A stretch of DNA of 64,000 nucleotides from Prosthecobacter gellanilyticus (GTDB lineage: Bacteria; Verrucomicrobiota; Verrucomicrobiia; Verrucomicrobiales; Verrucomicrobiaceae): the NCBI RefSeq assembly GCF_007992435.1, contig NZ_BKAG01000003.1:186001-250000 (forward strand), read 5' to 3'. Below, one piece after another: positions 1 through 64,000 of this stretch. Position 1 is the first letter of the stretch. Each line of letters opens with the position of its first letter. The position numbers and the translations under genes are program-made. The notes under the pieces are model-generated. The model searched no databases. It had not been told where the DNA came from and saw only the letters and a program-made list of their open reading frames with translations.

Positions 1-933
1 GTAGTTCACGCCCTTGGTGGCTGCGCCCCAGACGAGCACGCTGCGGCCTTCGGCGCGGAGTTTGGACAAACCTTCACGCACCTGGGTGATCGTGGTCTTC
101 TCACGCTGACCATACTCAGCGACCTGGGTTGTGAGCGCGGAGATGCCTTCCGGACTCATGAGGGTGGGCTTCGGACCCAGTCTGCCGCCTAACCAAAGAT
201 ACTGGCCACCCAGACCGCGACCGGAAGCGGTCACTTCAAAGCCGGCCATGTTGAGTAGATGCCCAAGGCTGCCCTCGGTGAAGTAGCAATGGTTCTCGTA
301 GCAGATATCCCAGAAGGAGCCGGTGGCCAGCATGGCATCCAGCTCACGCACCTCGATGAAGACGCCGCAGCCGGGAGACTGCTCCGCCAGACGCGCGACC
401 TCGCGCAGGAAGGCCAGCGGGTCGGTCATCTGATCCATCACATGACGGCACACGACGAGCGCGGCTCCCGGTGGGACGAGGTCCGAGCGGAAGTAGTCCG
501 GAATGAGATGCACCTGGCCGTCATCACTTTCAGCGGGGCAACTCGGGTCCATGCCAAGGCCGCGAACACCTGGAAGAGCGTTGGTCAGCATCTTCAGGAA
601 CTCACCTTTGCCACAGCCTGCCTCGATGACGATGCCGCCGGGCTTCAGCTCAAAGTGCTGGCTCAAAAAGCGGATGAGATCGTGGCAATAAGCCTCGCTG
701 GCCGCGGAGGGCACGGTGCTATCATAGCTGGCATCATAGGAGACCAGCGCGGGATCAAACTCCGCATTGTACGCCAGCCCGGACTCCGGGCACAGGCGCA
801 GGTCCAGGCGGCCCCACTCGATGCCACGCGCCTCCTCACGTGTGGAGTGGAGACGGTTGTGCATGGCCACGACACGCTCACGCTCGACGAGCGGAGCGCT
901 GCCGTGAAGACCGGTGGCAGGGCAGGGGACCAT
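1..933 (-). CDS. SAM-dependent C-methyltransferase (3' end outside window)
   Basis: The minus-strand reading frame is open from an ATG at 933 to the window edge, so the C-terminus is missing. The N-terminus begins MVPCPATGLHGSAPLV with a later CPESG, a possible zinc-binding pair of segments. A class I SAM site, EAGCGKGEF, lies near residue 110. The segment WDICYENHCYFTEGSL follows, and near the edge VLVWGAATKGVNY matches the C-terminal domain of NovU-like sugar C-methyltransferases (PF08484 type). It is the last visible gene of the polysaccharide run, 25 bp after the CmcI-type gene. The likely role is C-methylation of a nucleotide-activated keto-deoxysugar. The family call is firm; the substrate is inferred from the neighbours. 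Confidence 0.85.
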   Translation of the reverse strand, partial: MVPCPATGLHGSAPLVERERVVAMHNRLHSTREEARGIEWGRLDLRLCPESGLAYNAEFDPALVSYDASYDSTVPSAASEAYCHDLIRFLSQHFELKPGGIVIEAGCGKGEFLKMLTNALPGVRGLGMDPSCPAESDDGQVHLIPDYFRSDLVPPGAALVVCRHVMDQMTDPLAFLREVARLAEQSPGCGVFIEVRELDAMLATGSFWDICYENHCYFTEGSLGHLLNMAGFEVTASGRGLGGQYLWLGGRLGPKPTLMSPEGISALTTQVAEYGQREKTTITQVREGLSKLRAEGRSVLVWGAATKGVNY

Positions 934-958
934 GGCGGCGGTATAACGAAATGTCAGA

Positions 959-1738
959 TTAGCTAACGCGGCGGAGGTAACCTTCGGCGAAATAAGTGAC
1001 GGGTTTCGCCACGGTGCCTTCGTTGAACGGGAAGGAAGGATACTCGATCACGAAATTCGGGTTCTCCTCGGCGAACTGCTTCGCGGCGGCCTTTGGGTGG
1101 TTCCAGCTCCAGTCTTCACGGGTGCGCGGGCCATTGGAGACTTCTTCCATGATGCCGTCACAGGCCACGATGTAGGAACCCACAGGCACGAGATCCTGAT
1201 AGGCGCGCATCTCGCTCAGCACGTGCTCCTTGTAGTGGTTGGAGTCGAGGATGAGCAGCACCTTCTCACCTGGCTTGATGAGGGAGTGCACATGGTCGAT
1301 CGTCTCCTGGGCGATGGAGCTGCCTTCGACGAGAGTGATGAGCGGGAACATCTCATGCTCCTCGATGGCCTTGCGGTTGTGCGGGCGGATCTCTACATCC
1401 ACACCGATCACGCGGCCATGGCCCATGGCTTTCATCACACTGGCGTAAAGCACCAGCGAGCCGCCGTGGGCCACACCGCACTCAAGCACCACGTCTGGCT
1501 TCAGCGTGTAGATCAGCTCCTGCATGCGCACGATGTCTTCAGGAAGCTGGATGATGGGGCGGCCCATCCACGCGAAGGAATAGACGTGCTTCACATCCCA
1601 GCCGCAGCGCAGCCAGGCATGGGAGGCCATTTCAAAGGAACGCGGATGATTGATCGGCAGGGACTCGGTCTTGCCTTCGTGGGTCCAGGTCACGGTGCCG
1701 TTTTCGACGTCGATGGTGAGATTGGTAAGCGGGGTCAT
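959..1738 (-). CDS. CmcI family protein (cephalosporin hydroxylase / O-methyltransferase-like)
   Basis: 259 residues. The Rossmann-type motif LECGVAHGGSLVLYASVM and the segment LLILDSNHYKEHVLSEMRAY are typical of the CmcI family (PF04989). Members include cephalosporin hydroxylase CmcI and rhamnosyl O-methyltransferases. The SAM-binding glycines are present, so a sugar O-methyltransferase is the best guess in this polysaccharide setting. It lies between the DegT aminotransferase (39 bp upstream) and the C-methyltransferase (25 bp downstream), all on one strand. The true substrate cannot be read from the sequence. Confidence 0.82.
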   Translation of the reverse strand: MTPLTNLTIDVENGTVTWTHEGKTESLPINHPRSFEMASHAWLRCGWDVKHVYSFAWMGRPIIQLPEDIVRMQELIYTLKPDVVLECGVAHGGSLVLYASVMKAMGHGRVIGVDVEIRPHNRKAIEEHEMFPLITLVEGSSIAQETIDHVHSLIKPGEKVLLILDSNHYKEHVLSEMRAYQDLVPVGSYIVACDGIMEEVSNGPRTREDWSWNHPKAAAKQFAEENPNFVIEYPSFPFNEGTVAKPVTYFAEGYLRRVS

Positions 1739-1777
1739 GGCGGGTTCGGGAGTGAGTAGAGGGATGGGTAAGTTAAA

Positions 1778-2914
1778 TCAGAGAGCAGGCTGGCCGTAGA
1801 AAGAGCGGATGGCATTCGCCACGGTGTGAATGACCTCGTCATTCATGTAGGACCAGAGCGGCAGGGTGAGGATCTCATCGCCAATGCGATCCGTGACAGG
1901 CACGTCATTCGCACCACGGCAGTCCTGCAGCCAGGTGAAGCGGTTGCCCGGCATCCAGTGAATGCCGCTGTCCACTCCATTGGCACACATGTGGGCCTGC
2001 AAATCGGGACGCTTGCCATCGAGAACACGCAGGCAGTAGTGGAAGATGCTCGCGCCATCAAAACGATCTGTCGGTGTGATCACTCCGGGAACACCGGCGA
2101 GCAGTTCATTGTAGAGACGGCAGTACTTGCGGCGGTTGGCGTTGAACTCATCGAGCTTCGCCAATTGAGTCAAACCAATGGCGGCGTGCAGGTTCGCCAG
2201 GTGATAGCGGAAGCCTTGCTTGAGCACGTCGAACTGATAAGCGCGGCTGTTGCCGTAGAGGCGCTCGTTCGGCTGGGTCATGCCAAGAAGACGAGCGGGA
2301 TAGAGATCGTTTGCCTCTTCAGCCCTTGGCACCACGACCGCGCCACCATCGATGCAGGTGAGCGTCTTGATGGCATCAAAGCTAAAGCAGGAAAGGTCGC
2401 CGTAACTGCCGATGGGCTTGCCTTCCACGCGTGTGCCGGTGGCATGCGCAGCATCCTCGACCACGCGCAGGTTATGCTTCTTCGCGATCTCGAGCACGCG
2501 ATGCACTTGCGCGGTGGCACCCGTGTAGTGCAGCACGATGATGGCCTTCGTCTTCGGACCGATGAGCGGCTCGATGAGGTCTGGATTGATGGAAAGATCG
2601 TGCTCGTTGATGTCCACAAACACCGGACGTGCGCCGCACATGCCGATGGCCTGGAAATCGCCGATGTTGTTCAGCGCGGGCGTGATGACTTCATCACCAG
2701 GACCGACACCAGCCGTGAGCAGGGCCAGGTGCAGCGCGGAGGTGCAGGTATTCACGGCGACCAGCTTGCGGTCTGGTCCAAGCTCAAAGGCCTCTGTGAG
2801 CTTCTCTTCGAAGGCTTTGACGTAACTGCCCATGCCAAGCCAGCCGAGATGCAGAGCATCCACGGCCGCCTTCATGGTATCGGCGTCGATGTGGGGTTTG
2901 AAGACGGGGATCAT
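1778..2914 (-). CDS. DegT/DnrJ/EryC1/StrS family PLP-dependent sugar aminotransferase
   Basis: 378 residues, normal for the family. The PLP site segment GDLSCFSFDAIKTLTCIDGG keeps the Schiff-base lysine. That argues for a real sugar aminotransferase and against an RfbH/ColD-type dehydrase, in which this lysine is replaced by histidine. EDAAHATG supplies the aspartate that contacts the PLP pyridine nitrogen. The start codon overlaps the stop of the upstream epimerase gene by 4 bp (ATGA), indicating translational coupling. With rfbF and rfbG beside it, the probable reaction is transamination of a CDP-4-keto-6-deoxyhexose derivative. The exact carbon aminated is unknown. Confidence 0.88.
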   Translation of the reverse strand: MIPVFKPHIDADTMKAAVDALHLGWLGMGSYVKAFEEKLTEAFELGPDRKLVAVNTCTSALHLALLTAGVGPGDEVITPALNNIGDFQAIGMCGARPVFVDINEHDLSINPDLIEPLIGPKTKAIIVLHYTGATAQVHRVLEIAKKHNLRVVEDAAHATGTRVEGKPIGSYGDLSCFSFDAIKTLTCIDGGAVVVPRAEEANDLYPARLLGMTQPNERLYGNSRAYQFDVLKQGFRYHLANLHAAIGLTQLAKLDEFNANRRKYCRLYNELLAGVPGVITPTDRFDGASIFHYCLRVLDGKRPDLQAHMCANGVDSGIHWMPGNRFTWLQDCRGANDVPVTDRIGDEILTLPLWSYMNDEVIHTVANAIRSFYGQPAL

Positions 2915-3459
2915 AGTTGGATGGGTTGGAAATCGGCGAGCAGCGGCATGGCGCGGTCACGGTCCGAGACATTCGTGGGCTCCAGCGGCCAGGGCACGCC
3001 GACCTGGGGGTCGTCGAAGCGCAGGCCGTCCTCATACTGCTTGCTGTAAAACTCGGAGACGAGGTAGAGGATCTCAGTGTCCGGCGTGAGGCTCTGATAG
3101 CCATGCCCGAAGCCCTTGGGCACGAAGATCATCTTCCGGTTCTGCGGTGTCAGCTCGATCATGCAGTGCTGGCCGTAGGTGGGCGAACCTGCGCGGAGAT
3201 CCACGATCACATCCACCAAGGCGCCGCCGATGCAGCGCACGAGCTTGTCCTCAGGCACAGGCGGGCGCTGGAAATGAAAGCCACGCAGGGTACCGCGCTC
3301 CGGGTTGTACGAGTTGTTCGCCTGCTTCACCTGAAACTGGATGCCGAGATCTGCGAACTCACGCTCGCAATGCAGACGGGCAAAGAAGCCTCGGTCATCC
3401 TCTTTTCTGGCGAGGGTCACAAGGTAGGCTCCAGGGAGTGGCAGCGGCTCGAAATTCAT
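2911..3459 (-). CDS. RmlC/RfbC-type dTDP-4-dehydrorhamnose 3,5-epimerase family protein
   Basis: 182 residues, the full length of RmlC-like cupins. Visible motifs are FARLHCEREF near the N-terminus, NNSYNPERGTLRGFHFQ with the catalytic-type histidine, and FVPKGFGHGYQSL. It overlaps the downstream aminotransferase and the upstream CDP-glucose 4,6-dehydratase by 4 bp each, so the three are co-translated. In this cluster it probably epimerises the 4-keto-6-deoxy product of RfbG rather than a dTDP sugar, because the cytidylyltransferase next door makes CDP-glucose. That substrate assignment is inference. Confidence 0.85.
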   Translation of the reverse strand: MNFEPLPLPGAYLVTLARKEDDRGFFARLHCEREFADLGIQFQVKQANNSYNPERGTLRGFHFQRPPVPEDKLVRCIGGALVDVIVDLRAGSPTYGQHCMIELTPQNRKMIFVPKGFGHGYQSLTPDTEILYLVSEFYSKQYEDGLRFDDPQVGVPWPLEPTNVSDRDRAMPLLADFQPIQL

Positions 3460-4535
3460 GATTGGAGGAAGCTTTGAATCTGCTGAAGGCTGAGAGCGGA
3501 AGGATCAGCGCCTTGATGTACGGCATGGTACCAGTCCACCGTGGTGTGCACGCCTTGCGCGAAGCTCCAGCGTGGTTTCCAGCCGAGCTCACGCTCAGCC
3601 TTGGAGGGATCGAGAGCCAGCAGGCGTGCCTCATGCACGGCCTCTGTGTCCGCGCTGTGATGCCAGCGGCCTTCAGGCCAGCGCTTCGTGACGAGATCGA
3701 TGAGGTCACTCACCGGCCGCACGCTTTCCAGTGCAGGACCGAAGTTCCAGCCAGACTCTAAAACAGCGCGGCGTGCTTGATCACCTTCACGCAAGGCACG
3801 ATCCATCTGCGCGCCGAGGATGAGATAACCAAAAAGAGGTTCGAGCACATGCTGCCAGGGCCGTGTGCTGCCAGGGTTGCGCACCCACACGGACTCACCC
3901 TTGCTCATGGCGCGGATGGCATCTGGCACGATGCGGTCCGCGGCGAAGTCTCCACCACCGATGACATTGCCTGCACGAGTGCTGGCGAGCGCGATTGGAC
4001 TGCCCTGCGCAAAGAAGGAGCGACGCCATGATTGAATGGCGATCTCGGCGCCTGCCTTGCTGGAGCTGTAAGGGTCATGACCACCCAGCGGATCGGTTTC
4101 CGCAAAGGCGCGGCCAGCGTCGTTGTTCTCGTAGACCTTGTCTGTGGTGATGGCGACGATGGTGCATGGCTTGCCGAGCTTTCGCACGGCCTCCAGCACA
4201 TGAATGGTGCCCATCACATTCGTGGCCCAGGTTTCCACGGGCTGCTGATAAGACAGGCGTACCAGAGGCTGCGCGGCAAGATGGAAGACGATCTCGGGCT
4301 GAGTCTCTGCCACCACTCGCTCCACGAGAGCGGCATCACGAATATCGCCGATATGATGGCGGACCTTTGTTTCGAGCTTCAGTGCTTCAAAGAGCACGCT
4401 GCCTGGTTCCGGGGGCAGTGAGAGTCCACTGACCTCGGCGCCGAGCTGATGCAGCCAAAGCGCGAGCCACGAGCCTTTGAAGCCCGTGTGGCCGGTGATC
4501 AGCACCCTGCGCCCTTGGTAGTCAGTTCCGAACAT
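3456..4535 (-). CDS. rfbG: CDP-glucose 4,6-dehydratase
   Basis: 359 residues. This extended short-chain dehydrogenase has the NAD-binding motif GHTGFKGSW near the N-terminus, the RfbG-characteristic segment ITTDKVYENN, and an active-site YSSSK. GNVIGGGDFAADRIVPD is typical of the CDP-glucose dehydratase branch. It converts CDP-glucose to CDP-4-keto-6-deoxyglucose, the branch point for dideoxy and branched sugars. It lies 3 bp after the cytidylyltransferase that makes its substrate and overlaps the next gene by 4 bp. The pairing with rfbF makes this one of the firmer assignments in the cluster. Confidence 0.93.
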   Translation of the reverse strand: MFGTDYQGRRVLITGHTGFKGSWLALWLHQLGAEVSGLSLPPEPGSVLFEALKLETKVRHHIGDIRDAALVERVVAETQPEIVFHLAAQPLVRLSYQQPVETWATNVMGTIHVLEAVRKLGKPCTIVAITTDKVYENNDAGRAFAETDPLGGHDPYSSSKAGAEIAIQSWRRSFFAQGSPIALASTRAGNVIGGGDFAADRIVPDAIRAMSKGESVWVRNPGSTRPWQHVLEPLFGYLILGAQMDRALREGDQARRAVLESGWNFGPALESVRPVSDLIDLVTKRWPEGRWHHSADTEAVHEARLLALDPSKAERELGWKPRWSFAQGVHTTVDWYHAVHQGADPSALSLQQIQSFLQS

Positions 4536-4538
4536 GCG

Positions 4539-5312
4539 TCACCAGATTTTCCAGGGTGCCTTGCCTTCGTCCCACATCGCGTTGAGCATCTCATACTCGC
4601 GGTAGGTGTCCATGCACTGCCAGAAGCCTTCATGCTGCCAGGCGGCGAGCTGGCGTTGTGTGGCCAGAGTCTCCAAAGGTCCACGCTCGAAGATGCAGTC
4701 GTCACTCGTCAGGAGAGGAGCCACGGCCTTGTTCAGCACAAAGAAGCCGCCGTTAATGAAGGTGCTTTCCGAGTCCGGCTTTTCTGCAAAGGAGCAGACG
4801 CTGGTGCCGTCCATGCCCAGTTCGCCAAAGCGGCCGGCGGGATGCACAGCGGTGAGGGTGCACAGCTTGCCCTGCTGACGATGAAACTCGATGGAGGCAT
4901 TGATATCGCTGTTCGTTAGGCCGTCGCCATAGGTGAGCAGGAAGGTGTCGTCCTCAACGAACTCGAGCGCCTTCTTCAAGCGACCGCCGGTCATGGTGTT
5001 GAGGCCGGTGTCCAGCAGGGTGACCGTCCAGTCCTCCTCGTCATGCGTGGTGTGGTACTTGATCTGCGGCTTGGAGCCGAGCTTCAAGGTCACGCTGCTG
5101 GTGTTCCAGTGGTAGTTACGGAAGTAGTCCTTGATGACCTCCCCCTTGTAACCCAGGCACAGGATGAACTCCTTGTGCCCGAACTGGGCATAGTACTTCA
5201 TGATGTGCCAGACGATGGGCCTGCCACCGACAGGCACCATGGGCTTGGGACGGAACTCAGTCTCCTCGCGCAACCTGGTGCCGAGGCCTCCGCAGAAGAT
5301 GACGACTTTCAT
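4539..5312 (-). CDS. rfbF: Glucose-1-phosphate cytidylyltransferase
   Basis: 257 residues, the normal family length. The nucleotidyltransferase signature GGLGTRLREETEFRPKPMVP opens the protein, followed by GGRPIVWHIMKYYAQFG. The C-terminal FWQCMDTYREYEMLNAMW and PW(K)IW ending are typical of RfbF. It makes CDP-glucose from CTP and glucose-1-phosphate. The gene is followed after 3 bp by rfbG, the usual pair. Sixteen bases separate it from the TylF-type methyltransferase gene upstream. Confidence 0.95.
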   Translation of the reverse strand: MKVVIFCGGLGTRLREETEFRPKPMVPVGGRPIVWHIMKYYAQFGHKEFILCLGYKGEVIKDYFRNYHWNTSSVTLKLGSKPQIKYHTTHDEEDWTVTLLDTGLNTMTGGRLKKALEFVEDDTFLLTYGDGLTNSDINASIEFHRQQGKLCTLTAVHPAGRFGELGMDGTSVCSFAEKPDSESTFINGGFFVLNKAVAPLLTSDDCIFERGPLETLATQRQLAAWQHEGFWQCMDTYREYEMLNAMWDEGKAPWKIW

Positions 5313-5328
5313 GGGTTGGGAAAATGAA

Positions 5329-6129
5329 TCAGGGCTTCACGATGATGCCCTGGCCGGTGGGAAGGATGCAGATGTTGATGTCGTTGGCCTTGGCGAACTC
5401 ATCGATGGTGGCTTTCTGCTCGGCGTAGTTCAGCCAGCCGTAGTCATCGAGCACGATGACGCCGCCGCTGACAAGCTTTGGCCAGAAGTGCTCCAGCGCA
5501 TCCCGCTCAGGCTTGGCGATGTTCATGTCGATGGACAGATAGGCCACCTTTTGAATGTCGACCGTGGTAAGCGTGTCCGGCACCAGTCCGCGCACAAGCT
5601 TGGTGTTAGGCCAGGGAGCGAAGTTTGCCTGCGCGGTGGCGAAGCAATCCTGGTAGAAATCCCGGTTTTCCTTCAGGCGCTTCGGGCGCTCCGTGTCGGA
5701 CATCTGGGATTCCGGGATGCCGGCGAAGGTGTCGAAGAGATAGAAGTTTCGCGGCAGCTTGCTGAAGTCGAGATACTTGCAGACCGTGAGGGAAAAGATG
5801 CCGGTGTTCACACCGCACTCGACGAAATCACCCTCATGCTTCAGCGCCTGCTGCGCGGCCCAGAGGATGATGTGAATGCGCCACTCCAGATGCAGATCCG
5901 GCAGATGAGAGTAGCGGTGGCCAGAGTTAAAGCCGGCTTCATAGGCCTCACGGAAACGTGGTTCCTGCATCCAGGAGGTGTTCTTGCAGTAGGTGCGCAG
6001 CGCATCTCCCTCGAACGAAGGGGTGCCCCACTGCTTCTGACGTGCGATGAAGTCGATGTCCTCTCCAGCGGCTCGCAGAAGCAAGGGCCGGAGCTTTTTA
6101 CGCAGACGACGGACAATGGAACGAATCAT
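5329..6129 (-). CDS. TylF/MycF-type O-methyltransferase
   Basis: 266 residues. FVECGVNTGIFSLTV is the SAM-binding loop. FYLFDTFAGIPESQMSD and GGVIVLDDYGW are hallmarks of the macrocin-O-methyltransferase family (PF05711), in which acidic residues of the last motif bind a divalent metal. It probably O-methylates a sugar in the exported glycan. The N-terminal ~25 residues are Arg/Lys rich and not obviously a signal peptide. It sits between the ABC exporter ATPase (23 bp upstream) and rfbF. Confidence 0.85.
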   Translation of the reverse strand: MIRSIVRRLRKKLRPLLLRAAGEDIDFIARQKQWGTPSFEGDALRTYCKNTSWMQEPRFREAYEAGFNSGHRYSHLPDLHLEWRIHIILWAAQQALKHEGDFVECGVNTGIFSLTVCKYLDFSKLPRNFYLFDTFAGIPESQMSDTERPKRLKENRDFYQDCFATAQANFAPWPNTKLVRGLVPDTLTTVDIQKVAYLSIDMNIAKPERDALEHFWPKLVSGGVIVLDDYGWLNYAEQKATIDEFAKANDINICILPTGQGIIVKP

Positions 6130-6152
6130 GAAGGTGGGTGTGAGCGTGCGGG

Positions 6153-7433
6153 TCAGTCGAGCTTGCTGACCTTCCAGTCGAGGCGCGGCCAGATGGCTCC
6201 GGGCACGTGTCCGGCATAGGCGTAGCGACCTGGATGCGGGGTGTCCTCCATCACTGTGAAGGAAAGAGCGGTCGGCTCATGCAGGCAGATGTCGTAGCTA
6301 TTGGAACTGAAGCCGACGACGACGATGGTGACGTGATGTCCGCCAGCGTTCAGCAGCCAGGCCGGCACCGTGCAGGAGGCACGCCAGCGGCCGTCTCCGG
6401 CATCACTGACATCCTCGGAGTTCACGTGGAAGACACACTGGCCGCCATCCGTGTCCACCTGGATGTAAGGGACGAAATTGCGGCCGCGAGCGTTCTGCAC
6501 TTCATACTCGAACTGAATCTCAAAGGCTGTGCTCATGGGCACGCCGCTTTGAGATGTGGCTGGGTCCTCGCCGATCCAGGTGCGCAGCAAACGGCAGTCC
6601 TTCGAAGAGTCTGAAGACAAGCTGCCGGCACGATAGGCGCTCTGATAGGTCTCGAGCACCGAAGCGGGCGCTCCCTCGGCTGCCACCACGCCGCCGCTGA
6701 GCAGCACGGCACGTGTGCACAGGCTGAGCACGGTGGGCATGTTATGACTCACGAGCAGCACGGTGCGGCCTTGCTTGGTCGTGGCCTCCATGCTGGCGAG
6801 GCACTTCTTTTGGAAGGCCATGTCACCGACGGCGAGCACCTCATCCACGATGAGGATGTCCGGCTCGAGATGAGCGGCGACCGCGAAAGCGAGGCGCACA
6901 TACATGCCGCTGCTGTAGTACTTCACCGGCGTGTCGAGGAACTTCTCGATCTCGGCAAAGGCCACGATCTCATCAAACTTCGAGCGGATCTGTTCGCGGC
7001 TCATGCCAAGGATGGCACCATTCAAGAAGACGTTTTCACGCCCTGTGAGCTCGGGATGGAAACCCGTGCCGACCTCGAGAAGGCTGGCCACGCGGCCCTT
7101 GATGCGGATCTCGCCACGAGTGGGGTCGGTGATGCGGCTGAGCAGCTTCAGCAGCGTGCTTTTGCCCGCACCATTGCGGCCAACGATGCCAAGCACCTCG
7201 CCGCGCTTCACGTCAAAGGAGACGTCCTTGAGCGCCCAGAACTCTTCCGTCGTGGACTTGCCGGTTTCGATGTCCTTGTTGCGGCCAAAGAAGCCGCCAA
7301 GCAGACCTTTGGCCGAGGCTTGCACACGCTCGCTGAGCATCTTGCCCGTGCCTTTTTTAACTCCGGCGGACTGATGCTGGATCAGATAGCGCTTCGCGAG
7401 GTGTTCGACGTGGATGACCGTGTCAGATGCCAT
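6153..7433 (-). CDS. Polysaccharide ABC exporter ATP-binding protein (Wzt/TagH type)
   Basis: 426 residues from the ATG at 7433 (MASDTVIHVEHLAKRYLIQ). The frame stays open upstream, but the extra residues overlap the permease gene and look non-coding. Walker A is GRNGAGKST, the signature region is YYSSGMYVRLAFAVAAH and Walker B is ILIVDEVLAVGD, the last being typical of O-antigen and teichoic-acid exporters. The C-terminal ~140 residues form an extra domain like the glycan-binding domain of Wzt proteins that recognise capped O-polysaccharide. The permease gene ends 5 bp upstream. Terminal modification by the neighbouring methyltransferases could be the export signal, which is inference. Confidence 0.9.
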   Translation of the reverse strand: MASDTVIHVEHLAKRYLIQHQSAGVKKGTGKMLSERVQASAKGLLGGFFGRNKDIETGKSTTEEFWALKDVSFDVKRGEVLGIVGRNGAGKSTLLKLLSRITDPTRGEIRIKGRVASLLEVGTGFHPELTGRENVFLNGAILGMSREQIRSKFDEIVAFAEIEKFLDTPVKYYSSGMYVRLAFAVAAHLEPDILIVDEVLAVGDMAFQKKCLASMEATTKQGRTVLLVSHNMPTVLSLCTRAVLLSGGVVAAEGAPASVLETYQSAYRAGSLSSDSSKDCRLLRTWIGEDPATSQSGVPMSTAFEIQFEYEVQNARGRNFVPYIQVDTDGGQCVFHVNSEDVSDAGDGRWRASCTVPAWLLNAGGHHVTIVVVGFSSNSYDICLHEPTALSFTVMEDTPHPGRYAYAGHVPGAIWPRLDWKVSKLD

Positions 7434-7438
7434 GTCTG

Positions 7439-8281
7439 TCAGATGAGGTCGGCAAAGGTTTTTTCGGTCCGGCGGAAGTACCACAGGCCGAGGATGAGCA
7501 GGAAGATCACAATGCCGCAGGAGATGAGGAAGCCCTCCATGGGCAGGCTTGAGGTCGTTTGCGTATTTGCAGTTAGGCCGCCGTAGATGCACCAGCGGAA
7601 GCCTTCGATCACCCCGACGACGGGATTGCAGGCATACAGCAGGCGCCACTGCTCTGGAACGGCACTGGTGCTGAAGCCGACCGGACTCACATAGGTGCCG
7701 AACTGCACCAGGAATGGCACGATGTGCTTGAAGTCACGGTATTCGACCATGAGAGCGCTGATGAGCAAACCAGGCCCAAGTGCCGCGGCGACGGCGAGCA
7801 GGGTAAAGATTGGCAAGCAGAGCAAACGCCACGTCGGCATCACTTGATACCAGGCCATCATGCCCGCGAGGATCACCAGCGTGATGGCGAAGTCCACGAG
7901 CGCCACGCCAAAGGTGCTCGCTGGAATGAGCAGGCGCGGGAAGTAGACTTTGGAGATCAGGCTGTTGTTGTTCACCAGACTGTGTGTGGACGCGGAGATG
8001 GCATTGCTGAAGAACTGCCAGGGCAGCATGCCGGCGAGCACGAGCACGGGATAAGGCACGCCATCCGAGGGGAACTTGCCCATACGGCCAAAGAGCACGG
8101 TGAAGACCAGCGTGGTCAGCAGCGGACGCAGGAGCGCCCAGGCGGAACCGGCGACGGTCTGCTTATAACGAACGATGATGTCTCGCCAGGCCAGGAAGCC
8201 GAAGAGCTCGCGGTAGCGCCAGATGTCACGCCAGTAGCCTGACTCGCTGCGGCCGGCGCGGATGATGATTTCGTTTTCCAT
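7439..8281 (-). CDS. Polysaccharide ABC exporter permease (Wzm/ABC-2 type)
   Basis: 280 residues with about six hydrophobic segments. The N-terminal YRELFGFLAWRDIIVRYKQTVAGSAWALLRPLL is the usual cytoplasmic lead-in of ABC-2 glycan exporters, and NPVVGVIEGFRW is a common motif before the last helices. It pairs with the ATPase 5 bp downstream to form the inner-membrane export channel. The APS kinase gene ends 10 bp upstream. Confidence 0.92.
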   Translation of the reverse strand: MENEIIIRAGRSESGYWRDIWRYRELFGFLAWRDIIVRYKQTVAGSAWALLRPLLTTLVFTVLFGRMGKFPSDGVPYPVLVLAGMLPWQFFSNAISASTHSLVNNNSLISKVYFPRLLIPASTFGVALVDFAITLVILAGMMAWYQVMPTWRLLCLPIFTLLAVAAALGPGLLISALMVEYRDFKHIVPFLVQFGTYVSPVGFSTSAVPEQWRLLYACNPVVGVIEGFRWCIYGGLTANTQTTSSLPMEGFLISCGIVIFLLILGLWYFRRTEKTFADLI

Positions 8282-8291
8282 GTTTCTCGGA

Positions 8292-8978
8292 TCAGGCGGC
8301 TTTCAGCGATGTGAGCGCCAGCACGTGCGCCACGAGCTGCTGAATGCAGGCCTCAGGGCTGTTCACGCCTGTTTGCAAAATGACCTCGGCGGCCTGCGGA
8401 GGTTCATAAGGTGAATCAATCCCGGTGAAGCCCTTGAGGGCTCCGCTGCGGGCTTTGGCATAAAGGCCTTTGGGATCACGCTGCTCGCAGACGTTCAGCG
8501 ACGCGGCGATGAAGACCTCCGCAAAGGGCACGGCATCGCGAAGGCAGGACTCGCGTACTTTGCGGCGGTCCTCATCAAAGGGCGAGATGAGCGAGCAGAT
8601 GACGATGATGCCGCTTTGGGCCATCAATTTGGCCACCTCGCCAGTGCGGCGGATGTTTTCATGACGGTCTTCAGAACTGAAGCCGAGATCACAGCAGAGA
8701 CCGTGGCGGAGGTTGTCACCATCCAGGATGAAGGAGGGTTTGCCTGCCTCATAGAGATGGGCATCGAGACCCACGGCCATGGTGGATTTGCCGGAGCCGG
8801 AGAGGCCAGTCATCCAGATGACCGCACCGCGCTGGCCGAGGCGCTCACAGCGCATGGCATCGGTCACACGGGTCTTTGTCCAGGTGATGTTGGCGGATTC
8901 GGGCAAGCTGCCGCCCTTGGTCGTGGCCGGTGCGGCGGGACCTGAATCAGGAGATGGGGAGTTGGAGGTGCCGCTCAT
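8292..8978 (-). CDS. cysC: Adenylylsulfate (APS) kinase
   Basis: 228 residues, about 30 longer at the N-terminus than typical CysC. The P-loop GLSGSGKST is at residues 58-66. DGDNLRHGLCCDLGFS and the FIAASLNVCEQRDPKGLYAKARSG region with FTGIDSPYEPP are canonical. It phosphorylates APS to PAPS. No ATP sulfurylase or PAPS reductase lies nearby, and the gene sits inside a polysaccharide run, so PAPS for glycan sulfation is plausible. However, I see no sulfotransferase in the window. It begins 20 bp after the GbsR-type gene. Confidence 0.92.
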   Translation of the reverse strand: MSGTSNSPSPDSGPAAPATTKGGSLPESANITWTKTRVTDAMRCERLGQRGAVIWMTGLSGSGKSTMAVGLDAHLYEAGKPSFILDGDNLRHGLCCDLGFSSEDRHENIRRTGEVAKLMAQSGIIVICSLISPFDEDRRKVRESCLRDAVPFAEVFIAASLNVCEQRDPKGLYAKARSGALKGFTGIDSPYEPPQAAEVILQTGVNSPEACIQQLVAHVLALTSLKAA

Positions 8979-8998
8979 GGGAGTGGCGGGAATAGCCG

Positions 8999-9538
8999 TC
9001 AGAGGAAGTGGTCCAGCAGACGGCTGGAAAGGATGCCATCGAGCTTCGCGTGGAGGTCACGCGCGACTTTGAGGCGCTTGCGGATGATCTTGATCTCGTC
9101 CGGATGCTGGGAGGCCGAGTGCTGGCCTGAGCCGGAGACTTCGGCATCCAGCGTGCGGGCGATCTGAGTGCCAGCCGAGCCGAGTTTTTGACGGATGCCA
9201 GGCAGCAAACCCTGCTTCACGATCACGCGGAAATCGGTCTGAGCCTCGTAGTAGTCACGGCGGTCACCTTCGACCGGGCGATGACACACCGCATGCCACT
9301 CCTCAAGCTGGCGGATGGTGGTGCTGGCGCTGGCCTTGCTGATGTCCAGGCGGGCGGCGATTTCCTCGAGGCTCAAGGGGCCTGGCTGCAAATAGAGCAG
9401 GGCAAACATGCGCCCGATGAGCCTGCCGAGGCCAAAAGCGTGGGTGGTGTTTCCGCCCGCATCAATGAAACGCCGCACTTCCCGCTCCCAGGAGGCGGGC
9501 TGAAGATCAGAACTTGGGCTGGGAGCGGCCTTGGGCAT
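8999..9538 (-). CDS. GbsR/MarR family winged-helix transcriptional regulator
   Basis: 179 residues. After a short disordered lead, HAFGLGRLIGRMFALLYLQPGPLSLEEIAARLDISKASASTTIRQLEEW is the winged helix seen in GbsR-like regulators. YYEAQTDFRVIVKQGL follows, then a helical C-terminal half. It is the first gene of the minus-strand polysaccharide run, 20 bp before cysC. A perfect palindrome covers part of its own start codon, which suggests autorepression and control of the genes behind it. A related regulator lies at 29199-29732. The family is clear; the effector is unknown. Confidence 0.85.
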   Translation of the reverse strand: MPKAAPSPSSDLQPASWEREVRRFIDAGGNTTHAFGLGRLIGRMFALLYLQPGPLSLEEIAARLDISKASASTTIRQLEEWHAVCHRPVEGDRRDYYEAQTDFRVIVKQGLLPGIRQKLGSAGTQIARTLDAEVSGSGQHSASQHPDEIKIIRKRLKVARDLHAKLDGILSSRLLDHFL

Positions 9539-9560
9539 CGTTCAGAAAAATCTGAACGAT
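9537..9560. promoter_or_regulatory. Palindromic operator at the start of the GbsR-type gene
   Basis: The half-site ATCGTTCAGA is followed by a 4-base AAAA spacer and then its exact reverse complement (10+4+10). The palindrome includes the first two bases of the regulator's ATG. Its core TTCAGA-N4-TCTGAA recurs at the start of the second GbsR-type gene (29736-29757). The position fits a repressor that blocks its own transcription or translation start. The remainder of the gap up to the acyltransferase gene at 9661 shows nothing else clear. Confidence 0.75.
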
Positions 9561-9660
9561 GATGGAGAGGCTGACATTTCTGGCAAGAGGCTTCGCTGGA
9601 AATGTCAGGTTTTCGTCTGCCTCTTTGGGAGTAGGCGCGCACCTCTTCAGGCCATGGCCC

Positions 9661-10719
9661 TCACGCCTGCCAGCGGCGGGACCATCTCAAAAGCGGGCGC
9701 TCGACCAGTGCCCAAAGCACGGCACATGCAGCGAGGGCCGCCAAGCAGGCACCTCCGGCCACGACGTAGCGCATGGCGAGGCTGTCCGGGGCCAGTTTGG
9801 AGCCCGCATTGATGAGGGCCAGGAGGACCATGGAGTGCCCGAGGTAGATGGAATACGAGGCATCTCCGAGCCAGCAGGCCCATTTGGGCCAAGGCTGGGA
9901 TTTCAGGCCCTGTTCCCACACGCCGGTAGCCAGGATAATGAGGGCAAAGGCGGCTCCCAGCAGCAGGCGCACCTGCAGCGGCTGGTCCATGCCCTTCACA
10001 TGATCATAGGCCCAGGCTCCGAGGCCCAGAAAAACGAGCGCCACAATGCTGACCCAGACGGGCGACCAGCGCCACTCATGCCGCCGCTGAAAACAGGCGC
10101 AGACCACGATGCCAAAGACGAACTCTACATTATGCGCATCACAGATCAGGCGTGGCAGATCGTAGAGCTTGGCGCCCATGAGATGGGTGGCGAAGATGGC
10201 CGCCATCCAGAGGCTGAGCAGCAGCAGAGCGCGGCGATATCCCAGAATCAAGGCGATCAGGAACAGCGCATAAAACAGTGCCTCATGCATGAGGGTCCAG
10301 GCAGCGGTGATGACGGGCATCATTCCCTCCGGTGCGGGAAGCAGCAGGTAGGAGGAGATGATGCGGGAGATCTCCGGAGGTGTGCCGCCACGCTGCCAGG
10401 CGACCAGTTCCAAGCCGAGCTTCACGGAAGTGAGGATGAAGAGCAGGGGATAGACCCGGAAGAAGCGGCGATACAGATAACGCGGTGCGAACTGCGGCTG
10501 GCCCAGCTCCGCCCCATGAATGAAGGTGATGATGAAGCCGCTGAGCACGAAGAAGAAGTCCACGCCGAGCTCGCCGAAATGGAAAAGACCGCCGAGCAGC
10601 ACCTGCTGGGTCTTCCGCTCTGTGAAGAGGCAGGCATGATACACCAGCACACCCAGCGCGGCGAGTCCGCGAAAGACTTGCAGGCTGGAGAGGTAGACAG
10701 GTTTCGATGCTTCCGCCAT
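9661..10719 (-). CDS. Acyltransferase 3 family membrane protein (OafA/YrhL-like)
   Basis: 352 residues with about ten hydrophobic segments. The opening YLSSLQVFRGLAALGVLVYHACLF contains the R-G-x-A and H of membrane acyltransferase 3 (PF01757). FFFVLSGFIITF is the second typical motif, and DASYSIYLGHSMV comes near the end. The family acetylates or otherwise acylates sugars of surface glycans using cytoplasmic acyl donors. Its place beside the polysaccharide genes suits glycan O-acylation, but it is separated from them by the GbsR promoter and may be its own unit. Confidence 0.88.
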   Translation of the reverse strand: MAEASKPVYLSSLQVFRGLAALGVLVYHACLFTERKTQQVLLGGLFHFGELGVDFFFVLSGFIITFIHGAELGQPQFAPRYLYRRFFRVYPLLFILTSVKLGLELVAWQRGGTPPEISRIISSYLLLPAPEGMMPVITAAWTLMHEALFYALFLIALILGYRRALLLLSLWMAAIFATHLMGAKLYDLPRLICDAHNVEFVFGIVVCACFQRRHEWRWSPVWVSIVALVFLGLGAWAYDHVKGMDQPLQVRLLLGAAFALIILATGVWEQGLKSQPWPKWACWLGDASYSIYLGHSMVLLALINAGSKLAPDSLAMRYVVAGGACLAALAACAVLWALVERPLLRWSRRWQA

Positions 10720-10833
10720 CAGGGCTGTCAGTAGTCGCTTTCATCGCACGCGCCATCTTTCTTTGGCCTTCAGGAGCTGCTCTGCGGTTTCAAGCGTTGA
10801 CTTGGCAGGAGCGCCCTTGAAGTGTCAGGCTCC

Positions 10834-12447
10834 ATGCCTGACCCCGTGCTCCCCCGGGATGTTTCCCGGTCTTCTGACCTGCCACTGTTTGTGGTGATCC
10901 TGCTCGTCACCTTCGCGGCGCTGTGGGTCTTTTGCAGCCAGACAGGGGTGCTGCAGTCCGACCTCGGCGGTGACCCAGATGAGGCCGCGCATGCGGTGAC
11001 GGCTCTCATGATCCGGGACTATGTGGTAGATGGGCTCGGTCAGGGCCAGATGCCGATGAAGTTCGCCAAGGACTACTATGAGCACTACCCGCGTGTGGCG
11101 TTGGGGCACTTCCCGCCCTTTTATTACCTTGTGGCCGGGCCGGTGCTGATGCTCCGTGATTCGCCCGAGGCGCTGTTTCTGCTGCAGGCCTTCCTGATGG
11201 CTGTGCTGGTGGCGCAGACCTGGCTGCTCGGGCGGCGGTTTCTGCCCTCCTGGCTGGCGGCGGTGGCGGCGATGCTGGGCTGCGCGCTGCCTCTCTCCCT
11301 CAAACTGGTGCAGCACATCATGTCAGACGTGCTGCTGGCGGTACTGTGCCTCTGGGCGGTGTTTGCCTGGGTGAGCTATCTGCGCGAACCGACGGTCAAG
11401 AAAGCACTGTGGTGGGGCTGCATCGCGGCAGCGGCGATCCTAACCAAAGGTTCGGGAATGCTGCTCTGTGTGCTGCCGCCGATGGCCACGCTGCTGACCG
11501 GGCAATGGCGGCTGATCAAGACGCCCTCGTGGTGGTGCGCCGCGCTGCCGGTGGGACTGCTCGCAGGTCCGTGGATGCTCTACTCCACAAAGATCTCGAA
11601 GGAAGGCATGACGGACAAGACCCCGGTGCAGTATGTGGTGGAGGCGATCCCGTACTATCTGAACTCGATGCCGCTGGTGTTTGGCTGGGGCCTCACGGTG
11701 CTGGGGATTTTTGGCATCCTGGTCAGCATCCGTAACGCGGTGCGCAACCGGGCCGTGACGGCCGAGGCGGCCACTCTCTGGGCCTTGATGGCCGGCACGA
11801 GCGCCATCCTGGTCCTGGTGCCGGTGGGCCTAACCACACGTTATCTTTTGACGCTGATGCCGGTGGTCATGCTCGCCGCGGCCTATGGTGCACAGCACGT
11901 GATGCGATTTTTGTCGTATCGCTCCCAGTTGATCGCGGGCACGGTCATTTTGCTGGTGGGTTTTTATCTGGTGGCGGCACTGCCGGAGAAGGAGGTGCAC
12001 GGGTTCGCGGAAGCGGCTCGTCTGGCAGGTCCTCCGACGGTGGGTGAGCCTGAGGAAAACTGGCTGATCAGTTCTGATCCGCGTGGCGAGGGTGCCGTGG
12101 TGGCCGCGGGGGCTTTTCAAAGCGATCTCCGGGCGCCATCGCATCTGCATGTGTATCGCGGCGGGCAGCAACTGGCCTCCAGTGACTGGATGGGCCGCGG
12201 CTACAAAACGGCGGCAGACACGCCGGAGGCCGTTTTACGTCTGCTGGATGACCGGAAAATCACCTGGGTCATGGTGGACCTCTCCGTCGCTGACAACCTC
12301 CGCCGGTCTCATGATCGTCTGCTGGAGCAGGCCATGAAGGGCGCGGGCGCGGCGTGGAAGCTGGTGCGCGAGCAGGAAGTGGTTCGTCGTCCAGGGCAGA
12401 AGGGGCAGTTGCTGGTGTATCAGCGCCAGTCGGGTGTGGCGCTGTGA
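10834..12447 (+). CDS. GT-C fold glycosyltransferase, GT39/ArnT-like integral membrane protein
   Basis: 537 residues from the ATG at 10834; a GTG 12 bases upstream is an alternative start. About eleven membrane segments follow a short N-tail. The first periplasmic loop has GGDPDEAAHAVTALMIRDYV, with the acidic residues expected of GT-C enzymes. HFPPFYYLVAGPVLML is typical of GT39/GT83-like enzymes. A soluble C-terminal part lies after about residue 390. It would transfer a sugar from a polyprenyl-phosphate donor on the outer face of the inner membrane. It is transcribed away from the acyltransferase gene; the shared gap of 10720-10833 holds their promoters. Confidence 0.82.
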   Translation: MPDPVLPRDVSRSSDLPLFVVILLVTFAALWVFCSQTGVLQSDLGGDPDEAAHAVTALMIRDYVVDGLGQGQMPMKFAKDYYEHYPRVALGHFPPFYYLVAGPVLMLRDSPEALFLLQAFLMAVLVAQTWLLGRRFLPSWLAAVAAMLGCALPLSLKLVQHIMSDVLLAVLCLWAVFAWVSYLREPTVKKALWWGCIAAAAILTKGSGMLLCVLPPMATLLTGQWRLIKTPSWWCAALPVGLLAGPWMLYSTKISKEGMTDKTPVQYVVEAIPYYLNSMPLVFGWGLTVLGIFGILVSIRNAVRNRAVTAEAATLWALMAGTSAILVLVPVGLTTRYLLTLMPVVMLAAAYGAQHVMRFLSYRSQLIAGTVILLVGFYLVAALPEKEVHGFAEAARLAGPPTVGEPEENWLISSDPRGEGAVVAAGAFQSDLRAPSHLHVYRGGQQLASSDWMGRGYKTAADTPEAVLRLLDDRKITWVMVDLSVADNLRRSHDRLLEQAMKGAGAAWKLVREQEVVRRPGQKGQLLVYQRQSGVAL

Positions 12448-12480
12448 GGGGAGTTTGTTCAAGCCGCTGACTCATGGGGC

Positions 12481-12562
12481 GCGCTTTCAGCGCTTGGTGC
12501 CGTGGCGGGCATGAGACCTGGGGCTTGACGCCCCAGGCTGGTATGGTGGGCGCCGTTGGCGC
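12481..12562. repeat. REP-like multi-hairpin intergenic element
   Basis: Three short hairpins lie in tandem. The first is GCGCT-TTC-AGCGC (12481-12493). The second has arms CCTGGGGC and GCCCCAGG around TTGAC (12517-12537). The third is GCGCC-GTT-GGCGC (12550-12562). The GTT loop also occurs in the element at 29809-30008. The rest of the gap, 12563-12745, has no gene; it contains CTACCC/GGGTAG arms near 12650 and further low-order repeats. Confidence 0.6.
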
Positions 12563-12745
12563 GCCAATCCGGCCAGAGGAGGGAAGTGTCGATGCGCCCC
12601 TCTCCTCCCGGTGCGAAACGCCAAGTTGCCTAACCAGGAATGGAACTACCCTGCCTGCATGTCCGGGTAGGGCATCCTGCAAAGCACCTCCGCTTTCAGC
12701 GCTTCCATTTTCGGAAATAGGTTTCGCGAGAGGCCCTAACAAAAA

Positions 12746-12813
12746 GCCCTTCCCGCAAATGAAAGGAAGGGCCTAAAAAGAAACTCCCGACCAGGAACAC
12801 TGGTCGGGAGTTT
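12746..12813 (-). terminator. Two tandem intrinsic terminators of the outer-membrane protein gene
   Basis: Read on the minus strand, the first hairpin has 13-bp arms (AAACTCCCGACCA and its complement, 12781-12813, 7-base loop) followed by CTTTTT. The second has arms GCCCTTCC/GGAAGGGC (12746-12772) followed by five T. Both lie directly after the stop codon of the gene at 12846-13721. Confidence 0.85.
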
Positions 12814-12845
12814 GGAATGAAGGAGTCAGATCAGACCCCGACAAA

Positions 12846-13721
12846 TTAGAAGGTCACGCCGAGCTTCACGCCGCCGAAGAACTCGCTGTCCTGGGCGTTC
12901 AGCTGATGACGAGCGCCGAGGGAGATGTTGTAAGCAACATAAGGGGTGAGGGTTGCCGTCTTGGTCAGCTTGATTGGAGCGGAGACGGAAGGGATGACGT
13001 GGCTGAAGCCGCTTGGGTGAGCGTTAGGATTCACACCGTCGGTGTAGTAGTTGAGAGCGTAACCTGTCTTGACGGCAGGAACGATGCTCAGCCATGGCGT
13101 GATTTCGATTGGCAGGTCTGCACCCACTTCGAAATACTGGCCACCGATGCGGAAGTCATAGAAGTAGCCACCGTAGAGGTTCACTGGACCCACGGAGGTT
13201 GCCATCGTCAGACCCACTTCGTCAGCGCCGGTAAGAGCGCCTTCGTCCTGGCCGGCGGAAGCGCCGAACACGGAACCAGAGAAGGTGTCGAAGAACTCAT
13301 AGTGAGTGTACACCAGACCGAACTTGGCGAAGCCAGCGTCGTAGGTCAGGGATGCGCTCAGGTCGAGCTCGGAGTAGTCGAAGTCACCCACGCCGTTGTT
13401 AAGGCCGGTGGTGTCAGGGACGGTGGTCTCAACCGTGGTGGTGTAGAGAGCGCCGAGGCCGAGGGACAGCTGCTCAGTCAGCGGGATGCTGATGTTCAGG
13501 CCGGTCCAGACGGTGTTGTCAGCGAAATACAGGCCACGGAAGTAGTAGCGTGTATCATAGCCGACTTCCAGGGTAGCACCCAGGGTGTCGAACAGAGCGT
13601 TGTTTTCGGGTTCTGGAGCCGGGGCGGGAGCCTTGGCGGAAGGGCCAGCGAACGCGTTCATGCTAGCGCAAGCAGCGAGAACGAGAGCCGACTTCGTGAT
13701 GACGGAGGTCATGCTTTTCAT
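12846..13721 (-). CDS. Putative outer-membrane beta-barrel protein
   Basis: 291 residues. The N-terminus MKSMTSVITKSALVLAACASMNAFA is a Sec signal peptide with cleavage near AFA. A short Pro/Ala linker is followed by alternating hydrophobic beta strands such as LEVGYDTRYYFRGLYFADNTVWTGLNI and LSLGLGALYTTTVE. The last residues, FFGGVKLGVTF, end in Phe as expected for a BamA-inserted barrel. The YDTRYYFRG region resembles conserved hypothetical outer-membrane proteins of the Gcw_chp type. It has a good sigma-70-like promoter and tandem terminators, so it is probably highly expressed. The cargo is unknown. Confidence 0.8.
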   Translation of the reverse strand: MKSMTSVITKSALVLAACASMNAFAGPSAKAPAPAPEPENNALFDTLGATLEVGYDTRYYFRGLYFADNTVWTGLNISIPLTEQLSLGLGALYTTTVETTVPDTTGLNNGVGDFDYSELDLSASLTYDAGFAKFGLVYTHYEFFDTFSGSVFGASAGQDEGALTGADEVGLTMATSVGPVNLYGGYFYDFRIGGQYFEVGADLPIEITPWLSIVPAVKTGYALNYYTDGVNPNAHPSGFSHVIPSVSAPIKLTKTATLTPYVAYNISLGARHQLNAQDSEFFGGVKLGVTF

Positions 13722-13792
13722 GTATTGATGGTCGATTTAGTTTTGTTGATGTGGATGGAGGTTGGTCCGGGAGACCTCCCACCGTATTCGCT

Positions 13793-13821
13793 TATTTAAG
13801 CACTCGGCGTGCCATTGCCAA
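13793..13821 (-). promoter_or_regulatory. Sigma-70-like promoter of the outer-membrane protein gene
   Basis: On the minus strand TTGGCA is followed by a 17-base spacer and TAAATA, close to the sigma-70 consensus. It lies about 70 bases before the start codon at 13721. The leader contains a GGGAG-AC-CTCCC hairpin near 13770. The region is clearly richer in A and T than the flanking genes. Confidence 0.65.
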
Positions 13822-13981
13822 GCATCTTTTTCTGAAAATTATTGAGTTGTTCACATTTTAGTTAAGCTAATAGAACTTTGTGACTCAACCTGTTAGGGCT
13901 CCCCCATCTTTCCCGAAGGGCGAAAACGGACCCAAAGCCCGCCCGTGAACCTTTTGAAAAGGTTCGTTTTCGAGAAAAACG

Positions 13982-14422
13982 CTATGCGACGATCTCGAAG
14001 ATGGCCTCCACTTCCACAGCGGCTCCCGTGGGCAGCTGGGCGAAACCGAGGGCGCTGCGGGCGTGGTAGCCGTCCCCATCCTTGCCAAAAATGGTGTGGA
14101 GGAGGTCAGAGCAGCCGTTGATGACAAGGTGCTGGTCACTGAACTCCAGGGTGGAGTTCACGCAGCCGAGCACTTTGATCACGCGGAGGCCATCCAGCGT
14201 GCCGTAGGTGTTCCAGACGGAGTTGAGGATCTTTTCGGCGCAGTTTCGCGCGGCCTGGTAACCCTGGTCCACGCTCACTCCGGCACCCAGCTTGCCCTTC
14301 AGATCACTGACGTGACCAGAGGTGATGAGCTGGTTTCCCGAGCGGATGCAGAGATTGAGATAACCAGGAGTTTGTTTGGCAAAGGTGATACCCTGGGCTT
14401 CGGCGTTCTTTTGGTAGGACAT
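13982..14422 (-). CDS. RidA family protein (YjgF/YER057c/UK114 type)
   Basis: 146 residues from the ATG at 14422 (MSYQKNAEAQGITF). A longer open frame upstream looks non-coding. The segments LITSGHVSD, RNCAEKILNSVWNTYGTLDGLRVIKVLGCVNST and HARSALGFAQLPTGAAVEVEAIFEI match the longer RidA-like subgroup with the conserved Arg of the binding pocket. RidA proteins hydrolyse reactive enamine/imine intermediates, but this subgroup is not well characterised. The gene stands alone; hairpins at 13940-13975 follow its stop codon. The gap 14423-14659 upstream has no other gene. Confidence 0.85.
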   Translation of the reverse strand: MSYQKNAEAQGITFAKQTPGYLNLCIRSGNQLITSGHVSDLKGKLGAGVSVDQGYQAARNCAEKILNSVWNTYGTLDGLRVIKVLGCVNSTLEFSDQHLVINGCSDLLHTIFGKDGDGYHARSALGFAQLPTGAAVEVEAIFEIVA

Positions 14423-14659
14423 GGTTTGGTAGGAGGGACTGAGGACTGCAAAAAACCCGGCAAAGGCTCCGGATCTAGTGATTCCTTCAGGAAGAAGGGC
14501 GATCGGGCCATCAGGGTGTCCAGATTTTGCCAGCTCTGGATGTGGCGGCAGGCATGAGATCAGGGGAAGAATGAATAGCCGGTTGGGGACTGCGTCAGAG
14601 TATTCAAGAAGCCGCACTGCGGCATTGAAGAATCGAAAAACCCTCAAACACCCTCCTTT

Positions 14660-15013
14660 ATGAAAAAGTTCATCACATTCCTGCTCGCCCTTGGCGTTGG
14701 TCTGTCCGTGATGGCTCCCGTCAGCAGCCAGGCACGCGATAGCGGCGCACAATACTGGAAACACTGCGAATATTGCGGAGGAGCGATCTACCGCCGTCAT
14801 ATCGTGATTGATCGCACCAGCCATGGCAAGGCCGTCAAATCCTGGCAAGTCCTCCCTCATCGATGCAATGCCTATTCTGGACCCGGCTACAGCTATCCGG
14901 CGTACGGCTATGGCTATCCCCGCGGTTACCAGCCCGGTTACCACCCCGGGCATCATCACCCAGGTTATGGCCGTGTGAGCGTTCCCGGCTTCCGCTTCAG
15001 CTTCGGTCGCTAA
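14660..15013 (+). CDS. Small secreted Cys/His/Tyr-rich protein, paralog of 17150-17482
   Basis: 117 residues. The signal peptide MKKFITFLLALGVGLSVMAPVSSQA is followed by HCEYCGGAIYRRHIVIDRTSHGKAV, a later HRC, and a Gly/Tyr/Pro/His-rich tail ending VPGFRFSFGR. The gene at 17150 has the same plan: CxxC followed by G-x-(I/V)-YR, a (V/I)V-x-(R) stretch, H-R-C, His/Gly-rich tail, and (V/F)PGFxFxFGR end. The two flank a heavy-metal P-type ATPase. The CxxC, HRC and His cluster could bind metal in the periplasm, which is inference. I do not recognise a named family. Confidence 0.75.
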   Translation: MKKFITFLLALGVGLSVMAPVSSQARDSGAQYWKHCEYCGGAIYRRHIVIDRTSHGKAVKSWQVLPHRCNAYSGPGYSYPAYGYGYPRGYQPGYHPGHHHPGYGRVSVPGFRFSFGR

Positions 15014-15049
15014 TACAAAGACTGGGTGTGAACTCTACACCCCTCCAGG

Positions 15050-15081
15050 ACCCGCCGGAGACGCTTCTCCGGCGGGTTTTT
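15050..15081. terminator. Terminator between the small secreted gene and the P-type ATPase gene
   Basis: Arms CCCGCCGGAGA and TCTCCGGCGGG surround a 4-base loop and are followed by TTTTT on the plus strand. It terminates the gene ending at 15013 and also sits just past the convergent ATPase stop at 15095. The same CCCGCCGGAGA stem is reused at 17521-17553. Confidence 0.85.
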
Positions 15082-15094
15082 CATGTTCATCGTC

Positions 15095-17044
15095 TTAGCG
15101 CAGCAGCCTGAGTGAATTGAGGATCACCAGGAGGGTCGCCCCGGTGTCCGCCAGGATGGCGAGCCACAAGCCGGCATGATCCGTGAAGGCGAGGATCAGG
15201 AAGAGTGCCTTCACCAGCAGGGCGAAGGAAATATTGAAGCGGATGATGCGCAGCGCACGACGGCCGACCTCGATGGCTTCGGCGACTTTCGTCAGGTCAT
15301 CCTGCATCAGCGTCATGTCCGAGGTCTCGATGGCGGTGTCACTGCCGATGCCCCCCATGGCGATACCCACGCTGGCGAGTGCCAGCGCGGGGGCGTCGTT
15401 CACACCATCGCCGATCATGCCGACATGTTGATGCTCCTGAAGCAGCCGCCGGAGATGTACGATCTTTTGTTCGGGCATGAGATCGCCGTGGGCTTCGTCG
15501 ATCCCTGCCTGCCGGGAAATGGCATCCACAGTGCGCTGGTTGTCACCGCTGAGCATCACCACTTTCTCCAGGCCTGCCTCATGCAGTCGTTTGAGCGCCT
15601 GGGGGACCTCGGGGCGCATGGTGTCGCCAATGCTGAGAATGCCCAGCGCTTTTCCCGCGCATCCCTGATGCGGCGTGTGACCGAGGATGGCGAGGGACTG
15701 GCCGGAATTTTCGATCTCGGCGAGCTTCGCCTCGATCTCGGGTGTGCAAACGCCGAGCTCATGAGCCAGCTTGTGATTGCCGATGAAGTGCGGATGACCC
15801 TCAATGACGGCACTGGCTCCACGACCGGTCAGAGACTGGTAGTCTTTTGCCTCTCCAAAGGAGATGCCTTTCGCCTGCGCTGCCTCCACCACGGCCTGGG
15901 CCAGCGGATGGGCGGAGTGGACATCCACGGCGGCGGCTTTGCGCAGGACCTCTTCTTCCGTCGCCGAACCTAAAGTGATGATGCCTGTCACCTTCGGACG
16001 GCCTTCGGTGATGGTGCCGGTTTTATCGACCGCCAGCGCGCGCAGCCTGCCGATTTCCTCCAGGTGCGCGCCGCCTTTGATGAGCACGCCGCGCCGCGCC
16101 AGTGCCGTGAGGCCGGAGACGATCGAAACCGGCGTGGCGATCACCAGCGCGCATGGACAGGCGATGACGAGCAGCACAAGCGCGCGGTAGATCCAGGCCT
16201 GCCATGCGGCGCCCATGAGCAGAGGCGGCAGCACGGCAACCAAAAGTGCGACCACGAACACCACGGGCGTGTAGATGCTGGCAAAGCGATCCACGAAACG
16301 CTGTGTGGGCGCCTTCTGATCCTCGGCTTCCTCCACCAGCTTGATGATGCGGGCGAGCGTGGAGTCTGAAGCGGCCCTGGTCACTTCCACGATGAGCGAG
16401 CTACCGCTATTGATGGTTCCGGCGAAGACGGCATCGCCCGCCTTCTTCTCCACGGGCACGGACTCACCAGTGATGGGGGCCTGGTTCACACTGGAGCTGC
16501 CTTCGAGCACTTTGCCATCCAGCGGGATGCGTTCACCACTGCGCACGCTGACGGCAGAACCTACTGCGATTTCAGTCACTGGCACTTCCTTGATCTGACC
16601 GCTGGTCTCGCGCAGCAGCGCCGTTTCAGGCGTGAGCTTCAGCAGAGAGGCAATGGCACGTCTCGCTCTGCCGACGCTCCAGGATTCGAGCAGCTCAGAT
16701 AATGCGAAGAGAAACACCACGGCCGCGCCTTCATTGCCCTCGCCGATGATCCATGCGCCCGCTACCGCCACGGTCATGAGCACATTCATGTCGAGCCGTC
16801 GTCTCTTGAGAGCGCCCCATGCGGCAGGCGCCACCAGCAATCCGCCTGCGAGAGTCGACAGCGCAAAGCATGTTGTTGCGATGAAGTCCGGTTTGAGGCC
16901 TAACCAATGAAGCGACATGCCAAGCGTGAGCAACGAGCCTGAGGCAATGACAAGGGCATTGCGCGGCAGTGGTGTGTCGTCATGCCCGTGCTCACAGGAA
17001 TGGCAGGAGCCGGATTCGGAGTCGTTGTGGTCTTCAGTGCTCAT
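15095..17044 (-). CDS. Heavy-metal translocating P1B-type ATPase (ZntA/CadA-like)
   Basis: 649 residues. The N-terminus has no ferredoxin-like HMA domain; it is a short His/Cys/Asp-rich tail (SCHSCEHGHDD). Eight membrane helices are expected. TGES is at 192-195, the ion-site CPC at 296-298, and the phosphorylation motif DKTGT near 340. The P1B-specific HP motif (SAHPLA) and GDGVNDAPALA follow. The motifs fit the Zn/Cd/Pb export group, though copper cannot be excluded without the helix 8 residues. It is divergent from the small secreted gene at 17150 and convergent with its paralog at 14660. The intergenic 17045-17149 would hold both promoters. Confidence 0.92.
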   Translation of the reverse strand: MSTEDHNDSESGSCHSCEHGHDDTPLPRNALVIASGSLLTLGMSLHWLGLKPDFIATTCFALSTLAGGLLVAPAAWGALKRRRLDMNVLMTVAVAGAWIIGEGNEGAAVVFLFALSELLESWSVGRARRAIASLLKLTPETALLRETSGQIKEVPVTEIAVGSAVSVRSGERIPLDGKVLEGSSSVNQAPITGESVPVEKKAGDAVFAGTINSGSSLIVEVTRAASDSTLARIIKLVEEAEDQKAPTQRFVDRFASIYTPVVFVVALLVAVLPPLLMGAAWQAWIYRALVLLVIACPCALVIATPVSIVSGLTALARRGVLIKGGAHLEEIGRLRALAVDKTGTITEGRPKVTGIITLGSATEEEVLRKAAAVDVHSAHPLAQAVVEAAQAKGISFGEAKDYQSLTGRGASAVIEGHPHFIGNHKLAHELGVCTPEIEAKLAEIENSGQSLAILGHTPHQGCAGKALGILSIGDTMRPEVPQALKRLHEAGLEKVVMLSGDNQRTVDAISRQAGIDEAHGDLMPEQKIVHLRRLLQEHQHVGMIGDGVNDAPALALASVGIAMGGIGSDTAIETSDMTLMQDDLTKVAEAIEVGRRALRIIRFNISFALLVKALFLILAFTDHAGLWLAILADTGATLLVILNSLRLLR

Positions 17045-17149
17045 GGAAAAATAAATGCAGGAAACTCGAATACCCGGAAGTGGTTCCCGTCTGAATGATC
17101 ACGCCGCTCATGCAGCGGCAACGAATCAAAACAAGCTACGCCCCCCATC

Positions 17150-17482
17150 ATGAAAAAGATCATCACCCTCCTCGCCGTCGCGGTCACCAGCCTGGCTGCT
17201 CTCACCCCTTCCACCACGCAGGCTTATGACGGCCATGGCCACGGCTATTCGAGCCGCAGCTTCTCTCACAACTGCCGCTCCTGCAGTGGCCCTGTTTATC
17301 GTGAGCGTGTCGTTGTCGGTCGTGACCGTCATGGCTGCCTGCAGTATGGTTACCGCACTGTGAGTCATCGTTGCATGCCAAGTCGCGGTCACGGTCATGA
17401 TCATCATGACCACGGCCACAGCCATCACGGCAGCAGTCGCGGCGGCAGCTTCCCTGGTTTCTTCTTCGGCTTTGGCCGGTAA
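17150..17482 (+). CDS. Small secreted His/Cys-rich protein, paralog of 14660-15013
   Basis: 110 residues. The signal peptide MKKIITLLAVAVTSLAALTPSTTQA precedes the mature chain. NCRSCSGPVYRERVVVGRDRHG aligns with the equivalent segment of the gene at 14660. A later HRC, then RGHGHDHHDHGHSHHG and the end FPGFFFGFGR follow. The His-rich stretch resembles zinc- or nickel-binding loops. It is transcribed divergently from the metal ATPase and lies near the RND metal-efflux genes, so a periplasmic metal buffer or sensor is plausible. No named family is recognised. Confidence 0.75.
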   Translation: MKKIITLLAVAVTSLAALTPSTTQAYDGHGHGYSSRSFSHNCRSCSGPVYRERVVVGRDRHGCLQYGYRTVSHRCMPSRGHGHDHHDHGHSHHGSSRGGSFPGFFFGFGR

Positions 17483-17520
17483 GATAAATCTCGCGTGGTG
17501 AGTCAGCTCTCACATCCATC

Positions 17521-17553
17521 AAAACCCGCCGGAGAACATCTCCGGCGGGTTTT
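17521..17553. terminator. Bidirectional terminator
   Basis: Perfect 15-bp arms, AAAACCCGCCGGAGA and its complement, surround an ACA loop. A run of T ends each strand. It separates the plus-strand small secreted gene from the minus-strand efflux run ending at 17626. Confidence 0.88.
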
Positions 17554-17625
17554 CTGTTTATGAGACTGGTTTCAAGGGCTTCCGAAACGGGGCCTGATCC
17601 TGACTGCGCGAAGCGCTGCCACGAC

Positions 17626-18072
17626 TTACTTCTTCTTGTCAGGAGGCGGGCACTTGCACAGCCACTCTTGCTCGTCGCAGCCATCGCAGAGGTTGCTGTT
17701 GTAAGGCAGACGGGCGGTGATCTTTTTGGATTCGTCGTTCTCCTTGTATTGGAGGATGACGACGTAGCTGTCTCCCTTCAGCATAGGGACCACAAAGTGG
17801 TTCTCCTTCACCTCCACCTTGAGTTTCTCAGGATTGTCGCGGTCGCCTTTGATAGCGGAAAGCGTCTGCCCCTTGATGGACACGGGCTTCATGTCCTTGT
17901 CGAGCAGCGCGACGCGGAACTCGCCGTCCTTGGCAGTGACTTCCCCGTGCATGGTTTCATTGTTGCTGAATTCAAGGATGCGGCCGCCGTTCGGTCCGCG
18001 CTCCACGCCGTTGTGCGCGAAGGCAGCGGCAGCGAGGAGGCTAATGAGTGTGGTGATGAGTTTTGATTTCAT
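17626..18072 (-). CDS. Secreted GPNGGR-domain protein with Cys-rich tail
   Basis: 148 residues. The signal peptide MKSKLITTLISLLAAAAFA is followed by HNGVERGPNGGRILEFSN. The domain to about residue 120 is related to the N-terminal half of the next protein upstream (18092-18880): both have H-x4-GPNGGR(I/V)L, then a strand with (A/S)LLDKD, then a VVxLQxKE-like strand. The C-terminus carries four cysteines (NLCDGCDEQEWLCKCPPPDKKK). It is the last gene of the metal-efflux run, 19 bp after its paralog. A periplasmic metal-binding accessory role is inferred from context only. Confidence 0.7.
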   Translation of the reverse strand: MKSKLITTLISLLAAAAFAHNGVERGPNGGRILEFSNNETMHGEVTAKDGEFRVALLDKDMKPVSIKGQTLSAIKGDRDNPEKLKVEVKENHFVVPMLKGDSYVVILQYKENDESKKITARLPYNSNLCDGCDEQEWLCKCPPPDKKK

Positions 18073-18091
18073 GGATGTGGTATGGGTGGGA

Positions 18092-18880
18092 TTATTCAGC
18101 CAGCTTGGCGTTGGCGACTTCTGCGGGGTATAGTTTCTTCAGTTCAGTGAGGGTGGCGGCAATGCCTTCCATGCCGGGCTTGGCTTGGTCGAGATTGCGG
18201 GTGGCGCTGGCTTCACGAACAGTCTCAAGGTGCTTGGTCAAGGTTTCGACGAGTGGAGCTGCGGCGGCTTGCTTGTCACCGGATCTGGCGGGAAGACCAT
18301 GGGCGAGCTTGGGGTAGGCACGGGTGACTTCATCGATGGCTTCATACTTCTTTTCAGCGACACCTTCGGTGAGCTCGCCCTGATGCTGATTCAATTCGGC
18401 CCAAATACCTGCGGCGGTGGCGGGAACCTTGATGTTGTCACCACTGGAGGCGTTCACGCTGTCATCGAGATACATAGGCTTGCCAGATCCGGCAGGCGTG
18501 ATGTCGTAGTTGAGGCGCAGAGTGATGGCTTTGGCATCCGGCGCCTCTTTGAGTTGGAGCACCATGGTGTAGGGCGCGCCATCGGGCACTTTGTCGGTGA
18601 GGAACTTGGTGCCCTGCTTCTCGATGGTGAGTTTTTTGGCCTCGGCGCGGGGTCCGGCGGTGATGCTGAGACTTTGCTCGGCGAGCTTGATAGGCTGGCG
18701 GTCTTTGTCGAGCAGGCTGATCTCGGCGCGGCCTTCTTTGTTGACGATGACTTCGATGTTGGGTGTGGTGGTGGAGTCCACATAAAGGACACGACCGCCG
18801 TTGGGTCCGATGGTGACAGCTTCATGCGCGAGGCCGAAACCGACGAGCAGGAAGTTGAGGGCAAGGATGGATGCTTTCAT
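18092..18880 (-). CDS. Secreted GPNGGR-domain protein with helical C-terminal half
   Basis: 262 residues. Signal peptide MKASILALNFLLVGFGLA, then HEAVTIGPNGGRVLYVDS. The first ~130 residues share the layout of the neighbour at 17626-18072. The second half, from about residue 160, is predicted helical (ELNQHQGELTEGVAEKKYEAIDEVTRAYPKLAHGLPA and onward) and lacks cysteines. It starts 24 bp after the CusA/CzcA gene. It is probably periplasmic and part of the efflux unit; biochemical role unknown. Confidence 0.7.
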   Translation of the reverse strand: MKASILALNFLLVGFGLAHEAVTIGPNGGRVLYVDSTTTPNIEVIVNKEGRAEISLLDKDRQPIKLAEQSLSITAGPRAEAKKLTIEKQGTKFLTDKVPDGAPYTMVLQLKEAPDAKAITLRLNYDITPAGSGKPMYLDDSVNASSGDNIKVPATAAGIWAELNQHQGELTEGVAEKKYEAIDEVTRAYPKLAHGLPARSGDKQAAAAPLVETLTKHLETVREASATRNLDQAKPGMEGIAATLTELKKLYPAEVANAKLAE

Positions 18881-18904
18881 GGTGGGTTTGTTGGGTGGAG
18901 ATGA

Positions 18905-21900
18905 TTAATGGGATGCAGCGGCATCGAGTCGCAGAGCTTTGGCGGCGGCCTTTCGACCAAACAGGAAGAACACGGCAGGCGTGACGACGAGATCAAGCAA
19001 GGTGGAGGAGACGAGACCGCCGACGATGACGACAGCGACCGGGTGAAGGATTTCCTTCCCTGGCTCACCGGCGGCAAGGACCAGCGGAACAAGCGCAATG
19101 CCCGCGCTCAACGCCGTCATCAAAACAGGCACGAGCCGCTCCAGCGTGCCACGCTCAATCATCGCGCGGGTAAAGCCTTCGCCTTCATGCTTCATGAGAT
19201 GAAGGTAATGGCTGAGCATCATGATGCTGTTGCGGGCGGCGACGCCAGCCACGGCGATGAAACCGACTAGAGTGGCGATGCTGATGTTATTGATCAGCCA
19301 CCAAGTGAGGGCCAGCCCGCCCATCAGTGCCAGAGGGATGTTGATGAGTACCTGGGCTGCGAGTGAGGCACTGCGAAAGTAGCCAAATAGCAGCATGGCG
19401 ATGACGATGAAGACAAGGATGGAATAGAGACCAATGCGTTTCGCTGCTTCTTGCTGGGCTTTGAACTCGCCCTCGAAGCTGATGAAGTAACCCGTTGGCA
19501 GCTTCACATTCTCCGTCACTTCTTTTTGCAGCCGAGCCACAAGCGCGCCGAGATCACGCTCGCTGGTGTTGGCACCAATGACGATGCGGCGCTGGGTGTT
19601 TTCGCGGTTGATGACGTTCGGCCCTTTGCTCTCGCGCACATCGGCGACGAGGCGCAGAGGCACCCGCTGGCCCGAACCCGTCTCGATGAGCATCTCGCTC
19701 ATTTTCTCTGGTGAGTCGCGGTACTCGGGCGGCAGGCGCAGCAGGAGATCGACCGTGCGCTGCCCTTCACGAAGCTCGGCGAGTACTTTGCCCCCGAGCA
19801 GGGTGGAGAGCTGCTCATTGACGGCACCTGGTTGCACCCCATAAGCCGTCGCTCGTTCACGATTTACCTCGATCTTGATCTGCGGGATGGGCACCTGGGC
19901 CTCCAGGTTCACGTCCGCGAGACCCGGGATCGCCTTAGCGATATCGCGAATCTGCGCGCCCTTCTCACGCAAGACATGGAGCTCAGGCCCAAAGATTTTC
20001 ACCGCGATCTTGGCCGACACCCCGCTGAGCATGTGGGACAGCCGGTGGCCGATGGGCTGCCCGACATTGAGGAACGTACCGGGGATGGTGCTGAGCTTTT
20101 CGCGGATTTCCTTAAAGACCTCAACGCGTGGGCGTCCCCCTTCTTTGAACTCCACATCGAACTCATTCACACTCACGGGCATGACATGGTCGTCCTTCTC
20201 CGCACGCCCGGCACGGCGGCCCACGCTTTTAACTTCGGCGATGGTTTGCAGCAAGCGCACACCGACATCCCCGACATCATTGGATTGTGCGAGCGAGGTG
20301 CCCGGAGCGCTGGCCAGTGAGATGGTGGCGCTGCCCTCATTGAAAGTGGGCAGAAACTCTTTCCCCATCTGAGGATATAGCATGAACGCGGCGATGAGCA
20401 GCGTCCCGGTGACGGCGAGAACAAGGAACGGCTGTGCAAAAGCGAGCCGCAGGAAAGTCTGGCGGACTGTCCACTTCAGGCCGCGAACCAAAAAGCCGTC
20501 CTTATGCGCATGACCTGCTTTTGGATTTAAAAGCAGCGAACAAAGCACCGGGATCACCGTGAGCGATACGACAAACGAGGCTGCCATGCTGGTGATCGTG
20601 GCAATGGCGATGGGCCGGAAAAGGCAGCCCTCAATGCCCTCCAGCGCCAGCAGCGGCACAAAGACCAGGATGATGAGGATGGTGGCGTAGAGGATGGAAT
20701 TCCGCACCTCGCCCGAGGCGGCGGCAATGACCTCGAGCTTTGGTTTTGGCACCTGCAGTGCAGCGTTCTCACTCAGACGACGAAACACGTTCTCCACATC
20801 CACAATCGCATCATCCACTACCATGCCGATGGCGACCGCGAGGCCGCCGAGCGTCATGGAATTCACCGTCACGCCGAACCATTTGAAGACGAGGATGGTG
20901 ATGGCGAAAGACAGCGGCATGGCCGTGAGTGTAATGGCCGTGGTGCGGAAGTTCAGCAGGAAGAGAAACAAGACGATGGTGACCATGATGGCCCCGTCAC
21001 GGATCGCTTCCTTGAGGTTGTGGATGGCATGGCCGATGAAGTCGCCCTGACGGAACATGATCTCGATCTCCACGCCAGGCGGCAGAGACGGCTTCAACTC
21101 CTCCAGCGCCGTCTCAATCTGGCCGGTGAGTTTGAGCGTGTCAAAACCCGGTGCCTTGTCCACGCTGAGAATGACACCGCGCGTGCCGTTCACGCTGGCA
21201 TCTCCACGCATGGGCTGGATGCCGCTTTCGAGACGTGCCACATCACTCACAAGCACTGGCCGGTCACCAACGGTTTTGACCACGGTGCGGCCGATGTCCG
21301 CGAAGTTCGTGGTCATTCCCAGATTGCGCACCATGATCTCCTGCGTGCCCGTGGTGAGATAGCCGCTGGTCGAGTTATTGGCCGCGAGGCCGACGGCCTT
21401 TTCCAATTCCTCAAAGGACACACCATGGGCCAGCATTTTTTGCGGATCGGGCATGACATGCACCTGCTTCACGCCGCCTCCGATCGTGAGCACCTCCGCC
21501 ACACCGCCAATGCTTTGCAGACGGCGGCGGATGGTCCAGTCAGCCAGCGTTCGCAGATCCATCGGAGCGATCTTGCCATCCGTGCTGCGCACACCGACGA
21601 GAAGGATTTCCCCCATAAGCGAGGACACTGGCGTCATGCCTGGCTGGATGCCCGCAGGCAGGTTGCCCACGGCCGCTTGAAGGCGTTCCTGTACCATCTG
21701 GCGAGCCCGGTAGATTTCCGTTCCCCAGTTGAACTCGGTGAAGACAAGCGAGAGACCGACATCAGAGTTCGAGCGAAGACGATCCAGTCCGGCAATGCCC
21801 TGCAACGTCGCCTCGATAGGCTGCGTTACGAGCACCTCGACCTCTTCCGGCGCGAGGCCGGGGCATTCGGTAAGGATCGTCACCGTGGGTTTGGTCATGT

Positions 21901-22021
21901 CCGGCAGAACCTCCACCGGGAGCTGCAGCAGCACCTGCCAGCCGGTGAACACCAGCAGCATGCAGGCTGCCAGTACCAAAGGCCGGCTGCGCAGTGAAAA
22001 GCGAATGAGTGAGTTCAGCAT
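18905..22021 (-). CDS. Heavy-metal efflux RND pump (CusA/CzcA family)
   Basis: 1038 residues, the usual length. The N-terminus MLNSLIRFSLRSRPLVLAACMLLVFTGW is the first membrane helix, followed by LPVEVLPDMTKPTVTI as in CzcA/CusA. The fourth-helix motif GGLAVAIGMVVDDAIVDVENVFRRL carries the proton-relay aspartates. Two periplasmic loops and a repeated second half follow. It is the inner-membrane proton/metal antiporter of a tripartite exporter, with the adaptor gene 4 bp upstream and tolC further upstream. Metal specificity (Cu/Ag or Co/Zn/Cd) is not decided by what I can see; the His-rich partners favour zinc or nickel-like ions. Confidence 0.94.
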   Translation of the reverse strand: MLNSLIRFSLRSRPLVLAACMLLVFTGWQVLLQLPVEVLPDMTKPTVTILTECPGLAPEEVEVLVTQPIEATLQGIAGLDRLRSNSDVGLSLVFTEFNWGTEIYRARQMVQERLQAAVGNLPAGIQPGMTPVSSLMGEILLVGVRSTDGKIAPMDLRTLADWTIRRRLQSIGGVAEVLTIGGGVKQVHVMPDPQKMLAHGVSFEELEKAVGLAANNSTSGYLTTGTQEIMVRNLGMTTNFADIGRTVVKTVGDRPVLVSDVARLESGIQPMRGDASVNGTRGVILSVDKAPGFDTLKLTGQIETALEELKPSLPPGVEIEIMFRQGDFIGHAIHNLKEAIRDGAIMVTIVLFLFLLNFRTTAITLTAMPLSFAITILVFKWFGVTVNSMTLGGLAVAIGMVVDDAIVDVENVFRRLSENAALQVPKPKLEVIAAASGEVRNSILYATILIILVFVPLLALEGIEGCLFRPIAIATITSMAASFVVSLTVIPVLCSLLLNPKAGHAHKDGFLVRGLKWTVRQTFLRLAFAQPFLVLAVTGTLLIAAFMLYPQMGKEFLPTFNEGSATISLASAPGTSLAQSNDVGDVGVRLLQTIAEVKSVGRRAGRAEKDDHVMPVSVNEFDVEFKEGGRPRVEVFKEIREKLSTIPGTFLNVGQPIGHRLSHMLSGVSAKIAVKIFGPELHVLREKGAQIRDIAKAIPGLADVNLEAQVPIPQIKIEVNRERATAYGVQPGAVNEQLSTLLGGKVLAELREGQRTVDLLLRLPPEYRDSPEKMSEMLIETGSGQRVPLRLVADVRESKGPNVINRENTQRRIVIGANTSERDLGALVARLQKEVTENVKLPTGYFISFEGEFKAQQEAAKRIGLYSILVFIVIAMLLFGYFRSASLAAQVLINIPLALMGGLALTWWLINNISIATLVGFIAVAGVAARNSIMMLSHYLHLMKHEGEGFTRAMIERGTLERLVPVLMTALSAGIALVPLVLAAGEPGKEILHPVAVVIVGGLVSSTLLDLVVTPAVFFLFGRKAAAKALRLDAAASH

Positions 22022-22025
22022 GGCC

Positions 22026-23141
22026 TCAGGCGGTGACGCGGTTGCGGAACGTGAAGCTGACGATCAGCAGGATGAGCAACAGGCCGCTGGTGCTGGCAAA
22101 GAAGATGGTCAGCATGTTAAAACCCGTTTCCTCGTGCTCATGCTCATGATCCCCGTCAGCCTTCTTTGAGCCATGCTCCTTGCTCATCTCGGTGCCGTCG
22201 TCGTTGTGCGGATGCCCATGCGCGGCATCGAGCGCCTCCTTCAAGGAAACGCTGCCTTTGCCGGCAAAGCCGAGCATGTAGGCGCCTCGCACCACCACCT
22301 CGTCCCCCGGCAGCAGGCCGCTGGTGATCTCCACGCGGCTGTCATTCATCTCGCCAGTCTTCACGTCGGTCTTCACGAAAGCGTTCTTCAGTTCATAGTC
22401 CTTCACATAGACGAAGCGCCCGCCTGCATCTCCCTGAATGGCCTCACGCGGGATGGACATCACATCCTCCCGCCTGCTGGTGGCGATGCTAAACTCCGCG
22501 CGCATCCCCGGACGCAGCACCTTGTCAGGATTGGCGATGTGGAAAGCGGCCTCGATGGTGCCATTTTGCTCATCCGCATAAGCGCCGAGGTGCGCGAGCT
22601 TGGCCTCAAAAACTTTATCAGGAAGGGAAGACACACGGATGCGTGCCGTCTGGCCGATAACCAGCTTGCCCGCGAGATGCTGCGGCACCTTGGCCGCGGC
22701 TTCCACCGTCGCCAGATCAATGATCTCGATGAGCGTTTGATCAGCGGTGATGGGCTGGCCCACGGCAATGTCCACCTTGGAGATCAAGCCCGACATCGGT
22801 GCGGAAAGCATGACGGTGGGCGGCGGATCACCGGGCTGGCGGCTCTCTACCCACATCAGTTCCTCACCTTCTTCCACGGTTTGATGGGGCAGGGCGAGCA
22901 CTGAGAAGGCACGGCCCGGAATGCGGCTGCTGACCACGGCGCGCTTGCCGGGCAGCACCTCGATGTGGCCGAGCGCGAAGAGCGTGTTCTCGAAGTCGGT
23001 TTCCTCGGCTTCAGCGAACTGGATGCCGAGATTCTTCACCCGCGTTTCATCGAGGATGATGAGGTTCTCTTTTGATTTGGGATCCGCGGCTGGCAGAGAC
23101 AAGGTCCATGCGGCGAGCATGAGTGTGATGAGATACTTCAT
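22026..23141 (-). CDS. RND metal-efflux periplasmic adaptor (CusB/CzcB-like) with C-terminal His linker and membrane helix
   Basis: 371 residues. A signal peptide (MKYLITLMLAAWTLSLPAADP) is followed by adaptor segments: SRIPGRAFSVLALPHQTVEEGEELMWVESRQPGDPP and VDIAVGQPITADQTLIEIIDLATVEAAAKVPQ form the barrel-sandwich, followed by the beta-barrel region. Unusually, after about residue 305 there is a His-rich linker (HGHPHNDDG, DHEHEHEE) and a hydrophobic helix FFASTSGLLLILLIVSFTF at the extreme C-terminus. Standard CusB/CzcB proteins lack this terminal helix. It would tether the adaptor to the inner membrane beside the pump and place a metal-binding loop there. Confidence 0.88.
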   Translation of the reverse strand: MKYLITLMLAAWTLSLPAADPKSKENLIILDETRVKNLGIQFAEAEETDFENTLFALGHIEVLPGKRAVVSSRIPGRAFSVLALPHQTVEEGEELMWVESRQPGDPPPTVMLSAPMSGLISKVDIAVGQPITADQTLIEIIDLATVEAAAKVPQHLAGKLVIGQTARIRVSSLPDKVFEAKLAHLGAYADEQNGTIEAAFHIANPDKVLRPGMRAEFSIATSRREDVMSIPREAIQGDAGGRFVYVKDYELKNAFVKTDVKTGEMNDSRVEITSGLLPGDEVVVRGAYMLGFAGKGSVSLKEALDAAHGHPHNDDGTEMSKEHGSKKADGDHEHEHEETGFNMLTIFFASTSGLLLILLIVSFTFRNRVTA

Positions 23142-23150
23142 GGCAGTGGA

Positions 23151-23501
23151 TCAGAGGGCGACGCCTGCCTTCTTCAGCAGGGCCATGGTGATGAAATAGA
23201 GGACGATGGTGAGCACGATGCCCGCGCCGAAGGCTGGCCAGAAGCCGCCCAGCTTTTTGATGAGCCAGGGCATCACCAAAAACATGGGCAGCGTGGGCAG
23301 GACGAACCAAAAGGTTCCAAAGGCGTGCCGGCCGATGAGCGCTGAGTCCTTGGTTTCTGAATACATCCAGATGAAGGCCAGCAGCGAGGTCAGCGGCAGG
23401 GAGTGGATGATGCTCGCGGCGGCATTGTTGCGCTTCGCGATCTCCGTGACGGCGACGATGACGCCGGCGCTGAGGAAGAGTTTAATGAGGTAGTAAGACA
23501 T
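23151..23501 (-). CDS. DUF3147 family small membrane protein
   Basis: 116 residues with about four hydrophobic helices. The N-terminus YYLIKLFLSAGVIVAVTEIAKRNNAAASIIHSLPLTSLLAFIWMY and the GRHAFGTFWFVLPTLPMFLVMPWLIKKLG segment match the DUF3147 family. Such proteins often accompany metal RND genes; their function is not known. It lies between tolC (88 bp upstream, across the repeat) and the adaptor gene (9 bp downstream). Confidence 0.8.
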   Translation of the reverse strand: MSYYLIKLFLSAGVIVAVTEIAKRNNAAASIIHSLPLTSLLAFIWMYSETKDSALIGRHAFGTFWFVLPTLPMFLVMPWLIKKLGGFWPAFGAGIVLTIVLYFITMALLKKAGVAL

Positions 23502-23524
23502 GGGGCGTTTAAGCGGAATTTGAA

Positions 23525-23631
23525 AATGACGAATGAGTAAATCCGAATGACGAAAGAATGATGAATGCCGAAGCTCGAAGGGCTGGCCGTCATTTGGACT
23601 TCGACATTCCCTCGTGATTCGTCATTCCCGT
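23525..23631. repeat. Inverted repeat built from permuted AATGACGAA-like words
   Basis: The left arm (23525-23581) holds AATGACGAATGAG, AATCCGAATGACGAA, AATGATGAAT and GCTCGAAGG. The right arm (to 23631) holds the complementary words, reading GGAATGACGAATCACGAG and GGAATGTCGAAGTCC on the minus strand. The centre is a short GC-rich GGCTGGCC. The right arm overlaps and encodes the last ~13 residues and stop of tolC. A second member lies at 53598-53692. Confidence 0.65.
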
Positions 23632-24822
23632 CGCTGCTTCATAGCGAATGCGGGCGAGGTGGAAGTCGCGGGCGGCATCGAGGGCACCGGACTCGAGTTC
23701 GAGACGTTGATCGCGGGCGCGAAGCACGGTGAGGAGGTCGGTCTGACCGGCCTCGTAAGCTTTCTCGAGCTTGGTGGTTTGCTCGATAACAAGTGGTAGG
23801 AACTGGTCGCGTGTTTCACGCAGCAGGGCTGCATTCGCCTCCATCTCCTGGCGTGCGGTGCTGGCCTCGCTGGTGATCTGCACGGCGAGCGCTTCTTTCT
23901 CCAATCGGGCACGTTCGGCACTCGCGGCCTTTTCGGCGATCTCGCCCTGGTTGCGATTCCAAAGGGGAAGGGGGATGGAGATGCGGAAGCCGACGAAGCC
24001 GGTGCGCTCGGTGTGTCGAGGTGTGACGTCTTGCTGCTCGCGTGCGGCGAAGAAGCCGGCGCTCACATCCTGCCAGCGCTTCGCTTGAGCGAGCCGAGCC
24101 TCGGTCTGCGCAACCTCAGTTTTGGTTAGGGCGAGGCGATAGTCCGGACGCTGCTGCCAGGCCCCCGTGGCGGGCAGTTGGGTGGCTTTGAGATCGCCGC
24201 TGATGCTGAGGTCGTCCTTCGCTTCCAGTCCAAGCATGGGCTTCAAGGAACCACGCAGGCTGATGCGTTCGGTTTCGAGTTTTCGAGTCTCCAGCAGCAG
24301 GCGCTGCTGATCCACCTGTGCCTGAGCGGAATCGAGGATGGAGAGCTCGCCTTTCGCGGCGCGATCTTTGGCAAAGGCGGAGAGCTTCTGCGCCAGCTCC
24401 ATCTGCTGACGATGCTGGATGAGATGCTGATCCACGGCGAGCAGCTTCACGGCCAGCGTGCGTGCTTCAGCGATGTAGCGACGCTCGACGTCGTGCACCT
24501 CGAGTTCGGCGGCCTGCACAAGCTGGGCAGTGAGCCGCTTCTCCAATGAGAGGCGCCTTGTGACCGGAAAGGCTTGGTCGAGAGAGAAGACGGTGGCGCG
24601 GGGACTGACGCGGCTTTCGTTTTGAAAGCTGGTTTCAAAGGTAGGGTTCGAGAGACGGCCAGCACCTTGCTGGCGGCCGCGTGCCTCCTCCACGACAAAG
24701 CGCGCGGCTTTGAGTGAGGGATGCTGGCGGCGCACTCGCTCGGCGACGGCGGAGAGATCCAGAGTGAGCGCCTGGGTGGTCGTGGCCGAGGCCAGGAGCA
24801 GAAAGAGAAGACGTAAAGACAT
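23590..24822 (-). CDS. TolC family outer-membrane efflux protein (CzcC/CusC-like)
   Basis: 410 residues, typical of CzcC. A signal peptide (MSLRLLFLLLASATTTQA) is followed by two OEP repeats with long amphipathic helices. LSNPTFETSFQNESR and later FVGFRISIPLPLWNRNQGEIAEKAASAERARLEKEAL are characteristic. It forms the outer-membrane duct of the tripartite exporter. The last residues, MTNHEGMSKSK, are translated from the intergenic repeat (see 23525-23631), so the native stop has been replaced. The 133-bp gap upstream (24823-24955) has no visible gene. Confidence 0.9.
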   Translation of the reverse strand: MSLRLLFLLLASATTTQALTLDLSAVAERVRRQHPSLKAARFVVEEARGRQQGAGRLSNPTFETSFQNESRVSPRATVFSLDQAFPVTRRLSLEKRLTAQLVQAAELEVHDVERRYIAEARTLAVKLLAVDQHLIQHRQQMELAQKLSAFAKDRAAKGELSILDSAQAQVDQQRLLLETRKLETERISLRGSLKPMLGLEAKDDLSISGDLKATQLPATGAWQQRPDYRLALTKTEVAQTEARLAQAKRWQDVSAGFFAAREQQDVTPRHTERTGFVGFRISIPLPLWNRNQGEIAEKAASAERARLEKEALAVQITSEASTARQEMEANAALLRETRDQFLPLVIEQTTKLEKAYEAGQTDLLTVLRARDQRLELESGALDAARDFHLARIRYEAATGMTNHEGMSKSK

Positions 24823-24955
24823 GGGATGACGGGGTCAAAATTTCGAGACATAGGCATGCGCTGGTGAATGAATGCATGCGTGTGTGCGGAGGCATGAAGC
24901 CAGCGCAAAACAGGGAGGATGCCGCCATTCGTGGACGGCATCTGTCAGCCCATTG

Positions 24956-25414
24956 TCAAATCCGCAGGGCAACCGCATGCGTCAGCATCTGCGGCCACGA
25001 TCGTGGCACGCCTGAGCGCAAAGGAGCAGTTGCTTCATTCGTCGAAAGCGTGGTGATGACCACGAACTGACGAAACTCAAAGTCTGGCAGCACAAACAGC
25101 AGCGGCGGTGTGGTGAGCACCGTGGAGGCGGCATTGGCAGCCACCTGGGCCTTCACATCTTCCTTCACCGGCTCGTGATCGTGCGTCTCACAGGGCACCT
25201 GGTCGCCATGATCATGGCCATCATTGCAGGAGTGCGCCGGGGTGTCATCGTGATGACAGGCTTCGCCATGATCTCCGTGGCAATGGTCAAAGACGCTGAT
25301 CTGCGCCACACCGCTGCAATCACAGAGATAACCGCGCATGATGCCAAACACCTGCGCCCAACCCAGCGCGAGGAGCGCAAGGCCGATGAGCCATGGATTT
25401 GGACGGCGGGTCAT
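24956..25414 (-). CDS. His/Cys-rich exported or membrane-anchored protein at the head of the metal-efflux run
   Basis: 152 residues. An N-terminal hydrophobic segment (PWLIGLALLALGWAQVFGIM) is a signal or anchor. It is followed by a dense metal-ligand region, CDCSGVAQISVFDHCHGDHG, then ACHHDD, SCNDGHDHGD and CETHDHE. The C-terminal ~60 residues are not metal-ligand rich. It precedes tolC and the pump on the same strand. A periplasmic metal chelator or delivery factor is plausible. No named family is recognised. Confidence 0.7.
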   Translation of the reverse strand: MTRRPNPWLIGLALLALGWAQVFGIMRGYLCDCSGVAQISVFDHCHGDHGEACHHDDTPAHSCNDGHDHGDQVPCETHDHEPVKEDVKAQVAANAASTVLTTPPLLFVLPDFEFRQFVVITTLSTNEATAPLRSGVPRSWPQMLTHAVALRI

Positions 25415-25466
25415 GTCGGGAGACTAAATCGTGGACAGCCTGAGATTCGTCAATGGCGAGAATCGT

Positions 25467-26003
25467 TCAATCAAGCAGGGTCGCCAGCAGGGTGGCGAGG
25501 CCGGTGGTGTCCGGAAGTGTGTGCGTGGCGGTGACGAGATGCGGATTCTCGCTCTCGATGCGTATGGTCAGGGGAACACCGGCATTCGTGCCCATCTCGA
25601 TGTCGCGGTCGGCATCGCCCACGATCAGGCTGCGGCTTAGATCCAGGTCATGCTCCACGGCGGCGCGCTCCAGCATTTCGGGGCTGGGTTTGCGGCAAAG
25701 GCAGCCAGGATCTGTCTTCAGGCAGGTGCAGGCATAGATGCCATCAAACTCCGCGCCATGCTCCCGCAGATGGGCCTGCATGCGGGCATGGATGAAGTCC
25801 AGATCCGCCTGGGTCATGAGCTTTTTTCCCACGCCCTGCTGGCTGGTGGCCAGCACCACGGCATAACCACGAGTGCGGCAAAGCGCGAGCGCCTCGATGA
25901 TGCCCGGCGAGAAATGAAAGTCCTCCCAGCGCAGCACATAGCCCGGGCCGGGCGAGAGGTTCACCACGCCATCACGATCAAAAAACACAGCTCGGCGGCT
26001 CAT
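25467..26003 (-). CDS. gmhB: HAD-IIIA phosphatase, GmhB-like (D-glycero-manno-heptose 1,7-bisphosphate 7-phosphatase)
   Basis: 178 residues. The nucleophile motif FFDRDGVVN is at the N-terminus. The zinc site is CTCLKTDPGCLCRKP, and VGDADRDIEMGTNAG carries the last HAD aspartates. GmhB removes the C7 phosphate from heptose bisphosphate on the route to ADP-heptose for LPS core. The histidinol-phosphatase HisB-N branch is similar, but the Cys cluster and length fit GmhB. The start overlaps the ribD stop by 4 bp. Confidence 0.82.
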   Translation of the reverse strand: MSRRAVFFDRDGVVNLSPGPGYVLRWEDFHFSPGIIEALALCRTRGYAVVLATSQQGVGKKLMTQADLDFIHARMQAHLREHGAEFDGIYACTCLKTDPGCLCRKPSPEMLERAAVEHDLDLSRSLIVGDADRDIEMGTNAGVPLTIRIESENPHLVTATHTLPDTTGLATLLATLLD

Positions 26004-27112
26004 GGCTGGACGGCGGCGGGCTGAGTTTGGGGTTTCGGCCAGACGGGATGACCGGTGATGCAGACATTGTCTCCGAGTGGCATGACTTTGACATCAGCGA
26101 TCTCCACGGAGGATGCCAGAGGCGCGCCGCCGATGGAGCTCAGACCCGCGCTGCCGCTGATGCGCGGGGCGATGTACCAGACGATCTCATCCACCGCCTG
26201 CGCCGCGAAGGCCTGGCCGAGCACATCCGCTCCACCTTCGATCAAAACGCTGACGATGCCGCGCTGGCCGAGCTCTTTCAAAGCATCCAAAAAGGCGAGG
26301 TCACGCAGCACCCAGGTGCGGTTTTTGTGCTCGTCCGTGAAGACATGGGAGGTCTCCGGCATGTTGCAGCTGCGGGAAAGGATGACGCGGTAAGGCTGCT
26401 CTTTGAGCGTGCTCTTGGAGTCGCGCAGAGTCAGTTGTGGATTGTCCGCGCGGATGGTTCCGGCGCCGACGATGATGGCATCCACACGTGCGCGGAGCCT
26501 GCGGCCATGAGAGCGTGCGGACTCGCTGGTGATCCACTGGCCTTCACCGGGTGGACGGGTGATGCGGCCGTCCAGGCTCTGGCCCACCTTGGCGATGACA
26601 TAAGGCAGGCCGGTGGTGATCCATTTGGAGAAGGGGCGGATCATTTCACGGCACTCCGCATCCAGCACGCCGGTGCTGACGGAGATGCCCGCGCTTGTGA
26701 GGATCTCCTGCGCACGGCCCGCATGGCGCGGATTCGGATCCAGCGCACCCCAGACGACTCTTTTAATGCCGGCGGCCTTGATGGCTTCCGTGCAGGGACC
26801 GGTGCGACCCTGAGTGCAGCAGGGCTCCAGAGTCACGTAAATGGTGGAGCCAGGCAGCAGCTTCGGATTGTAGGTCTGCGCATCCCGCAGTGCTTCAATC
26901 TCCGCATGCGGCGAGCCTGCCTTGTGATGGTAGCCCTGGCCGATGATTTTCCCGTGGTTCACGATGACCGAACCCACCGGCGGGTTTGGACTGGTCAAGC
27001 CGACTCCGCGCTTCGCCTGGTCGAGGGCGAGGTGCATCCAGCGTGCGTCGGGTTCTTGAGGTACAACGGCCATGGGTTGAGGAGGAGAGATGGCCTTTAA
27101 GTCGCCGGGCAT
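26000..27112 (-). CDS. ribD: Bifunctional riboflavin biosynthesis deaminase/reductase
   Basis: 370 residues. The deaminase half has SPNPPVGSVIV, the catalytic HAEIEAL and zinc cysteines in PCCTQGRTGPC. The reductase half begins near residue 150 with YVIAKVGQSLDGRI. VDAIIVGAGTIRADNPQLTLR and VLIEGGADVLGQAF follow, as in RibD. It deaminates and reduces the pyrimidine intermediate of riboflavin synthesis. A first start at 27112 or an internal Met at residue 14 are both possible. There is no room for an FMN riboswitch in the short upstream gap. It is translationally coupled to gmhB. Confidence 0.92.
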   Translation of the reverse strand: MPGDLKAISPPQPMAVVPQEPDARWMHLALDQAKRGVGLTSPNPPVGSVIVNHGKIIGQGYHHKAGSPHAEIEALRDAQTYNPKLLPGSTIYVTLEPCCTQGRTGPCTEAIKAAGIKRVVWGALDPNPRHAGRAQEILTSAGISVSTGVLDAECREMIRPFSKWITTGLPYVIAKVGQSLDGRITRPPGEGQWITSESARSHGRRLRARVDAIIVGAGTIRADNPQLTLRDSKSTLKEQPYRVILSRSCNMPETSHVFTDEHKNRTWVLRDLAFLDALKELGQRGIVSVLIEGGADVLGQAFAAQAVDEIVWYIAPRISGSAGLSSIGGAPLASSVEIADVKVMPLGDNVCITGHPVWPKPQTQPAAVQP

Positions 27113-27181
27113 CCAGTGACAAGCTTACATTTGACCAAGCCTTCCCCGCTGTCCATACGCCCCAAGGATGGTGCGTTTCAG

Positions 27182-27655
27182 TCAGTCGATCAGATCAAGG
27201 TCGTGGCGCGGAAGTGCGGGCGGCCGGATCTGGCACACGGGCTCCTGCATCTCGCGTTCGGCCGTGGCGGTGACCTCGGCATCGCTGGTGAAGCGCATGA
27301 GACGCGAGAGGCCGATGCGGTTTTGCGAGATCCAGTGCACCACCTTGCGCGCGGCGCTTTGCATCGTTGGTCCGGCCAGACGTGCCGACCAGGCGCGATA
27401 CTCGCGCAAAGCCCACAGGCAGATCACCCAGGCTCCGGCGCCCTGCCAGACCTCGCCCGAGTCTGCCATGACGACGATCTCCTGGTCAGCGCGCAGATGG
27501 CGGATGCCGGGCAGGCGCTTCTCAGCCTCCGGCGAATCATACGGCACGAAGTGAAGCCTGACATAACTCGGCTGGCTGCTGAGCCACTGCCGCACCCGCG
27601 AGCACAGACCGCAGCGGGCATCGTAGAAGAGAGTGAGAGTGTGCATGGGGTTCAT
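27182..27655 (-). CDS. DCC family thiol-disulfide oxidoreductase-like protein
   Basis: 157 residues. LTLFYDARCGLCSRVRQWL holds the D-x-x-C-x-x-C motif of the DCC family (DUF393), followed by VPYDSPEAEKRLPG. The start may be Met1 at 27655 or Met4 at 27646. The start region abuts the repeat at 27660. It may belong with the desaturase and the small membrane protein upstream on the same strand; DCC proteins are of unknown physiological role. Confidence 0.82.
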   Translation of the reverse strand: MNPMHTLTLFYDARCGLCSRVRQWLSSQPSYVRLHFVPYDSPEAEKRLPGIRHLRADQEIVVMADSGEVWQGAGAWVICLWALREYRAWSARLAGPTMQSAARKVVHWISQNRIGLSRLMRFTSDAEVTATAEREMQEPVCQIRPPALPRHDLDLID

Positions 27656-27659
27656 TTTT

Positions 27660-27725
27660 TGATTTCTGATTTTCGATTCTGGATTCCTGATTCAAGGAGC
27701 CTGCGAGCGAGGGTGCTCGCAGGCT
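27660..27725. repeat. Permuted-word repeat with strong central hairpin, probably a terminator for the 27738 gene
   Basis: 27660-27696 consists of GATTTCTGATTTTCGATTC-like words (TGATTTC, TGATTTTCGATTC, TGGATTCC, TGATTC). It is followed by an 11-bp perfect stem AGCCTGCGAGC/GCTCGCAGGCT with a 6-base loop (27698-27725). GGAATCAGG follows at 27735-27743, inside the end of the next gene. On the minus strand the hairpin directly follows the stop at 27738. Confidence 0.6.
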
Positions 27726-27737
27726 TCACAAGCGGAA

Positions 27738-28130
27738 TCAGGCTTCGACTTTCAGCATCGGCGGCACGGGAGGAGGCATGGCGGCGAGGTGGGCGCGTTT
27801 GCGCATCTTGGTGAAGACAAGCAGGTTGAAGAAGTGCATGGCACCGAGCACCAGGAGCACGATGCCCATCTTGCCACTCAGGGCTTCAAACACGCCGCGG
27901 GCACCGAGGACATCGTCCGTGGTTTTCAGGTAGAGCGAGACGAAGCCGATGTTGATGAGGTAGAAGCCGACAACGAGCAGGTGGTTCACGCTATCGGCGA
28001 GCTCGGTGTTTCCGTGGAAACATTCGACGAGGAAGATGCGGCCGTTTTTATGCAGGGTTCTGGCGACCCAGATGGTCATGCCGACGGCGAGGGCCAGGTA
28101 GAGGCCATAGGTGAGGACGGTTTCATTCAT
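27738..28130 (-). CDS. Small integral membrane protein of unknown function
   Basis: 130 residues with three to four hydrophobic helices (TYGLYLALAVGMTIWVA; NHLLVVGFYLINIGFVSLYL; MGIVLLVLGAMHFFNLLVF) and a short Pro-rich C-terminus. The segment between the first two helices, HKNGRIFLVECFHGNTELADSVN, is conserved-looking and charged. I do not recognise the family with certainty. It lies 55 bp after the desaturase on the same strand, so it may act in membrane lipid adjustment. Confidence 0.65.
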   Translation of the reverse strand: MNETVLTYGLYLALAVGMTIWVARTLHKNGRIFLVECFHGNTELADSVNHLLVVGFYLINIGFVSLYLKTTDDVLGARGVFEALSGKMGIVLLVLGAMHFFNLLVFTKMRKRAHLAAMPPPVPPMLKVEA

Positions 28131-28185
28131 GGTGTTGGTTCCTTTCGTGGGTGTGTGTGCGGGTTTGGGTTAACAAGAAATGTGT

Positions 28186-29142
28186 TCAGAACATGAAGCA
28201 GGCCGAGGCGCGGGCTTTGCGCGTGTGAGGCAGCGCATGGCGCTCAGCGCGCCCCTGCGGAAGGGTGGCCGGTGTCTGCACCTCTCGGGCGAGGCCGCAG
28301 GCCATAAGCAGGCGGATGAACCACCAGCCGGGATCATGCTGCTCGTGGCGCAGACCGAGGCGTGCCGACTCCGGCCAGGCGTGGTGGTTGTTATGCCAGC
28401 CCTCACCCATGGTCAGGAGGCCGAGATGAGGGAGATTGTATCCCTGCACCGCGTGACCTTCGAGATGCCAGTCGCGCTGACCCTTGTGATGTGCCAGCCA
28501 GCCGATGAACCAGTGACCGGTGAGCGAGGCGACGATCCTCACCGAGATGCCCCAGACGATCCAGCTCCATCCACCTAACCAATAAAGCACCAGTGCCCAA
28601 GGGAGCTGCTGGAGCATCCAGGTGCGCTGCATCCACACATACACCGGGTCATTTACCACCCAGGGCTCCACCGTGAAGCGTGGTGGATACCGTAGGTTCA
28701 TGCGGGCATGCATCTGCCAGAGCCAGTCCCGCCAGAGGGGGCCCTGGTCGGTGAAGAAGTCATGACTGCGCGGGTGCCGCTGTGCCCAGTCACGGATGTC
28801 ATGCTGGTAGATCATGGCCAGCGGGCCGCCCATGCCCACGACCGTGCCGAGATGCACCAGCCCGTACTCCAGCCAGCGCGGCACCACAAGGCTGCGATGA
28901 ATGAGCAGCCGATGCAGGCCCACCGTGTGCCCGGCGCAGAGGGTGTAGACCGTCAGAGCTCCAAACACGACCAGTTCATCCACTCCCACGGTCAACCAGC
29001 CCCCGACCACGGCGATCAAGAGATGGGTGGTGAACCAGAGCGACTTCACCGGACTCCACACCACCTCACCCTCCACAGGGCTGGTCAGATGATCGACGGC
29101 CTGCATCCGATGTTCATGACGAGGGTGGGTGTCCGTTTTCAT
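28186..29142 (-). CDS. Fatty acid desaturase (acyl-CoA/acyl-lipid desaturase-like)
   Basis: 318 residues, a membrane di-iron enzyme. The first His box is H77-x4-H82 (HRLLIH). The second is in AQRHPRSHDFF and the third is HNNHH in EGWHNNHHAWPESAR. Four membrane helices are expected. It introduces a double bond into an acyl chain and so controls membrane fluidity. A GbsR-type regulator gene lies immediately upstream on the same strand, and half-sites of its operator occur before this start. Confidence 0.88.
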   Translation of the reverse strand: MKTDTHPRHEHRMQAVDHLTSPVEGEVVWSPVKSLWFTTHLLIAVVGGWLTVGVDELVVFGALTVYTLCAGHTVGLHRLLIHRSLVVPRWLEYGLVHLGTVVGMGGPLAMIYQHDIRDWAQRHPRSHDFFTDQGPLWRDWLWQMHARMNLRYPPRFTVEPWVVNDPVYVWMQRTWMLQQLPWALVLYWLGGWSWIVWGISVRIVASLTGHWFIGWLAHHKGQRDWHLEGHAVQGYNLPHLGLLTMGEGWHNNHHAWPESARLGLRHEQHDPGWWFIRLLMACGLAREVQTPATLPQGRAERHALPHTRKARASACFMF

Positions 29143-29150
29143 AATCGTAA

Positions 29151-29165
29151 GTTCTGAACTTTCAG
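29151..29165. promoter_or_regulatory. Candidate GbsR half-sites before the desaturase gene
   Basis: GTTCTGAACTTTCAG contains TTCTGAA and TTTCAG, the two halves of the operator seen at 29736-29757 but in everted order. The site is about 9 bases upstream of the desaturase start. It suggests the neighbouring regulator also acts here. The evidence is a motif match only. Confidence 0.4.
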
Positions 29166-29198
29166 TAAAATATGAAATACATGGTCAAAAAAAGGGAA

Positions 29199-29732
29199 CT
29201 AGCTGAGCAATCTCATGGCCCACTGGAGGGCGGAGGCGTGTTTCATGCTGGCGACGGTGTCGGAAACCTTCATGGCGAACTCGACGAACTCCTGCAGTTC
29301 CTTCATCTGCTGATGGAAGTCCCGGCCAGCGATCCCAGTCTCGCTCTTCGTCTCCTCGGCGCACTTACGCAGCACGGCCAGGGCAGGGTCCAGCTCCCGG
29401 CGTTTGCGCTCCTTGGCGATGGTGATGAACATCTTCCAGACGTCCTTCTCGGCTTCGAAGTACTCCCGGCGCTCACCTTTCTTCACCACCAGCCGCACAA
29501 GACCCCAGCCGACCAATTCGCGGATGTTCGTGTTGGCATTGCCCCTGCTGATGCTGAGGCGCTCCATGATCTCGTCCGTATACATCGGCTCAGGAGCGGT
29601 CATGAGGAGCGCGTGGATCTGCGCCATGGTGCGGTTGATGCCCCAATTGCTGCCAAGAGCGCCCCACTGCGCGATGAACTCCTCACGCGAGAGCTCCCAG
29701 CTCGGGCTTGGAGGAGGAGTTTCATCATTCAT
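29199..29732 (-). CDS. GbsR/MarR family winged-helix transcriptional regulator
   Basis: 177 residues from the ATG at 29732 (MNDETPPPSPSWELSREEFIAQWG). An open frame continues upstream through the operator but looks non-coding. The domain NRTMAQIHALLMTAPEPMYTDEIMERLSISRGNANTNIRELVGWGLVRLVVKKGERREYFEAEKDVW is the GbsR winged helix. The helical C-terminal part follows, as in the regulator at 8999-9538. A palindrome immediately before the start implies autoregulation. The desaturase gene 56 bp downstream is the probable main target. Confidence 0.87.
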   Translation of the reverse strand: MNDETPPPSPSWELSREEFIAQWGALGSNWGINRTMAQIHALLMTAPEPMYTDEIMERLSISRGNANTNIRELVGWGLVRLVVKKGERREYFEAEKDVWKMFITIAKERKRRELDPALAVLRKCAEETKSETGIAGRDFHQQMKELQEFVEFAMKVSDTVASMKHASALQWAMRLLS

Positions 29733-29735
29733 CTT

Positions 29736-29757
29736 ACTTTCAGATACTTCTGAAAGT
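29736..29757. promoter_or_regulatory. Palindromic operator before the second GbsR-type gene
   Basis: Half-site ACTTTCAGA, a TACT spacer, then the exact reverse complement (9+4+9). It begins 3 bases upstream of the ATG at 29732. The core TTCAGA-N4-TCTGAA is the same as in the palindrome at 9537-9560, with the same spacing. Confidence 0.75.
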
Positions 29758-29808
29758 TTGTTTTGGCAAGGACATTCTGGAACCAAAGTCTCAACCATCA
29801 TGTTTGGA

Positions 29809-30008
29809 GCCTCAAAGAGGCGTAACACCTCAGATAGGGCAACGCCCTGGTGGGGAATGGTGAGCAATGCCGCATGAGTCAGGTGGAGGCGGCATATCAA
29901 CCTCGGGAGTCGAGTGTCGCACCTTCGGCGCTCTGGTTCGTTGATGAAAGGACAGCTTTATCTACCCTGGGCGTTGCCCAGGGCTGAGGAGTGTCGGGCC
30001 GTTGGCCC
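29809..30008. repeat. REP-like mosaic of four short hairpins
   Basis: The hairpins are GCCTC-AAA-GAGGC (29809-29821), AGGGC-AAC-GCCCT (29836-29848), CCCTGGGC-GTT-GCCCAGGG (29965-29983) and GGGCC-GTT-GGCCC (29996-30008). The AAC-loop hairpin is the inverted form of the GTT type. The region between the GbsR gene and the sigma factor gene (29758-30029) has no gene. Similar GTT hairpins occur at 12481-12562. Confidence 0.65.
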
Positions 30009-30029
30009 TTCAGATTCAAAACCTCTTCT

Positions 30030-30725
30030 TTAGTTCCAAATCGCCATCAAATGCCGCACCTCGGCCTGGAAGTCAGCTCCGGGGGCCAGGGTATCGGCGA
30101 TTTGCTGTTCCAAAATGGTTCGCAACCTTTGCCGTAGCCGGGAAAGCTGCACACGGATGGCGGTTTCGGAGACGCCGAGGCTTGTGGCAGCTTGGGCCGT
30201 ATCGCCATGGGAGGCTGTGCCTGCGAGCCAGGGTTTCAGGACTTCCCAGGCCTTGCTCTTGCCTGAGTTCCGAAGTTCGCCCTCAAGGGTTTCCAGGCCT
30301 TTGTTCAGCAGCGCGCAGGCCCAGGCACGGTCAAACTCCATATCGGGAGGATGTTGCTCTTCATCGACGAGTTCGAGCAGTCTGTCCTCCGCGCTCTCCG
30401 TCACAGCCTGGCCTCGTTTCTCGGCCTTCTGTGCGCGCTTATGGCTGGCCATGAAATGATGCGCAGCGGCGAAGAGATAGCTGCGAAATCTTCCCGAGCC
30501 CTCTGCTGCACCCGAGAGGCGGTTTCCTTGCAGGATGCGGGCAAAGAAGGCCTGGGTAATCTCGCGAGCGTCCTCGGCATTGCCCAACCAGCGATGCATC
30601 TGTGCTTCGATCGGCCGGTAGTAGATCTCGCAGAGCTCGGCGAGCGCGGCGCGGGCCTGGGGCGTGTCACCCTTCGCGGCCTGCACCAGGCTCCAGCGGG
30701 TGTTGAAACTGCTGGCGGAACTCAT
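30030..30725 (-). CDS. ECF-like RNA polymerase sigma factor coupled to a Ser/Thr kinase
   Basis: 231 residues from the ATG at 30725 (MSSASSFNTRWSLVQAAKG). The first half has a sigma-2-like YYRPIEAQMHRWLGNAEDAREITQAFFARIL and GRFRSYLFAAAHHFMASHKR. The second half has a sigma-4 helix-turn-helix, AATSLGVSETAIRVQLSRLRQRL. The GRFRSYLFA and TQAFFARIL segments are typical of planctomycete/verrucomicrobial sigma factors paired with kinases. The ATG overlaps the kinase stop codon (ATGA), so kinase and sigma factor are translated together. No anti-sigma factor is visible; control by phosphorylation is inference. Confidence 0.82.
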   Translation of the reverse strand: MSSASSFNTRWSLVQAAKGDTPQARAALAELCEIYYRPIEAQMHRWLGNAEDAREITQAFFARILQGNRLSGAAEGSGRFRSYLFAAAHHFMASHKRAQKAEKRGQAVTESAEDRLLELVDEEQHPPDMEFDRAWACALLNKGLETLEGELRNSGKSKAWEVLKPWLAGTASHGDTAQAATSLGVSETAIRVQLSRLRQRLRTILEQQIADTLAPGADFQAEVRHLMAIWN

Positions 30726-32788
30726 GACGGGCGCTGAAGGCGGAGGAGAATCTGCTGGAGGGCTTCCTTGTTCTCGGAGGACAAGGTCTCGCGCTTTGCC
30801 AGTTCCTGCAAAGCGGTGATGTGATCCTTGGTGGCATATCCACGCAGGATGTTCAGCCCGCCCTTCCACAGGTAGCCGTCACTGCGCAGGCCGAGAAGCT
30901 TGATCACCTCGCCTGCGAGGTAAGCCTGATCCTCAGGATCCGGCACCGTGCCGTTCATGCCCCAGAAGCAGCGGCCTGCGACATTCGTGGTATCTGGATG
31001 ATAGGCCAGTTGCACCAGGCGCTTCACCGCGCCGCGCGACTTGTTCTGCACCACGCTCAGCGCGTGGTAGAAGGTGTTGTAACCCAGGGATGAGTTCCCC
31101 ACATAGATGTCGCCATTGGCATCTTCATGCAGATGCGACCACTCGACGAGCCGGGCCTCGATCTCAGGAGAGACTTTGGAACCCCAGATGGCGCCGAGGA
31201 CACGACGGCTGTCGATGCCATACATGCTGCCACCGTCCCGCTGGGCAGCCTCCATTCCGCGTTCCATGAGTTTCAGGGCAGGCGCGCCATTCGCTCCCGT
31301 GAAGTCACTTTTGAAAAGCTCTTTGTAGGCAAACATGAGGCTGCTGAGCTCCTCATCCGTGCAGAGCGTGGCAAGCTTGTCGAGCCGGGCGCGATCACTC
31401 TCCTCGAGACCGCAGCTGGTCAGGGCATCGATGGCGGCCTGACGGACATCGGGTGATTCGGACTCCAGAAGCCCGCGCAGCAATGGGCGAAAAGGTGCGT
31501 GATCGAAATCAATCTGATGCAGGCCGCTCAAGGCCCAGCAGGCGGCGCGCACGTTGGCTTCATCCTTGGACTGCAGCGCTTCGCGAATCTCTTGAAGCAC
31601 TTTTTCCTGGCCGGCCTTGCTATCAGCCTTGGTGGCGCTGGCGATCCATGCGGAGCATTTGTCGCGGATGGGTTTGGCATCCGCATACTTCTTCTGGGTC
31701 GCTGCCTTCAGCTTTTCCGCCGGGGTCAAGACAGACACCTCAGCCGCCTTTGCCTTGCTCGATTTTTTCTGGACGGACCACGCGAAGCCCAAACCCAGCG
31801 ACAGGAGCGCCGCCAGACCTGCGATGACCCAGCGAACGGGCACGGAGGCAAGTTGTTTGTTAGGCATCGGCCCCTTTTCGGCGGCCTCGAGATGGGTCTT
31901 GATCTCCTGCGCTGTTTGAAAGCGCTTCTCGCGGTGCTTTTCCAGGGTGCGCATGACCACGCCGTCCAGTCGTGCATCCACTCCGCTGGCCTCGCTTGGT
32001 GTGGGAAAGCGGCCGAGCGGCAGCTCGCCGGTGAGCATCTCGTAGAGCACCACGCCGAGGCTGTAGATGTCCGCGCGGTGATCCACGTCTCCTGGCTTCT
32101 CGACCTGCTCCGGCGCCATGTAGGCCAGGGTGCCGAGCTTGGTGCCGCTCTGAGTGAGGCTGAAGGGCAGCACGCCTTCATCACGCAGCTTGGCCAGACC
32201 GAAGTCGACGAGCTTCACGCGGCCCTCGGTATCAATGAGGATGTTTTCGGGTTTGATATCGCGGTGCAGCACATCGTGCTCATGAGCATAGTGCAGCGCA
32301 TCACAAAGCTTGGGCACGATGGTCAGTGCCTCACGCGCAGTAAGCCCGCCCTGCTGCATGGCCTGACGAAGGTTCACGCCTTCCACATGCTCCATGAGCA
32401 GATAGGGCTGGGGCTTTTCCCCGAAGTCATAGACCTGCACGATGTGCGGATGACTGAGCCGCGCGAGTGCGCGTGCCTCGCGGCTGAAGCGCTCCAGCCA
32501 TTCCGGATCTCCCGCGCGCTCGGCGGACAGCACTTTGAGAGCCACGGTGCGGTTCAGATGAGGCTGCTGCGCGCGATACACCTTTCCCATGCCTCCCTGG
32601 CCGATCATCTCCTCAATCACGAGCTGGGGAAAAGCTGCGCTCAGTTGCTGAAGCTCGAGCTCCGGAGCCGCCGGAGGAGTGGCCGAGGCATCTTGAAAGG
32701 TGTTTTGCAGCAGGCAGGAAGGGCAGATGCCTCCGGGGGCTTCGGCGGGCAGCGGTTTGCCGCAAGTCTGGCAGGTGGGTGCATTCAT
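30722..32788 (-). CDS. Membrane Ser/Thr protein kinase with N-terminal zinc ribbon and C-terminal helical-repeat sensor
   Basis: 688 residues. An N-terminal CQTCGKPLPAEAPGGICPSC is a zinc-ribbon-like pair. The kinase domain, about residues 60-300, has IGQGGMGKVYRA, HRDIKPENIL, DFGLAKL and MAPEQ, so it should be active. One membrane helix (WVIAGLAALLSLGLGFAWSV) near residue 325 is followed by a large extracytoplasmic part. That part has HEAT-like stretches (VRAACWALSGLHQ; VRQAAIDALTSCGL) and CTDEELSSLMFAYKELFKSD. It overlaps the sigma factor start by 4 bp and follows the sirtuin gene by 36 bp. It probably transmits an envelope signal to the sigma factor. Confidence 0.9.
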   Translation of the reverse strand: MNAPTCQTCGKPLPAEAPGGICPSCLLQNTFQDASATPPAAPELELQQLSAAFPQLVIEEMIGQGGMGKVYRAQQPHLNRTVALKVLSAERAGDPEWLERFSREARALARLSHPHIVQVYDFGEKPQPYLLMEHVEGVNLRQAMQQGGLTAREALTIVPKLCDALHYAHEHDVLHRDIKPENILIDTEGRVKLVDFGLAKLRDEGVLPFSLTQSGTKLGTLAYMAPEQVEKPGDVDHRADIYSLGVVLYEMLTGELPLGRFPTPSEASGVDARLDGVVMRTLEKHREKRFQTAQEIKTHLEAAEKGPMPNKQLASVPVRWVIAGLAALLSLGLGFAWSVQKKSSKAKAAEVSVLTPAEKLKAATQKKYADAKPIRDKCSAWIASATKADSKAGQEKVLQEIREALQSKDEANVRAACWALSGLHQIDFDHAPFRPLLRGLLESESPDVRQAAIDALTSCGLEESDRARLDKLATLCTDEELSSLMFAYKELFKSDFTGANGAPALKLMERGMEAAQRDGGSMYGIDSRRVLGAIWGSKVSPEIEARLVEWSHLHEDANGDIYVGNSSLGYNTFYHALSVVQNKSRGAVKRLVQLAYHPDTTNVAGRCFWGMNGTVPDPEDQAYLAGEVIKLLGLRSDGYLWKGGLNILRGYATKDHITALQELAKRETLSSENKEALQQILLRLQRPS

Positions 32789-32824
32789 GGCTGCCTGGTC
32801 ATGCGCATCGAGCGGGAAGGTGTT

Positions 32825-33556
32825 TCACACTTTTCCTGAGGAAAGCTCGGCCAGCAGTTCATCCACGAGCTTTGGCACCTCCACCGTGGCCGGGCCATGA
32901 CGCTGCTCGGTGAAGTTGTCACTGATGCTGGTGGGCTCGAGATTCACCTCAATCATGCGCTGGCAGCCGTAGTCGGCGGCGAGACGGGCAAAACCCGCGG
33001 CCGGATACACGACACCGCTGGTGCCGATGCAAAGGAAGACATTCACCGTCTGCAAAGCACGCATGATCTCATCGATGTAATACGGCATCTCGGTGAACCA
33101 GACGATGTCAGGGCGGAGTTTGCCTGTCTTCGCGCATTCGGGGCAGGCGGTGGTGGTCTCGAGACTATCCTCCCAGGGAAGCACGGCGCGGCACCAGAGG
33201 CACCGAACCTTTTTCAGCTCGCCATGCATGTGCAGGAGTTTTTGGGCACCGGCGCGCTCATTGAGGTCATCCACGTTTTGAGTGACGTGCAGAAAGGCGC
33301 CCGGCCATTCGCGCTCCAGCTTCACCAGGGCTTCATGAGCCGCATTCGGAAGCACCGTTTTCAAGCCGGCACGGCGCAGGTTGTAGAAGCGATGCACCAG
33401 CTGTGGCTGATGCTTGAAGGCTTCGGGGGTGGCGACCTCCTCGATGCGGTGCCCTTCCCACAAACCATCCGCGCCACGAAAGGTGGCCACGCCGGATTCC
33501 GCCGAAAGGCCGGCACCGGAAAGCACCACAAGGCTGGGAGGAATGAGGCCTGGCAT
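32825..33556 (-). CDS. Sir2 family NAD-dependent protein deacylase (class III, CobB/SIRT5-like)
   Basis: 243 residues. GAGLSAESGVATFRG binds NAD, TQNVDDL and MHGEL hold the catalytic histidine, and two CxxC pairs (CLWC, CPEC) bind zinc. FYNLRRA provides the Y-x-x-R pair that in SIRT5 and CobB reads acidic acyl groups, so desuccinylase/demalonylase activity is likely in addition to deacetylation. It lies 36 bp before the kinase gene on the same strand, which may place it in the kinase-sigma operon. The gap 33557-33694 upstream contains no other gene. Confidence 0.92.
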   Translation of the reverse strand: MPGLIPPSLVVLSGAGLSAESGVATFRGADGLWEGHRIEEVATPEAFKHQPQLVHRFYNLRRAGLKTVLPNAAHEALVKLEREWPGAFLHVTQNVDDLNERAGAQKLLHMHGELKKVRCLWCRAVLPWEDSLETTTACPECAKTGKLRPDIVWFTEMPYYIDEIMRALQTVNVFLCIGTSGVVYPAAGFARLAADYGCQRMIEVNLEPTSISDNFTEQRHGPATVEVPKLVDELLAELSSGKV

Positions 33557-33694
33557 GATGCATTCATGCCAGATCTCCCGGGCCTTGTCTGCTTCATTCG
33601 TGATAGGCGAATTTGAGAATGAAGTGATTTAGGCCGGAATGCACCCGTTGACGCATCGTCTGCTTCATCGGTACTGCGGGTGTTCGTTCACGCC

Positions 33695-34876
33695 ATGAAG
33701 ACTCTCCCGTTCTGCTGGTTCCGTATCACCGCGCTTTTGATGCTGGCGGCCGGGCTAACCAATTGTCGATTGCCGCCCGAGATGGCGCCGCAGGGGGCTG
33801 GAGGCACTACGGTGCTGCGTGCGCAGTCCACGAATGGCGGCAGTCTCTATGCAGGTGCCTGGCAGCTGGGACTCTCCTCGCAGTCCTCCTCCATCAATGG
33901 TGTGGCGCGCATGTTTGCGGGCTTGGATGATTCGGCATCGCCCTACCATCAGCAGCAGATGGGGGCGCTGTGGTCCCGGCACGACTACGCGCGCGGGCAG
34001 CGGGTGCGGGCCTGGGCATCGCGCGAGATCGGGGACCTTCAGGGGCATCGCGCGCTGTTTTATCCCTTCAGCGGACCAGACTATTTGTTCGCGCATGAGC
34101 TGTTCCCGCAGGCGGAGACCTACATCCTCTGCGGTCTTGAGCCGGCGGAGCCGCTGCCTGATCTGCAAAGCCTGTCTCAAGGGGAGATCGCCTCCGGCCT
34201 GAACAGCCTGCGCACAGCGCTGAGCAGTGTCATGCAGACGGGTTACTTCATCACCACAGACATGCGCCGTGACCTGCAGGCGAGCCGTTTTCGCGGGGTG
34301 CTGCCGGTGCTGCTGACCTTTCTCGCCCGCACGGGAGCCACGGTGGACAGCGTGGACATTGTGCGCATCGACGGCACCGGGAATGTGGTGCTGTCCAGTG
34401 CCTCCAGCGGTTCCGCTCCCGGGCTGATGATCCGCTTCCACAATGGCCTGACCGGCTGGAAAAGGCTGTTCTACTTTCGTCAGGATCTCTCCAATAGCGG
34501 CACACGGCCGAACGGCCCCTTCCTGACCTTTGTGGCCAAGCATGGTTATCCACCAGCCTTGGTGAAGAGCGCCTCCTACCTCATGCATCAGGACAGCTTC
34601 TCGACGATCCGCGACTACCTCGTCCACCGCACCAGCGGTTTGGTGCAGGATCCTTCCGGCGTGCCCTGGCGTGCGCTTGCCCGCGCGCCTCTGAGCATCT
34701 CCCTTTATGGGAACTACCGGGGCACGCTCAGCATCTTCTCCCAGCAGCAGCCGGATCTGATGAGAGCCTACCTGAGCGGAGTGTATCCCGTGCAGCCGGT
34801 GGACTTTGGTTTCGGCTATCTGGGGAATGCCGAGCGCACGAGCATCATCGTGACGAGACCGCAGCGGAAAGATTGA
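33695..34876 (+). CDS. Putative lipoprotein of unknown function
   Basis: 393 residues from the ATG at 33695 (MKTLPFCWFRITALLMLAAGLTNC). A GTG 15 bases upstream is an alternative. The lipobox LTNC points to acylation at that cysteine. The mature chain has no motif I recognise; it contains YHQQQMGALWSRHDYARGQRVRAWAS and a central segment TDMRRDLQASRFRGVLPVLLTFLARTG. It stands alone on the plus strand, followed after 27 bp by the RDD protein gene. Confidence 0.65.
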   Translation: MKTLPFCWFRITALLMLAAGLTNCRLPPEMAPQGAGGTTVLRAQSTNGGSLYAGAWQLGLSSQSSSINGVARMFAGLDDSASPYHQQQMGALWSRHDYARGQRVRAWASREIGDLQGHRALFYPFSGPDYLFAHELFPQAETYILCGLEPAEPLPDLQSLSQGEIASGLNSLRTALSSVMQTGYFITTDMRRDLQASRFRGVLPVLLTFLARTGATVDSVDIVRIDGTGNVVLSSASSGSAPGLMIRFHNGLTGWKRLFYFRQDLSNSGTRPNGPFLTFVAKHGYPPALVKSASYLMHQDSFSTIRDYLVHRTSGLVQDPSGVPWRALARAPLSISLYGNYRGTLSIFSQQQPDLMRAYLSGVYPVQPVDFGFGYLGNAERTSIIVTRPQRKD

Positions 34877-34903
34877 GCTTGTGGTGTCGACCACAGGACT
34901 GGC

Positions 34904-35485
34904 ATGCTGAAGCCCATGGGAAACGAGTCCCAGACCAGCCTTCCACCGCCGGAAGATTCCAATCCCTATGCTCCACCGAAGACCTTGGTGAGGGAGGCCG
35001 TTGCGGCGCGGGTGGACATGGAGCTCTTTGCTCCGGCAGGCAAAGGAAAGCGGTTCTTGAATTACCTCATTGATCACGTGGGCGTCATTGTGTTTGGGTT
35101 GGGCGTCGGCGCGGTGATAGGTTTCCTCGAAGGCCTGGGATGGAACACCGGTGTGGATCTGCTGGCTGAGGACAACCGACTGACTGACTGGGTCCTGAGC
35201 GCGGTGCTGATGCTGATCTACTACCCCTTTTTTGAAACTTTGTTCGGCAGGACTCCAGGCAAGTGGATCACCGGAACCAAGGTGGTGAAGCCGGACGGCT
35301 CGAAACCTGGGTTTGGGACAATCCTGGGACGCACGCTGTCGAGGTTGGTGCCCTTTGAGCCCTTTTCATTTTTAGGCAGCGGTGACTCCGGCTGGCATGA
35401 TCAGTGGTCGGGCACGGTGACCGTGGATCTGCGAAACCCGCAGCAGCACAGGCTGTCTCCCGCGCTGCGCAAAATCTATCGCTGA
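34904..35485 (+). CDS. RDD family membrane protein
   Basis: 193 residues. A Pro-rich N-terminus (SLPPPEDSNPYAPPKTL) precedes two to three membrane helices. The RDD signature is RFLNYLIDHVGVIVFGLGVG (the R and D of the family name), and FGRTPGKWITGTKVVKPDGSKPGFGTILGRTLSRLVPFEPFSF follows. RDD proteins are small transporters or stress-related membrane proteins of uncertain role. The start could also be Met5 at 34916. Confidence 0.85.
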   Translation: MLKPMGNESQTSLPPPEDSNPYAPPKTLVREAVAARVDMELFAPAGKGKRFLNYLIDHVGVIVFGLGVGAVIGFLEGLGWNTGVDLLAEDNRLTDWVLSAVLMLIYYPFFETLFGRTPGKWITGTKVVKPDGSKPGFGTILGRTLSRLVPFEPFSFLGSGDSGWHDQWSGTVTVDLRNPQQHRLSPALRKIYR

Positions 35486-35513
35486 TGGAAGAATCGCGCT
35501 TTCGTTGCGCCTT

Positions 35514-36530
35514 TCAGGCAGATGCCGAACCAAAAGCGCAGACTTCGTTTTTGTTCGCGCAGAGGCGGGTGAGGCGGAAGTCGGAACAGAGGGGCGGGAC
35601 CTCGCCCTTGAGCTGGTCGAGCAGCGCGTATTCATCCGCACCCTTGAATTTGATGGTGACGATGAAACGGCGCATCTGGCGCTCACGCAACCATTCGAGC
35701 AGCAGATCAATGCTGCGCTGAGGCGCGGCGATGATATCGCAAATGAGCCAGTCGACAGGCTGCTCAGGCTTGAACTTGAAGGCATCAACCTGAAGAAAGT
35801 GCAGCTTCGGATGACGCATGAGGTCGTCACGCAAAGGTGAGCGATCCACGGCGATGGCATGAGCGCCGCGCTGGATGGCCACATAGGTCCAGCTTCCTGG
35901 AGCGGCGCCGAGATCCACGCAGGTCTGGTCACGCTCGATGCGCTGGCCTAACCGAAGTTCTGACTCGATGACCTTGGCAAAGGCACGCGAAGGCGCGGCT
36001 TTATCCTCCGCATGAGGGATCTCGCCTGCGATGAAGTCCGAGACGATGGCACGCAGTTCGTGGCGCTGGTCTGCTTTCGTGAGAGAGACGAAGCCCGCAT
36101 CAGGCGCGGTGAGCGCGGCTTGCAGCAGGGCTGTGCTGGCATCCAGAGAGCTGCGCTCCTGCTTCAAGCGCACACGACGGCGCTTCTTCAGACGCTCGGT
36201 GAAGGCGGTGTGGATGAGCTCGCAACGGTGATAACCGGCACGGCCTTCGCCATACTGCGGCCAGAGATGCAGATGCCAGGGATCATCATCGCCGAGGTTG
36301 ATCAGCAGGGCCTCGATCAACGCATCTGCCCAACCATTGATGGAGGCCGCGGTGACTTCATGAGCCTCAGGCAAGGTCTGGCGTGCGAAGGCGAGCAGCG
36401 GTGGTGCTGGCAGGATGTCCGCGAGCACGAAGGCGTGACGCCCATCCCGTGAAACCTGCGCACCGGCGCGTGTCAGCTCGTCCGCGAGGTAGTCCGCGCA
36501 ACCTTCAGCAGGCAGGAAGGCATGCATCAT
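35514..36530 (-). CDS. RlmM-like 23S rRNA 2'-O-methyltransferase
   Basis: 338 residues. An N-terminal THUMP-like part is followed by an RrmJ-type domain with CVDLGAAPGSWTYVAIQRGAHAIAVDRSPL, WLICDIIAAP and RFIVTIKFKG. These supply the catalytic D and K of the K-D-K-E tetrad. E. coli RlmM methylates C2498 of 23S rRNA; this protein is similar in layout but shorter and may have another rRNA target. It follows the kinase-like gene by 5 bp. Confidence 0.8.
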   Translation of the reverse strand: MMHAFLPAEGCADYLADELTRAGAQVSRDGRHAFVLADILPAPPLLAFARQTLPEAHEVTAASINGWADALIEALLINLGDDDPWHLHLWPQYGEGRAGYHRCELIHTAFTERLKKRRRVRLKQERSSLDASTALLQAALTAPDAGFVSLTKADQRHELRAIVSDFIAGEIPHAEDKAAPSRAFAKVIESELRLGQRIERDQTCVDLGAAPGSWTYVAIQRGAHAIAVDRSPLRDDLMRHPKLHFLQVDAFKFKPEQPVDWLICDIIAAPQRSIDLLLEWLRERQMRRFIVTIKFKGADEYALLDQLKGEVPPLCSDFRLTRLCANKNEVCAFGSASA

Positions 36531-36535
36531 CAGGC

Positions 36536-37513
36536 TCAGGTGAAAAGCGGCAGCAGCGGAGCGAGGTCCTCGGCCTCTTCACAGACCGTGGTGAGATTAC
36601 GCACACCGGCGGGGATGTGCTGCTCGAAGTGCGTCTTGCCCTGGTTGCGATACAGATTTGCATAAGCGCCGAGAGCCTGCATGAGACGCTGTGCGGCGCA
36701 GAGGAAGAAGACTTCTCGCAGTTCCGGAAGATTCAGGCCGCGCAGCTCAGCATAGAAGCTGAGCAGGTCATGACGCTCGCTGCGGCTGAGCACCACATAG
36801 GGATCAAAGAGAAGGGAAGCGAGGTCATACTCGGCAAGTCCAGGACGCAGACCCTGGTAGTCCACGAGCCAGGCTTCACCACTGCGCATGATGACGTTTT
36901 GACTCTGGAAGTCACGATGTACAAGGCAGCGGGGCAGCTCGGAGAGACGCTTGCGCAGCTTTGCGAGAGCAACAGTAGCCTCGCTGTCTTCATCGACCTC
37001 GCGGCTGAGGTGACCGCGCACAAAATGCTCGATGAAGTAGTTCTGCTCCCACTCGTACATGCCTTCACTGAAGGCAGGCTCCATGCCGTTGATGTCAGCG
37101 AGGCTGAGCTTGTCCGCCGTGACATCGTGAATCTTGGCGGCTTCACGCAGCGTGGCTTCATAGAGCGGGCGGCGCTGGTCCCAGGGATCATCACGATGCG
37201 CATGCAGGTCATCGCGCCCCAGATCCTGGAGCCAGACGAAGAGGCGCTGCTCATCAAAAGCGTAGATGGCCGGCACATTCACGCCAAGGGCGGCGAGGCG
37301 GCGGGTGGCGGGGACGAACTTGGGATTGTCCCGGCGTGCCAGGGTGTAGACCATGAGCACCATCGGCGGGTGCTTTTCACCAGCCCACTCGAAACGGTAA
37401 TAGTGGCGGTCGGAGCCGCCTTTGAGAATGGCCTCCACACAGCAGTCCACGCCCTCCAACTGAGGGAACTGGCGGCGGGTGATGATGAGCAAGGCTTCGT
37501 GTTCGGGGGGCAT
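36536..37513 (-). CDS. APH-fold phosphotransferase (AmgK-like sugar kinase candidate)
   Basis: 325 residues. Brenner's motif CLVHRDFQSQNVIM and WLVDYQGLRPGLAEYDLASLL are the catalytic loop and metal site of aminoglycoside/choline-kinase-like phosphotransferases. The set closely resembles AmgK (MurNAc/GlcNAc anomeric kinase for peptidoglycan recycling) and the cell-wall-associated COG3178 group. No partner MurU nucleotidyltransferase lies beside it. The gene pairs with the RlmM-like gene 5 bp downstream. The gap upstream to 37655 holds the palindromic repeat at 37630. Confidence 0.75.
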   Translation of the reverse strand: MPPEHEALLIITRRQFPQLEGVDCCVEAILKGGSDRHYYRFEWAGEKHPPMVLMVYTLARRDNPKFVPATRRLAALGVNVPAIYAFDEQRLFVWLQDLGRDDLHAHRDDPWDQRRPLYEATLREAAKIHDVTADKLSLADINGMEPAFSEGMYEWEQNYFIEHFVRGHLSREVDEDSEATVALAKLRKRLSELPRCLVHRDFQSQNVIMRSGEAWLVDYQGLRPGLAEYDLASLLFDPYVVLSRSERHDLLSFYAELRGLNLPELREVFFLCAAQRLMQALGAYANLYRNQGKTHFEQHIPAGVRNLTTVCEEAEDLAPLLPLFT

Positions 37514-37629
37514 GGGCAGGTAGCCGGGAGAGGCGTAGGCTATGACCGCAGAAGGGCCGGAGGCAAGGGCGGATTCATGTCAGAATCAGCTTGGCTCGCA
37601 GGGGGGGATTCTGGGAGATATCGCGGTGA

Positions 37630-37649
37630 AACCCCATTGGAATGGGGTT
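37630..37649. repeat. Dispersed palindrome, copy 1 of 2
   Basis: AACCCCATT-GG-AATGGGGTT, a perfect 9-bp inverted repeat followed by GTATGTTCAG. A second copy, with arms extended to 11 bp and the following bases conserved as GTACGTCCAG, is at 50028-50051. Both are intergenic. Confidence 0.7.
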
Positions 37650-37655
37650 GTATGT

Positions 37656-38477
37656 TCAGACCGAGAATCGGCTGCGCCTGCGCTGGTGCCAGAGGAAGGC
37701 GGCGGCGAAGAGGAGGGCCTGGGCAAGGACAATGCAGGCACCAGTGGCGCCATTGACGAAAAAGCTGACGTAGACGCCCAGGCAGCTCGCGATCACGGAG
37801 GAGGCGGTGGCGAGGATGAGCATGCGGTCGAAACGGTCCGTCAGCAGGCGGGCGGTGCAGCCGGGGGTGACGAGCATGGCCACGACGAGGATGATGCCCA
37901 CGGCCTGCATGGAGGCGACGATGGTGCCGCTGAGCAGGGCCAGGAGCACGTAGTGCAGCATGGTCGTGTTCAGGCCGATGGCGCGGGCATGCGCGGTATC
38001 GAAGCAGAAGAGCATCAGGTCCTTCCGCATGGCGAGGACGATGCCCAATGTGACGACGGCTGCGATGACGGTCTGGATGAGGTCATCACGCTCGATGCCG
38101 AGGATGTTTCCAAAGAGGATGTGGCTGAGATGCGCATCCGTTTCCACCTTGGTGAAAAGCACGAGACCAAAGGCGAACATGCCGGTGAAGACGATGCCCA
38201 TGACGGTGTCCTCCTTGATGCGGGTGCTGGCCTTGATCCAGCCGGTGGCGGTGGCGCAGAGCAGGCCTGCGGCGAAGGCCCCCACAGGCAGCGGGATGCC
38301 GACGAGATAGGCCACGACCACGCCTGGCAGCACCGCGTGAGAGATGGCATCGCCCATGAGCGACCAGCCTTTCAGCACGAGGTAGCAGGAGAACACCGCG
38401 CACACGGTTCCCACCAGGGCGCTGACCATCAGCGCCTCAGTCATGAAGGAATAGCGGAGGGGGTCGAGCCAGTTCAT
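37656..38477 (-). CDS. Metal ABC transporter permease (ZnuB/TroC-D family)
   Basis: 273 residues with eight to nine hydrophobic segments. [28 protein letters not shown] is the family signature near the N-terminus, and [28 protein letters not shown] the one near the end. It overlaps the second permease gene by 4 bp. Tandem permeases of this family occur in Mn/Fe/Zn importers such as TroCD. The metal is not determined. Confidence 0.9.
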   Translation of the reverse strand: MNWLDPLRYSFMTEALMVSALVGTVCAVFSCYLVLKGWSLMGDAISHAVLPGVVVAYLVGIPLPVGAFAAGLLCATATGWIKASTRIKEDTVMGIVFTGMFAFGLVLFTKVETDAHLSHILFGNILGIERDDLIQTVIAAVVTLGIVLAMRKDLMLFCFDTAHARAIGLNTTMLHYVLLALLSGTIVASMQAVGIILVVAMLVTPGCTARLLTDRFDRMLILATASSVIASCLGVYVSFFVNGATGACIVLAQALLFAAAFLWHQRRRSRFSV

Positions 38478-39334
38478 GACGTCTGGGGAAGAGCGGCGAG
38501 CCGGCGCTGACGGCGCGTGTTGAGCAGGCCGTGCTTTGGCGCAAAGACAAGCGCGACGAGGAAGACGAAGGTCTGCAGCACCACGATGCAGCCGCCCGTG
38601 CTGCCATTGATGTAGTAGCTGATGTAGGCGCCGATCAATCCGCAGGCCGCGCCGGTGATGGTGGCGATGACGAGCATCTTGCCAAAGCGATCTGTCAGCA
38701 GATAGGCGGTGGCGCCGGGAGTGACGAGCATGGCCACGACGAGACAGGCGCCGACGGTTTGCAGGGCAGCCACGGCCGTGGCGGCGAGCAGGGAGAGCAG
38801 CAGGAGATGCAGGAAGCCCGTGTTCAGACCGAGGCTGCGCGCGTGGACCTCATCAAAGCAATACAGGAGCAGGTCACGCCACTTCATCACCAGCACCAGG
38901 ATGGACACACCGGAGATGATGAGCACCTGCAGGATGTCCGGATCACTGATGGCGAGGATGTTGCCGAAGATGATGGTGCGGAGATTCAGATTGCTCGGAT
39001 AGAGGGAGAGCAGCAGCAGCCCGAGCGCGAACCAACTGGTGAACACAATGCCGATCACGGCATCTTCACGCAGGCCGGATTTCTTCTTCAACCAGCCCAT
39101 GGTCAGCGCCGCCATGACACCCGCGATGAAAGCACCGACGGAGAAGGGCAGTCCCACCAGCCATGCCAGTGACACACCCGGCACCACGGCATGGGAAAGC
39201 GCATCTCCCATGAGTGACCAGCCTTTCAGTGTGATGAAGCAGGAGAGGAAGGCGCAGACGCCGCCGATGAGGCCGCTCACCAGGATGGCTTTCACCATGT
39301 AGGCGTATTCGAAAGGGATGAGGAGGTCGGTCAT
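38474..39334 (-). CDS. Metal ABC transporter permease (ZnuB/TroC-D family), second copy
   Basis: 286 residues, paralogous to the permease that follows it. [29 protein letters not shown] and [27 protein letters not shown] are the matching signatures. It overlaps the ATPase gene upstream and the permease gene downstream by 4 bp each. The two probably form a heterodimeric channel. Confidence 0.9.
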
Positions 39335-40227
39335 TCCCCAGCCTCCTTCTGCCGCTTCTCGACGAGATCTTCGCGGCCCTGACGGTCCTTGTATTCGAGG
39401 TGACCACCTTTGCCGAAGACGAGCGGGCGCTCATCATCCGTGACGAGTTTGACGGTCTTGCCATCGTGATCCTGGATGGTGCTCTGCTCGAAATGGAACT
39501 GGCGCAGCACACCGCCGAAGGCACGGTTGAGATTGTCCTCGGTGAAGACTTCCTCCAGCGGGCCTGCGGCCAGCACGGTGCGGTTCACGAGCACCACGTG
39601 GTCACAGAACTCCGGCACGCTGCCGAGATTGTGTGTGGAAACGAGGATGATGCGGCCTTCATCACGCAGGGAGCGCAGCAGGGCGATGATGGCTTCCTCC
39701 GTGGTCACATCCACGCCGGTGAAGGGTTCATCGAGCAGGATGATCTGGCCGTTCTGGGCCAGGGCTCGGGCCAGGAAGACGCGCTTCTTTTGTCCGCCGG
39801 AAAGCTCGCCGATCTGGCGGTCTCTGAAATCAGTCATGCCCACGCGGGCAAGGCTTTCATTCACGATGCGCTTGTCTTCAGCACTGGCGATGCGGAGGAA
39901 GTTCATGTGGCCGTAGCGGCCCATCATCACCACGTCCCAGACGCTGACGGGGAAGGTCCAGTCCACTTCCTCACTCTGCGGCACGTAGGCCACGAGCTTG
40001 AGCTTGCGCGCCTGCTCCACCGTGTTTCCGGCGATGCTGATGGTGCCCGCGACGGGCTTCACAAAGCCCATCAGGGACTTGAAGAGCGTGCTTTTGCCGC
40101 TGCCATTGATCCCCACGAGAGCGGCGATGACTCCCTGATGCAAATGAAACGATGCGTCGCGCAAGGCGGTGTGGCCGTTCGGGTAGGCAACGGTGACATT
40201 CGCGACATCAATGGACAGGGAGGGCAT
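39331..40227 (-). CDS. Metal ABC transporter ATP-binding protein with C-terminal extension
   Basis: 298 residues. Walker A is GINGSGKST, the signature [17 protein letters not shown], and Walker [40 protein letters not shown] is typical of Mn/Zn importer ATPases. About 45 residues beyond the domain ([37 protein letters not shown]) form a charged tail. No substrate-binding protein gene lies within the window, although ZnuA/TroA normally accompanies such systems. It starts near the divergent cytochrome gene; the shared gap is short (40228-40348). Confidence 0.9.
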
Positions 40228-40348
40228 CGAAGCCCACCAAAGGCGAGGAAAAGCCTGAGGGGAAGGGCAAATCTACGCTTGTCCTTTAGTGCGCGGCTCT
40301 TGTTCTGCCGCCAAAGACCGCGAGATTGGCGCGTTGAAACCAGGCTCC

Positions 40349-41041
40349 GTGCGTCTCCAATCCGTTTTCCTTCTGCTCGCCCTTCTGGCCCAGCCCGTCA
40401 TCGCTGACGAGCAGGGGACGATCTTGTTTAAAAACGTCTGCGCGAACTGCCATGGCGAAAAAGGGGAGGGCAAGATCGAGGTGAAGTCGCCCTCCATCGC
40501 CAATGAGCCGGCTTGGTATGTGAAGACGCAGCTCCAGAATTTTCACGATGGCAAGCGCGGCTTTAACACGGCGGCAGACCCGCAGGGAGCGCTGATGGCC
40601 TCCATCGCCAAGGTGCTGACGTCTGAGCAGATTGAGGCGGTGGCGAAGCATGTGGAAAGCCTGGCTCTGGTGCCGCCGAAGGAGCGCGAGATCGCCGGAG
40701 CGGACGTGCAGCGCGGACAGCAGCTTTTTTACGAGCGCTGCATGGAGTGCCATCGCTACAACGCCAGCGGTGAGATGCTCTTTGGCAGCCCGCCGCTCGT
40801 GGGCAGGCAGGGCTGGTATCTGGTGGCGCAGTTGAAAAAATTCAAGGGGCTGCATCGCGGCTCGATGAAGGGCGATGAGAAGGGCGCCAAGATGGTGAAC
40901 ATGGCCACGCTCTTCATCGAGGACGAACAAATGATGAAGAATGTGGTGGGGTATATTTTGACGCTGAATCCGCCGGTGGAGGAATCTGGGCAGAAAGTAG
41001 CGGATGAGCTGTTTCAGCCGAAGGCGGAGGCCGGGAAGTAG
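40349..41041 (+). CDS. Secreted di-heme c-type cytochrome
   Basis: 230 residues from the GTG at 40349 (MRLQSVFLLLALLAQPVIADE), which gives a clean signal peptide. A TTG at 40334 and a GTG at 40289 are other in-frame starts. Two cytochrome c domains carry CANCH and CMECH heme sites. The distal methionines may be in GALMASIA and AKMVNMATLF. Tandem class I cytochromes of this size resemble c4-like electron carriers of the periplasm. The stop codon lies inside the hairpin at 41038-41065. It diverges from the metal transporter genes. Confidence 0.85.
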   Translation: MRLQSVFLLLALLAQPVIADEQGTILFKNVCANCHGEKGEGKIEVKSPSIANEPAWYVKTQLQNFHDGKRGFNTAADPQGALMASIAKVLTSEQIEAVAKHVESLALVPPKEREIAGADVQRGQQLFYERCMECHRYNASGEMLFGSPPLVGRQGWYLVAQLKKFKGLHRGSMKGDEKGAKMVNMATLFIEDEQMMKNVVGYILTLNPPVEESGQKVADELFQPKAEAGK

Positions 41042-41065
41042 TCTGCGAGTCCTCTCGCGGACTAC
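41038..41065. terminator. Hairpin between convergent genes, overlapping the cytochrome stop codon
   Basis: Arms GTAGTCTGCGAG and CTCGCGGACTAC surround a TCCT loop, with one G-T pair in the 12-bp stem. The cytochrome TAG stop is within the left arm, and the convergent aldo/keto reductase stop is 2 bp further. No U-run follows, so it may be a repeat hairpin that limits read-through. Confidence 0.55.
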
Positions 41066-41066
41066 G

Positions 41067-42107
41067 TCAGAGGCGGCGCAGGCCGTCTTCGGTCATGGGA
41101 TTCGGGATGGCTTCGTCGATCTCGTTGATGCGGGCGAGGGTGTCTTCGGTGAGGATGAGGTCGGCGGCTTTCAGGCTCTCTTCAAACTGCGCGACGGTGG
41201 TGGCACCGACGATGGTGGAGGCCACGAAGTCGTGCTGACGACTCCAGGCGAGTGCGAGCGCGGTGACGCTGACGCCAAGGCTGGCGGCGATCGTTTGCAG
41301 ACGGGCGGTGGTCTCGAGTGTGCGCTCATTCACGAAGCGGTTGGCCATGCGTTTCTGGCGCGGGCCGCCGTTCTGGATGTAGTCGGTGAAACGTGCACCT
41401 TTGGGCAATGCGCCACCGTTGTATTTGCCGGTGAGCACGCCGCCGCCGAGCGGTGAGTAAGGCAGAAGGCTGACGTTTTCTTTGCGGCAGACCTGCGCGA
41501 GCTCGTTTTCGCAGCGGCGGTTGATGAGGGAGAAATTATTCTGCACGGAGGCCATGCGGGCCAGGCCATGCTTCTCGGCTTCCCAGAGGTTTTTCATCAC
41601 GCCCCAGCTCGTTTCGTTGCTGCTCCCCCAGGCGCGGATCTTGCCTTGATGGATGAGGTCGGTGAGCGCGCCGAGTGTCTCCGCCTGCTCCATGCCGTGA
41701 TCAGGCCAGTGAGTCTGGTAGAGGTCGATGTAATCCGTCTGCAGACGACGGAGGCTGTCTTCACAGGCTTGGAAGATCTGCTTCCTGTCAAGAGCAGTGA
41801 AGCCGCCGCGGATGGGTGGGCGGAACCAGCCATGACCCGGACCGGTGACCTTGCTGGCGATGATGAGCTCACCCCGTGTGCGGCCTTTGAGCCACTTGCC
41901 GACGATCTGCTCTGTCACGCCAAAGAGCTCGGCGCTTGGCGGCACAGGATACATCTCGGCGGTGTCGAAGAAGTCGATGCCTGCCTCGATGGCGCGGTCC
42001 ATGATGGCAAAAGAAGTCTTCTCATCAGACTGAAGACCAAAGGTCATCGTGCCCATGCAGATGTCCGTGACGACGATGCCAGTGCGGCCGAGGCGGTTGC
42101 GTTTCAT
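41067..42107 (-). CDS. Aldo/keto reductase (Tas-like)
   Basis: 346 residues. [57 protein letters not shown] contains the catalytic Asp and Tyr of the family. [14 protein letters not shown] contributes the lysine, and [10 protein letters not shown] is close to E. coli Tas. It is an NADPH-dependent reductase of unknown carbonyl substrate. It is transcribed alone, after the terminator at 42195-42231. Confidence 0.88.
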
Positions 42108-42194
42108 GCGCGGAGAATGGCGAGTTGGGCGTGGGGAGACAAAGGAAAAGTAGAGGCCGTCGCAGACTCAGGCTTAGATTTTGGTAGAAAAATT

Positions 42195-42231
42195 AAGGGT
42201 AGAAAGATTTCCAGAAAATCTTTCTACCCTT
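42195..42231 (-). terminator. Strong terminator of the M29 peptidase gene
   Basis: Perfect 16-bp arms, AAGGGTAGAAAGATTT and its complement, surround a 5-base loop. On the minus strand AATTTTTC follows. The stem is unusually long and AT-rich for this genome. It lies 43 bp after the stop at 42274. Confidence 0.8.
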
Positions 42232-42273
42232 GAATCTTTTGGCCTAACTAAAGATAGGTTGTGATGTATAAAC

Positions 42274-43458
42274 TCACTTGGCAGCGAGGGCGTCGAGGAG
42301 GTATTTGGCGGGCTGGAAGTGCTCGATGAGGATCTCTTTCTGGGTGCCGCGGGTCATGCGGACCTGCTTGATGTCAAAGTTCGGTGTCTTGTGTGGCGCG
42401 AAGAGGATGTCATCATGCGTGGCGTTTTGATGCCGCTTGAACTGGGCTGGCGTGATGTGACCGCCGAGATGGTCATCGCGACCAGTGGCGAGATGGCAGG
42501 TGCCGAGCACCTTTTCATCCTGGATGTCAGAGCCAGAGACGGGCAGCACCTGGGTGCCGAAGCCGAGCTCACCGAGCACGCCCGTCATGGGGTCATCCAG
42601 CAGACGAGCATTGTGAGTGTCGATCGTGGCCTGATTGCCCTCGATGAGCTCACTCTTGATGATGCGGCCTTCGGTGACGGTGAGTTTGCCGAGCGTGCCG
42701 TCTTCATACTTCATGGGGAAGAAACCTTCCGCGCTGGTGGGAACGAAGTAGACCTCACCGGCAGGCAGGTTCGCCACATCTGGAGTCGTTCCACGACAGA
42801 GGCCGTGAGACTTCTGCGCCTCCTGGCCGCTGAGCTCAAGCTTCGCGGTGAGCACTTCACCATTCTCGAGACCGAAATCAATCTCCACGGAGTCGGCCTT
42901 GGTCATCGCGAGACGGAGCTTTTCAGCATCGCGGCTGACTTCATCATAGTCGACGGCGAGACCGCTGTTGAGGATGATCTCATTCACGCCATGCAGCGTG
43001 GCCCCGCGGAAGCCGTACTGCTTCGCAAAAGCGGTCAGCGGAGCGGTGGCGGAGAAGGTGGTGATGGCCAGGATGATGTCGTAGTTCGGATAAATGTCCT
43101 TCTCGAGGCTGAGGCGCTTGCCCTCCATGTCCACACACTCATCTGGCAGGTCCAGATTGCTGCCGCCGGTCTGCACATAGGCATACATTTCGCCGCCTTT
43201 GAGGGCGAGCTCGTCCATCACCCCATTCTTCAGGCCTTCATAGAAATACTGGCGGGCACGCTGCTGGATGGCACGGGCCGGATTGTTCAGGAAAGCCAGG
43301 CCCTTGGCCTCGCTCAGATCAGGAAGATCGATGAGGATGCAAATCTTACAGCCAAAGGTGGGCTGAAAAACGGTATGTAGCAGACGATAGAGATCGAATT
43401 TCGGGAACTGGCGGCTGTCGGCCGAGGACTGAACGGTGGTCATGGGAGCACTCATCAT
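42274..43458 (-). CDS. M29-type aminopeptidase family protein
   Basis: 394 residues from the ATG at 43458 (MMSAPMTTVQS); in-frame ATGs also lie at 43455 and 43443. The frame stays open upstream but looks non-coding. ELIEGNQATIDTHNARLLDD and LGTCHLATGRDDHLGGH place acidic and histidine ligands as in thermophilic aminopeptidases of clan M29. GRGTTPDVANLPAGEVYFVP-like segments are also typical of that family. It would be a cytoplasmic metallo-exopeptidase. The N-terminal ~60 residues have extra cysteines (FGCKICILIDLPD). Assignment is moderate because several ligand residues cannot be placed by eye. Confidence 0.7.
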   Translation of the reverse strand: MMSAPMTTVQSSADSRQFPKFDLYRLLHTVFQPTFGCKICILIDLPDLSEAKGLAFLNNPARAIQQRARQYFYEGLKNGVMDELALKGGEMYAYVQTGGSNLDLPDECVDMEGKRLSLEKDIYPNYDIILAITTFSATAPLTAFAKQYGFRGATLHGVNEIILNSGLAVDYDEVSRDAEKLRLAMTKADSVEIDFGLENGEVLTAKLELSGQEAQKSHGLCRGTTPDVANLPAGEVYFVPTSAEGFFPMKYEDGTLGKLTVTEGRIIKSELIEGNQATIDTHNARLLDDPMTGVLGELGFGTQVLPVSGSDIQDEKVLGTCHLATGRDDHLGGHITPAQFKRHQNATHDDILFAPHKTPNFDIKQVRMTRGTQKEILIEHFQPAKYLLDALAAK

Positions 43459-43576
43459 AATCGGGGGTGGTTGGTTTTGGGTAGCGGGATTTACGACCAC
43501 GAATGAAAAGCCGGGCGCTTTTCTTTTCTCGAATCTGGGCCATCGAAGGGCACGTTCCTGTTGCCTAATAAAAACC

Positions 43577-44269
43577 ATGACACCTTCTAAAATCGTCCTC
43601 ATCACTGGCTGCACACGTGGTCTCGGCCGCGCCATGGTCTCTGAGTTCACTTCCCGTGGCTGGACGGTGGCTGGTTGTGGCCGTGATGCCGCACTGATCG
43701 CCGCCTTGCAGGCTGAGCATGCCGCCCCCAATTATTTCGGGACCTGTGATGTGCGTGATGATGCCCAGGTGGCTGCCTTTGGTGAAAAGGTGGTCAAGCA
43801 TTGCGGTGTGCCGGACTTGGTGCTGAACAATGCGGCGATTGTGAACAAGAATGCCCCGGCATGGCAGGTGAGCGCCGAGGAGTTTGACCGTGTGATCGAC
43901 ATCAACATCAAAGGGCCGGCGAATGTGATGCGGCATCTGCTGCCGGTGATGCTGAAGCGCGGCAGTGGTGTGATGGTGAATTTCTCCTCGGGCTGGGGAC
44001 GCTGCACGGCACCTGAAGTGGCGCCTTACTGCGCAACCAAATATGCTATCGAGGGTCTTTCCCAGGCGGCTGCGCAAGAGACAGGTGGCAAGGTGGCGAT
44101 CATCCCGCTCAATCCAGGGATCATCGATACCGACATGCTGCGCAGTTGCTTTGGCGCTGAAGCGGCGGGCTTTCCGGATGCCACGGCGTGGGCGAAGCGA
44201 GCGGTGCCCTTTCTGATCAAGCTCGACCCAAAGGACAACGGGCAGCCACTGAGCGTGCCTGGCATGTAG
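43577..44269 (+). CDS. Short-chain dehydrogenase/reductase
   Basis: 230 residues from the ATG at 43577 (MTPSKIVLITGCTRGLG). TGCTRGLG binds NAD(P), LNNAAI is the NNAG-like motif, and YCATKYAI carries the catalytic Y-x3-K. NPGIIDTDM follows. A classical SDR of unknown substrate. It is divergent from the M29 gene; the shared 118-bp gap holds both promoters. The gap downstream, 44270-44497, has no gene. Confidence 0.88.
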   Translation: MTPSKIVLITGCTRGLGRAMVSEFTSRGWTVAGCGRDAALIAALQAEHAAPNYFGTCDVRDDAQVAAFGEKVVKHCGVPDLVLNNAAIVNKNAPAWQVSAEEFDRVIDINIKGPANVMRHLLPVMLKRGSGVMVNFSSGWGRCTAPEVAPYCATKYAIEGLSQAAAQETGGKVAIIPLNPGIIDTDMLRSCFGAEAAGFPDATAWAKRAVPFLIKLDPKDNGQPLSVPGM

Positions 44270-44497
44270 ACCGATGAGAAAGTAAACGCTCAAGTGATAC
44301 AAAAGCGCTCAGCAGCGATGCTGAGGCGGCTTTGAAGTGATCGTGGCTCAAGGCTGGCATGGCTTGTGCATACACAGGAGGTCACATCGCCCCATCTGTT
44401 GAGCCTTGCGTGCTGGAAACCGTGACCTTTGCCCTCGTGGCGGAGGATTTCAGTGCCTGAGGACCACCTCTCGACGGACACGACTTGCCCCCCAATC

Positions 44498-47400
44498 ATG
44501 TCCTCGAACTGCCTCATCGCGGCCGCGTGCCGTCGCGCCCTGATCCATCGCCTCGTTTTCGCCTCATGCCTGACGCTCTCCGCGCCGTTGCTGCATGCCC
44601 AGCTCGTCTGGGATGCAAACAACACGGGTGCCGGCCAGTTGAACGGGTCAGGACAGTGGTTTGGGACTAACCAATGGTATAACGGATCCAGCAACGTGAG
44701 CTGGGACAACAGCGGTTCCGTGATCGCGCAGATGGGTGCCACCACGCCCTCGGCCCTGGTGAGCCCGAACACGGTGACCATCACCAGCAACACCGCAAAT
44801 GTCGGAGGCATGGTCTTCATGCCCTTCACCGCATCGCCACTCACCTCGGGGCAGCAGTACACCATCGCAGGCTCCTCAGGCACGCTGAACTTTGCGGCAA
44901 ACTCCACTGTCACCGTGGGAGATCTGACCAGCACGGGCAGCAATTTCATCACCTTCGCCAGCAGCCTGGTGGTGACGGGAAACGGCCTCACCTTTCAAAA
45001 GGCGGCCGGCAGCACGGCGCAGCAATTCATGCGCTTTGACATGGTGGCCAACCCCGGGCTGACAGGCACGTTGACGCTCAAAGGCACCGGAGGCGGCCTC
45101 TTCTTCCGCAGTGGGGCTCCCGGCACTTTTGCAGCGATGTCGAATATCGTGGTGGAGACGGACAGTTGTTTTTCGCTGGTCACGGCGGGCACTTACAACA
45201 TTCCCATGAGCATCGCGGGCACGGGCGGCGGCGGCCAGTATGGAGCTCTGCGCGTGGACACGAGCGGAATCACCATCGCGAATGCCATCACGCTGACGGC
45301 GGACGCCGGGATCCAGACAAACACAGGTGGGGTGACGAACACTGTCATCTCGGGTGTGGTCAGCGGTGGTTTCGGCTTCACACGCTTCGCCACGGGAAGC
45401 GGCCAGGGGACGCTGAGTTTTCAAGCGGCGAACACTTACACAGGCACGACCACCCTGGGCCGCGCCGGAGCCTTCGCGGGTGGCGTGACCATCCTCGACT
45501 TCAGCGCGGCGGGCGCTCCGACGGATAACATTCTTTACAATGGGGCGGGCACGGCAGCCGCACTGAACATGATCGGTGGCAACAACTCCTCCACCGTGCT
45601 GCAGCTCACGGGCAAGGCGGGCGCCACGAACACGCAGAGCTTTGGCAACCTGACGCTGAACCAGTCCTCCACCACCACGAATGGCACAGCGGTCATCAGC
45701 CTGACCTCAGGTGCGGGAGGCCAGATGAATCTGAACCTGGGCACGATCACACGCACGGGCACGATGACCACGCTAGCCTTTGTGGCACCTGCCTCTGGCA
45801 CGATTTCCACCACACAGGCGGATGGGTTTCTAGGACCTTGGGCGACTTACAAAACGGCAGCTGGAGCGATGACCTGGGCGCGTGTGACTTCCGGTGTGGT
45901 GGGTGCCTTCAGCTCTGATCTGATGCACGCGACGGGCACGACGATTTCCACCCACGCTGGATACTCGGCGGCGAGTTACCTGGAAGTCGCGGATGGTTCG
46001 ACGGGCAATGTGACCGTGGCTGCGGGCACCACGAACCTGGCCACGCTGACCATGAACGATCAAGGGTATGATCGAACCGTGGATCTGGCCGGACAGACGC
46101 TGAGGCTGGGCTCCACCGGCACGACCTCAGTCGGCGGTGTGCTGATGACTTCTGACTCACGCAACCTCACGATCGGGGTTCCAGGATCCGCGGGCACGCT
46201 GACCTCGGGCGGGCCTGGCAACAGCACGGCGGGACAGCTATTCCTCACGAATGGTTCCAACAGTTCCACGATGACGGTGAACTCGGTGATCGCGAATAAT
46301 GGAACGGGTGCGGTGACGCTTTTCATCAATGGTAACACGGGTTCCAAAGTGGCGCTGAGCGGCATAAACACGTATACCGGCGGCACGCAGGTTCTGTCTG
46401 GCAGCGTGGAGATTAAGAATGCCGCAGCTTTTGGGACGACTGGGACCGTGGTGGTGATGGAAGGCGCCGCGGTTCAGCTTGGTGGTGGCATTGTGGCGAA
46501 TCGTGCGATCAGCCTGGCTGGCAGCGGGGTATCAAACACGGGTGCGATCCGCAATATCGCGGGGAACAACAGCTGGACGAACACCATCACCGCCCTCGCG
46601 CCAGTGCGCTTTCATTCCGATGCGGGCACGCTGACACTGAGTCACAGCACCAGCGCGGCAACCAACATTGTGACCGGCACGCAGAACCTGATTTTCAGCG
46701 GCAGCGGCAACATCGTGCTCGGCAGCCGGCTGAACACCAGCAGCGGCACGGTGACGAAGGAAGGCACGGGCATGCTGACGGTGAGCGGTGATGGCGGCAC
46801 GGCACTGACGGGCGCCACGACGATCAATGGGGGCATCGTGCGCATGACCAGCGGGAATGGTCTGGGCAGCACCTCTCTCATCACGGTGAATGATGTGACC
46901 ACGGGAGCTGCACTGGAGTTGAGCGGCGGCATCACGGTGGCGAATGCGGTGACCTTTAACGGCAGCGGCATCAATGGGGTGAACAGTCTCAACGGTTCGG
47001 GCGCGATCCGAAACATCTCCGGCAACAACACGCTCAGTGGAATTGTCGGCATTGGTCTGGATACGGCGGGGCCGCGTGTTTCCGCGGATGCGGACACTAC
47101 TCTGACGCTGAGCGGCACGATCCGCAGCGCAGCCACTGCCTCGGGCACTCGCACGGGCTTGTTTGGCGGAGCAGGCACCATCAACGTGACGGGCGTGATC
47201 ACCAACGGCACCACGGCGGGGACCTTCATCACGGGCATTGCGAAAATCGAGAGCGGCACGCTGAACCTCCGCACGGCCAGCACCTTCACACCGAACACCA
47301 CTGCGCCGACGGCCAGCCTGGTGAACGTGCGCGGTGGCACGCTGAACCTGGACTATGCGAGCGCCTCGGTCTCCAACGGACTCATCCTGGGAACGAACAA

Positions 47401-49996
47401 CCTGACCATGGGCGGTGGCACGCTTTCCCAAGGCGGCAGCAGCCTGGGCGGTGGCACGCTGCTGATCAGCGGCAAGGCTGGAACAGCGAACGTACAGAAC
47501 TTTGCCAGCACCACACTGGCGGCTGGACGCAGCGCCATCACCGCGACATCTGGCGCAGGTGGCTCGGTGAATCTCGCGCTGGGCCCGATCACACGGGCTG
47601 CCAGTTCTGGAAGCGCGTTGGTGCTTACATTGCCAGCGACGGGCAGCATCACGACGACGTCGCTCAATACCAATAGCATCCTCAATGGTGGCATGACAGT
47701 GGGGCAGACGACCTGGGCCACCTCCGCGGCCACGCAGAGCGCCAATGTGGCCTGGGCGGACACGGGCGACACCATCACGCTGGCGGGGTATTCCAACGGC
47801 CAGCAGGTCAGCTTCAGCGGCACCGCACCTGCGGGACTCACGGCGGGTGTCGGCTACTATGTAGTGAATGCCACGGGCAGTAATTTTCAGCTCGCTGCGA
47901 CGGAAGGCGGGACGGCGATTGCCCTCACTAACAATGGAACAACCGGCACCATGAACACAGCGGGCGCCATCACGGGCCTGCTGGATGGCAGCTACAGCAC
48001 GACCTTTGCCGCCAATACGAATGTGGATGTGGCAGGGGGCGCGGTGAGCCAGGGGGTTATCACCACCAACTCCGTGCGCTTCAATGCCACCGGCGGAACC
48101 ACGCTGAGCCTGAGCGGCAACCTGACCAACACAAGCGGTGGCATCCTGGTCACCTCGAATGTCACGGGTGATGTGATGATCCAGAGCAACACCGGCACAA
48201 TCCGCACCCTCTCCAGCAGCACGCTGGCGGACTTCACGGTGCATCATCATGGGACGGGCACCTTGACCATTGCCCCGACTGTGACGCTGTCCAATGCGAC
48301 GGCCTTTACCAAGACAGGCGCAGGCACGATGAACTTTGCGGGCACCGTTTCCACGACCAGCGTGCAGATCCGTGCCACGGAAGGTGCGCTGAACTTTGTG
48401 GGATCGAATCCATTCAATGGAAGCGCGGATCCGACGCTCTTTTTTGGTTCGGCCACGACGAGCACGAAGATCTCCTTTGGAAACGGGGCCACAGCGGGTG
48501 CGGAGTCATTCGCAGGCTTGTATGTGCTCGGCCGGGGGAACTCGCTGGTGGGTGGTGGCAGCGGTCTCTACACCATCGGGCTGCAGAGCGGCCTGACCAC
48601 GGATCTGCGTGAGTTGATGATCGGCGGCGCGGGCACGAATGAGAACAACCTGAGTTTCGAAGCATACTCCGGCGGCACCACGCTGATGGGCGGGAACAAC
48701 ACGTATGCAGGCCGCACGAACCTCGGACGTGCCACGATCGAGGCGACTGTGCTCGCCAATGCAGGAGTGGCGAGTTCCATCGGCACGGGCACGCTTTCAC
48801 CGGACATTGTGATGCATGACACGAGCTCCACCGCGGTCGTGGTGTCCACACTGCGTTATGTGGGCTCGACGGATGCGGCGACGGATCGTGCGATCAAGCT
48901 CTTCACTGATGGTGTGACGATGCCGAGCCTGACCGGTGTGGTGGAGAACAACGGCACCGGCTCACTGAAGTTCACCTCGGCCTTCAAGGTGGAAGGCAAC
49001 ACGACCCTTGCGCGCACGCTCCGGCTCAGTGGCACGAACACCGGCGCGAATGAGATGGTAAGCATCGGCGAGACGGGCACCAGTGTGGTCAGTCTGGACA
49101 AGGCAGGCACAGGGAACTGGGCCCTCACGGGCAACAGCACCTACACGGGCGGCACCACAGTGAGCAATGGCACGCTTCAACTCGGCAATGGTGGTTCGGC
49201 GGGGAATGTGGGGTCAGGCGGCATCGCCATCAGCAGCGGGGCGATTTTGAAAACGAACCGCAGTGACACGCTGATGATCTCGCAGAACATTACGGGCGCG
49301 GGCAGCGTGGTGGTCGCGAATCCGACTGGAGGCACTACGCAGCTCAGTTCGAATCTCAACACTTACAGCGGTGGCACGACGGTGAGCAGCGGTGTGCTCA
49401 TGGTCACGAATGCGAGCGGCTCTGCGACTGGGAGCGGCAGCGTGATGGTGATGACGGGGGCAACTCTCGCTGGCAGCGGGCGCATCGCGCCGGCTTTGGA
49501 TAACTCTGTCATGGTCATCGGCACCTTGAGTGTCGGAGCACTGCCGAGCACGGCCACGGCGATGGACATCCTCACGGGTGGCACGGGGGCGCTGGTGATC
49601 GATGGCAGTGGTGAGCTGGCCTTTGATCTCATCAGCGGAGCGGGACTGGGCGACAACACTGGGATCGCCGCGAGCGCGGATCTGCTGCGTATCGGCGGAA
49701 CGATGACGCTGAATGCCGGCGCGAGGCTAACCATCAGTGGTGGCAGCATGAGCGGATGGGCGGCGGGTGATCAATGGAAGTTGATCGACTGGAGCACTCT
49801 CACCGGCAGCACGACGACCACGTTCAGCGAACTCAGCCTGCCAGAACTCAGCGGCGGGCTGACGTGGGATATGTCGCAGTTTTACACGCTGGGCACCATC
49901 TCGATCACGGTGGTGCCGGAGCCTTCACGGGCGCTGTTGCTGGCTGCGGGAGCTCTATGCTTGCTGGGACGGCGTCGCCGGAACTCGGCACGGTAA
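44498..49996 (+). CDS. Giant secreted PEP-CTERM protein of autotransporter-type beta-strand repeats
   Basis: 1832 residues from the ATG at 44498 (MSSNCLIAAACRRALIHRLVFASCLTLSAPLLHAQ), which provides the signal peptide. The frame is open 23 codons further up. The body is Gly/Thr/Ser/Asn rich, with repeated beta-helix units such as NSTYTGGTTVSNGTLQLGNGG, LNTYSGGTTVSSGVLMV and INTYTGGTQVLSGS, matching the autotransporter-associated beta-strand repeat (TIGR02601). Around residues 1085-1160 an inserted module, GTAPAGLTAGVGYYVVNATG, differs from the repeats. The C-terminus VPEPSRALLLAAGALCLLGRRRR is a PEP-CTERM sorting tag for exosortase processing. No exosortase gene is in the window. Confidence 0.92.
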   Translation: MSSNCLIAAACRRALIHRLVFASCLTLSAPLLHAQLVWDANNTGAGQLNGSGQWFGTNQWYNGSSNVSWDNSGSVIAQMGATTPSALVSPNTVTITSNTANVGGMVFMPFTASPLTSGQQYTIAGSSGTLNFAANSTVTVGDLTSTGSNFITFASSLVVTGNGLTFQKAAGSTAQQFMRFDMVANPGLTGTLTLKGTGGGLFFRSGAPGTFAAMSNIVVETDSCFSLVTAGTYNIPMSIAGTGGGGQYGALRVDTSGITIANAITLTADAGIQTNTGGVTNTVISGVVSGGFGFTRFATGSGQGTLSFQAANTYTGTTTLGRAGAFAGGVTILDFSAAGAPTDNILYNGAGTAAALNMIGGNNSSTVLQLTGKAGATNTQSFGNLTLNQSSTTTNGTAVISLTSGAGGQMNLNLGTITRTGTMTTLAFVAPASGTISTTQADGFLGPWATYKTAAGAMTWARVTSGVVGAFSSDLMHATGTTISTHAGYSAASYLEVADGSTGNVTVAAGTTNLATLTMNDQGYDRTVDLAGQTLRLGSTGTTSVGGVLMTSDSRNLTIGVPGSAGTLTSGGPGNSTAGQLFLTNGSNSSTMTVNSVIANNGTGAVTLFINGNTGSKVALSGINTYTGGTQVLSGSVEIKNAAAFGTTGTVVVMEGAAVQLGGGIVANRAISLAGSGVSNTGAIRNIAGNNSWTNTITALAPVRFHSDAGTLTLSHSTSAATNIVTGTQNLIFSGSGNIVLGSRLNTSSGTVTKEGTGMLTVSGDGGTALTGATTINGGIVRMTSGNGLGSTSLITVNDVTTGAALELSGGITVANAVTFNGSGINGVNSLNGSGAIRNISGNNTLSGIVGIGLDTAGPRVSADADTTLTLSGTIRSAATASGTRTGLFGGAGTINVTGVITNGTTAGTFITGIAKIESGTLNLRTASTFTPNTTAPTASLVNVRGGTLNLDYASASVSNGLILGTNNLTMGGGTLSQGGSSLGGGTLLISGKAGTANVQNFASTTLAAGRSAITATSGAGGSVNLALGPITRAASSGSALVLTLPATGSITTTSLNTNSILNGGMTVGQTTWATSAATQSANVAWADTGDTITLAGYSNGQQVSFSGTAPAGLTAGVGYYVVNATGSNFQLAATEGGTAIALTNNGTTGTMNTAGAITGLLDGSYSTTFAANTNVDVAGGAVSQGVITTNSVRFNATGGTTLSLSGNLTNTSGGILVTSNVTGDVMIQSNTGTIRTLSSSTLADFTVHHHGTGTLTIAPTVTLSNATAFTKTGAGTMNFAGTVSTTSVQIRATEGALNFVGSNPFNGSADPTLFFGSATTSTKISFGNGATAGAESFAGLYVLGRGNSLVGGGSGLYTIGLQSGLTTDLRELMIGGAGTNENNLSFEAYSGGTTLMGGNNTYAGRTNLGRATIEATVLANAGVASSIGTGTLSPDIVMHDTSSTAVVVSTLRYVGSTDAATDRAIKLFTDGVTMPSLTGVVENNGTGSLKFTSAFKVEGNTTLARTLRLSGTNTGANEMVSIGETGTSVVSLDKAGTGNWALTGNSTYTGGTTVSNGTLQLGNGGSAGNVGSGGIAISSGAILKTNRSDTLMISQNITGAGSVVVANPTGGTTQLSSNLNTYSGGTTVSSGVLMVTNASGSATGSGSVMVMTGATLAGSGRIAPALDNSVMVIGTLSVGALPSTATAMDILTGGTGALVIDGSGELAFDLISGAGLGDNTGIAASADLLRIGGTMTLNAGARLTISGGSMSGWAAGDQWKLIDWSTLTGSTTTTFSELSLPELSGGLTWDMSQFYTLGTISITVVPEPSRALLLAAGALCLLGRRRRNSAR

Positions 49997-50027
49997 GTTA
50001 TGTTCGAACTCGTTCGTGAATCGGGAC

Positions 50028-50051
50028 ACAACCCCATTGGAATGGGGTTGT
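50028..50051. repeat. Dispersed palindrome, copy 2 of 2
   Basis: Arms ACAACCCCATT and AATGGGGTTGT with a GG centre, 11-bp perfect. The flank GTACGTCCAG matches the flank of the copy at 37630-37649. It lies between the PEP-CTERM protein gene and the convergent DMT transporter gene and could also act as a terminator. Confidence 0.7.
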
Positions 50052-50097
50052 ACGTCCAGGGCGTGGAAGTCCATTGAGTTTGAGAAGGCACCCGAGG

Positions 50098-51000
50098 CTA
50101 AATGACGACCATCACAATGGCGCTGAGCATCATGGCCGCGCCGATCATGCGCCAGCGCAGCACGGAGGCGCCGAGGTGCTGCTCCTGATTGGCAAACCAG
50201 TGGCCGATCATCCAGACGAGCACCACACTCAGCAGACCGCGCGAGGCGTAGACAATGTTTGACGAGGTGGCTTTTCCATACACCGCGAGGGTGCCGACAA
50301 AAATGATGCTCTGCACACTGAGCAGGGCCGCGCCGCTGGTGAGCCATTTCCAGGCCTGCTTTGGCACCTGGCTCAGAGGCGCGGAGAAGCGGAAGATGAG
50401 GCCGAAGGAAAGGATGGCATTGATCCAGAAGATGCAGGGCAGCAGGCGGCCCGCGCCCCAGGTGGGTCCCCACATCTGCACCAGCACGTCAAAGATGGCG
50501 AAGGCGATGGCGCCGATGCCGCCGGAGACGAAGGTGATGAGCAGACCTCGTGGAGTCTTGCCGGCGTCCTTGCGGTTCAGGCAAGTGATGCCCGCCACAC
50601 TCAGCAGCGCGGCGGCCCAGAGCTTCATGCCCACGGCTTCCTTGGCCAGGATGGGGGTGAGGAAAGCGACGATGACGACTTTCAATCCAAACACCGGCAC
50701 AGCCACAGATACGTCCCCTTTTTCCAGGGCGAGGAATTGGGCGATCTGGCCGACGAAGAGGCACAGGGCGATCACGCCCGGCTGCCAGAGCAGCTCGCGC
50801 TCCACCTCCGGTCCGCCCAGGAGCCAGAGGAAGGAGAACAGGCCCGCCGCGATGAGATTCACCACAAAGGTGGTGCGCCAGAGGCCGACCCCCAGGCTGC
50901 TCGAGCGCTTCAACACCAGCGCCGCGAAGGCGTAGACGAGGGCGGCAATGGAGGGGTAGAGGACGGTGGCGGTTGAGGGGGGCACCCCGCTGCCTAGCAT
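50098..51000 (-). CDS. EamA/DMT family transporter
   Basis: 300 residues from the ATG at 51000 (MLGSGVPPSTATVLYPSIAALVYAFAALVLKRSS). An upstream ATG at 51057 would add 19 residues that do not look coding. About ten hydrophobic helices in two repeats are visible; LALEKGDVSVAVPVFGLKVVIVAFLTPILAKE is the end of the first EamA unit. It probably exports a small metabolite. Substrate unknown. Confidence 0.83.
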   Translation of the reverse strand: MLGSGVPPSTATVLYPSIAALVYAFAALVLKRSSSLGVGLWRTTFVVNLIAAGLFSFLWLLGGPEVERELLWQPGVIALCLFVGQIAQFLALEKGDVSVAVPVFGLKVVIVAFLTPILAKEAVGMKLWAAALLSVAGITCLNRKDAGKTPRGLLITFVSGGIGAIAFAIFDVLVQMWGPTWGAGRLLPCIFWINAILSFGLIFRFSAPLSQVPKQAWKWLTSGAALLSVQSIIFVGTLAVYGKATSSNIVYASRGLLSVVLVWMIGHWFANQEQHLGASVLRWRMIGAAMMLSAIVMVVI

Positions 51001-51035
51001 GGTCACCCGAGCTGCACAAGGAGAGCAAAATACGC

Positions 51036-51815
51036 ATGGGGAGGCTGGGGATACCAAATGATGCTGCTTTGACAGGAGGTGGCGTTTGCCGCATTATTAC
51101 ATGCATTGAACCCCACCCCTCCAGTTCCGAGCCCGACGCCCCCGTTGAGAGCGACCGCAATCTCGGCGGTTCGCAAGAGCTTCTCCGATGCGCGGCGCAG
51201 AGCCTTGCAAACGCAGGGGCAAGTCACCATGCAGGAGGTGCGGGCGAATCAATTGACGATGAAATCAGTGCCTTGAGCAACTTTGCCAATGGTGTGAGTA
51301 TCTGGATGAAGGCTGAGGCGGTTCGTGAGATGCTTGAGGCAAATCCGATGAAGGGTGGCAAGGAACATCGTGTCGCGTTTTTGGTGGATCAAAAGCGGGT
51401 GTTCAAAGTGGCAGATGCTCGCCGGCTCGCCACCGAGTCAATTTTCGACTACCTGACTGATCTGGTGCTTTCGAACCACTACTTTGACGATGACATCCAG
51501 CTTGAAGGCTTCTGTCAGGAAGGAGACAGGCTTCTGGTTATCACAACCCAGCCCTACATCAGTGGAATTCATCCTGATTGGACTGAACTTCGAGCGGGTC
51601 TGGCTCGTCACAAATTGTGTGATCCGGCTCCGAGATCTTTTGGAGGCAACTTCATTTTTGACGATGGAGTGCTAGGAGAGGTGGATGTCTTTGATCTGCA
51701 CCCTAACAATGTCATTCAAGATAAGAATGGATGGCTGAATCCGATCGATGCCCATTTTTACTTTCACGACCGAGAAGCGAGAATTGCTGCACTAAGCAAG
51801 CTTGATCTAATGTAA
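51036..51815 (+). CDS. Protein with kinase-like 'polyvalent protein' domain, N-terminus uncertain
   Basis: 259 residues from the ATG at 51036, which has AAGGAGAG 10 bases upstream. A TTG at 51273 or the ATG at 51306 would give the conserved part only. From about residue 105, EHRVAFLVDQKRVFKVAD, YLTDLVLSNHYFDDDIQLEGF, LLVITTQPYISGIHPD and VFDLHPNNVIQDKNGWLNPIDAHFYF resemble the Ser/Thr/Tyr-kinase-like domain found in mobile-element polyvalent proteins. The N-terminal 80 residues look poor as protein, and another frame (51079-51276) reads better there and ends overlapping the TTG. Base composition is more AT-rich than neighbours, suggesting transfer. It may be two coupled genes or a decayed one. 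Confidence 0.5.
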   Translation: MGRLGIPNDAALTGGGVCRIITCIEPHPSSSEPDAPVESDRNLGGSQELLRCAAQSLANAGASHHAGGAGESIDDEISALSNFANGVSIWMKAEAVREMLEANPMKGGKEHRVAFLVDQKRVFKVADARRLATESIFDYLTDLVLSNHYFDDDIQLEGFCQEGDRLLVITTQPYISGIHPDWTELRAGLARHKLCDPAPRSFGGNFIFDDGVLGEVDVFDLHPNNVIQDKNGWLNPIDAHFYFHDREARIAALSKLDLM

Positions 51816-51828
51816 GCGGATGGGTGTG

Positions 51829-53598
51829 TCACACCAAGCCGCGCCTAACCAATGACTCTTCCATGGCGCGTTCGACGAGGCGGACGGCGAGTTCCTGGGT
51901 GGCGTCGTCGAGGGACTGGTTGGCGGACTTGAGGGCGCGGGCGTCGTGGTCGGGGGAGTGGAGGAGGGCTTTGACCTGGGCGGCGGCGGCTTCGATGGTG
52001 GCGCGCTCTTCAGCGCTGACGGCATCGCCGAACTGCTCCAGCGCGGCTTCGACGGCGGGGAGGAGCTCTTCGGCCTTCATCCGGGCTTCGGTCCAGACGC
52101 GCTCGTTCATGTCCTCGAAGGCATGCTCGACACTTTCGGCGATCATCTGCTCCACGCGCTCGTCATCGACATCGACGGCGGTGTTTTGGATCTCGAGGAG
52201 GGTGTCGGTATTGGTGGCGGTGTCACGGGCCAGCACCTGCAGGATGCCGTTGGCATCGATGGCGAACTGCACGCCGACTCTGGCGCTGCCTTTGGGACCT
52301 GGAGGGAAGGGGACGACGACTCGGCCTAACTCCCAGTTGTCCTTCGCGAGCTCGCGCTCGCCCTGCAGCACGCGGATGAGCATGTCCTGCTGGTTCGCGA
52401 CGGCGTTCGTGAACATCTCGCCGGCCTTGCAGGGGATGGTGGTGTTGCGCGGGATGATGATGTTCATCAGGCCGCCAAAGGTTTCGATGCCAAGTGAGAG
52501 TGGAGTGACGTCCAGCAGCAGCACGTTTTTCAGCGAGCCGCTGAGAATGCCTGCCTGGATCACGGCACCGAGGGCCACGGCTTCATCGGGATTTTGCGAA
52601 ACATCTGGTTCGCGTCCGAAGACCTCGGCGACATAACGGCGCACGAGCGGGATCCGTGTACTGCCGCCGACGAGGATGACCGCATCAAGCTCTTCCGGCT
52701 TCACGCCAGCATCACTCAAGGCGCGCAGGCAGTGAGCGCGTGTGCGCTCGATGAGTGGACGGATGAGTTTTTCAAATTCAGCGCGGGTGAGCTCAACGCT
52801 GAGGCTGTTTTTGCCATCGTAGAAGGGCAGCTCGATGCGGGTACTTTCCTCGGTGGAGAGGCGCTTCTTCGCGGCTTCGGCGGCAGGTGTGGCCTGGCCT
52901 TCGAGAGAGGCGAGAGGGATCTCTGCGGGGCCGTTTTGGGCGAGCCAGTTGACGATTGCGCGGTCGATGTCATCACCGCCGAGCTGGGTGTCGCCTGCGG
53001 TGCTCAGCACTTGGAAGACGCCATCACGCATCTCGAGCACGCTGATGTCAAAGGTGCCGCCGCCGAGGTCATAGACGGCGATTTTTTGGTGCTCGTCCAG
53101 CTTGTCCAAACCATAGGCGAGGGCTGCGGCGGTGGGCTCGCTAACGATGCGCTCGACCGTGAGTCCGGCGAGCTCACCGGCCTGCTTCGTGGCATTGCGC
53201 TGCGCATCATTGAAGTAAGCGGGCACGGTGATCACCGCGCGATCGACGCTTTGCTCCAGCGCTCGCTCGGCGATGGCTTTGAGGCGCTTCAGGATCTCGG
53301 CGGAGACCTGGATGGGAGAGGTGCCGAGCTCGCGCAGATTGTAGGCGGGCTGCCAGTCGCCCTCTCCGGAGCGACGGCCGATGAGGCGCTTCACGCTGGT
53401 GACGGTGCGCTTGGGCTCCAAGGCACGCTTTCTCAAGGCGGCGCTACCGATGATGAGGCTGCCATCCGGGGCGTAGTTCACGGCGGAAGGCGTGAGGCGG
53501 CTGCCCTCTTCATCCGCGAGCAGAATGGGAAAGCCACTGTCCACCACGCCTACGAGGGAGTTGGTGGTGCCGAGATCGATGCCGAGGATGGGGGACAT
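51829..53598 (-). CDS. Hsp70 family chaperone (DnaK/HscA-like)
   Basis: 589 residues from the ATG at 53598 (MSPILGIDLGTTNSLVG). The 26 in-frame codons upstream derive from the repeat. The ATPase domain has IDLGTTNS, VPAYFNDAQRNATKQAGELAGL, VYDLGGGTFDISVLEM and VGGSTRIPLVRR. The substrate domain starts near LLDVTPLSLGIETFGG. A shortened helical lid ends without a DnaK-type EEVD-like or Gly-rich tail. It is shorter than DnaK (about 640) and has no grpE/dnaJ beside it, so it is probably a secondary Hsp70; no iscU/hscB neighbour supports HscA. Confidence 0.9.
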   Translation of the reverse strand: MSPILGIDLGTTNSLVGVVDSGFPILLADEEGSRLTPSAVNYAPDGSLIIGSAALRKRALEPKRTVTSVKRLIGRRSGEGDWQPAYNLRELGTSPIQVSAEILKRLKAIAERALEQSVDRAVITVPAYFNDAQRNATKQAGELAGLTVERIVSEPTAAALAYGLDKLDEHQKIAVYDLGGGTFDISVLEMRDGVFQVLSTAGDTQLGGDDIDRAIVNWLAQNGPAEIPLASLEGQATPAAEAAKKRLSTEESTRIELPFYDGKNSLSVELTRAEFEKLIRPLIERTRAHCLRALSDAGVKPEELDAVILVGGSTRIPLVRRYVAEVFGREPDVSQNPDEAVALGAVIQAGILSGSLKNVLLLDVTPLSLGIETFGGLMNIIIPRNTTIPCKAGEMFTNAVANQQDMLIRVLQGERELAKDNWELGRVVVPFPPGPKGSARVGVQFAIDANGILQVLARDTATNTDTLLEIQNTAVDVDDERVEQMIAESVEHAFEDMNERVWTEARMKAEELLPAVEAALEQFGDAVSAEERATIEAAAAQVKALLHSPDHDARALKSANQSLDDATQELAVRLVERAMEESLVRRGLV

Positions 53599-53692
53599 GG
53601 GGAATGACGAAATCCGAATGAACGAATGACGAAGTTGGAGAGGCGAACCTGTGGGTGGGAGTCGGCCACTCGTCATTTAGATTCAGCTCATT
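53598..53692. repeat. Inverted repeat of AATGACGAA-like words, second member
   Basis: The left arm (GGAATGACGAAATCCGAATGA, then ACGAATGACGAAG) and the right arm (ACTCGTCATTTAGATTCAG, then CTCATTTTCC) are related by inversion around a 25-base GC-rich centre. The words are those of the repeat at 23525-23631. It fills the divergent gap between hsp70 and trpD. Confidence 0.62.
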
Positions 53693-53764
53693 TTCCTGCG
53701 ATAGTGAGCTGTGGTGGCTCCCGTGACAGGAAGTTCGGTAGTAGGATATTGCCAAACGGTCCTG

Positions 53765-54823
53765 ATGCCCCAAAGTGAGGCCATGCAGCTTCTCATCAAA
53801 ACTCTTCAGGACGGCCAGGCACTCAATGAACGTGAAGTGCGGGAGGCTGCTGCCTTCCTGGTGGACGAGCATGAGTCTGACGAGACGAAGGCCAGCCTGC
53901 TGCGTGCTCTGGCGCGTAAGGGCGAGTCGCCGGCGGAGATCGCCAGTTTTGTGCAGGAGTTCCTGAAACTGGCCATCGATCCAGGGCTGGACCGCGCGAA
54001 GCTGCCGGGCCCGATGCTGGATGTGGTGGGCACGGGCGGTGACAAGCTGCACCTCTTCAACATCTCCACGACGGCGATGTTCATCCTGGCTGCCGGCGGT
54101 GTGTGCGTGACGAAGCATGGCAACCGTGGTGTGACGAGCAAGGCCGGTGGCGCTGACGTGCTGGAGGCGCTGGGCATCCGCATTGATCTGCCGACGGACC
54201 GCGTGGCGCGTGGCATGGAGGAGATCGGGCTCGGTTTCTTTTTCGCGCCGCTGTATCATCCCGCCTTTAAAGCCGTGGCGGGAGCACGCAAGATGCTGGC
54301 CGCTGAGGGGCAGCGCAGCATTTTCAATTTACTGGGACCCTTGCTGAACCCGGCGCGGCCGGACTTCCAGCTTATCGGGGTCTTTGATCCCTCGCTGACA
54401 CGCACGTTTGGAGAGATCCTGCTCACGCTGGGCCGCAAGGGTGCCTGGGTGGTGCATGGCACGGTGAAAAACGGCGGCGGGATGGACGAGCTGTCCTCCC
54501 TCGGGCCTAACCAGATTTGCCAATTGAAGGATGGCAAGCTCTCCAGTGACTTGCTGGATCCGGCGAAGGATCTCGGTTTCGCTCCGGCGAAGATCGAAGA
54601 CCTGGTGGGTGGTGATGCGAGTCAGAATGCGGCAACGATTGAAAACGTGCTGAGCGGTCGCGACAAGGGACCGAAGCGTGACATCGCGGTGCTGAATGCA
54701 GCGGCGGGGTTTGTGATCACAGGCGTGACGCCGAGCTTGGCGGAAGGCAGGGCGCTGGCGGAGTCGATGATCGATCGCGGGGCAGCTCACGCGAAGATCG
54801 AGGCGCTGCGCGACTGGTGCTGA
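53765..54823 (+). CDS. trpD: Anthranilate phosphoribosyltransferase
   Basis: 352 residues from the ATG at 53765 (MPQSEAMQLLIKTLQDG). DVVGTGGDKLHLFNISTTAMFILAAGGVCVTKHGNRGVTSKAGGADVLEALG holds the PRPP loop and the KHGNR motif of TrpD. FAPLYHPAFKAVAGARK is typical. It transfers phosphoribose to anthranilate in tryptophan synthesis. No other trp gene is near. The 3' end overlaps the convergent mtnA by 37 bp. Confidence 0.9.
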   Translation: MPQSEAMQLLIKTLQDGQALNEREVREAAAFLVDEHESDETKASLLRALARKGESPAEIASFVQEFLKLAIDPGLDRAKLPGPMLDVVGTGGDKLHLFNISTTAMFILAAGGVCVTKHGNRGVTSKAGGADVLEALGIRIDLPTDRVARGMEEIGLGFFFAPLYHPAFKAVAGARKMLAAEGQRSIFNLLGPLLNPARPDFQLIGVFDPSLTRTFGEILLTLGRKGAWVVHGTVKNGGGMDELSSLGPNQICQLKDGKLSSDLLDPAKDLGFAPAKIEDLVGGDASQNAATIENVLSGRDKGPKRDIAVLNAAAGFVITGVTPSLAEGRALAESMIDRGAAHAKIEALRDWC

Positions 54824-55875
54824 TTCGTGTTCGTGGTGATGCCACGTTCGGTGATCCAGCCTGTGATCAAGCGGGCTGGGGTGACATCGAAGCCGTAGTT
54901 CACGGCGCGTGATCCTTCGGGCACGATGCGCACGGTTTGCACGGAGCCGTCCGAGGCGATGCCTTCGAGATGCGTGACTTCATCGCCGCCGCGCTGCTCG
55001 ATGGGGATCTCCTTCACGCCATCTCCCAAGGTGAGATCGAGCGTGGAGGTGGGCAGTGCGATGTAGAAGGGGACGCCGTTGTCCTTCGCGGCGAGGGCTT
55101 TCAGGTAGGTGCCGATCTTATTCGCGGCATCGCCATGGCTGGTCACGCGGTCCGCGCCAGTGATGACCAGATCCACAAGGCCGTGCTGCATGAGGTGACC
55201 GCCGGTGTTGTCTGCGATGATGGTGTGTGGCACACCCTGCTGGCCGAGCTCCCAGGCGGTGAGGCGCGCGCCTTGACTCCGCGGGCGTGTTTCATCCACC
55301 CAGACATGCACGGGGATGCCTGCGGCATGGGCCGCGTAGATGGGGGAGGTGGCGGAGCCGTGATCCACAAAGGCCAGCCAGCCGGCATTGCAGTGGGTGA
55401 GGATGTTCACCACTTGGCCGGGTTTCCGCGCGGCGATCTCCTGGATGATGGCCAGACCATGCTGGCCGATGGCGGCGCACATGGCGGCATCTTCATCGGC
55501 GATGCGCTGGGCTTCTGCGCGGGCAGTTCGGATGCGGTTGGGGAAGCCTGCCTCGCGAATGGCGGTGAGCTGACGGTTCACGGCCCAGCTCAGGTTCACG
55601 GCGGTGGGGCGGGTTTCGATGAGAGACCTAGCCAGCCTAGCCAAATGTGCTTCATCGGTGGACTCACGGGCGGCGAGGGCCATGCCAAACCCGGCGGTGG
55701 CACCGATAAGGCCAGCACCGCGCACGGCCATGTCCTGGATGGCGTGGGCTACCTCGGCCACCGTGCGGAGATCCAGGAGATCGAAGCTCCAGGGCAGGCG
55801 GCGTTGGTCGATGATGCGCACGGTGGCGTCATCGGGCATCCAGATGGTTCGATAGGACTGGCCGGAAACAAGCAT
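54787..55875 (-). CDS. mtnA: S-methyl-5-thioribose-1-phosphate isomerase
   Basis: 362 residues. VRGAGLIGATAGFGMALAA is near the N-terminus, ILTHCNAGWLAFVDHGSATSPIYAAH holds the catalytic cysteine, and LVITGADRVTSHGDAANKIGTYLKALAAK the catalytic Asp. It converts 5-methylthioribose-1-phosphate to the ribulose form in methionine salvage. The last 12 residues are encoded opposite the end of trpD. No other salvage gene is adjacent. Confidence 0.93.
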   Translation of the reverse strand: MLVSGQSYRTIWMPDDATVRIIDQRRLPWSFDLLDLRTVAEVAHAIQDMAVRGAGLIGATAGFGMALAARESTDEAHLARLARSLIETRPTAVNLSWAVNRQLTAIREAGFPNRIRTARAEAQRIADEDAAMCAAIGQHGLAIIQEIAARKPGQVVNILTHCNAGWLAFVDHGSATSPIYAAHAAGIPVHVWVDETRPRSQGARLTAWELGQQGVPHTIIADNTGGHLMQHGLVDLVITGADRVTSHGDAANKIGTYLKALAAKDNGVPFYIALPTSTLDLTLGDGVKEIPIEQRGGDEVTHLEGIASDGSVQTVRIVPEGSRAVNYGFDVTPARLITGWITERGITTNTNQHQSRSASIFA

Positions 55876-56145
55876 GGCTGATTGTGGCCGCGATCAGGCA
55901 TCCGCCCAGATGATTTTGGCATCCATTTCGTCGTTACGATTAAAATGTCATAGTGGCATTTTATGATGAGCCTTGAACGTCTCATCAAGTGCCAATTATA
56001 CACAATACTTTACGCTTTGGGAGCTTTTGCTTGGAATTATAACATTCATTATCAACGAGTTATATTCTGAATTTCGAGGTTGGCATCTGAACTGCATCTG
56101 AAATAGGGCGTCCGAAAGACAACACAAAACCCATTAACTCCATCT
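55876..56145. promoter_or_regulatory. AT-rich regulatory region upstream of hsp20 and mtnA
   Basis: About 190 bases here are far more AT-rich than the flanking genes. At 55941-55963 TAAAATGTCA-TAG-TGGCATTTTA is a 10-bp inverted repeat with one mismatch. A GATGAG/CTCATC pair follows (55964-55985). GCATCTGAA is repeated directly at about 56084 and 56093. No ORF is visible. It probably carries the heat-shock gene promoter and an operator; I found no clear CIRCE or HAIR element. Confidence 0.5.
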
Positions 56146-56589
56146 ATGAAAATCATTCGTTCCACCCCCGCCCTTAACTTTGGCCGTTCCTTCGCCAATG
56201 CTGGTCCGTGGTCCCGCCACCCGCTGGCTGGTCTACCCTCGGTGGCCCAGCTTTTGGAGGACTTCTTTCCTGCCACCGCCAGTGCCCTCACGGGCCGTCT
56301 CGCTGTGGATGTGCATGAGGACGCGGCGAACTATTACGCCCGCTTTGAGCTTCCTGGCGTGAAGAAGGACGCCGTGAAGGTCGAGGTGAAGGAAGGCGTA
56401 CTCACCGTGGCTGCCGATCGCACCGAGAAGTCGAGCGAGAGCGAGTCCACCGTGACCCTCAGCCGCTCGATCTCCCTGCCGGACACCATCCAGGCGGACG
56501 GCATCAGCGCGAAGCTCGAGGACGGGGTGCTCACCGTGACCCTGCCGAAGCAGGAACAGCCCAAGCCGAAGCAGATCACCGTGAACTGA
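56146..56589 (+). CDS. Hsp20/alpha-crystallin family small heat-shock protein
   Basis: 147 residues. The alpha-crystallin domain runs from about residue 52: LAVDVHEDAANYYARFELPGVKKDAVKVEVKEGVLTVAADR, then a loop, then AKLEDGVLTVTLPKQEQ and the end KQITVN. The A-x-x-x-G-V-L-T-V-x-L-P motif is intact. The N-terminus is hydrophobic and short. It chaperones unfolded proteins. A second Hsp20 gene follows after 80 bp. Confidence 0.92.
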   Translation: MKIIRSTPALNFGRSFANAGPWSRHPLAGLPSVAQLLEDFFPATASALTGRLAVDVHEDAANYYARFELPGVKKDAVKVEVKEGVLTVAADRTEKSSESESTVTLSRSISLPDTIQADGISAKLEDGVLTVTLPKQEQPKPKQITVN

Positions 56590-56669
56590 ACCGACTGACC
56601 TGATCACCCCCCTTCTTTAATCCACCCAACTGAACCCCTCTTTACCCTCAACTCACCTTTTTGAATCCT

Positions 56670-57077
56670 ATGAACGATACCTGCTGCTCCCCCTCCTCTG
56701 CCTGCGCCTCCACTCAAGCCGCTGCCGCCGCCCCGAATGTGGGCGCGACGGAAAGCCTGCAAAAGCCGCGCTTTAACATCGACCGCAAGGAGGACGCCTT
56801 TGTCATCCGTGTGGAGATGCCTGGCGTGCCGAAGGCTGGCGTGAGGGTGGAATACCATGACGAGGTGCTCACAGTGCGTGGTGAGCGCTCCGCTCCGGCC
56901 CCGGCTGATTGGAAGCCGGTCCACCAGGAGCTTTCCAACCTGAACTACCAGCTCCGCCTCAAGGTGAACACCCCGGTGGATGATGGCCAGCTCAGCGCCA
57001 GCCTGGAAGACGGCGTGCTCACCCTGACTCTGCCGGTCAAAGCTGCGGCGCTTCCGCGACAGATCTCGGTGAACTGA
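56670..57077 (+). CDS. Hsp20/alpha-crystallin family protein with Cys-rich N-terminus
   Basis: 135 residues from the ATG at 56670 (MNDTCCSPSSACASTQ). The domain runs FNIDRKEDAFVIRVEMPGVPKAGVRVEYHDEVLTVRGER, then LSASLEDGVLTLTLPVKAA, ending RQISVN like its neighbour. The N-terminal CC-x5-C is unusual for small heat-shock proteins and could be a metal or redox site. It is a diverged duplicate of the 56146 gene and probably co-transcribed; a terminator follows. Confidence 0.9.
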   Translation: MNDTCCSPSSACASTQAAAAAPNVGATESLQKPRFNIDRKEDAFVIRVEMPGVPKAGVRVEYHDEVLTVRGERSAPAPADWKPVHQELSNLNYQLRLKVNTPVDDGQLSASLEDGVLTLTLPVKAAALPRQISVN

Positions 57078-57109
57078 TTCACCGACCCCCAAAACCCCCA
57101 AACCTCAGC

Positions 57110-57146
57110 ATGCCCGGCGGGATTCGTTCCGCCGGGCATTTGTTTT
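57110..57146 (+). terminator. Terminator after the hsp20 pair
   Basis: Arms ATGCCCGGCGG and CCGCCGGGCAT surround an 8-base loop and are followed by TTGTTTT. A second small hairpin, GGAACTC-TCAC-GAGTTCC, lies at 57170-57187 before dapB. Confidence 0.85.
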
Positions 57147-57169
57147 GGGTGTAAGCGACCTTCGAAGAA

Positions 57170-57187
57170 GGAACTCTCACGAGTTCC
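57170..57187. repeat. Short hairpin before dapB
   Basis: GGAACTC-TCAC-GAGTTCC, a 7-bp perfect stem extended by weaker pairs (AGAAG/CTCT). It lies about 80 bases before the dapB start and has no T-run, so it is not a simple terminator. It resembles the small-loop hairpins elsewhere in the window. Confidence 0.4.
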
Positions 57188-57266
57188 TCTACATGGGGGC
57201 GTCTCCGAGAGTTCGTTTCCGCAGTTGAAAAGCATCCGCCGCTGTCCCAACCTCGCGGCCCTTCTT

Positions 57267-58004
57267 ATGTCCTCCCCAAAACTCCTCGTCACTGGCTGCA
57301 AAGGCCGCATGGGTCAGGCTGTGCTTGCCGCCGCCCAATCCCAGGGTGTCGATGTCGGTGCCTCTATCGATCTCGGCGACTCCTTTCCGGATGCGCTCGC
57401 GAAGTCTGACTGCGTGATCGACTTCACCTCTCACCATTTCACCACCGAGCTGCTGGCGGAGGCGCTCAAGCAAAAGAAGGGACTCGTCATCGGCACCACT
57501 GGTCACACGAATGAAGAGCTGGCGGCGATCAAGGATGCGTCCAAGAGCATCCCGATCGTGTTTGCCTCGAACTTCAGCGTCGGCGTGAACACGCTGTTCT
57601 GGCTGACCCGCAAGGCTGCCGAGCTGCTCGGCCCTGACTTTGATCTCGAAGTGGTGGAGATGCATCACCGCCTGAAGAAGGACAGCCCCAGCGGCACTGC
57701 CCGCACGCTGGTGGAGATCCTCGCGGATGTGCGTAACCTACAGTATGACAACGACTGCCGTCATGGCCGCTTTGGCGATGTTGGTGCGCGCACGAAAGGT
57801 GAGATCGGCGTGCACGCGGTGCGCGGCGGTGATGTCGTGGGTGATCACACGGTGATCTTCGCGAACGTCGGCGAGCGCGTGGAACTGACGCACAAGGCCA
57901 GCAGCCGCGACACCTTTGCCAATGGCGCGGTGCGTGCCGCACGCTGGCTGGATGGAAAGCCTGCAGGGCTGTATGACATGCAGGACGTGCTCGGCTTGAA
58001 GTAG
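57267..58004 (+). CDS. dapB: 4-hydroxy-tetrahydrodipicolinate reductase
   Basis: 245 residues from the ATG at 57267 (MSSPKLLVTGCKGRMGQAV). GCKGRMG binds NAD(P)H, IGTTGHTNEEL is conserved, and DLEVVEMHHRLKKDSPSGTA carries the catalytic His and Lys. VRGGDVVGDHTVIF is near the end. It makes tetrahydrodipicolinate for lysine and diaminopimelate synthesis. It is followed by the repeat that precedes folK. Confidence 0.94.
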   Translation: MSSPKLLVTGCKGRMGQAVLAAAQSQGVDVGASIDLGDSFPDALAKSDCVIDFTSHHFTTELLAEALKQKKGLVIGTTGHTNEELAAIKDASKSIPIVFASNFSVGVNTLFWLTRKAAELLGPDFDLEVVEMHHRLKKDSPSGTARTLVEILADVRNLQYDNDCRHGRFGDVGARTKGEIGVHAVRGGDVVGDHTVIFANVGERVELTHKASSRDTFANGAVRAARWLDGKPAGLYDMQDVLGLK

Positions 58005-58011
58005 GATCCGT

Positions 58012-58131
58012 TTACGGTGGTTGACGGTTGTTTACAGTTGTTGACGATTGTTTTCCGATCCGTTGGGCGGCTCCGCCGCTCTGAGAAACAACTGTCAACC
58101 ATCGTCAACCATTGTCATCGACTGTAAACTT
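58012..58131. repeat. Inverted repeat of permuted GTTGACGGTTG-like words
   Basis: The left arm (58015-58055) reads TTGACGGTTGTTTACAG then TTGTTGACGATTG. The right arm (58085-58131) reads GAAACAACTGTCAACC, ATCGTCAACC, ATTGTCATCGACTGTAAAC, the complementary words in another order. The centre GGCGGCTCCGCC is a GC-rich hairpin. The architecture matches the AATGACGAA repeats but with different words. The right arm provides the folK start codon. Confidence 0.65.
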
Positions 58132-58639
58132 CCCCGCTGCCTTCGGCATCGCGCTCGGCTCTAATCTTGGAGACCGGGAGGCGAATCTCCGGCAGGGGCT
58201 GGAGATGTTGATCGAGCGGGTGCAGGCGAGGGTGATCCTTGCAGGCGGGTTGTATGAGACGGAACCGGTGGATTGTGCGCTGGGGACGCAGGCGTTTCTG
58301 AACACGGTGGTGGAGATCGAGGCGGCGTGCTCACCGCAGGAGTTTCATGCGCATCTTCAGGCCATCGAGCAGGCGATGGGGCGTGCGGTGGTGCGGGAGA
58401 AGAATGCGCCGCGCACGCTGGATCTGGATCTCTTGTATGCGGGGGATTTTGTCAGTGATGATCTGGTGCTCATCGTGCCGCATCCACGTCTGCATGTGCG
58501 GCGCTTTGTGTTGCAGCCGTTGGAGGACATTCGGCCTGAGCTGGTGCTGCCAGGGCATGTGAAGAGTGTGCGTGAGCATCTGGCGGCGCTGACGGATGAT
58601 CCGGCGGATGTGAAGTTGGTTAGGCTCGGCTGGTTGTGA
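58112..58639 (+). CDS. folK: 2-amino-4-hydroxy-6-hydroxymethyldihydropteridine pyrophosphokinase
   Basis: 175 residues. GIALGSNLGDREANLRQGL is the N-terminal signature, LYETEPVDCALGTQAFLNTV and APRTLDLDLLYAGD the substrate and Mg sites, and IVPHPRLHVRRFVLQPL the end. It activates the pterin for folate synthesis. Between the in-frame stop at 58082 and the signature there is no ATG or GTG; the TTG at 58112 is the only standard start, and it lies inside the repeat arm. The first residues are therefore repeat-derived. Confidence 0.88.
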   Translation: MSSTVNFPAAFGIALGSNLGDREANLRQGLEMLIERVQARVILAGGLYETEPVDCALGTQAFLNTVVEIEAACSPQEFHAHLQAIEQAMGRAVVREKNAPRTLDLDLLYAGDFVSDDLVLIVPHPRLHVRRFVLQPLEDIRPELVLPGHVKSVREHLAALTDDPADVKLVRLGWL

Positions 58640-58657
58640 GTAACCGGGAAGCGAGAT

Positions 58658-60835
58658 TTATTTTGTTTCGCGTTTCGCCCTTTCCTCCGCGCGTTGCAGG
58701 GTTTGGTCCCATTCCTCGGCGGTCTTGGCGGGAAGGCCCGAGCGAATCGCTTGAACATCTGCTTTGTCGGGCTCGCTTTTGATCAGAGCCAGACAAAGGG
58801 CGGCGGCAGCCTCATCGGCAGTTCCTGCGGGGAGGCCGATGTCACGGGGGCCATAAGTGACCTGGCCATCAGGTTCATGGAGCTCGTCTTCGGAGAGTTT
58901 GCGAGGCTTCGTGCCTTGTTTCATGACTTCACGAAGCAGGGTGAGCGCCTGCGGGCTGTCGAGATCGCGCAATGCGGTAAGCGTGTGCCAGCGGTTCCTC
59001 TGGCGCGGATGGGTCAGAGCAAAGCGCGCCAGGCGTTCGATTGTTTTCTGATCGTCTTTGATGAGGTCCACGTGACTCTCTCCGAATATCCAGCGTGCGG
59101 CACCAAGGCCTTCCTCTGACTCAGCTGGTGCCTGGGTGATGATTTCCCGCAGATCCTTTTCAGGGATCTCACCCACCAGGGTTTCGCACAGCGGGCTGTC
59201 CAGGCTTGAGTACAAGCCCCAGGTGCTGTCCTCACAACCAAGGAGCTTCAGATACAATCGCCCCCTGTCCTGCGCTCCGGGTACGTGTTTGAGGAAGGCT
59301 GCCTTCAGACCCTCCAGGGAATCCACGGTATCGAGGGCCTCGTAGAGAGAGGGAGGCATGAGAGCTTTGTAGCGGTCATTCCGGCGCTTGGCGGCCTCCT
59401 GGGCTCTCCTGCTTCTGAGCATCTCATCTTTGGGACCCGAATAGCCATGCTTGTCGAGCCAGTCGGCCAGAAAGCGGGCGCTGTCCTGGGTGAGCATTCC
59501 GTCACCGGGCCAGACACCATCCGCCCATCGGACGGAACGACCGTGATGAAAGGCGATCATGGCCACGAGCTTGTCGCCCTGATAAAACTCAAAGGTCGGG
59601 TTTCCGCAGCACATGCAGTGACCGCCACTGTCCGACTCGGCCACTTTGAAATGCGCAGCCAGCTCTTTGATGACTGCGCTATCCCGGCTCTCGTGGATGA
59701 TTTTTTCCTCGGACTCCTGCCGGTGGCAGACTCCGCCGCTTCTGGCCCGGACCTTGTCTGCTTTTTCCAGTCGCTTGGAGAGCTCTGCATTCATGCTGCG
59801 GAGCATGGTGGCCTGCGGGTTGGCGCTGGCAAAAGCATCCACCATCGCAGGAGGGGCAGTACATAGAAGCAACGAAGACTTTTTGAGGGATGGCATCGTT
59901 GAAGCAGGCAGGCTTTTCACAGCGCTGGACTGGACGTGCAGACCCTCCAGCTTTTCCAACTTGCCAAGCGCGGCAAGATCTAGTGCCACCGGTTGTTCAT
60001 CACGAGCAAAGGTGCCGACGTGGCTGGCATACAGCGTGCGCAGCTTGGTCAAACTGGCGATCCACCTTCCGTCATCCAGATAAGAGATGTAGTTTGCTAC
60101 CAGTGTTTCAAGACTGGTCAGACGCGCGACTTCCTCAAAGTGGACCGCTTGCTGAGTCCAAGGCAGGCTCAGATATTCCAGCGGCATGCCTTTCAGCAGC
60201 GCGAAGTCGAACTCGTCCGGCGACGTCCGGTTCAGGTCGAGAAAGCGAAGTTCCTTGAGTGGTGCGAAACCGCTCATGTCCTTGCAGGTCCAACTTCCTC
60301 CGGAGTCCACGATGAGGGTCCTGGTGCCGGTCGGCAGGGGTGGAATGCGATCTTGGATCGCCGAGCTTTGCAGACGAAGGCAGACTCTCTCCAGGTCCAG
60401 TTTCGCGAGCTGCTTTTCCAGTCCCTCAGTCCAGGTGCTGATGCTGACACCGCGCAGTTTCTTCAGCGCTGCATCATCCAGGTCCGCCAGGGGATTGCGC
60501 ACGCCAGAGCGTCTCTGGAATCGAGTCTCGACCGGTGCGGATTCATCGTATTGGTCTGCAATGTCACAGGCCACAATCTCGCTGCTGCCGTCAGACATGA
60601 GGCGCTGAACCACACCGTCTTTGAAGGTGAAGTGATAGGCGCCCGGTTCACCAAGCATCAGAGGCACATCACGGATGAAGACTATGTCTCCGGGAGCGAT
60701 GTTCTCTCCTGTGCGTTGCAGAATACCTGGATCGGTGTCTTTGCCCTCCACGCGGAAGGTGTAGGCATCAGCTGCATGGAGAGAGGCGAGACGAAAGCAG
60801 CAGTATAGGAAGAGAGCAGGGGGGATTATTCTCAT
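58658..60835 (-). CDS. Large secreted protein with leucine-rich-repeat-like segments, function unknown
   Basis: 725 residues. A signal peptide (MRIIPPALFLYCCFRLASLHA) opens the protein. Residues about 130-330 have LRR-like spacing (LKELRFLDLNRTSPDEFDFALLKGMPLEYLSLPW; LTSLETLVANYI; LTKLRTLYAS; LEKLEGLHVQSSAVKSLP). The middle has CHRQESEEKIIHESRD and CMCCGNPTFEFYQGDKLVAMIAFHHG. The C-terminal third is helical, with HPRQRNRWHTLTALRDLDSPQALTLLREVM. No enzyme motif is clear. It is convergent with folK. Confidence 0.6.
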   Translation of the reverse strand: MRIIPPALFLYCCFRLASLHAADAYTFRVEGKDTDPGILQRTGENIAPGDIVFIRDVPLMLGEPGAYHFTFKDGVVQRLMSDGSSEIVACDIADQYDESAPVETRFQRRSGVRNPLADLDDAALKKLRGVSISTWTEGLEKQLAKLDLERVCLRLQSSAIQDRIPPLPTGTRTLIVDSGGSWTCKDMSGFAPLKELRFLDLNRTSPDEFDFALLKGMPLEYLSLPWTQQAVHFEEVARLTSLETLVANYISYLDDGRWIASLTKLRTLYASHVGTFARDEQPVALDLAALGKLEKLEGLHVQSSAVKSLPASTMPSLKKSSLLLCTAPPAMVDAFASANPQATMLRSMNAELSKRLEKADKVRARSGGVCHRQESEEKIIHESRDSAVIKELAAHFKVAESDSGGHCMCCGNPTFEFYQGDKLVAMIAFHHGRSVRWADGVWPGDGMLTQDSARFLADWLDKHGYSGPKDEMLRSRRAQEAAKRRNDRYKALMPPSLYEALDTVDSLEGLKAAFLKHVPGAQDRGRLYLKLLGCEDSTWGLYSSLDSPLCETLVGEIPEKDLREIITQAPAESEEGLGAARWIFGESHVDLIKDDQKTIERLARFALTHPRQRNRWHTLTALRDLDSPQALTLLREVMKQGTKPRKLSEDELHEPDGQVTYGPRDIGLPAGTADEAAAALCLALIKSEPDKADVQAIRSGLPAKTAEEWDQTLQRAEERAKRETK

Positions 60836-60882
60836 TCCCCTTCACATTACCACGACTGCGCACGCTGAGTCCATTCCTTCGA

Positions 60883-62502
60883 TCAGACTCCGCTGATGAC
60901 GCCGTCTTCGCTGACTTGAATGCGCTCGGCGGCGGGGACTTTGGGGAGGGCGGGCATGCGCATCATGGTGCCGGTGAGGGCGACGAGGAAGCCCGCGCCG
61001 TTGGCAATTTCGAAATCGCGCACGGTGATGGTGAAGCCGCGTGGACGGCCGAGCTTGGTGCCATCATCCGAGAGGGAGTTCTGCGTCTTGGCCATGCATA
61101 GCGGCAGGTGGCCGAAGCCGCTCTTCTCGAAGAGGGCAAACTTGGCTTTCGCCTCCTCCGTGAGTGTGACACCATCGGCTCCATAGATGTGGGTGGCGAT
61201 GGCGTGCAGCTTCTGCTCCACGCTTTCGTGAGGCTGGTAGAGGAAGGGCAGGGGATCGGCAGGGCCTTTGGGCAGGGCGGCGAGCACGGTCTCAGCAAGC
61301 TTGGTGGCTCCGGCACCGCCTTCGCCGAAAACATTGGCGGTGGCGCAGGGGACGCCGCGTGACTGGCAGTAATCGTGAATCAGCGCGAGCTCCTCAGGGC
61401 TGTCGTTGGTGAACTGGTTGATGGCGACGATGACGGGGCGGCCAAACTGCTGTGCGCTGTCCAAATGTGCGGCAAGGTTTTCGAGGCCGAGCTTGAGGGA
61501 CTCGGGATCAGGATGAGTGAGCGCATCGAGGGCGACTCCGCCGTGCATTTTCAAGGCGCGCACGGTGGCGACGATGACGATGGCCTCCGGCTGCAGGCCG
61601 GACTGGCGGCACTTGATGTGCATGAATTTTTCACCGCCGAGATCAAAGGCGAAGCCGGCCTCGGTGACGACGTAGTCCGCATGCGTGAGGGCCATGCGCG
61701 TGGCGAGCACCGAGTTACAACCATGGGCGATATTGGCAAAGGGACCGCCATGCAGGAAGGCAGGCACGCCTTCGACGGACTGCACGAGGTTGGGCTGCAG
61801 AGCATCGCGCAAAAGAGCAAGCAGCGCGCCGGTGACGCGGGCTTCCTTGGCCAGCACGGGCTCGCCTTCCGGTGTGAAGCCGGTGACGATGCGGTCGAGG
61901 CGCGCGCGGAGATCGGCGAGGGATTCAGAGAGGCAGAGGATGGCCATCACCTCCGAAGCGGCGGTGATGTCAAAGCCTGAGGCGCGCTCCGTGGCGGCAC
62001 CCATGCCGGTGCGGATGCGGCGGAGGGCGCGGTCATTCACATCCATCACGCGCTTCCAAAGCAGTCCGTTGGGCGAGAGGCGAGTCTGTTGGTTGAAAAG
62101 TTGGTTATCCAGAACCGAGCTGAGCAGGTTGTGCGCGCTGGTGATGGCGTGGAAGTCACCGGTGAAGTGCAGGTTGATGGACTGTGCAGGCTGCACGGTG
62201 CTCTTGCCGCCGCCGGTGGCACCTCCCTTGCGGCCAAACACGGGGCCCATGGAGGGCTGGCGAAGGGCCAGGGCTACATTTTGCCCGATTTTTTTTAGGC
62301 CTTGGGCAAGACCGATGGAGACAGTGGTTTTGCCTTCACCTGCCGGGGTCGGGGTGATGGCTGAAACAAGGATCAGCTTGCCACGCTGAGGGTGGTCCTT
62401 CAGGGCCTTGAGAGAGACCTTGGCCTTGTCCGTGCCGTAGAGGGAGAGGTGATCGTTCGAAATGCTGAGGGAATGGGCGACGGAGGCGATGTCGGAGAGC
62501 AT
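60883..62502 (-). CDS. fhs: Formate--tetrahydrofolate ligase
   Basis: 539 residues from the ATG at 62502 (MLSDIASVAHSLSIS), slightly shorter than the usual 555. An open frame continues upstream but looks non-coding. TPTPAGEGKTTVSIGLAQGL is the ATP loop, and LALRQPSMGPVFGRKGGATGGG the THF/formate region. INQFTNDSPEELALIHDYC and YQPHESVEQKL are typical. It makes 10-formyl-THF. The gap upstream holds the divergent promoter of the CAP protein gene. Confidence 0.94.
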   Translation of the reverse strand: MLSDIASVAHSLSISNDHLSLYGTDKAKVSLKALKDHPQRGKLILVSAITPTPAGEGKTTVSIGLAQGLKKIGQNVALALRQPSMGPVFGRKGGATGGGKSTVQPAQSINLHFTGDFHAITSAHNLLSSVLDNQLFNQQTRLSPNGLLWKRVMDVNDRALRRIRTGMGAATERASGFDITAASEVMAILCLSESLADLRARLDRIVTGFTPEGEPVLAKEARVTGALLALLRDALQPNLVQSVEGVPAFLHGGPFANIAHGCNSVLATRMALTHADYVVTEAGFAFDLGGEKFMHIKCRQSGLQPEAIVIVATVRALKMHGGVALDALTHPDPESLKLGLENLAAHLDSAQQFGRPVIVAINQFTNDSPEELALIHDYCQSRGVPCATANVFGEGGAGATKLAETVLAALPKGPADPLPFLYQPHESVEQKLHAIATHIYGADGVTLTEEAKAKFALFEKSGFGHLPLCMAKTQNSLSDDGTKLGRPRGFTITVRDFEIANGAGFLVALTGTMMRMPALPKVPAAERIQVSEDGVISGV

Positions 62503-62639
62503 GGATCGGCGTAGGTGAGGCGGGGCGATGATGCCGGGCGAGGCGGGGATGGAAAGAGCGAAATCTGGGCCGGGTGGCGAATTATGATGAAACGCTCCGG
62601 GCCGACCTGTGCTATAAATGCTGGAAACCCAGCCTCGCC

Positions 62640-64000
62640 ATGAAACCGGTACTGTTTTCTCTGCTGTTCGTGACACCCGCTCTTAGCCAGAGCATTCAAG
62701 GAATCGAGCACGCGCCTCCGAAGCCCCCGGCGATTGAATACACCTCCTCTCCGGCGGCTCCACCGCCGCCGCCTCCTCCTCCGGATGGACCGGATTTTAC
62801 GGTGCAGACCACGCAGTACTCCATCGGCAATCCGACGGATGAAGAGCAGTATTACCTGGAGCTGATCAACCGGGCCCGCGCCAACCCGACGGCGGAGGGA
62901 ATTTTGATGGCCACGACCACGCATCCGAATGTGGTGTCTGCCATCGCCCAGTTCGGCGTGGACCTCAACATGATGAAGGCGGAGTTCGCCGCGCTGCCGG
63001 TGAGGCAGCCGCTGGCGATGAATGAGAAGCTCACCAATGCGGCGAGAGGGCATACGCAATGGCAGTTCGACAACGCCACGCAGGGGCACATTGGTGCCGG
63101 TGGATCCAACCCGAGCCAGCGTGCTGACGCGGCCGGATATAGCGGAGGAGTCGGTGAAAGTGTGTTTAGCTTCGCCAAAGATGTGTTTCATGGTCACGCA
63201 GGCTTCCAAATTGACTGGGGGCCGGGAGGCACGGGGGGGATGCAGGCGGGTCGCGGCCACCGCATGAACAACCATGGGAATTTTCGTGAAGTAGGCATCG
63301 GCGTCATCCTGGGCAGCAACACCGTGGGCGCGGACACGGTGGGCCCTCAGCTGGTGACGCAGAATTTCGGCACACCTTCAACGGATAACCAGGCCTTCGT
63401 CACTGGCGTGGCTTATTACGATCTGAATGCGAACAGCATCTTTGATCCGGGCGAGGGCATCGGCGGGCTGACGGTGAATGTGAACGGCGCCACCTTCCAT
63501 GCCGTGACGACCGCCACAGGCGGCTACGCGGTGCCTGTGCCGACCACCAATGCCACACGCGCGGTGACCTTCACAGGACTCAATGCGAACGGCGGCAGTG
63601 ATGCGGTGATCACAGGAGGTGCGAATGTGAAGGTGGATTTCAAACCGATGTACACTCCACCAGCGCTTTCGGGTCCTGATGTGGCCAGCACGGCGGCGGC
63701 AACCAATTATACGTTCAATACCATCGTCGGCGCCACTGGTTACAAGGGGCGGAGCGTGGTGAATGCCAATGCTGCCAACGATGGGGCTGACAACACCACC
63801 AGGGTCACCGCCGCGACGACCGGGACATACCTGGTGACGTCCACCTCGATCAAAGATGCCGGCACTGGCTGTTACCGGTTTGCGCATCCGACCTTCGTGG
63901 ACCAGACCGTCACTTATAACAGCGGCTTCCACGTCAAGGCGGGCGCCTCGGTGTCGTTCCGCAGCCGTCTCGGCTGGTCGGGGCCGCAGCAGAGCGCACG
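62640..64000 (+). CDS. Secreted CAP/SCP-domain protein with Pro-rich linker and SdrD-B-like domain (3' end outside window)
   Basis: At least 453 residues; the frame is open from the ATG at 62640 to the window edge. The signal peptide MKPVLFSLLFVTPALSQS is followed by a linker with eight consecutive prolines. The CAP domain begins EEQYYLELINRARANPTAEG, with LAMNEKLTNAARGHTQWQ and GHIGAGGSNPSQRADAAGYSG. Then FVTGVAYYDLNANSIFDPGEGIGGLTVNVNGA is a Cna-B/SdrD-B-like Ca-binding beta domain. A beta-rich stretch follows. It is probably a cell-surface or extracellular protein; a sorting tag may lie beyond the window. Confidence 0.82.
   Translation, partial: MKPVLFSLLFVTPALSQSIQGIEHAPPKPPAIEYTSSPAAPPPPPPPPDGPDFTVQTTQYSIGNPTDEEQYYLELINRARANPTAEGILMATTTHPNVVSAIAQFGVDLNMMKAEFAALPVRQPLAMNEKLTNAARGHTQWQFDNATQGHIGAGGSNPSQRADAAGYSGGVGESVFSFAKDVFHGHAGFQIDWGPGGTGGMQAGRGHRMNNHGNFREVGIGVILGSNTVGADTVGPQLVTQNFGTPSTDNQAFVTGVAYYDLNANSIFDPGEGIGGLTVNVNGATFHAVTTATGGYAVPVPTTNATRAVTFTGLNANGGSDAVITGGANVKVDFKPMYTPPALSGPDVASTAAATNYTFNTIVGATGYKGRSVVNANAANDGADNTTRVTAATTGTYLVTSTSIKDAGTGCYRFAHPTFVDQTVTYNSGFHVKAGASVSFRSRLGWSGPQQSA

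Follow-up and report, generated by a model that had tools for sequence, protein, structure and literature searches.

The tolC-like gene and its element-coded end

The window, by which we mean the whole stretch of 64,000 nucleotides analysed here, lies on contig 3 of the Prosthecobacter gellanilyticus genome and carries a tolC-like efflux gene separated by 88 bp from a conserved gene downstream. Across the end of tolC and the gap lies an inverted repeat of about 102 bp built from 7-bp words (Table 1). An original prediction made from the letters alone had described such a repeat, and it is borne out: arms at 23545-23573 and 23599-23627 are 72% complementary, and the window holds 11 near-matches to GAATGACGAA (at most one mismatch) against a shuffle mean of 3.76, with 0 of 100 shuffles reaching 11.

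Table 1. Coordinates of the tolC-like and hsp70 loci and of their repeats in the window
Feature	Position	Strand	Remark
tolC-like outer membrane efflux protein, 410 aa	23590..24822	-	Pfam OEP, best stretch ends at residue 399
tolC-like tail MTNHEGMSKSK with its TGA, coded by the element	23590..23625	-	
MITE-like inverted-arm heptad element	23525..23626		Gap between tolC-like gene and next gene
Canonical 30-bp arm, 0 mismatches	23525..23554	+	Open (outward) reading towards downstream gene; C3:209525-209554 in the genome
Second arm, diverged	23596..23626	-	Read inwards by tolC
Conserved downstream gene, 116 aa	23151..23501	-	22 bp from element; syntenic marker for empty sites; no Pfam match at E 0.001
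hsp70, PF00012	51829..53598	-	Start codon 3 bp from element
Partial related element (word cluster)	53602..53678		Gap upstream of hsp70
"trpD" (name given in the original prediction), PF00591 and PF02885	53783..54823	+	Divergent from hsp70

The tolC translation ends in ...EAATG-MTNHEGMSKSK*, the terminal stretch reading ...EAATGMTNHEGMSKSK*. The third base of the Gly399 codon is the first base of an AATGACG word, and by codon count M400 to K410 and the TGA derive from the element. The prediction had assigned about 13 residues of the tail to the repeat; tail and stop are indeed element-coded, the number being 11.

The related copy foreseen in the gap between hsp70 and "trpD" is also present. It was expected to open the frame upstream of the hsp70 start, and the frame is open through the element to an in-frame ATG at 53676, but coding use of this copy is disfavoured. 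Because the Pfam HSP70 domain already begins at residue 4 of the shorter, 589-aa form, the upstream extension is more likely an untranslated leader.

Comparison with tolC orthologs

The prediction had named conservation of the tail in orthologs without the repeat as the observation that would count against it. Among 39 other tolC orthologs or close homologs, the tail MTNHEGMSKSK occurs in none, so that the reading stands. Their alignments to the window protein end at residue 398-401 in 33 of the 39 and at 402-409 in 6. The same downstream gene follows tolC in 16 of the 39, and the element is absent from 15 of these 16. In the 15, the protein continues for 1-6 residues past position 399 (such as KP*, HP*, QH*, SAR*), or for 10 in one of them, and tolC and the downstream gene are -4 to 37 bp apart, versus the 88 bp of the window. 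Two records (L121 and L033, alike in their 76% identity and in their tail) look like one, which would make the independent empty sites 14 of 15.

A AATGACGAA word near the tolC end was found in one of the 39 orthologs (L125), and a single 7-mer in four others. The one belongs to genome G152 (L125/L174, G152:C36), where the tolC gap carries an almost identical arm at the same place as in the window and where the tolC tail, IRTSK*, may derive from a decayed copy of the element. Because G152 is a more distant species and closer tolC orthologs (82% identity) are without the element, the insertion in the tolC gap may be old, with losses elsewhere, or recurrent. This comparison of sequences shows that the element supplied the C-terminus and stop codon of tolC: it replaced the native end, and the protein now closes with element-coded residues and an element TGA.

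A weaker second case, consistent with an element-coded tail, is a DUF5722 protein (L086) that ends in VMTKPE*. None of the nine close orthologs shares this ending (theirs are VMREP*, VMGAP*, WSEP* and others) or contains a AATGACGAA word. Since the best alignments reach residues 647-660 of a total of 661, the difference is confined to the last few residues. The C-terminal cases checked against orthologs are tolC and DUF5722, with 13 more distant DUF5722 matches (35-38% identity) standing outside the comparison. Further candidate tails are found in a transporter ending in MTKSE*, which we take to be of the RND type, and in an EamA transporter ending in RMTKP*.

A dispersed family of inverted heptad arms

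The genome searched comprises 7.65 Mb in 137 contigs, in which GAATGACGAA has 191 exact copies as against 3 for its reversed control, and the sequence around the words keeps a 7-bp phase. The arm itself, AATGACGAATGAGTAAATCCGAATGACGAA, is 30 bp long, occurs inverted and is built on the 7-bp word AATGACG and its variants. With at most two mismatches it is present in 32 of the 48 genomes of the genus, where the control gave 0 matches; of 239 genomes from the order, 69 contain a 14-base word pair, and 50 of these belong to the family of the window.

Among the loci covered by this search, and with arms allowed up to five mismatches, we found 23 distinct paired copies of 121-185 bp, each with inverted arms of about 30 bp and a variable middle; solo arms are common. 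The tolC copy falls outside these 23, since its tolC-side arm has diverged further. The paired copies have the size and structure of miniature elements of the MITE type (some 70-300 bp of non-coding sequence bounded by terminal inverted repeats), and the 191 word copies and 15 empty sites among 16 tolC gaps agree with the high copy number, dispersal and empty sites of such elements. By eye, none of the 23 pairs (one of them without a right flank) showed a flanking target-site duplication, and a search covering Y1_Tnp genes found no autonomous copy or transposase. From dispersal and empty sites we infer that the family has been mobile.

A 132-bp element in two species (L148 in G078 and L149 in G152) has flanks that match between them and is an orthologous insertion, vertically kept. 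Pure tandem arrays of the word are few and the copies are mostly degenerate. One uninterrupted array of about ten GAATGAC heptads lies on contig 55 (G000:C55:33906-33980, L112 3994-4086); it is possibly a source of the words or a product of their expansion.

Placement and reading direction of the arms

The position of copies relative to gene ends was scored against 513 calls by a home-made gene caller on the fetched part of the window's own genome. The set of word clusters is complete for the 10-mer to about contig 16 (the first 100 of 191 places) and partial beyond. It contains 78 clusters: 44 are intergenic and 11 lie inside a call; of those at a boundary, 13 cover a stop, 8 a start and 2 both a start and a stop. 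Some of the stop and inside labels are over-called by the rule that chains words or reflect chance single words. The count of copies and of their places that the prediction had proposed thus gives 23 of 78 clusters overlapping a called gene end or start. Its broader claim, that the element seems to have inserted at gene ends or starts and supplied coding sequence, agrees with tolC and with these boundary clusters; the hsp70 copy offers only an open leader.

The arms have a marked polarity. In the inward reading, (AATGACG)n meets a TGA within 21 nt whatever the frame, and either stops at once or codes MTNDE* or NDE*. The outward reading is free of stops and of ATG, GTG and TTG, and every frame gives the same rotating peptide RHSSFVI (FVIRHSS). 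Both properties extend to all frames because the word length, 7, is not divisible by 3. Computed for the canonical arm, the inward reading likewise stops in all frames and the outward reading is open. With the arms inverted, a gene entering a copy reaches a stop after a few codons, and one that begins inside or beyond a copy meets open sequence. The polarity would in this way make insertion at a gene boundary cheap, and it suggests why the repeat can occupy exact gene ends and starts. It is also a warning that gene callers may extend proteins through the repeat.

The placement of arms follows the polarity. The arm nearest a start codon is in the open reading in a ratio of 31:5 (p=1.3e-5), or 21:4 for solo arms (p=9e-4), and the arm nearest a stop is in the stop reading in a ratio of 31:12 (p=0.005), or 18:11 for solo arms (p=0.26, not significant), "solo" arms being those that lack an exact opposite 10-mer up to 250 bp away, arms with diverged partners among them. 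An inverted pair yields the outward bias at starts and the inward bias at stops automatically, and 18% of possible heptads (2996 of 16380) stop inwards and are open outwards. For these two reasons we read the polarity as tolerance and not as proof of selection.

Predicted signal peptides from outward arms

All signal peptides were scored by a home-made rule, not by SignalP or experiment. In the fetched part of the window's own genome, seven genes with an arm-coded segment in the N-terminal leader score as having one: a PQQ protein with the leader MKLSFALLSSFVILHSSLALAA (L072), L074, proteins matching Pfam Pec_lyase (L091) and Sulfatase (L111), a protein that is sulfatase-like by eye (L120), a protein matching Pfam OEP with ...TFVILHSSFVILSGC in its leader (L115; presumably a NodT-like lipoprotein), and L082, whose predicted signal peptide is arm-coded only in part.

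A search with TTCGTCATTCTnnnTTCGTCATT was positive in 33 of the 48 genus genomes, with 0 control matches. We analysed 89 distinct FVIL hits (loci L207-L296), a subset of all matches and one obtained with a pattern chosen to contain FVIL. The arm is in the coding frame in 53 of the 89, and 28 of these 53 have an ATG at most 40 codons upstream. Of these, 21 (75%) score as signal peptides, compared with 120 of 428 called genes (28%; Fisher p=9e-7), several of the 21 being orthologs of one another (e.g., L216, L226 and L290). Contrast patterns, mostly of the FVIR type and covering more loci, gave 118 hits, of which 27 are in frame with an ATG and 17 of the 27 score; most of the 17 repeat genes already counted, but four genes, L082, L111, L147 and L257, score with no FVIL. 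For this reason the idea of an Arg-to-Leu change is not established. Under a looser rule the FVIL frame is preferred among arms with an upstream ATG (22 of 32, 22/9/1, p=5e-5) and not significantly among those without (15 of 34, 15/10/9, p=0.2), the difference between the two groups being borderline (Fisher p=0.052).

In some individual leaders (L115, L240 and L243) the arm-coded segment accounts, by eye, for the greater part of the hydrophobic core, with a lipobox or an Ala-rich cleavage site after it. Outward arms, often in the variant FVIL, would have been recruited repeatedly as hydrophobic cores of signal peptides, and the repeat is probably a recurrent donor of them.

Two gene families were followed across orthologs. 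The pectate-lyase-like protein has 44 matches, of which 30, the own copy among them, were compared. Core words lie within 260 bp before the mature part in 21 of the 30, two have decayed words only, and seven with no word or one word carry unrelated, ordinary leaders. The spacing to the mature protein is the same in 21 of the 23 word-bearing loci (all except L314 and L315). At the three codon positions the differences are 0.25/0.18/0.31 in the leader and 0.08/0.08/0.39, mostly third, in the body. Because the leader differs at all positions, this comparison, which is not decisive, gave no sign of purifying selection on it. The pattern resembles a single early recruitment that has been retained. 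Of 47 matches to the PQQ protein, 30 were compared, own copy included, and core words occur within 150 bp in five of the 30 (own, G005, G006, G009 and G058) and in none of the other 25. The G058 leader reads SSFGIRHS, and three loci without core words (L354, L355 and L363) contain HSSF, which may be a relic. The PQQ leaders look like younger recruitments.

Alternative explanations

The reading that best accounts for these data, with a probability of about 0.7, is a dispersed, MITE-like Prosthecobacter family that replaced the end of tolC, has stop/open polarity and has had its arms recruited as signal peptides. The more ambitious version, a frame-proof gene-boundary module that repeatedly supplies new C-termini and, above all, functional signal peptides in place of native ones, falls just short of an even chance. 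The signal peptides in particular could be accidents of common hydrophobic runs and miscalled starts, as might be suspected from a heuristic rule, only seven genes in the own genome, high scores also for the FVIR-type contrast arms and a borderline frame bias. Such accidents are improbable given the 75% against a 28% baseline, the mostly arm-coded cores of L115, L240 and L243 with their cleavage motifs, and the unrelated leaders that stand at the same place in orthologs. Replication slippage acting on words already present by chance, with no insertion at all, would account for the heptad phase and for the uninterrupted array on contig 55. It is nevertheless very unlikely: at least 12 genomes among the matches listed contain the 30-bp arm, which is not tandem, with no mismatch; unrelated loci and species have exact arms in common; and copies come in inverted pairs.

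Two further alternatives concern what the repeat is or does. It might be kept mainly as an RNA hairpin, a terminator or a stabiliser of mRNA 3' ends, with tails and N-termini as side effects. The RNA of the tolC element does have a predicted fold of -32.1 kcal/mol (z=-2.58), and many copies lie near stops; yet a solo arm has no predicted fold, the hsp70 copy folds weakly (z=-1.41), arms near starts are nearly as common as those near stops (36 versus 43), and Rfam gave 0 matches in the window at gathering scores. We consider this role unlikely as the main one, and as a sole explanation it is weak for solo arms and for the hsp70 copy. A still smaller probability, marginally below that of slippage, goes to a REP/RAYT system of the GTAG or CGTC type. 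The repeats are short, high in copy number, intergenic and often oppositely oriented, the arm contains CGTC, and the own genome has 19 matches to Y1_Tnp (RAYT-like). This identity is largely refuted, since a single arm does not fold and no core word was found at 28 of 30 fetched Y1_Tnp loci (eight genomes, flanks of up to about 1.5 kb); at the two exceptions, L193 and L202, words stand on one side, at distances of about 300 and 480 bp.

Relation to known repeats

The MITE-like family set out above shares single features with several systems, compared here through parts of three published accounts. Heptamer repeats of the TAACTGA type in Beggiatoaceae and cyanobacteria are intergenic and carry forward stops in all three frames (PMC4679880). 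They resemble the present family in these respects, and many similar heptamers can be translated in reverse. They differ in being direct repeats of another word, placed mostly upstream of starts and with a proposed translational role, and the part of that description drawn on here contains neither an inverted-arm element nor signal-peptide recruitment (PMC4679880). Bacterial MITEs such as YPAL and RU-2 of Yersinia and RPE of Rickettsia are likewise about 100-200 bp long, have inverted repeats and form in-frame gene fusions, and one YPAL copy forms part of the signal peptide of YPO1552 (PMC2229807). In contrast to these, the present copies have heptad-built arms and no target duplication was seen, although in the table of that paper the duplication is not universal, with a "?" for RPE, CIR and RU-3. 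Apparent use as signal peptide, in contrast to the YPAL case, recurs here in several gene families and species (PMC2229807).

The ends of REPs frequently provide a stop codon (TAG), and certain REPs sit at the end of a coding sequence or within a gene, as copies of this family do (PMC3733652). GTAG/CGTC REPs are, however, palindromes of 20-40 bp with GTAG/CGTC tags, whereas the arm here is non-palindromic and, in the loci examined, unlinked to RAYT genes (PMC3733652). As far as these accounts go, repeat-supplied stops, three-frame heptamers and one MITE-derived signal peptide are each known singly. Going by titles and the openings of abstracts, searches of open-licence papers in PubMed Central turned up no account of the Prosthecobacter family or of signal peptides recruited repeatedly from a repeat. 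Little is understood of how bacterial proteins come by their signal peptides, and a non-coding repeat appears here to be a recurrent source of them. Since orthologs with and without the repeat exist in one genus, this exaptation is directly testable.

Other word-permuted repeats

Some related repeats were met in passing. The reversed control CAGTAAGCAGTAAG has 31 and 32 matches in G081 and G092, two genomes of a related genus (g18) in the same family, and a separate heptamer family (CAGTAAG) seems to exist there. Another word-permuted repeat (AGTGCTGAGTGCTCAGTACTGAG...) lies directly downstream of the tolC ortholog of another species (L042, in G014). A word-like repeat CTTCTCACTTCTCACC is found in the N-terminus of the gene after tolC at L046, and another, TTCCCGTTTCCCG, after a stop at L333; the last two hint at further families that feed leaders and gene ends.
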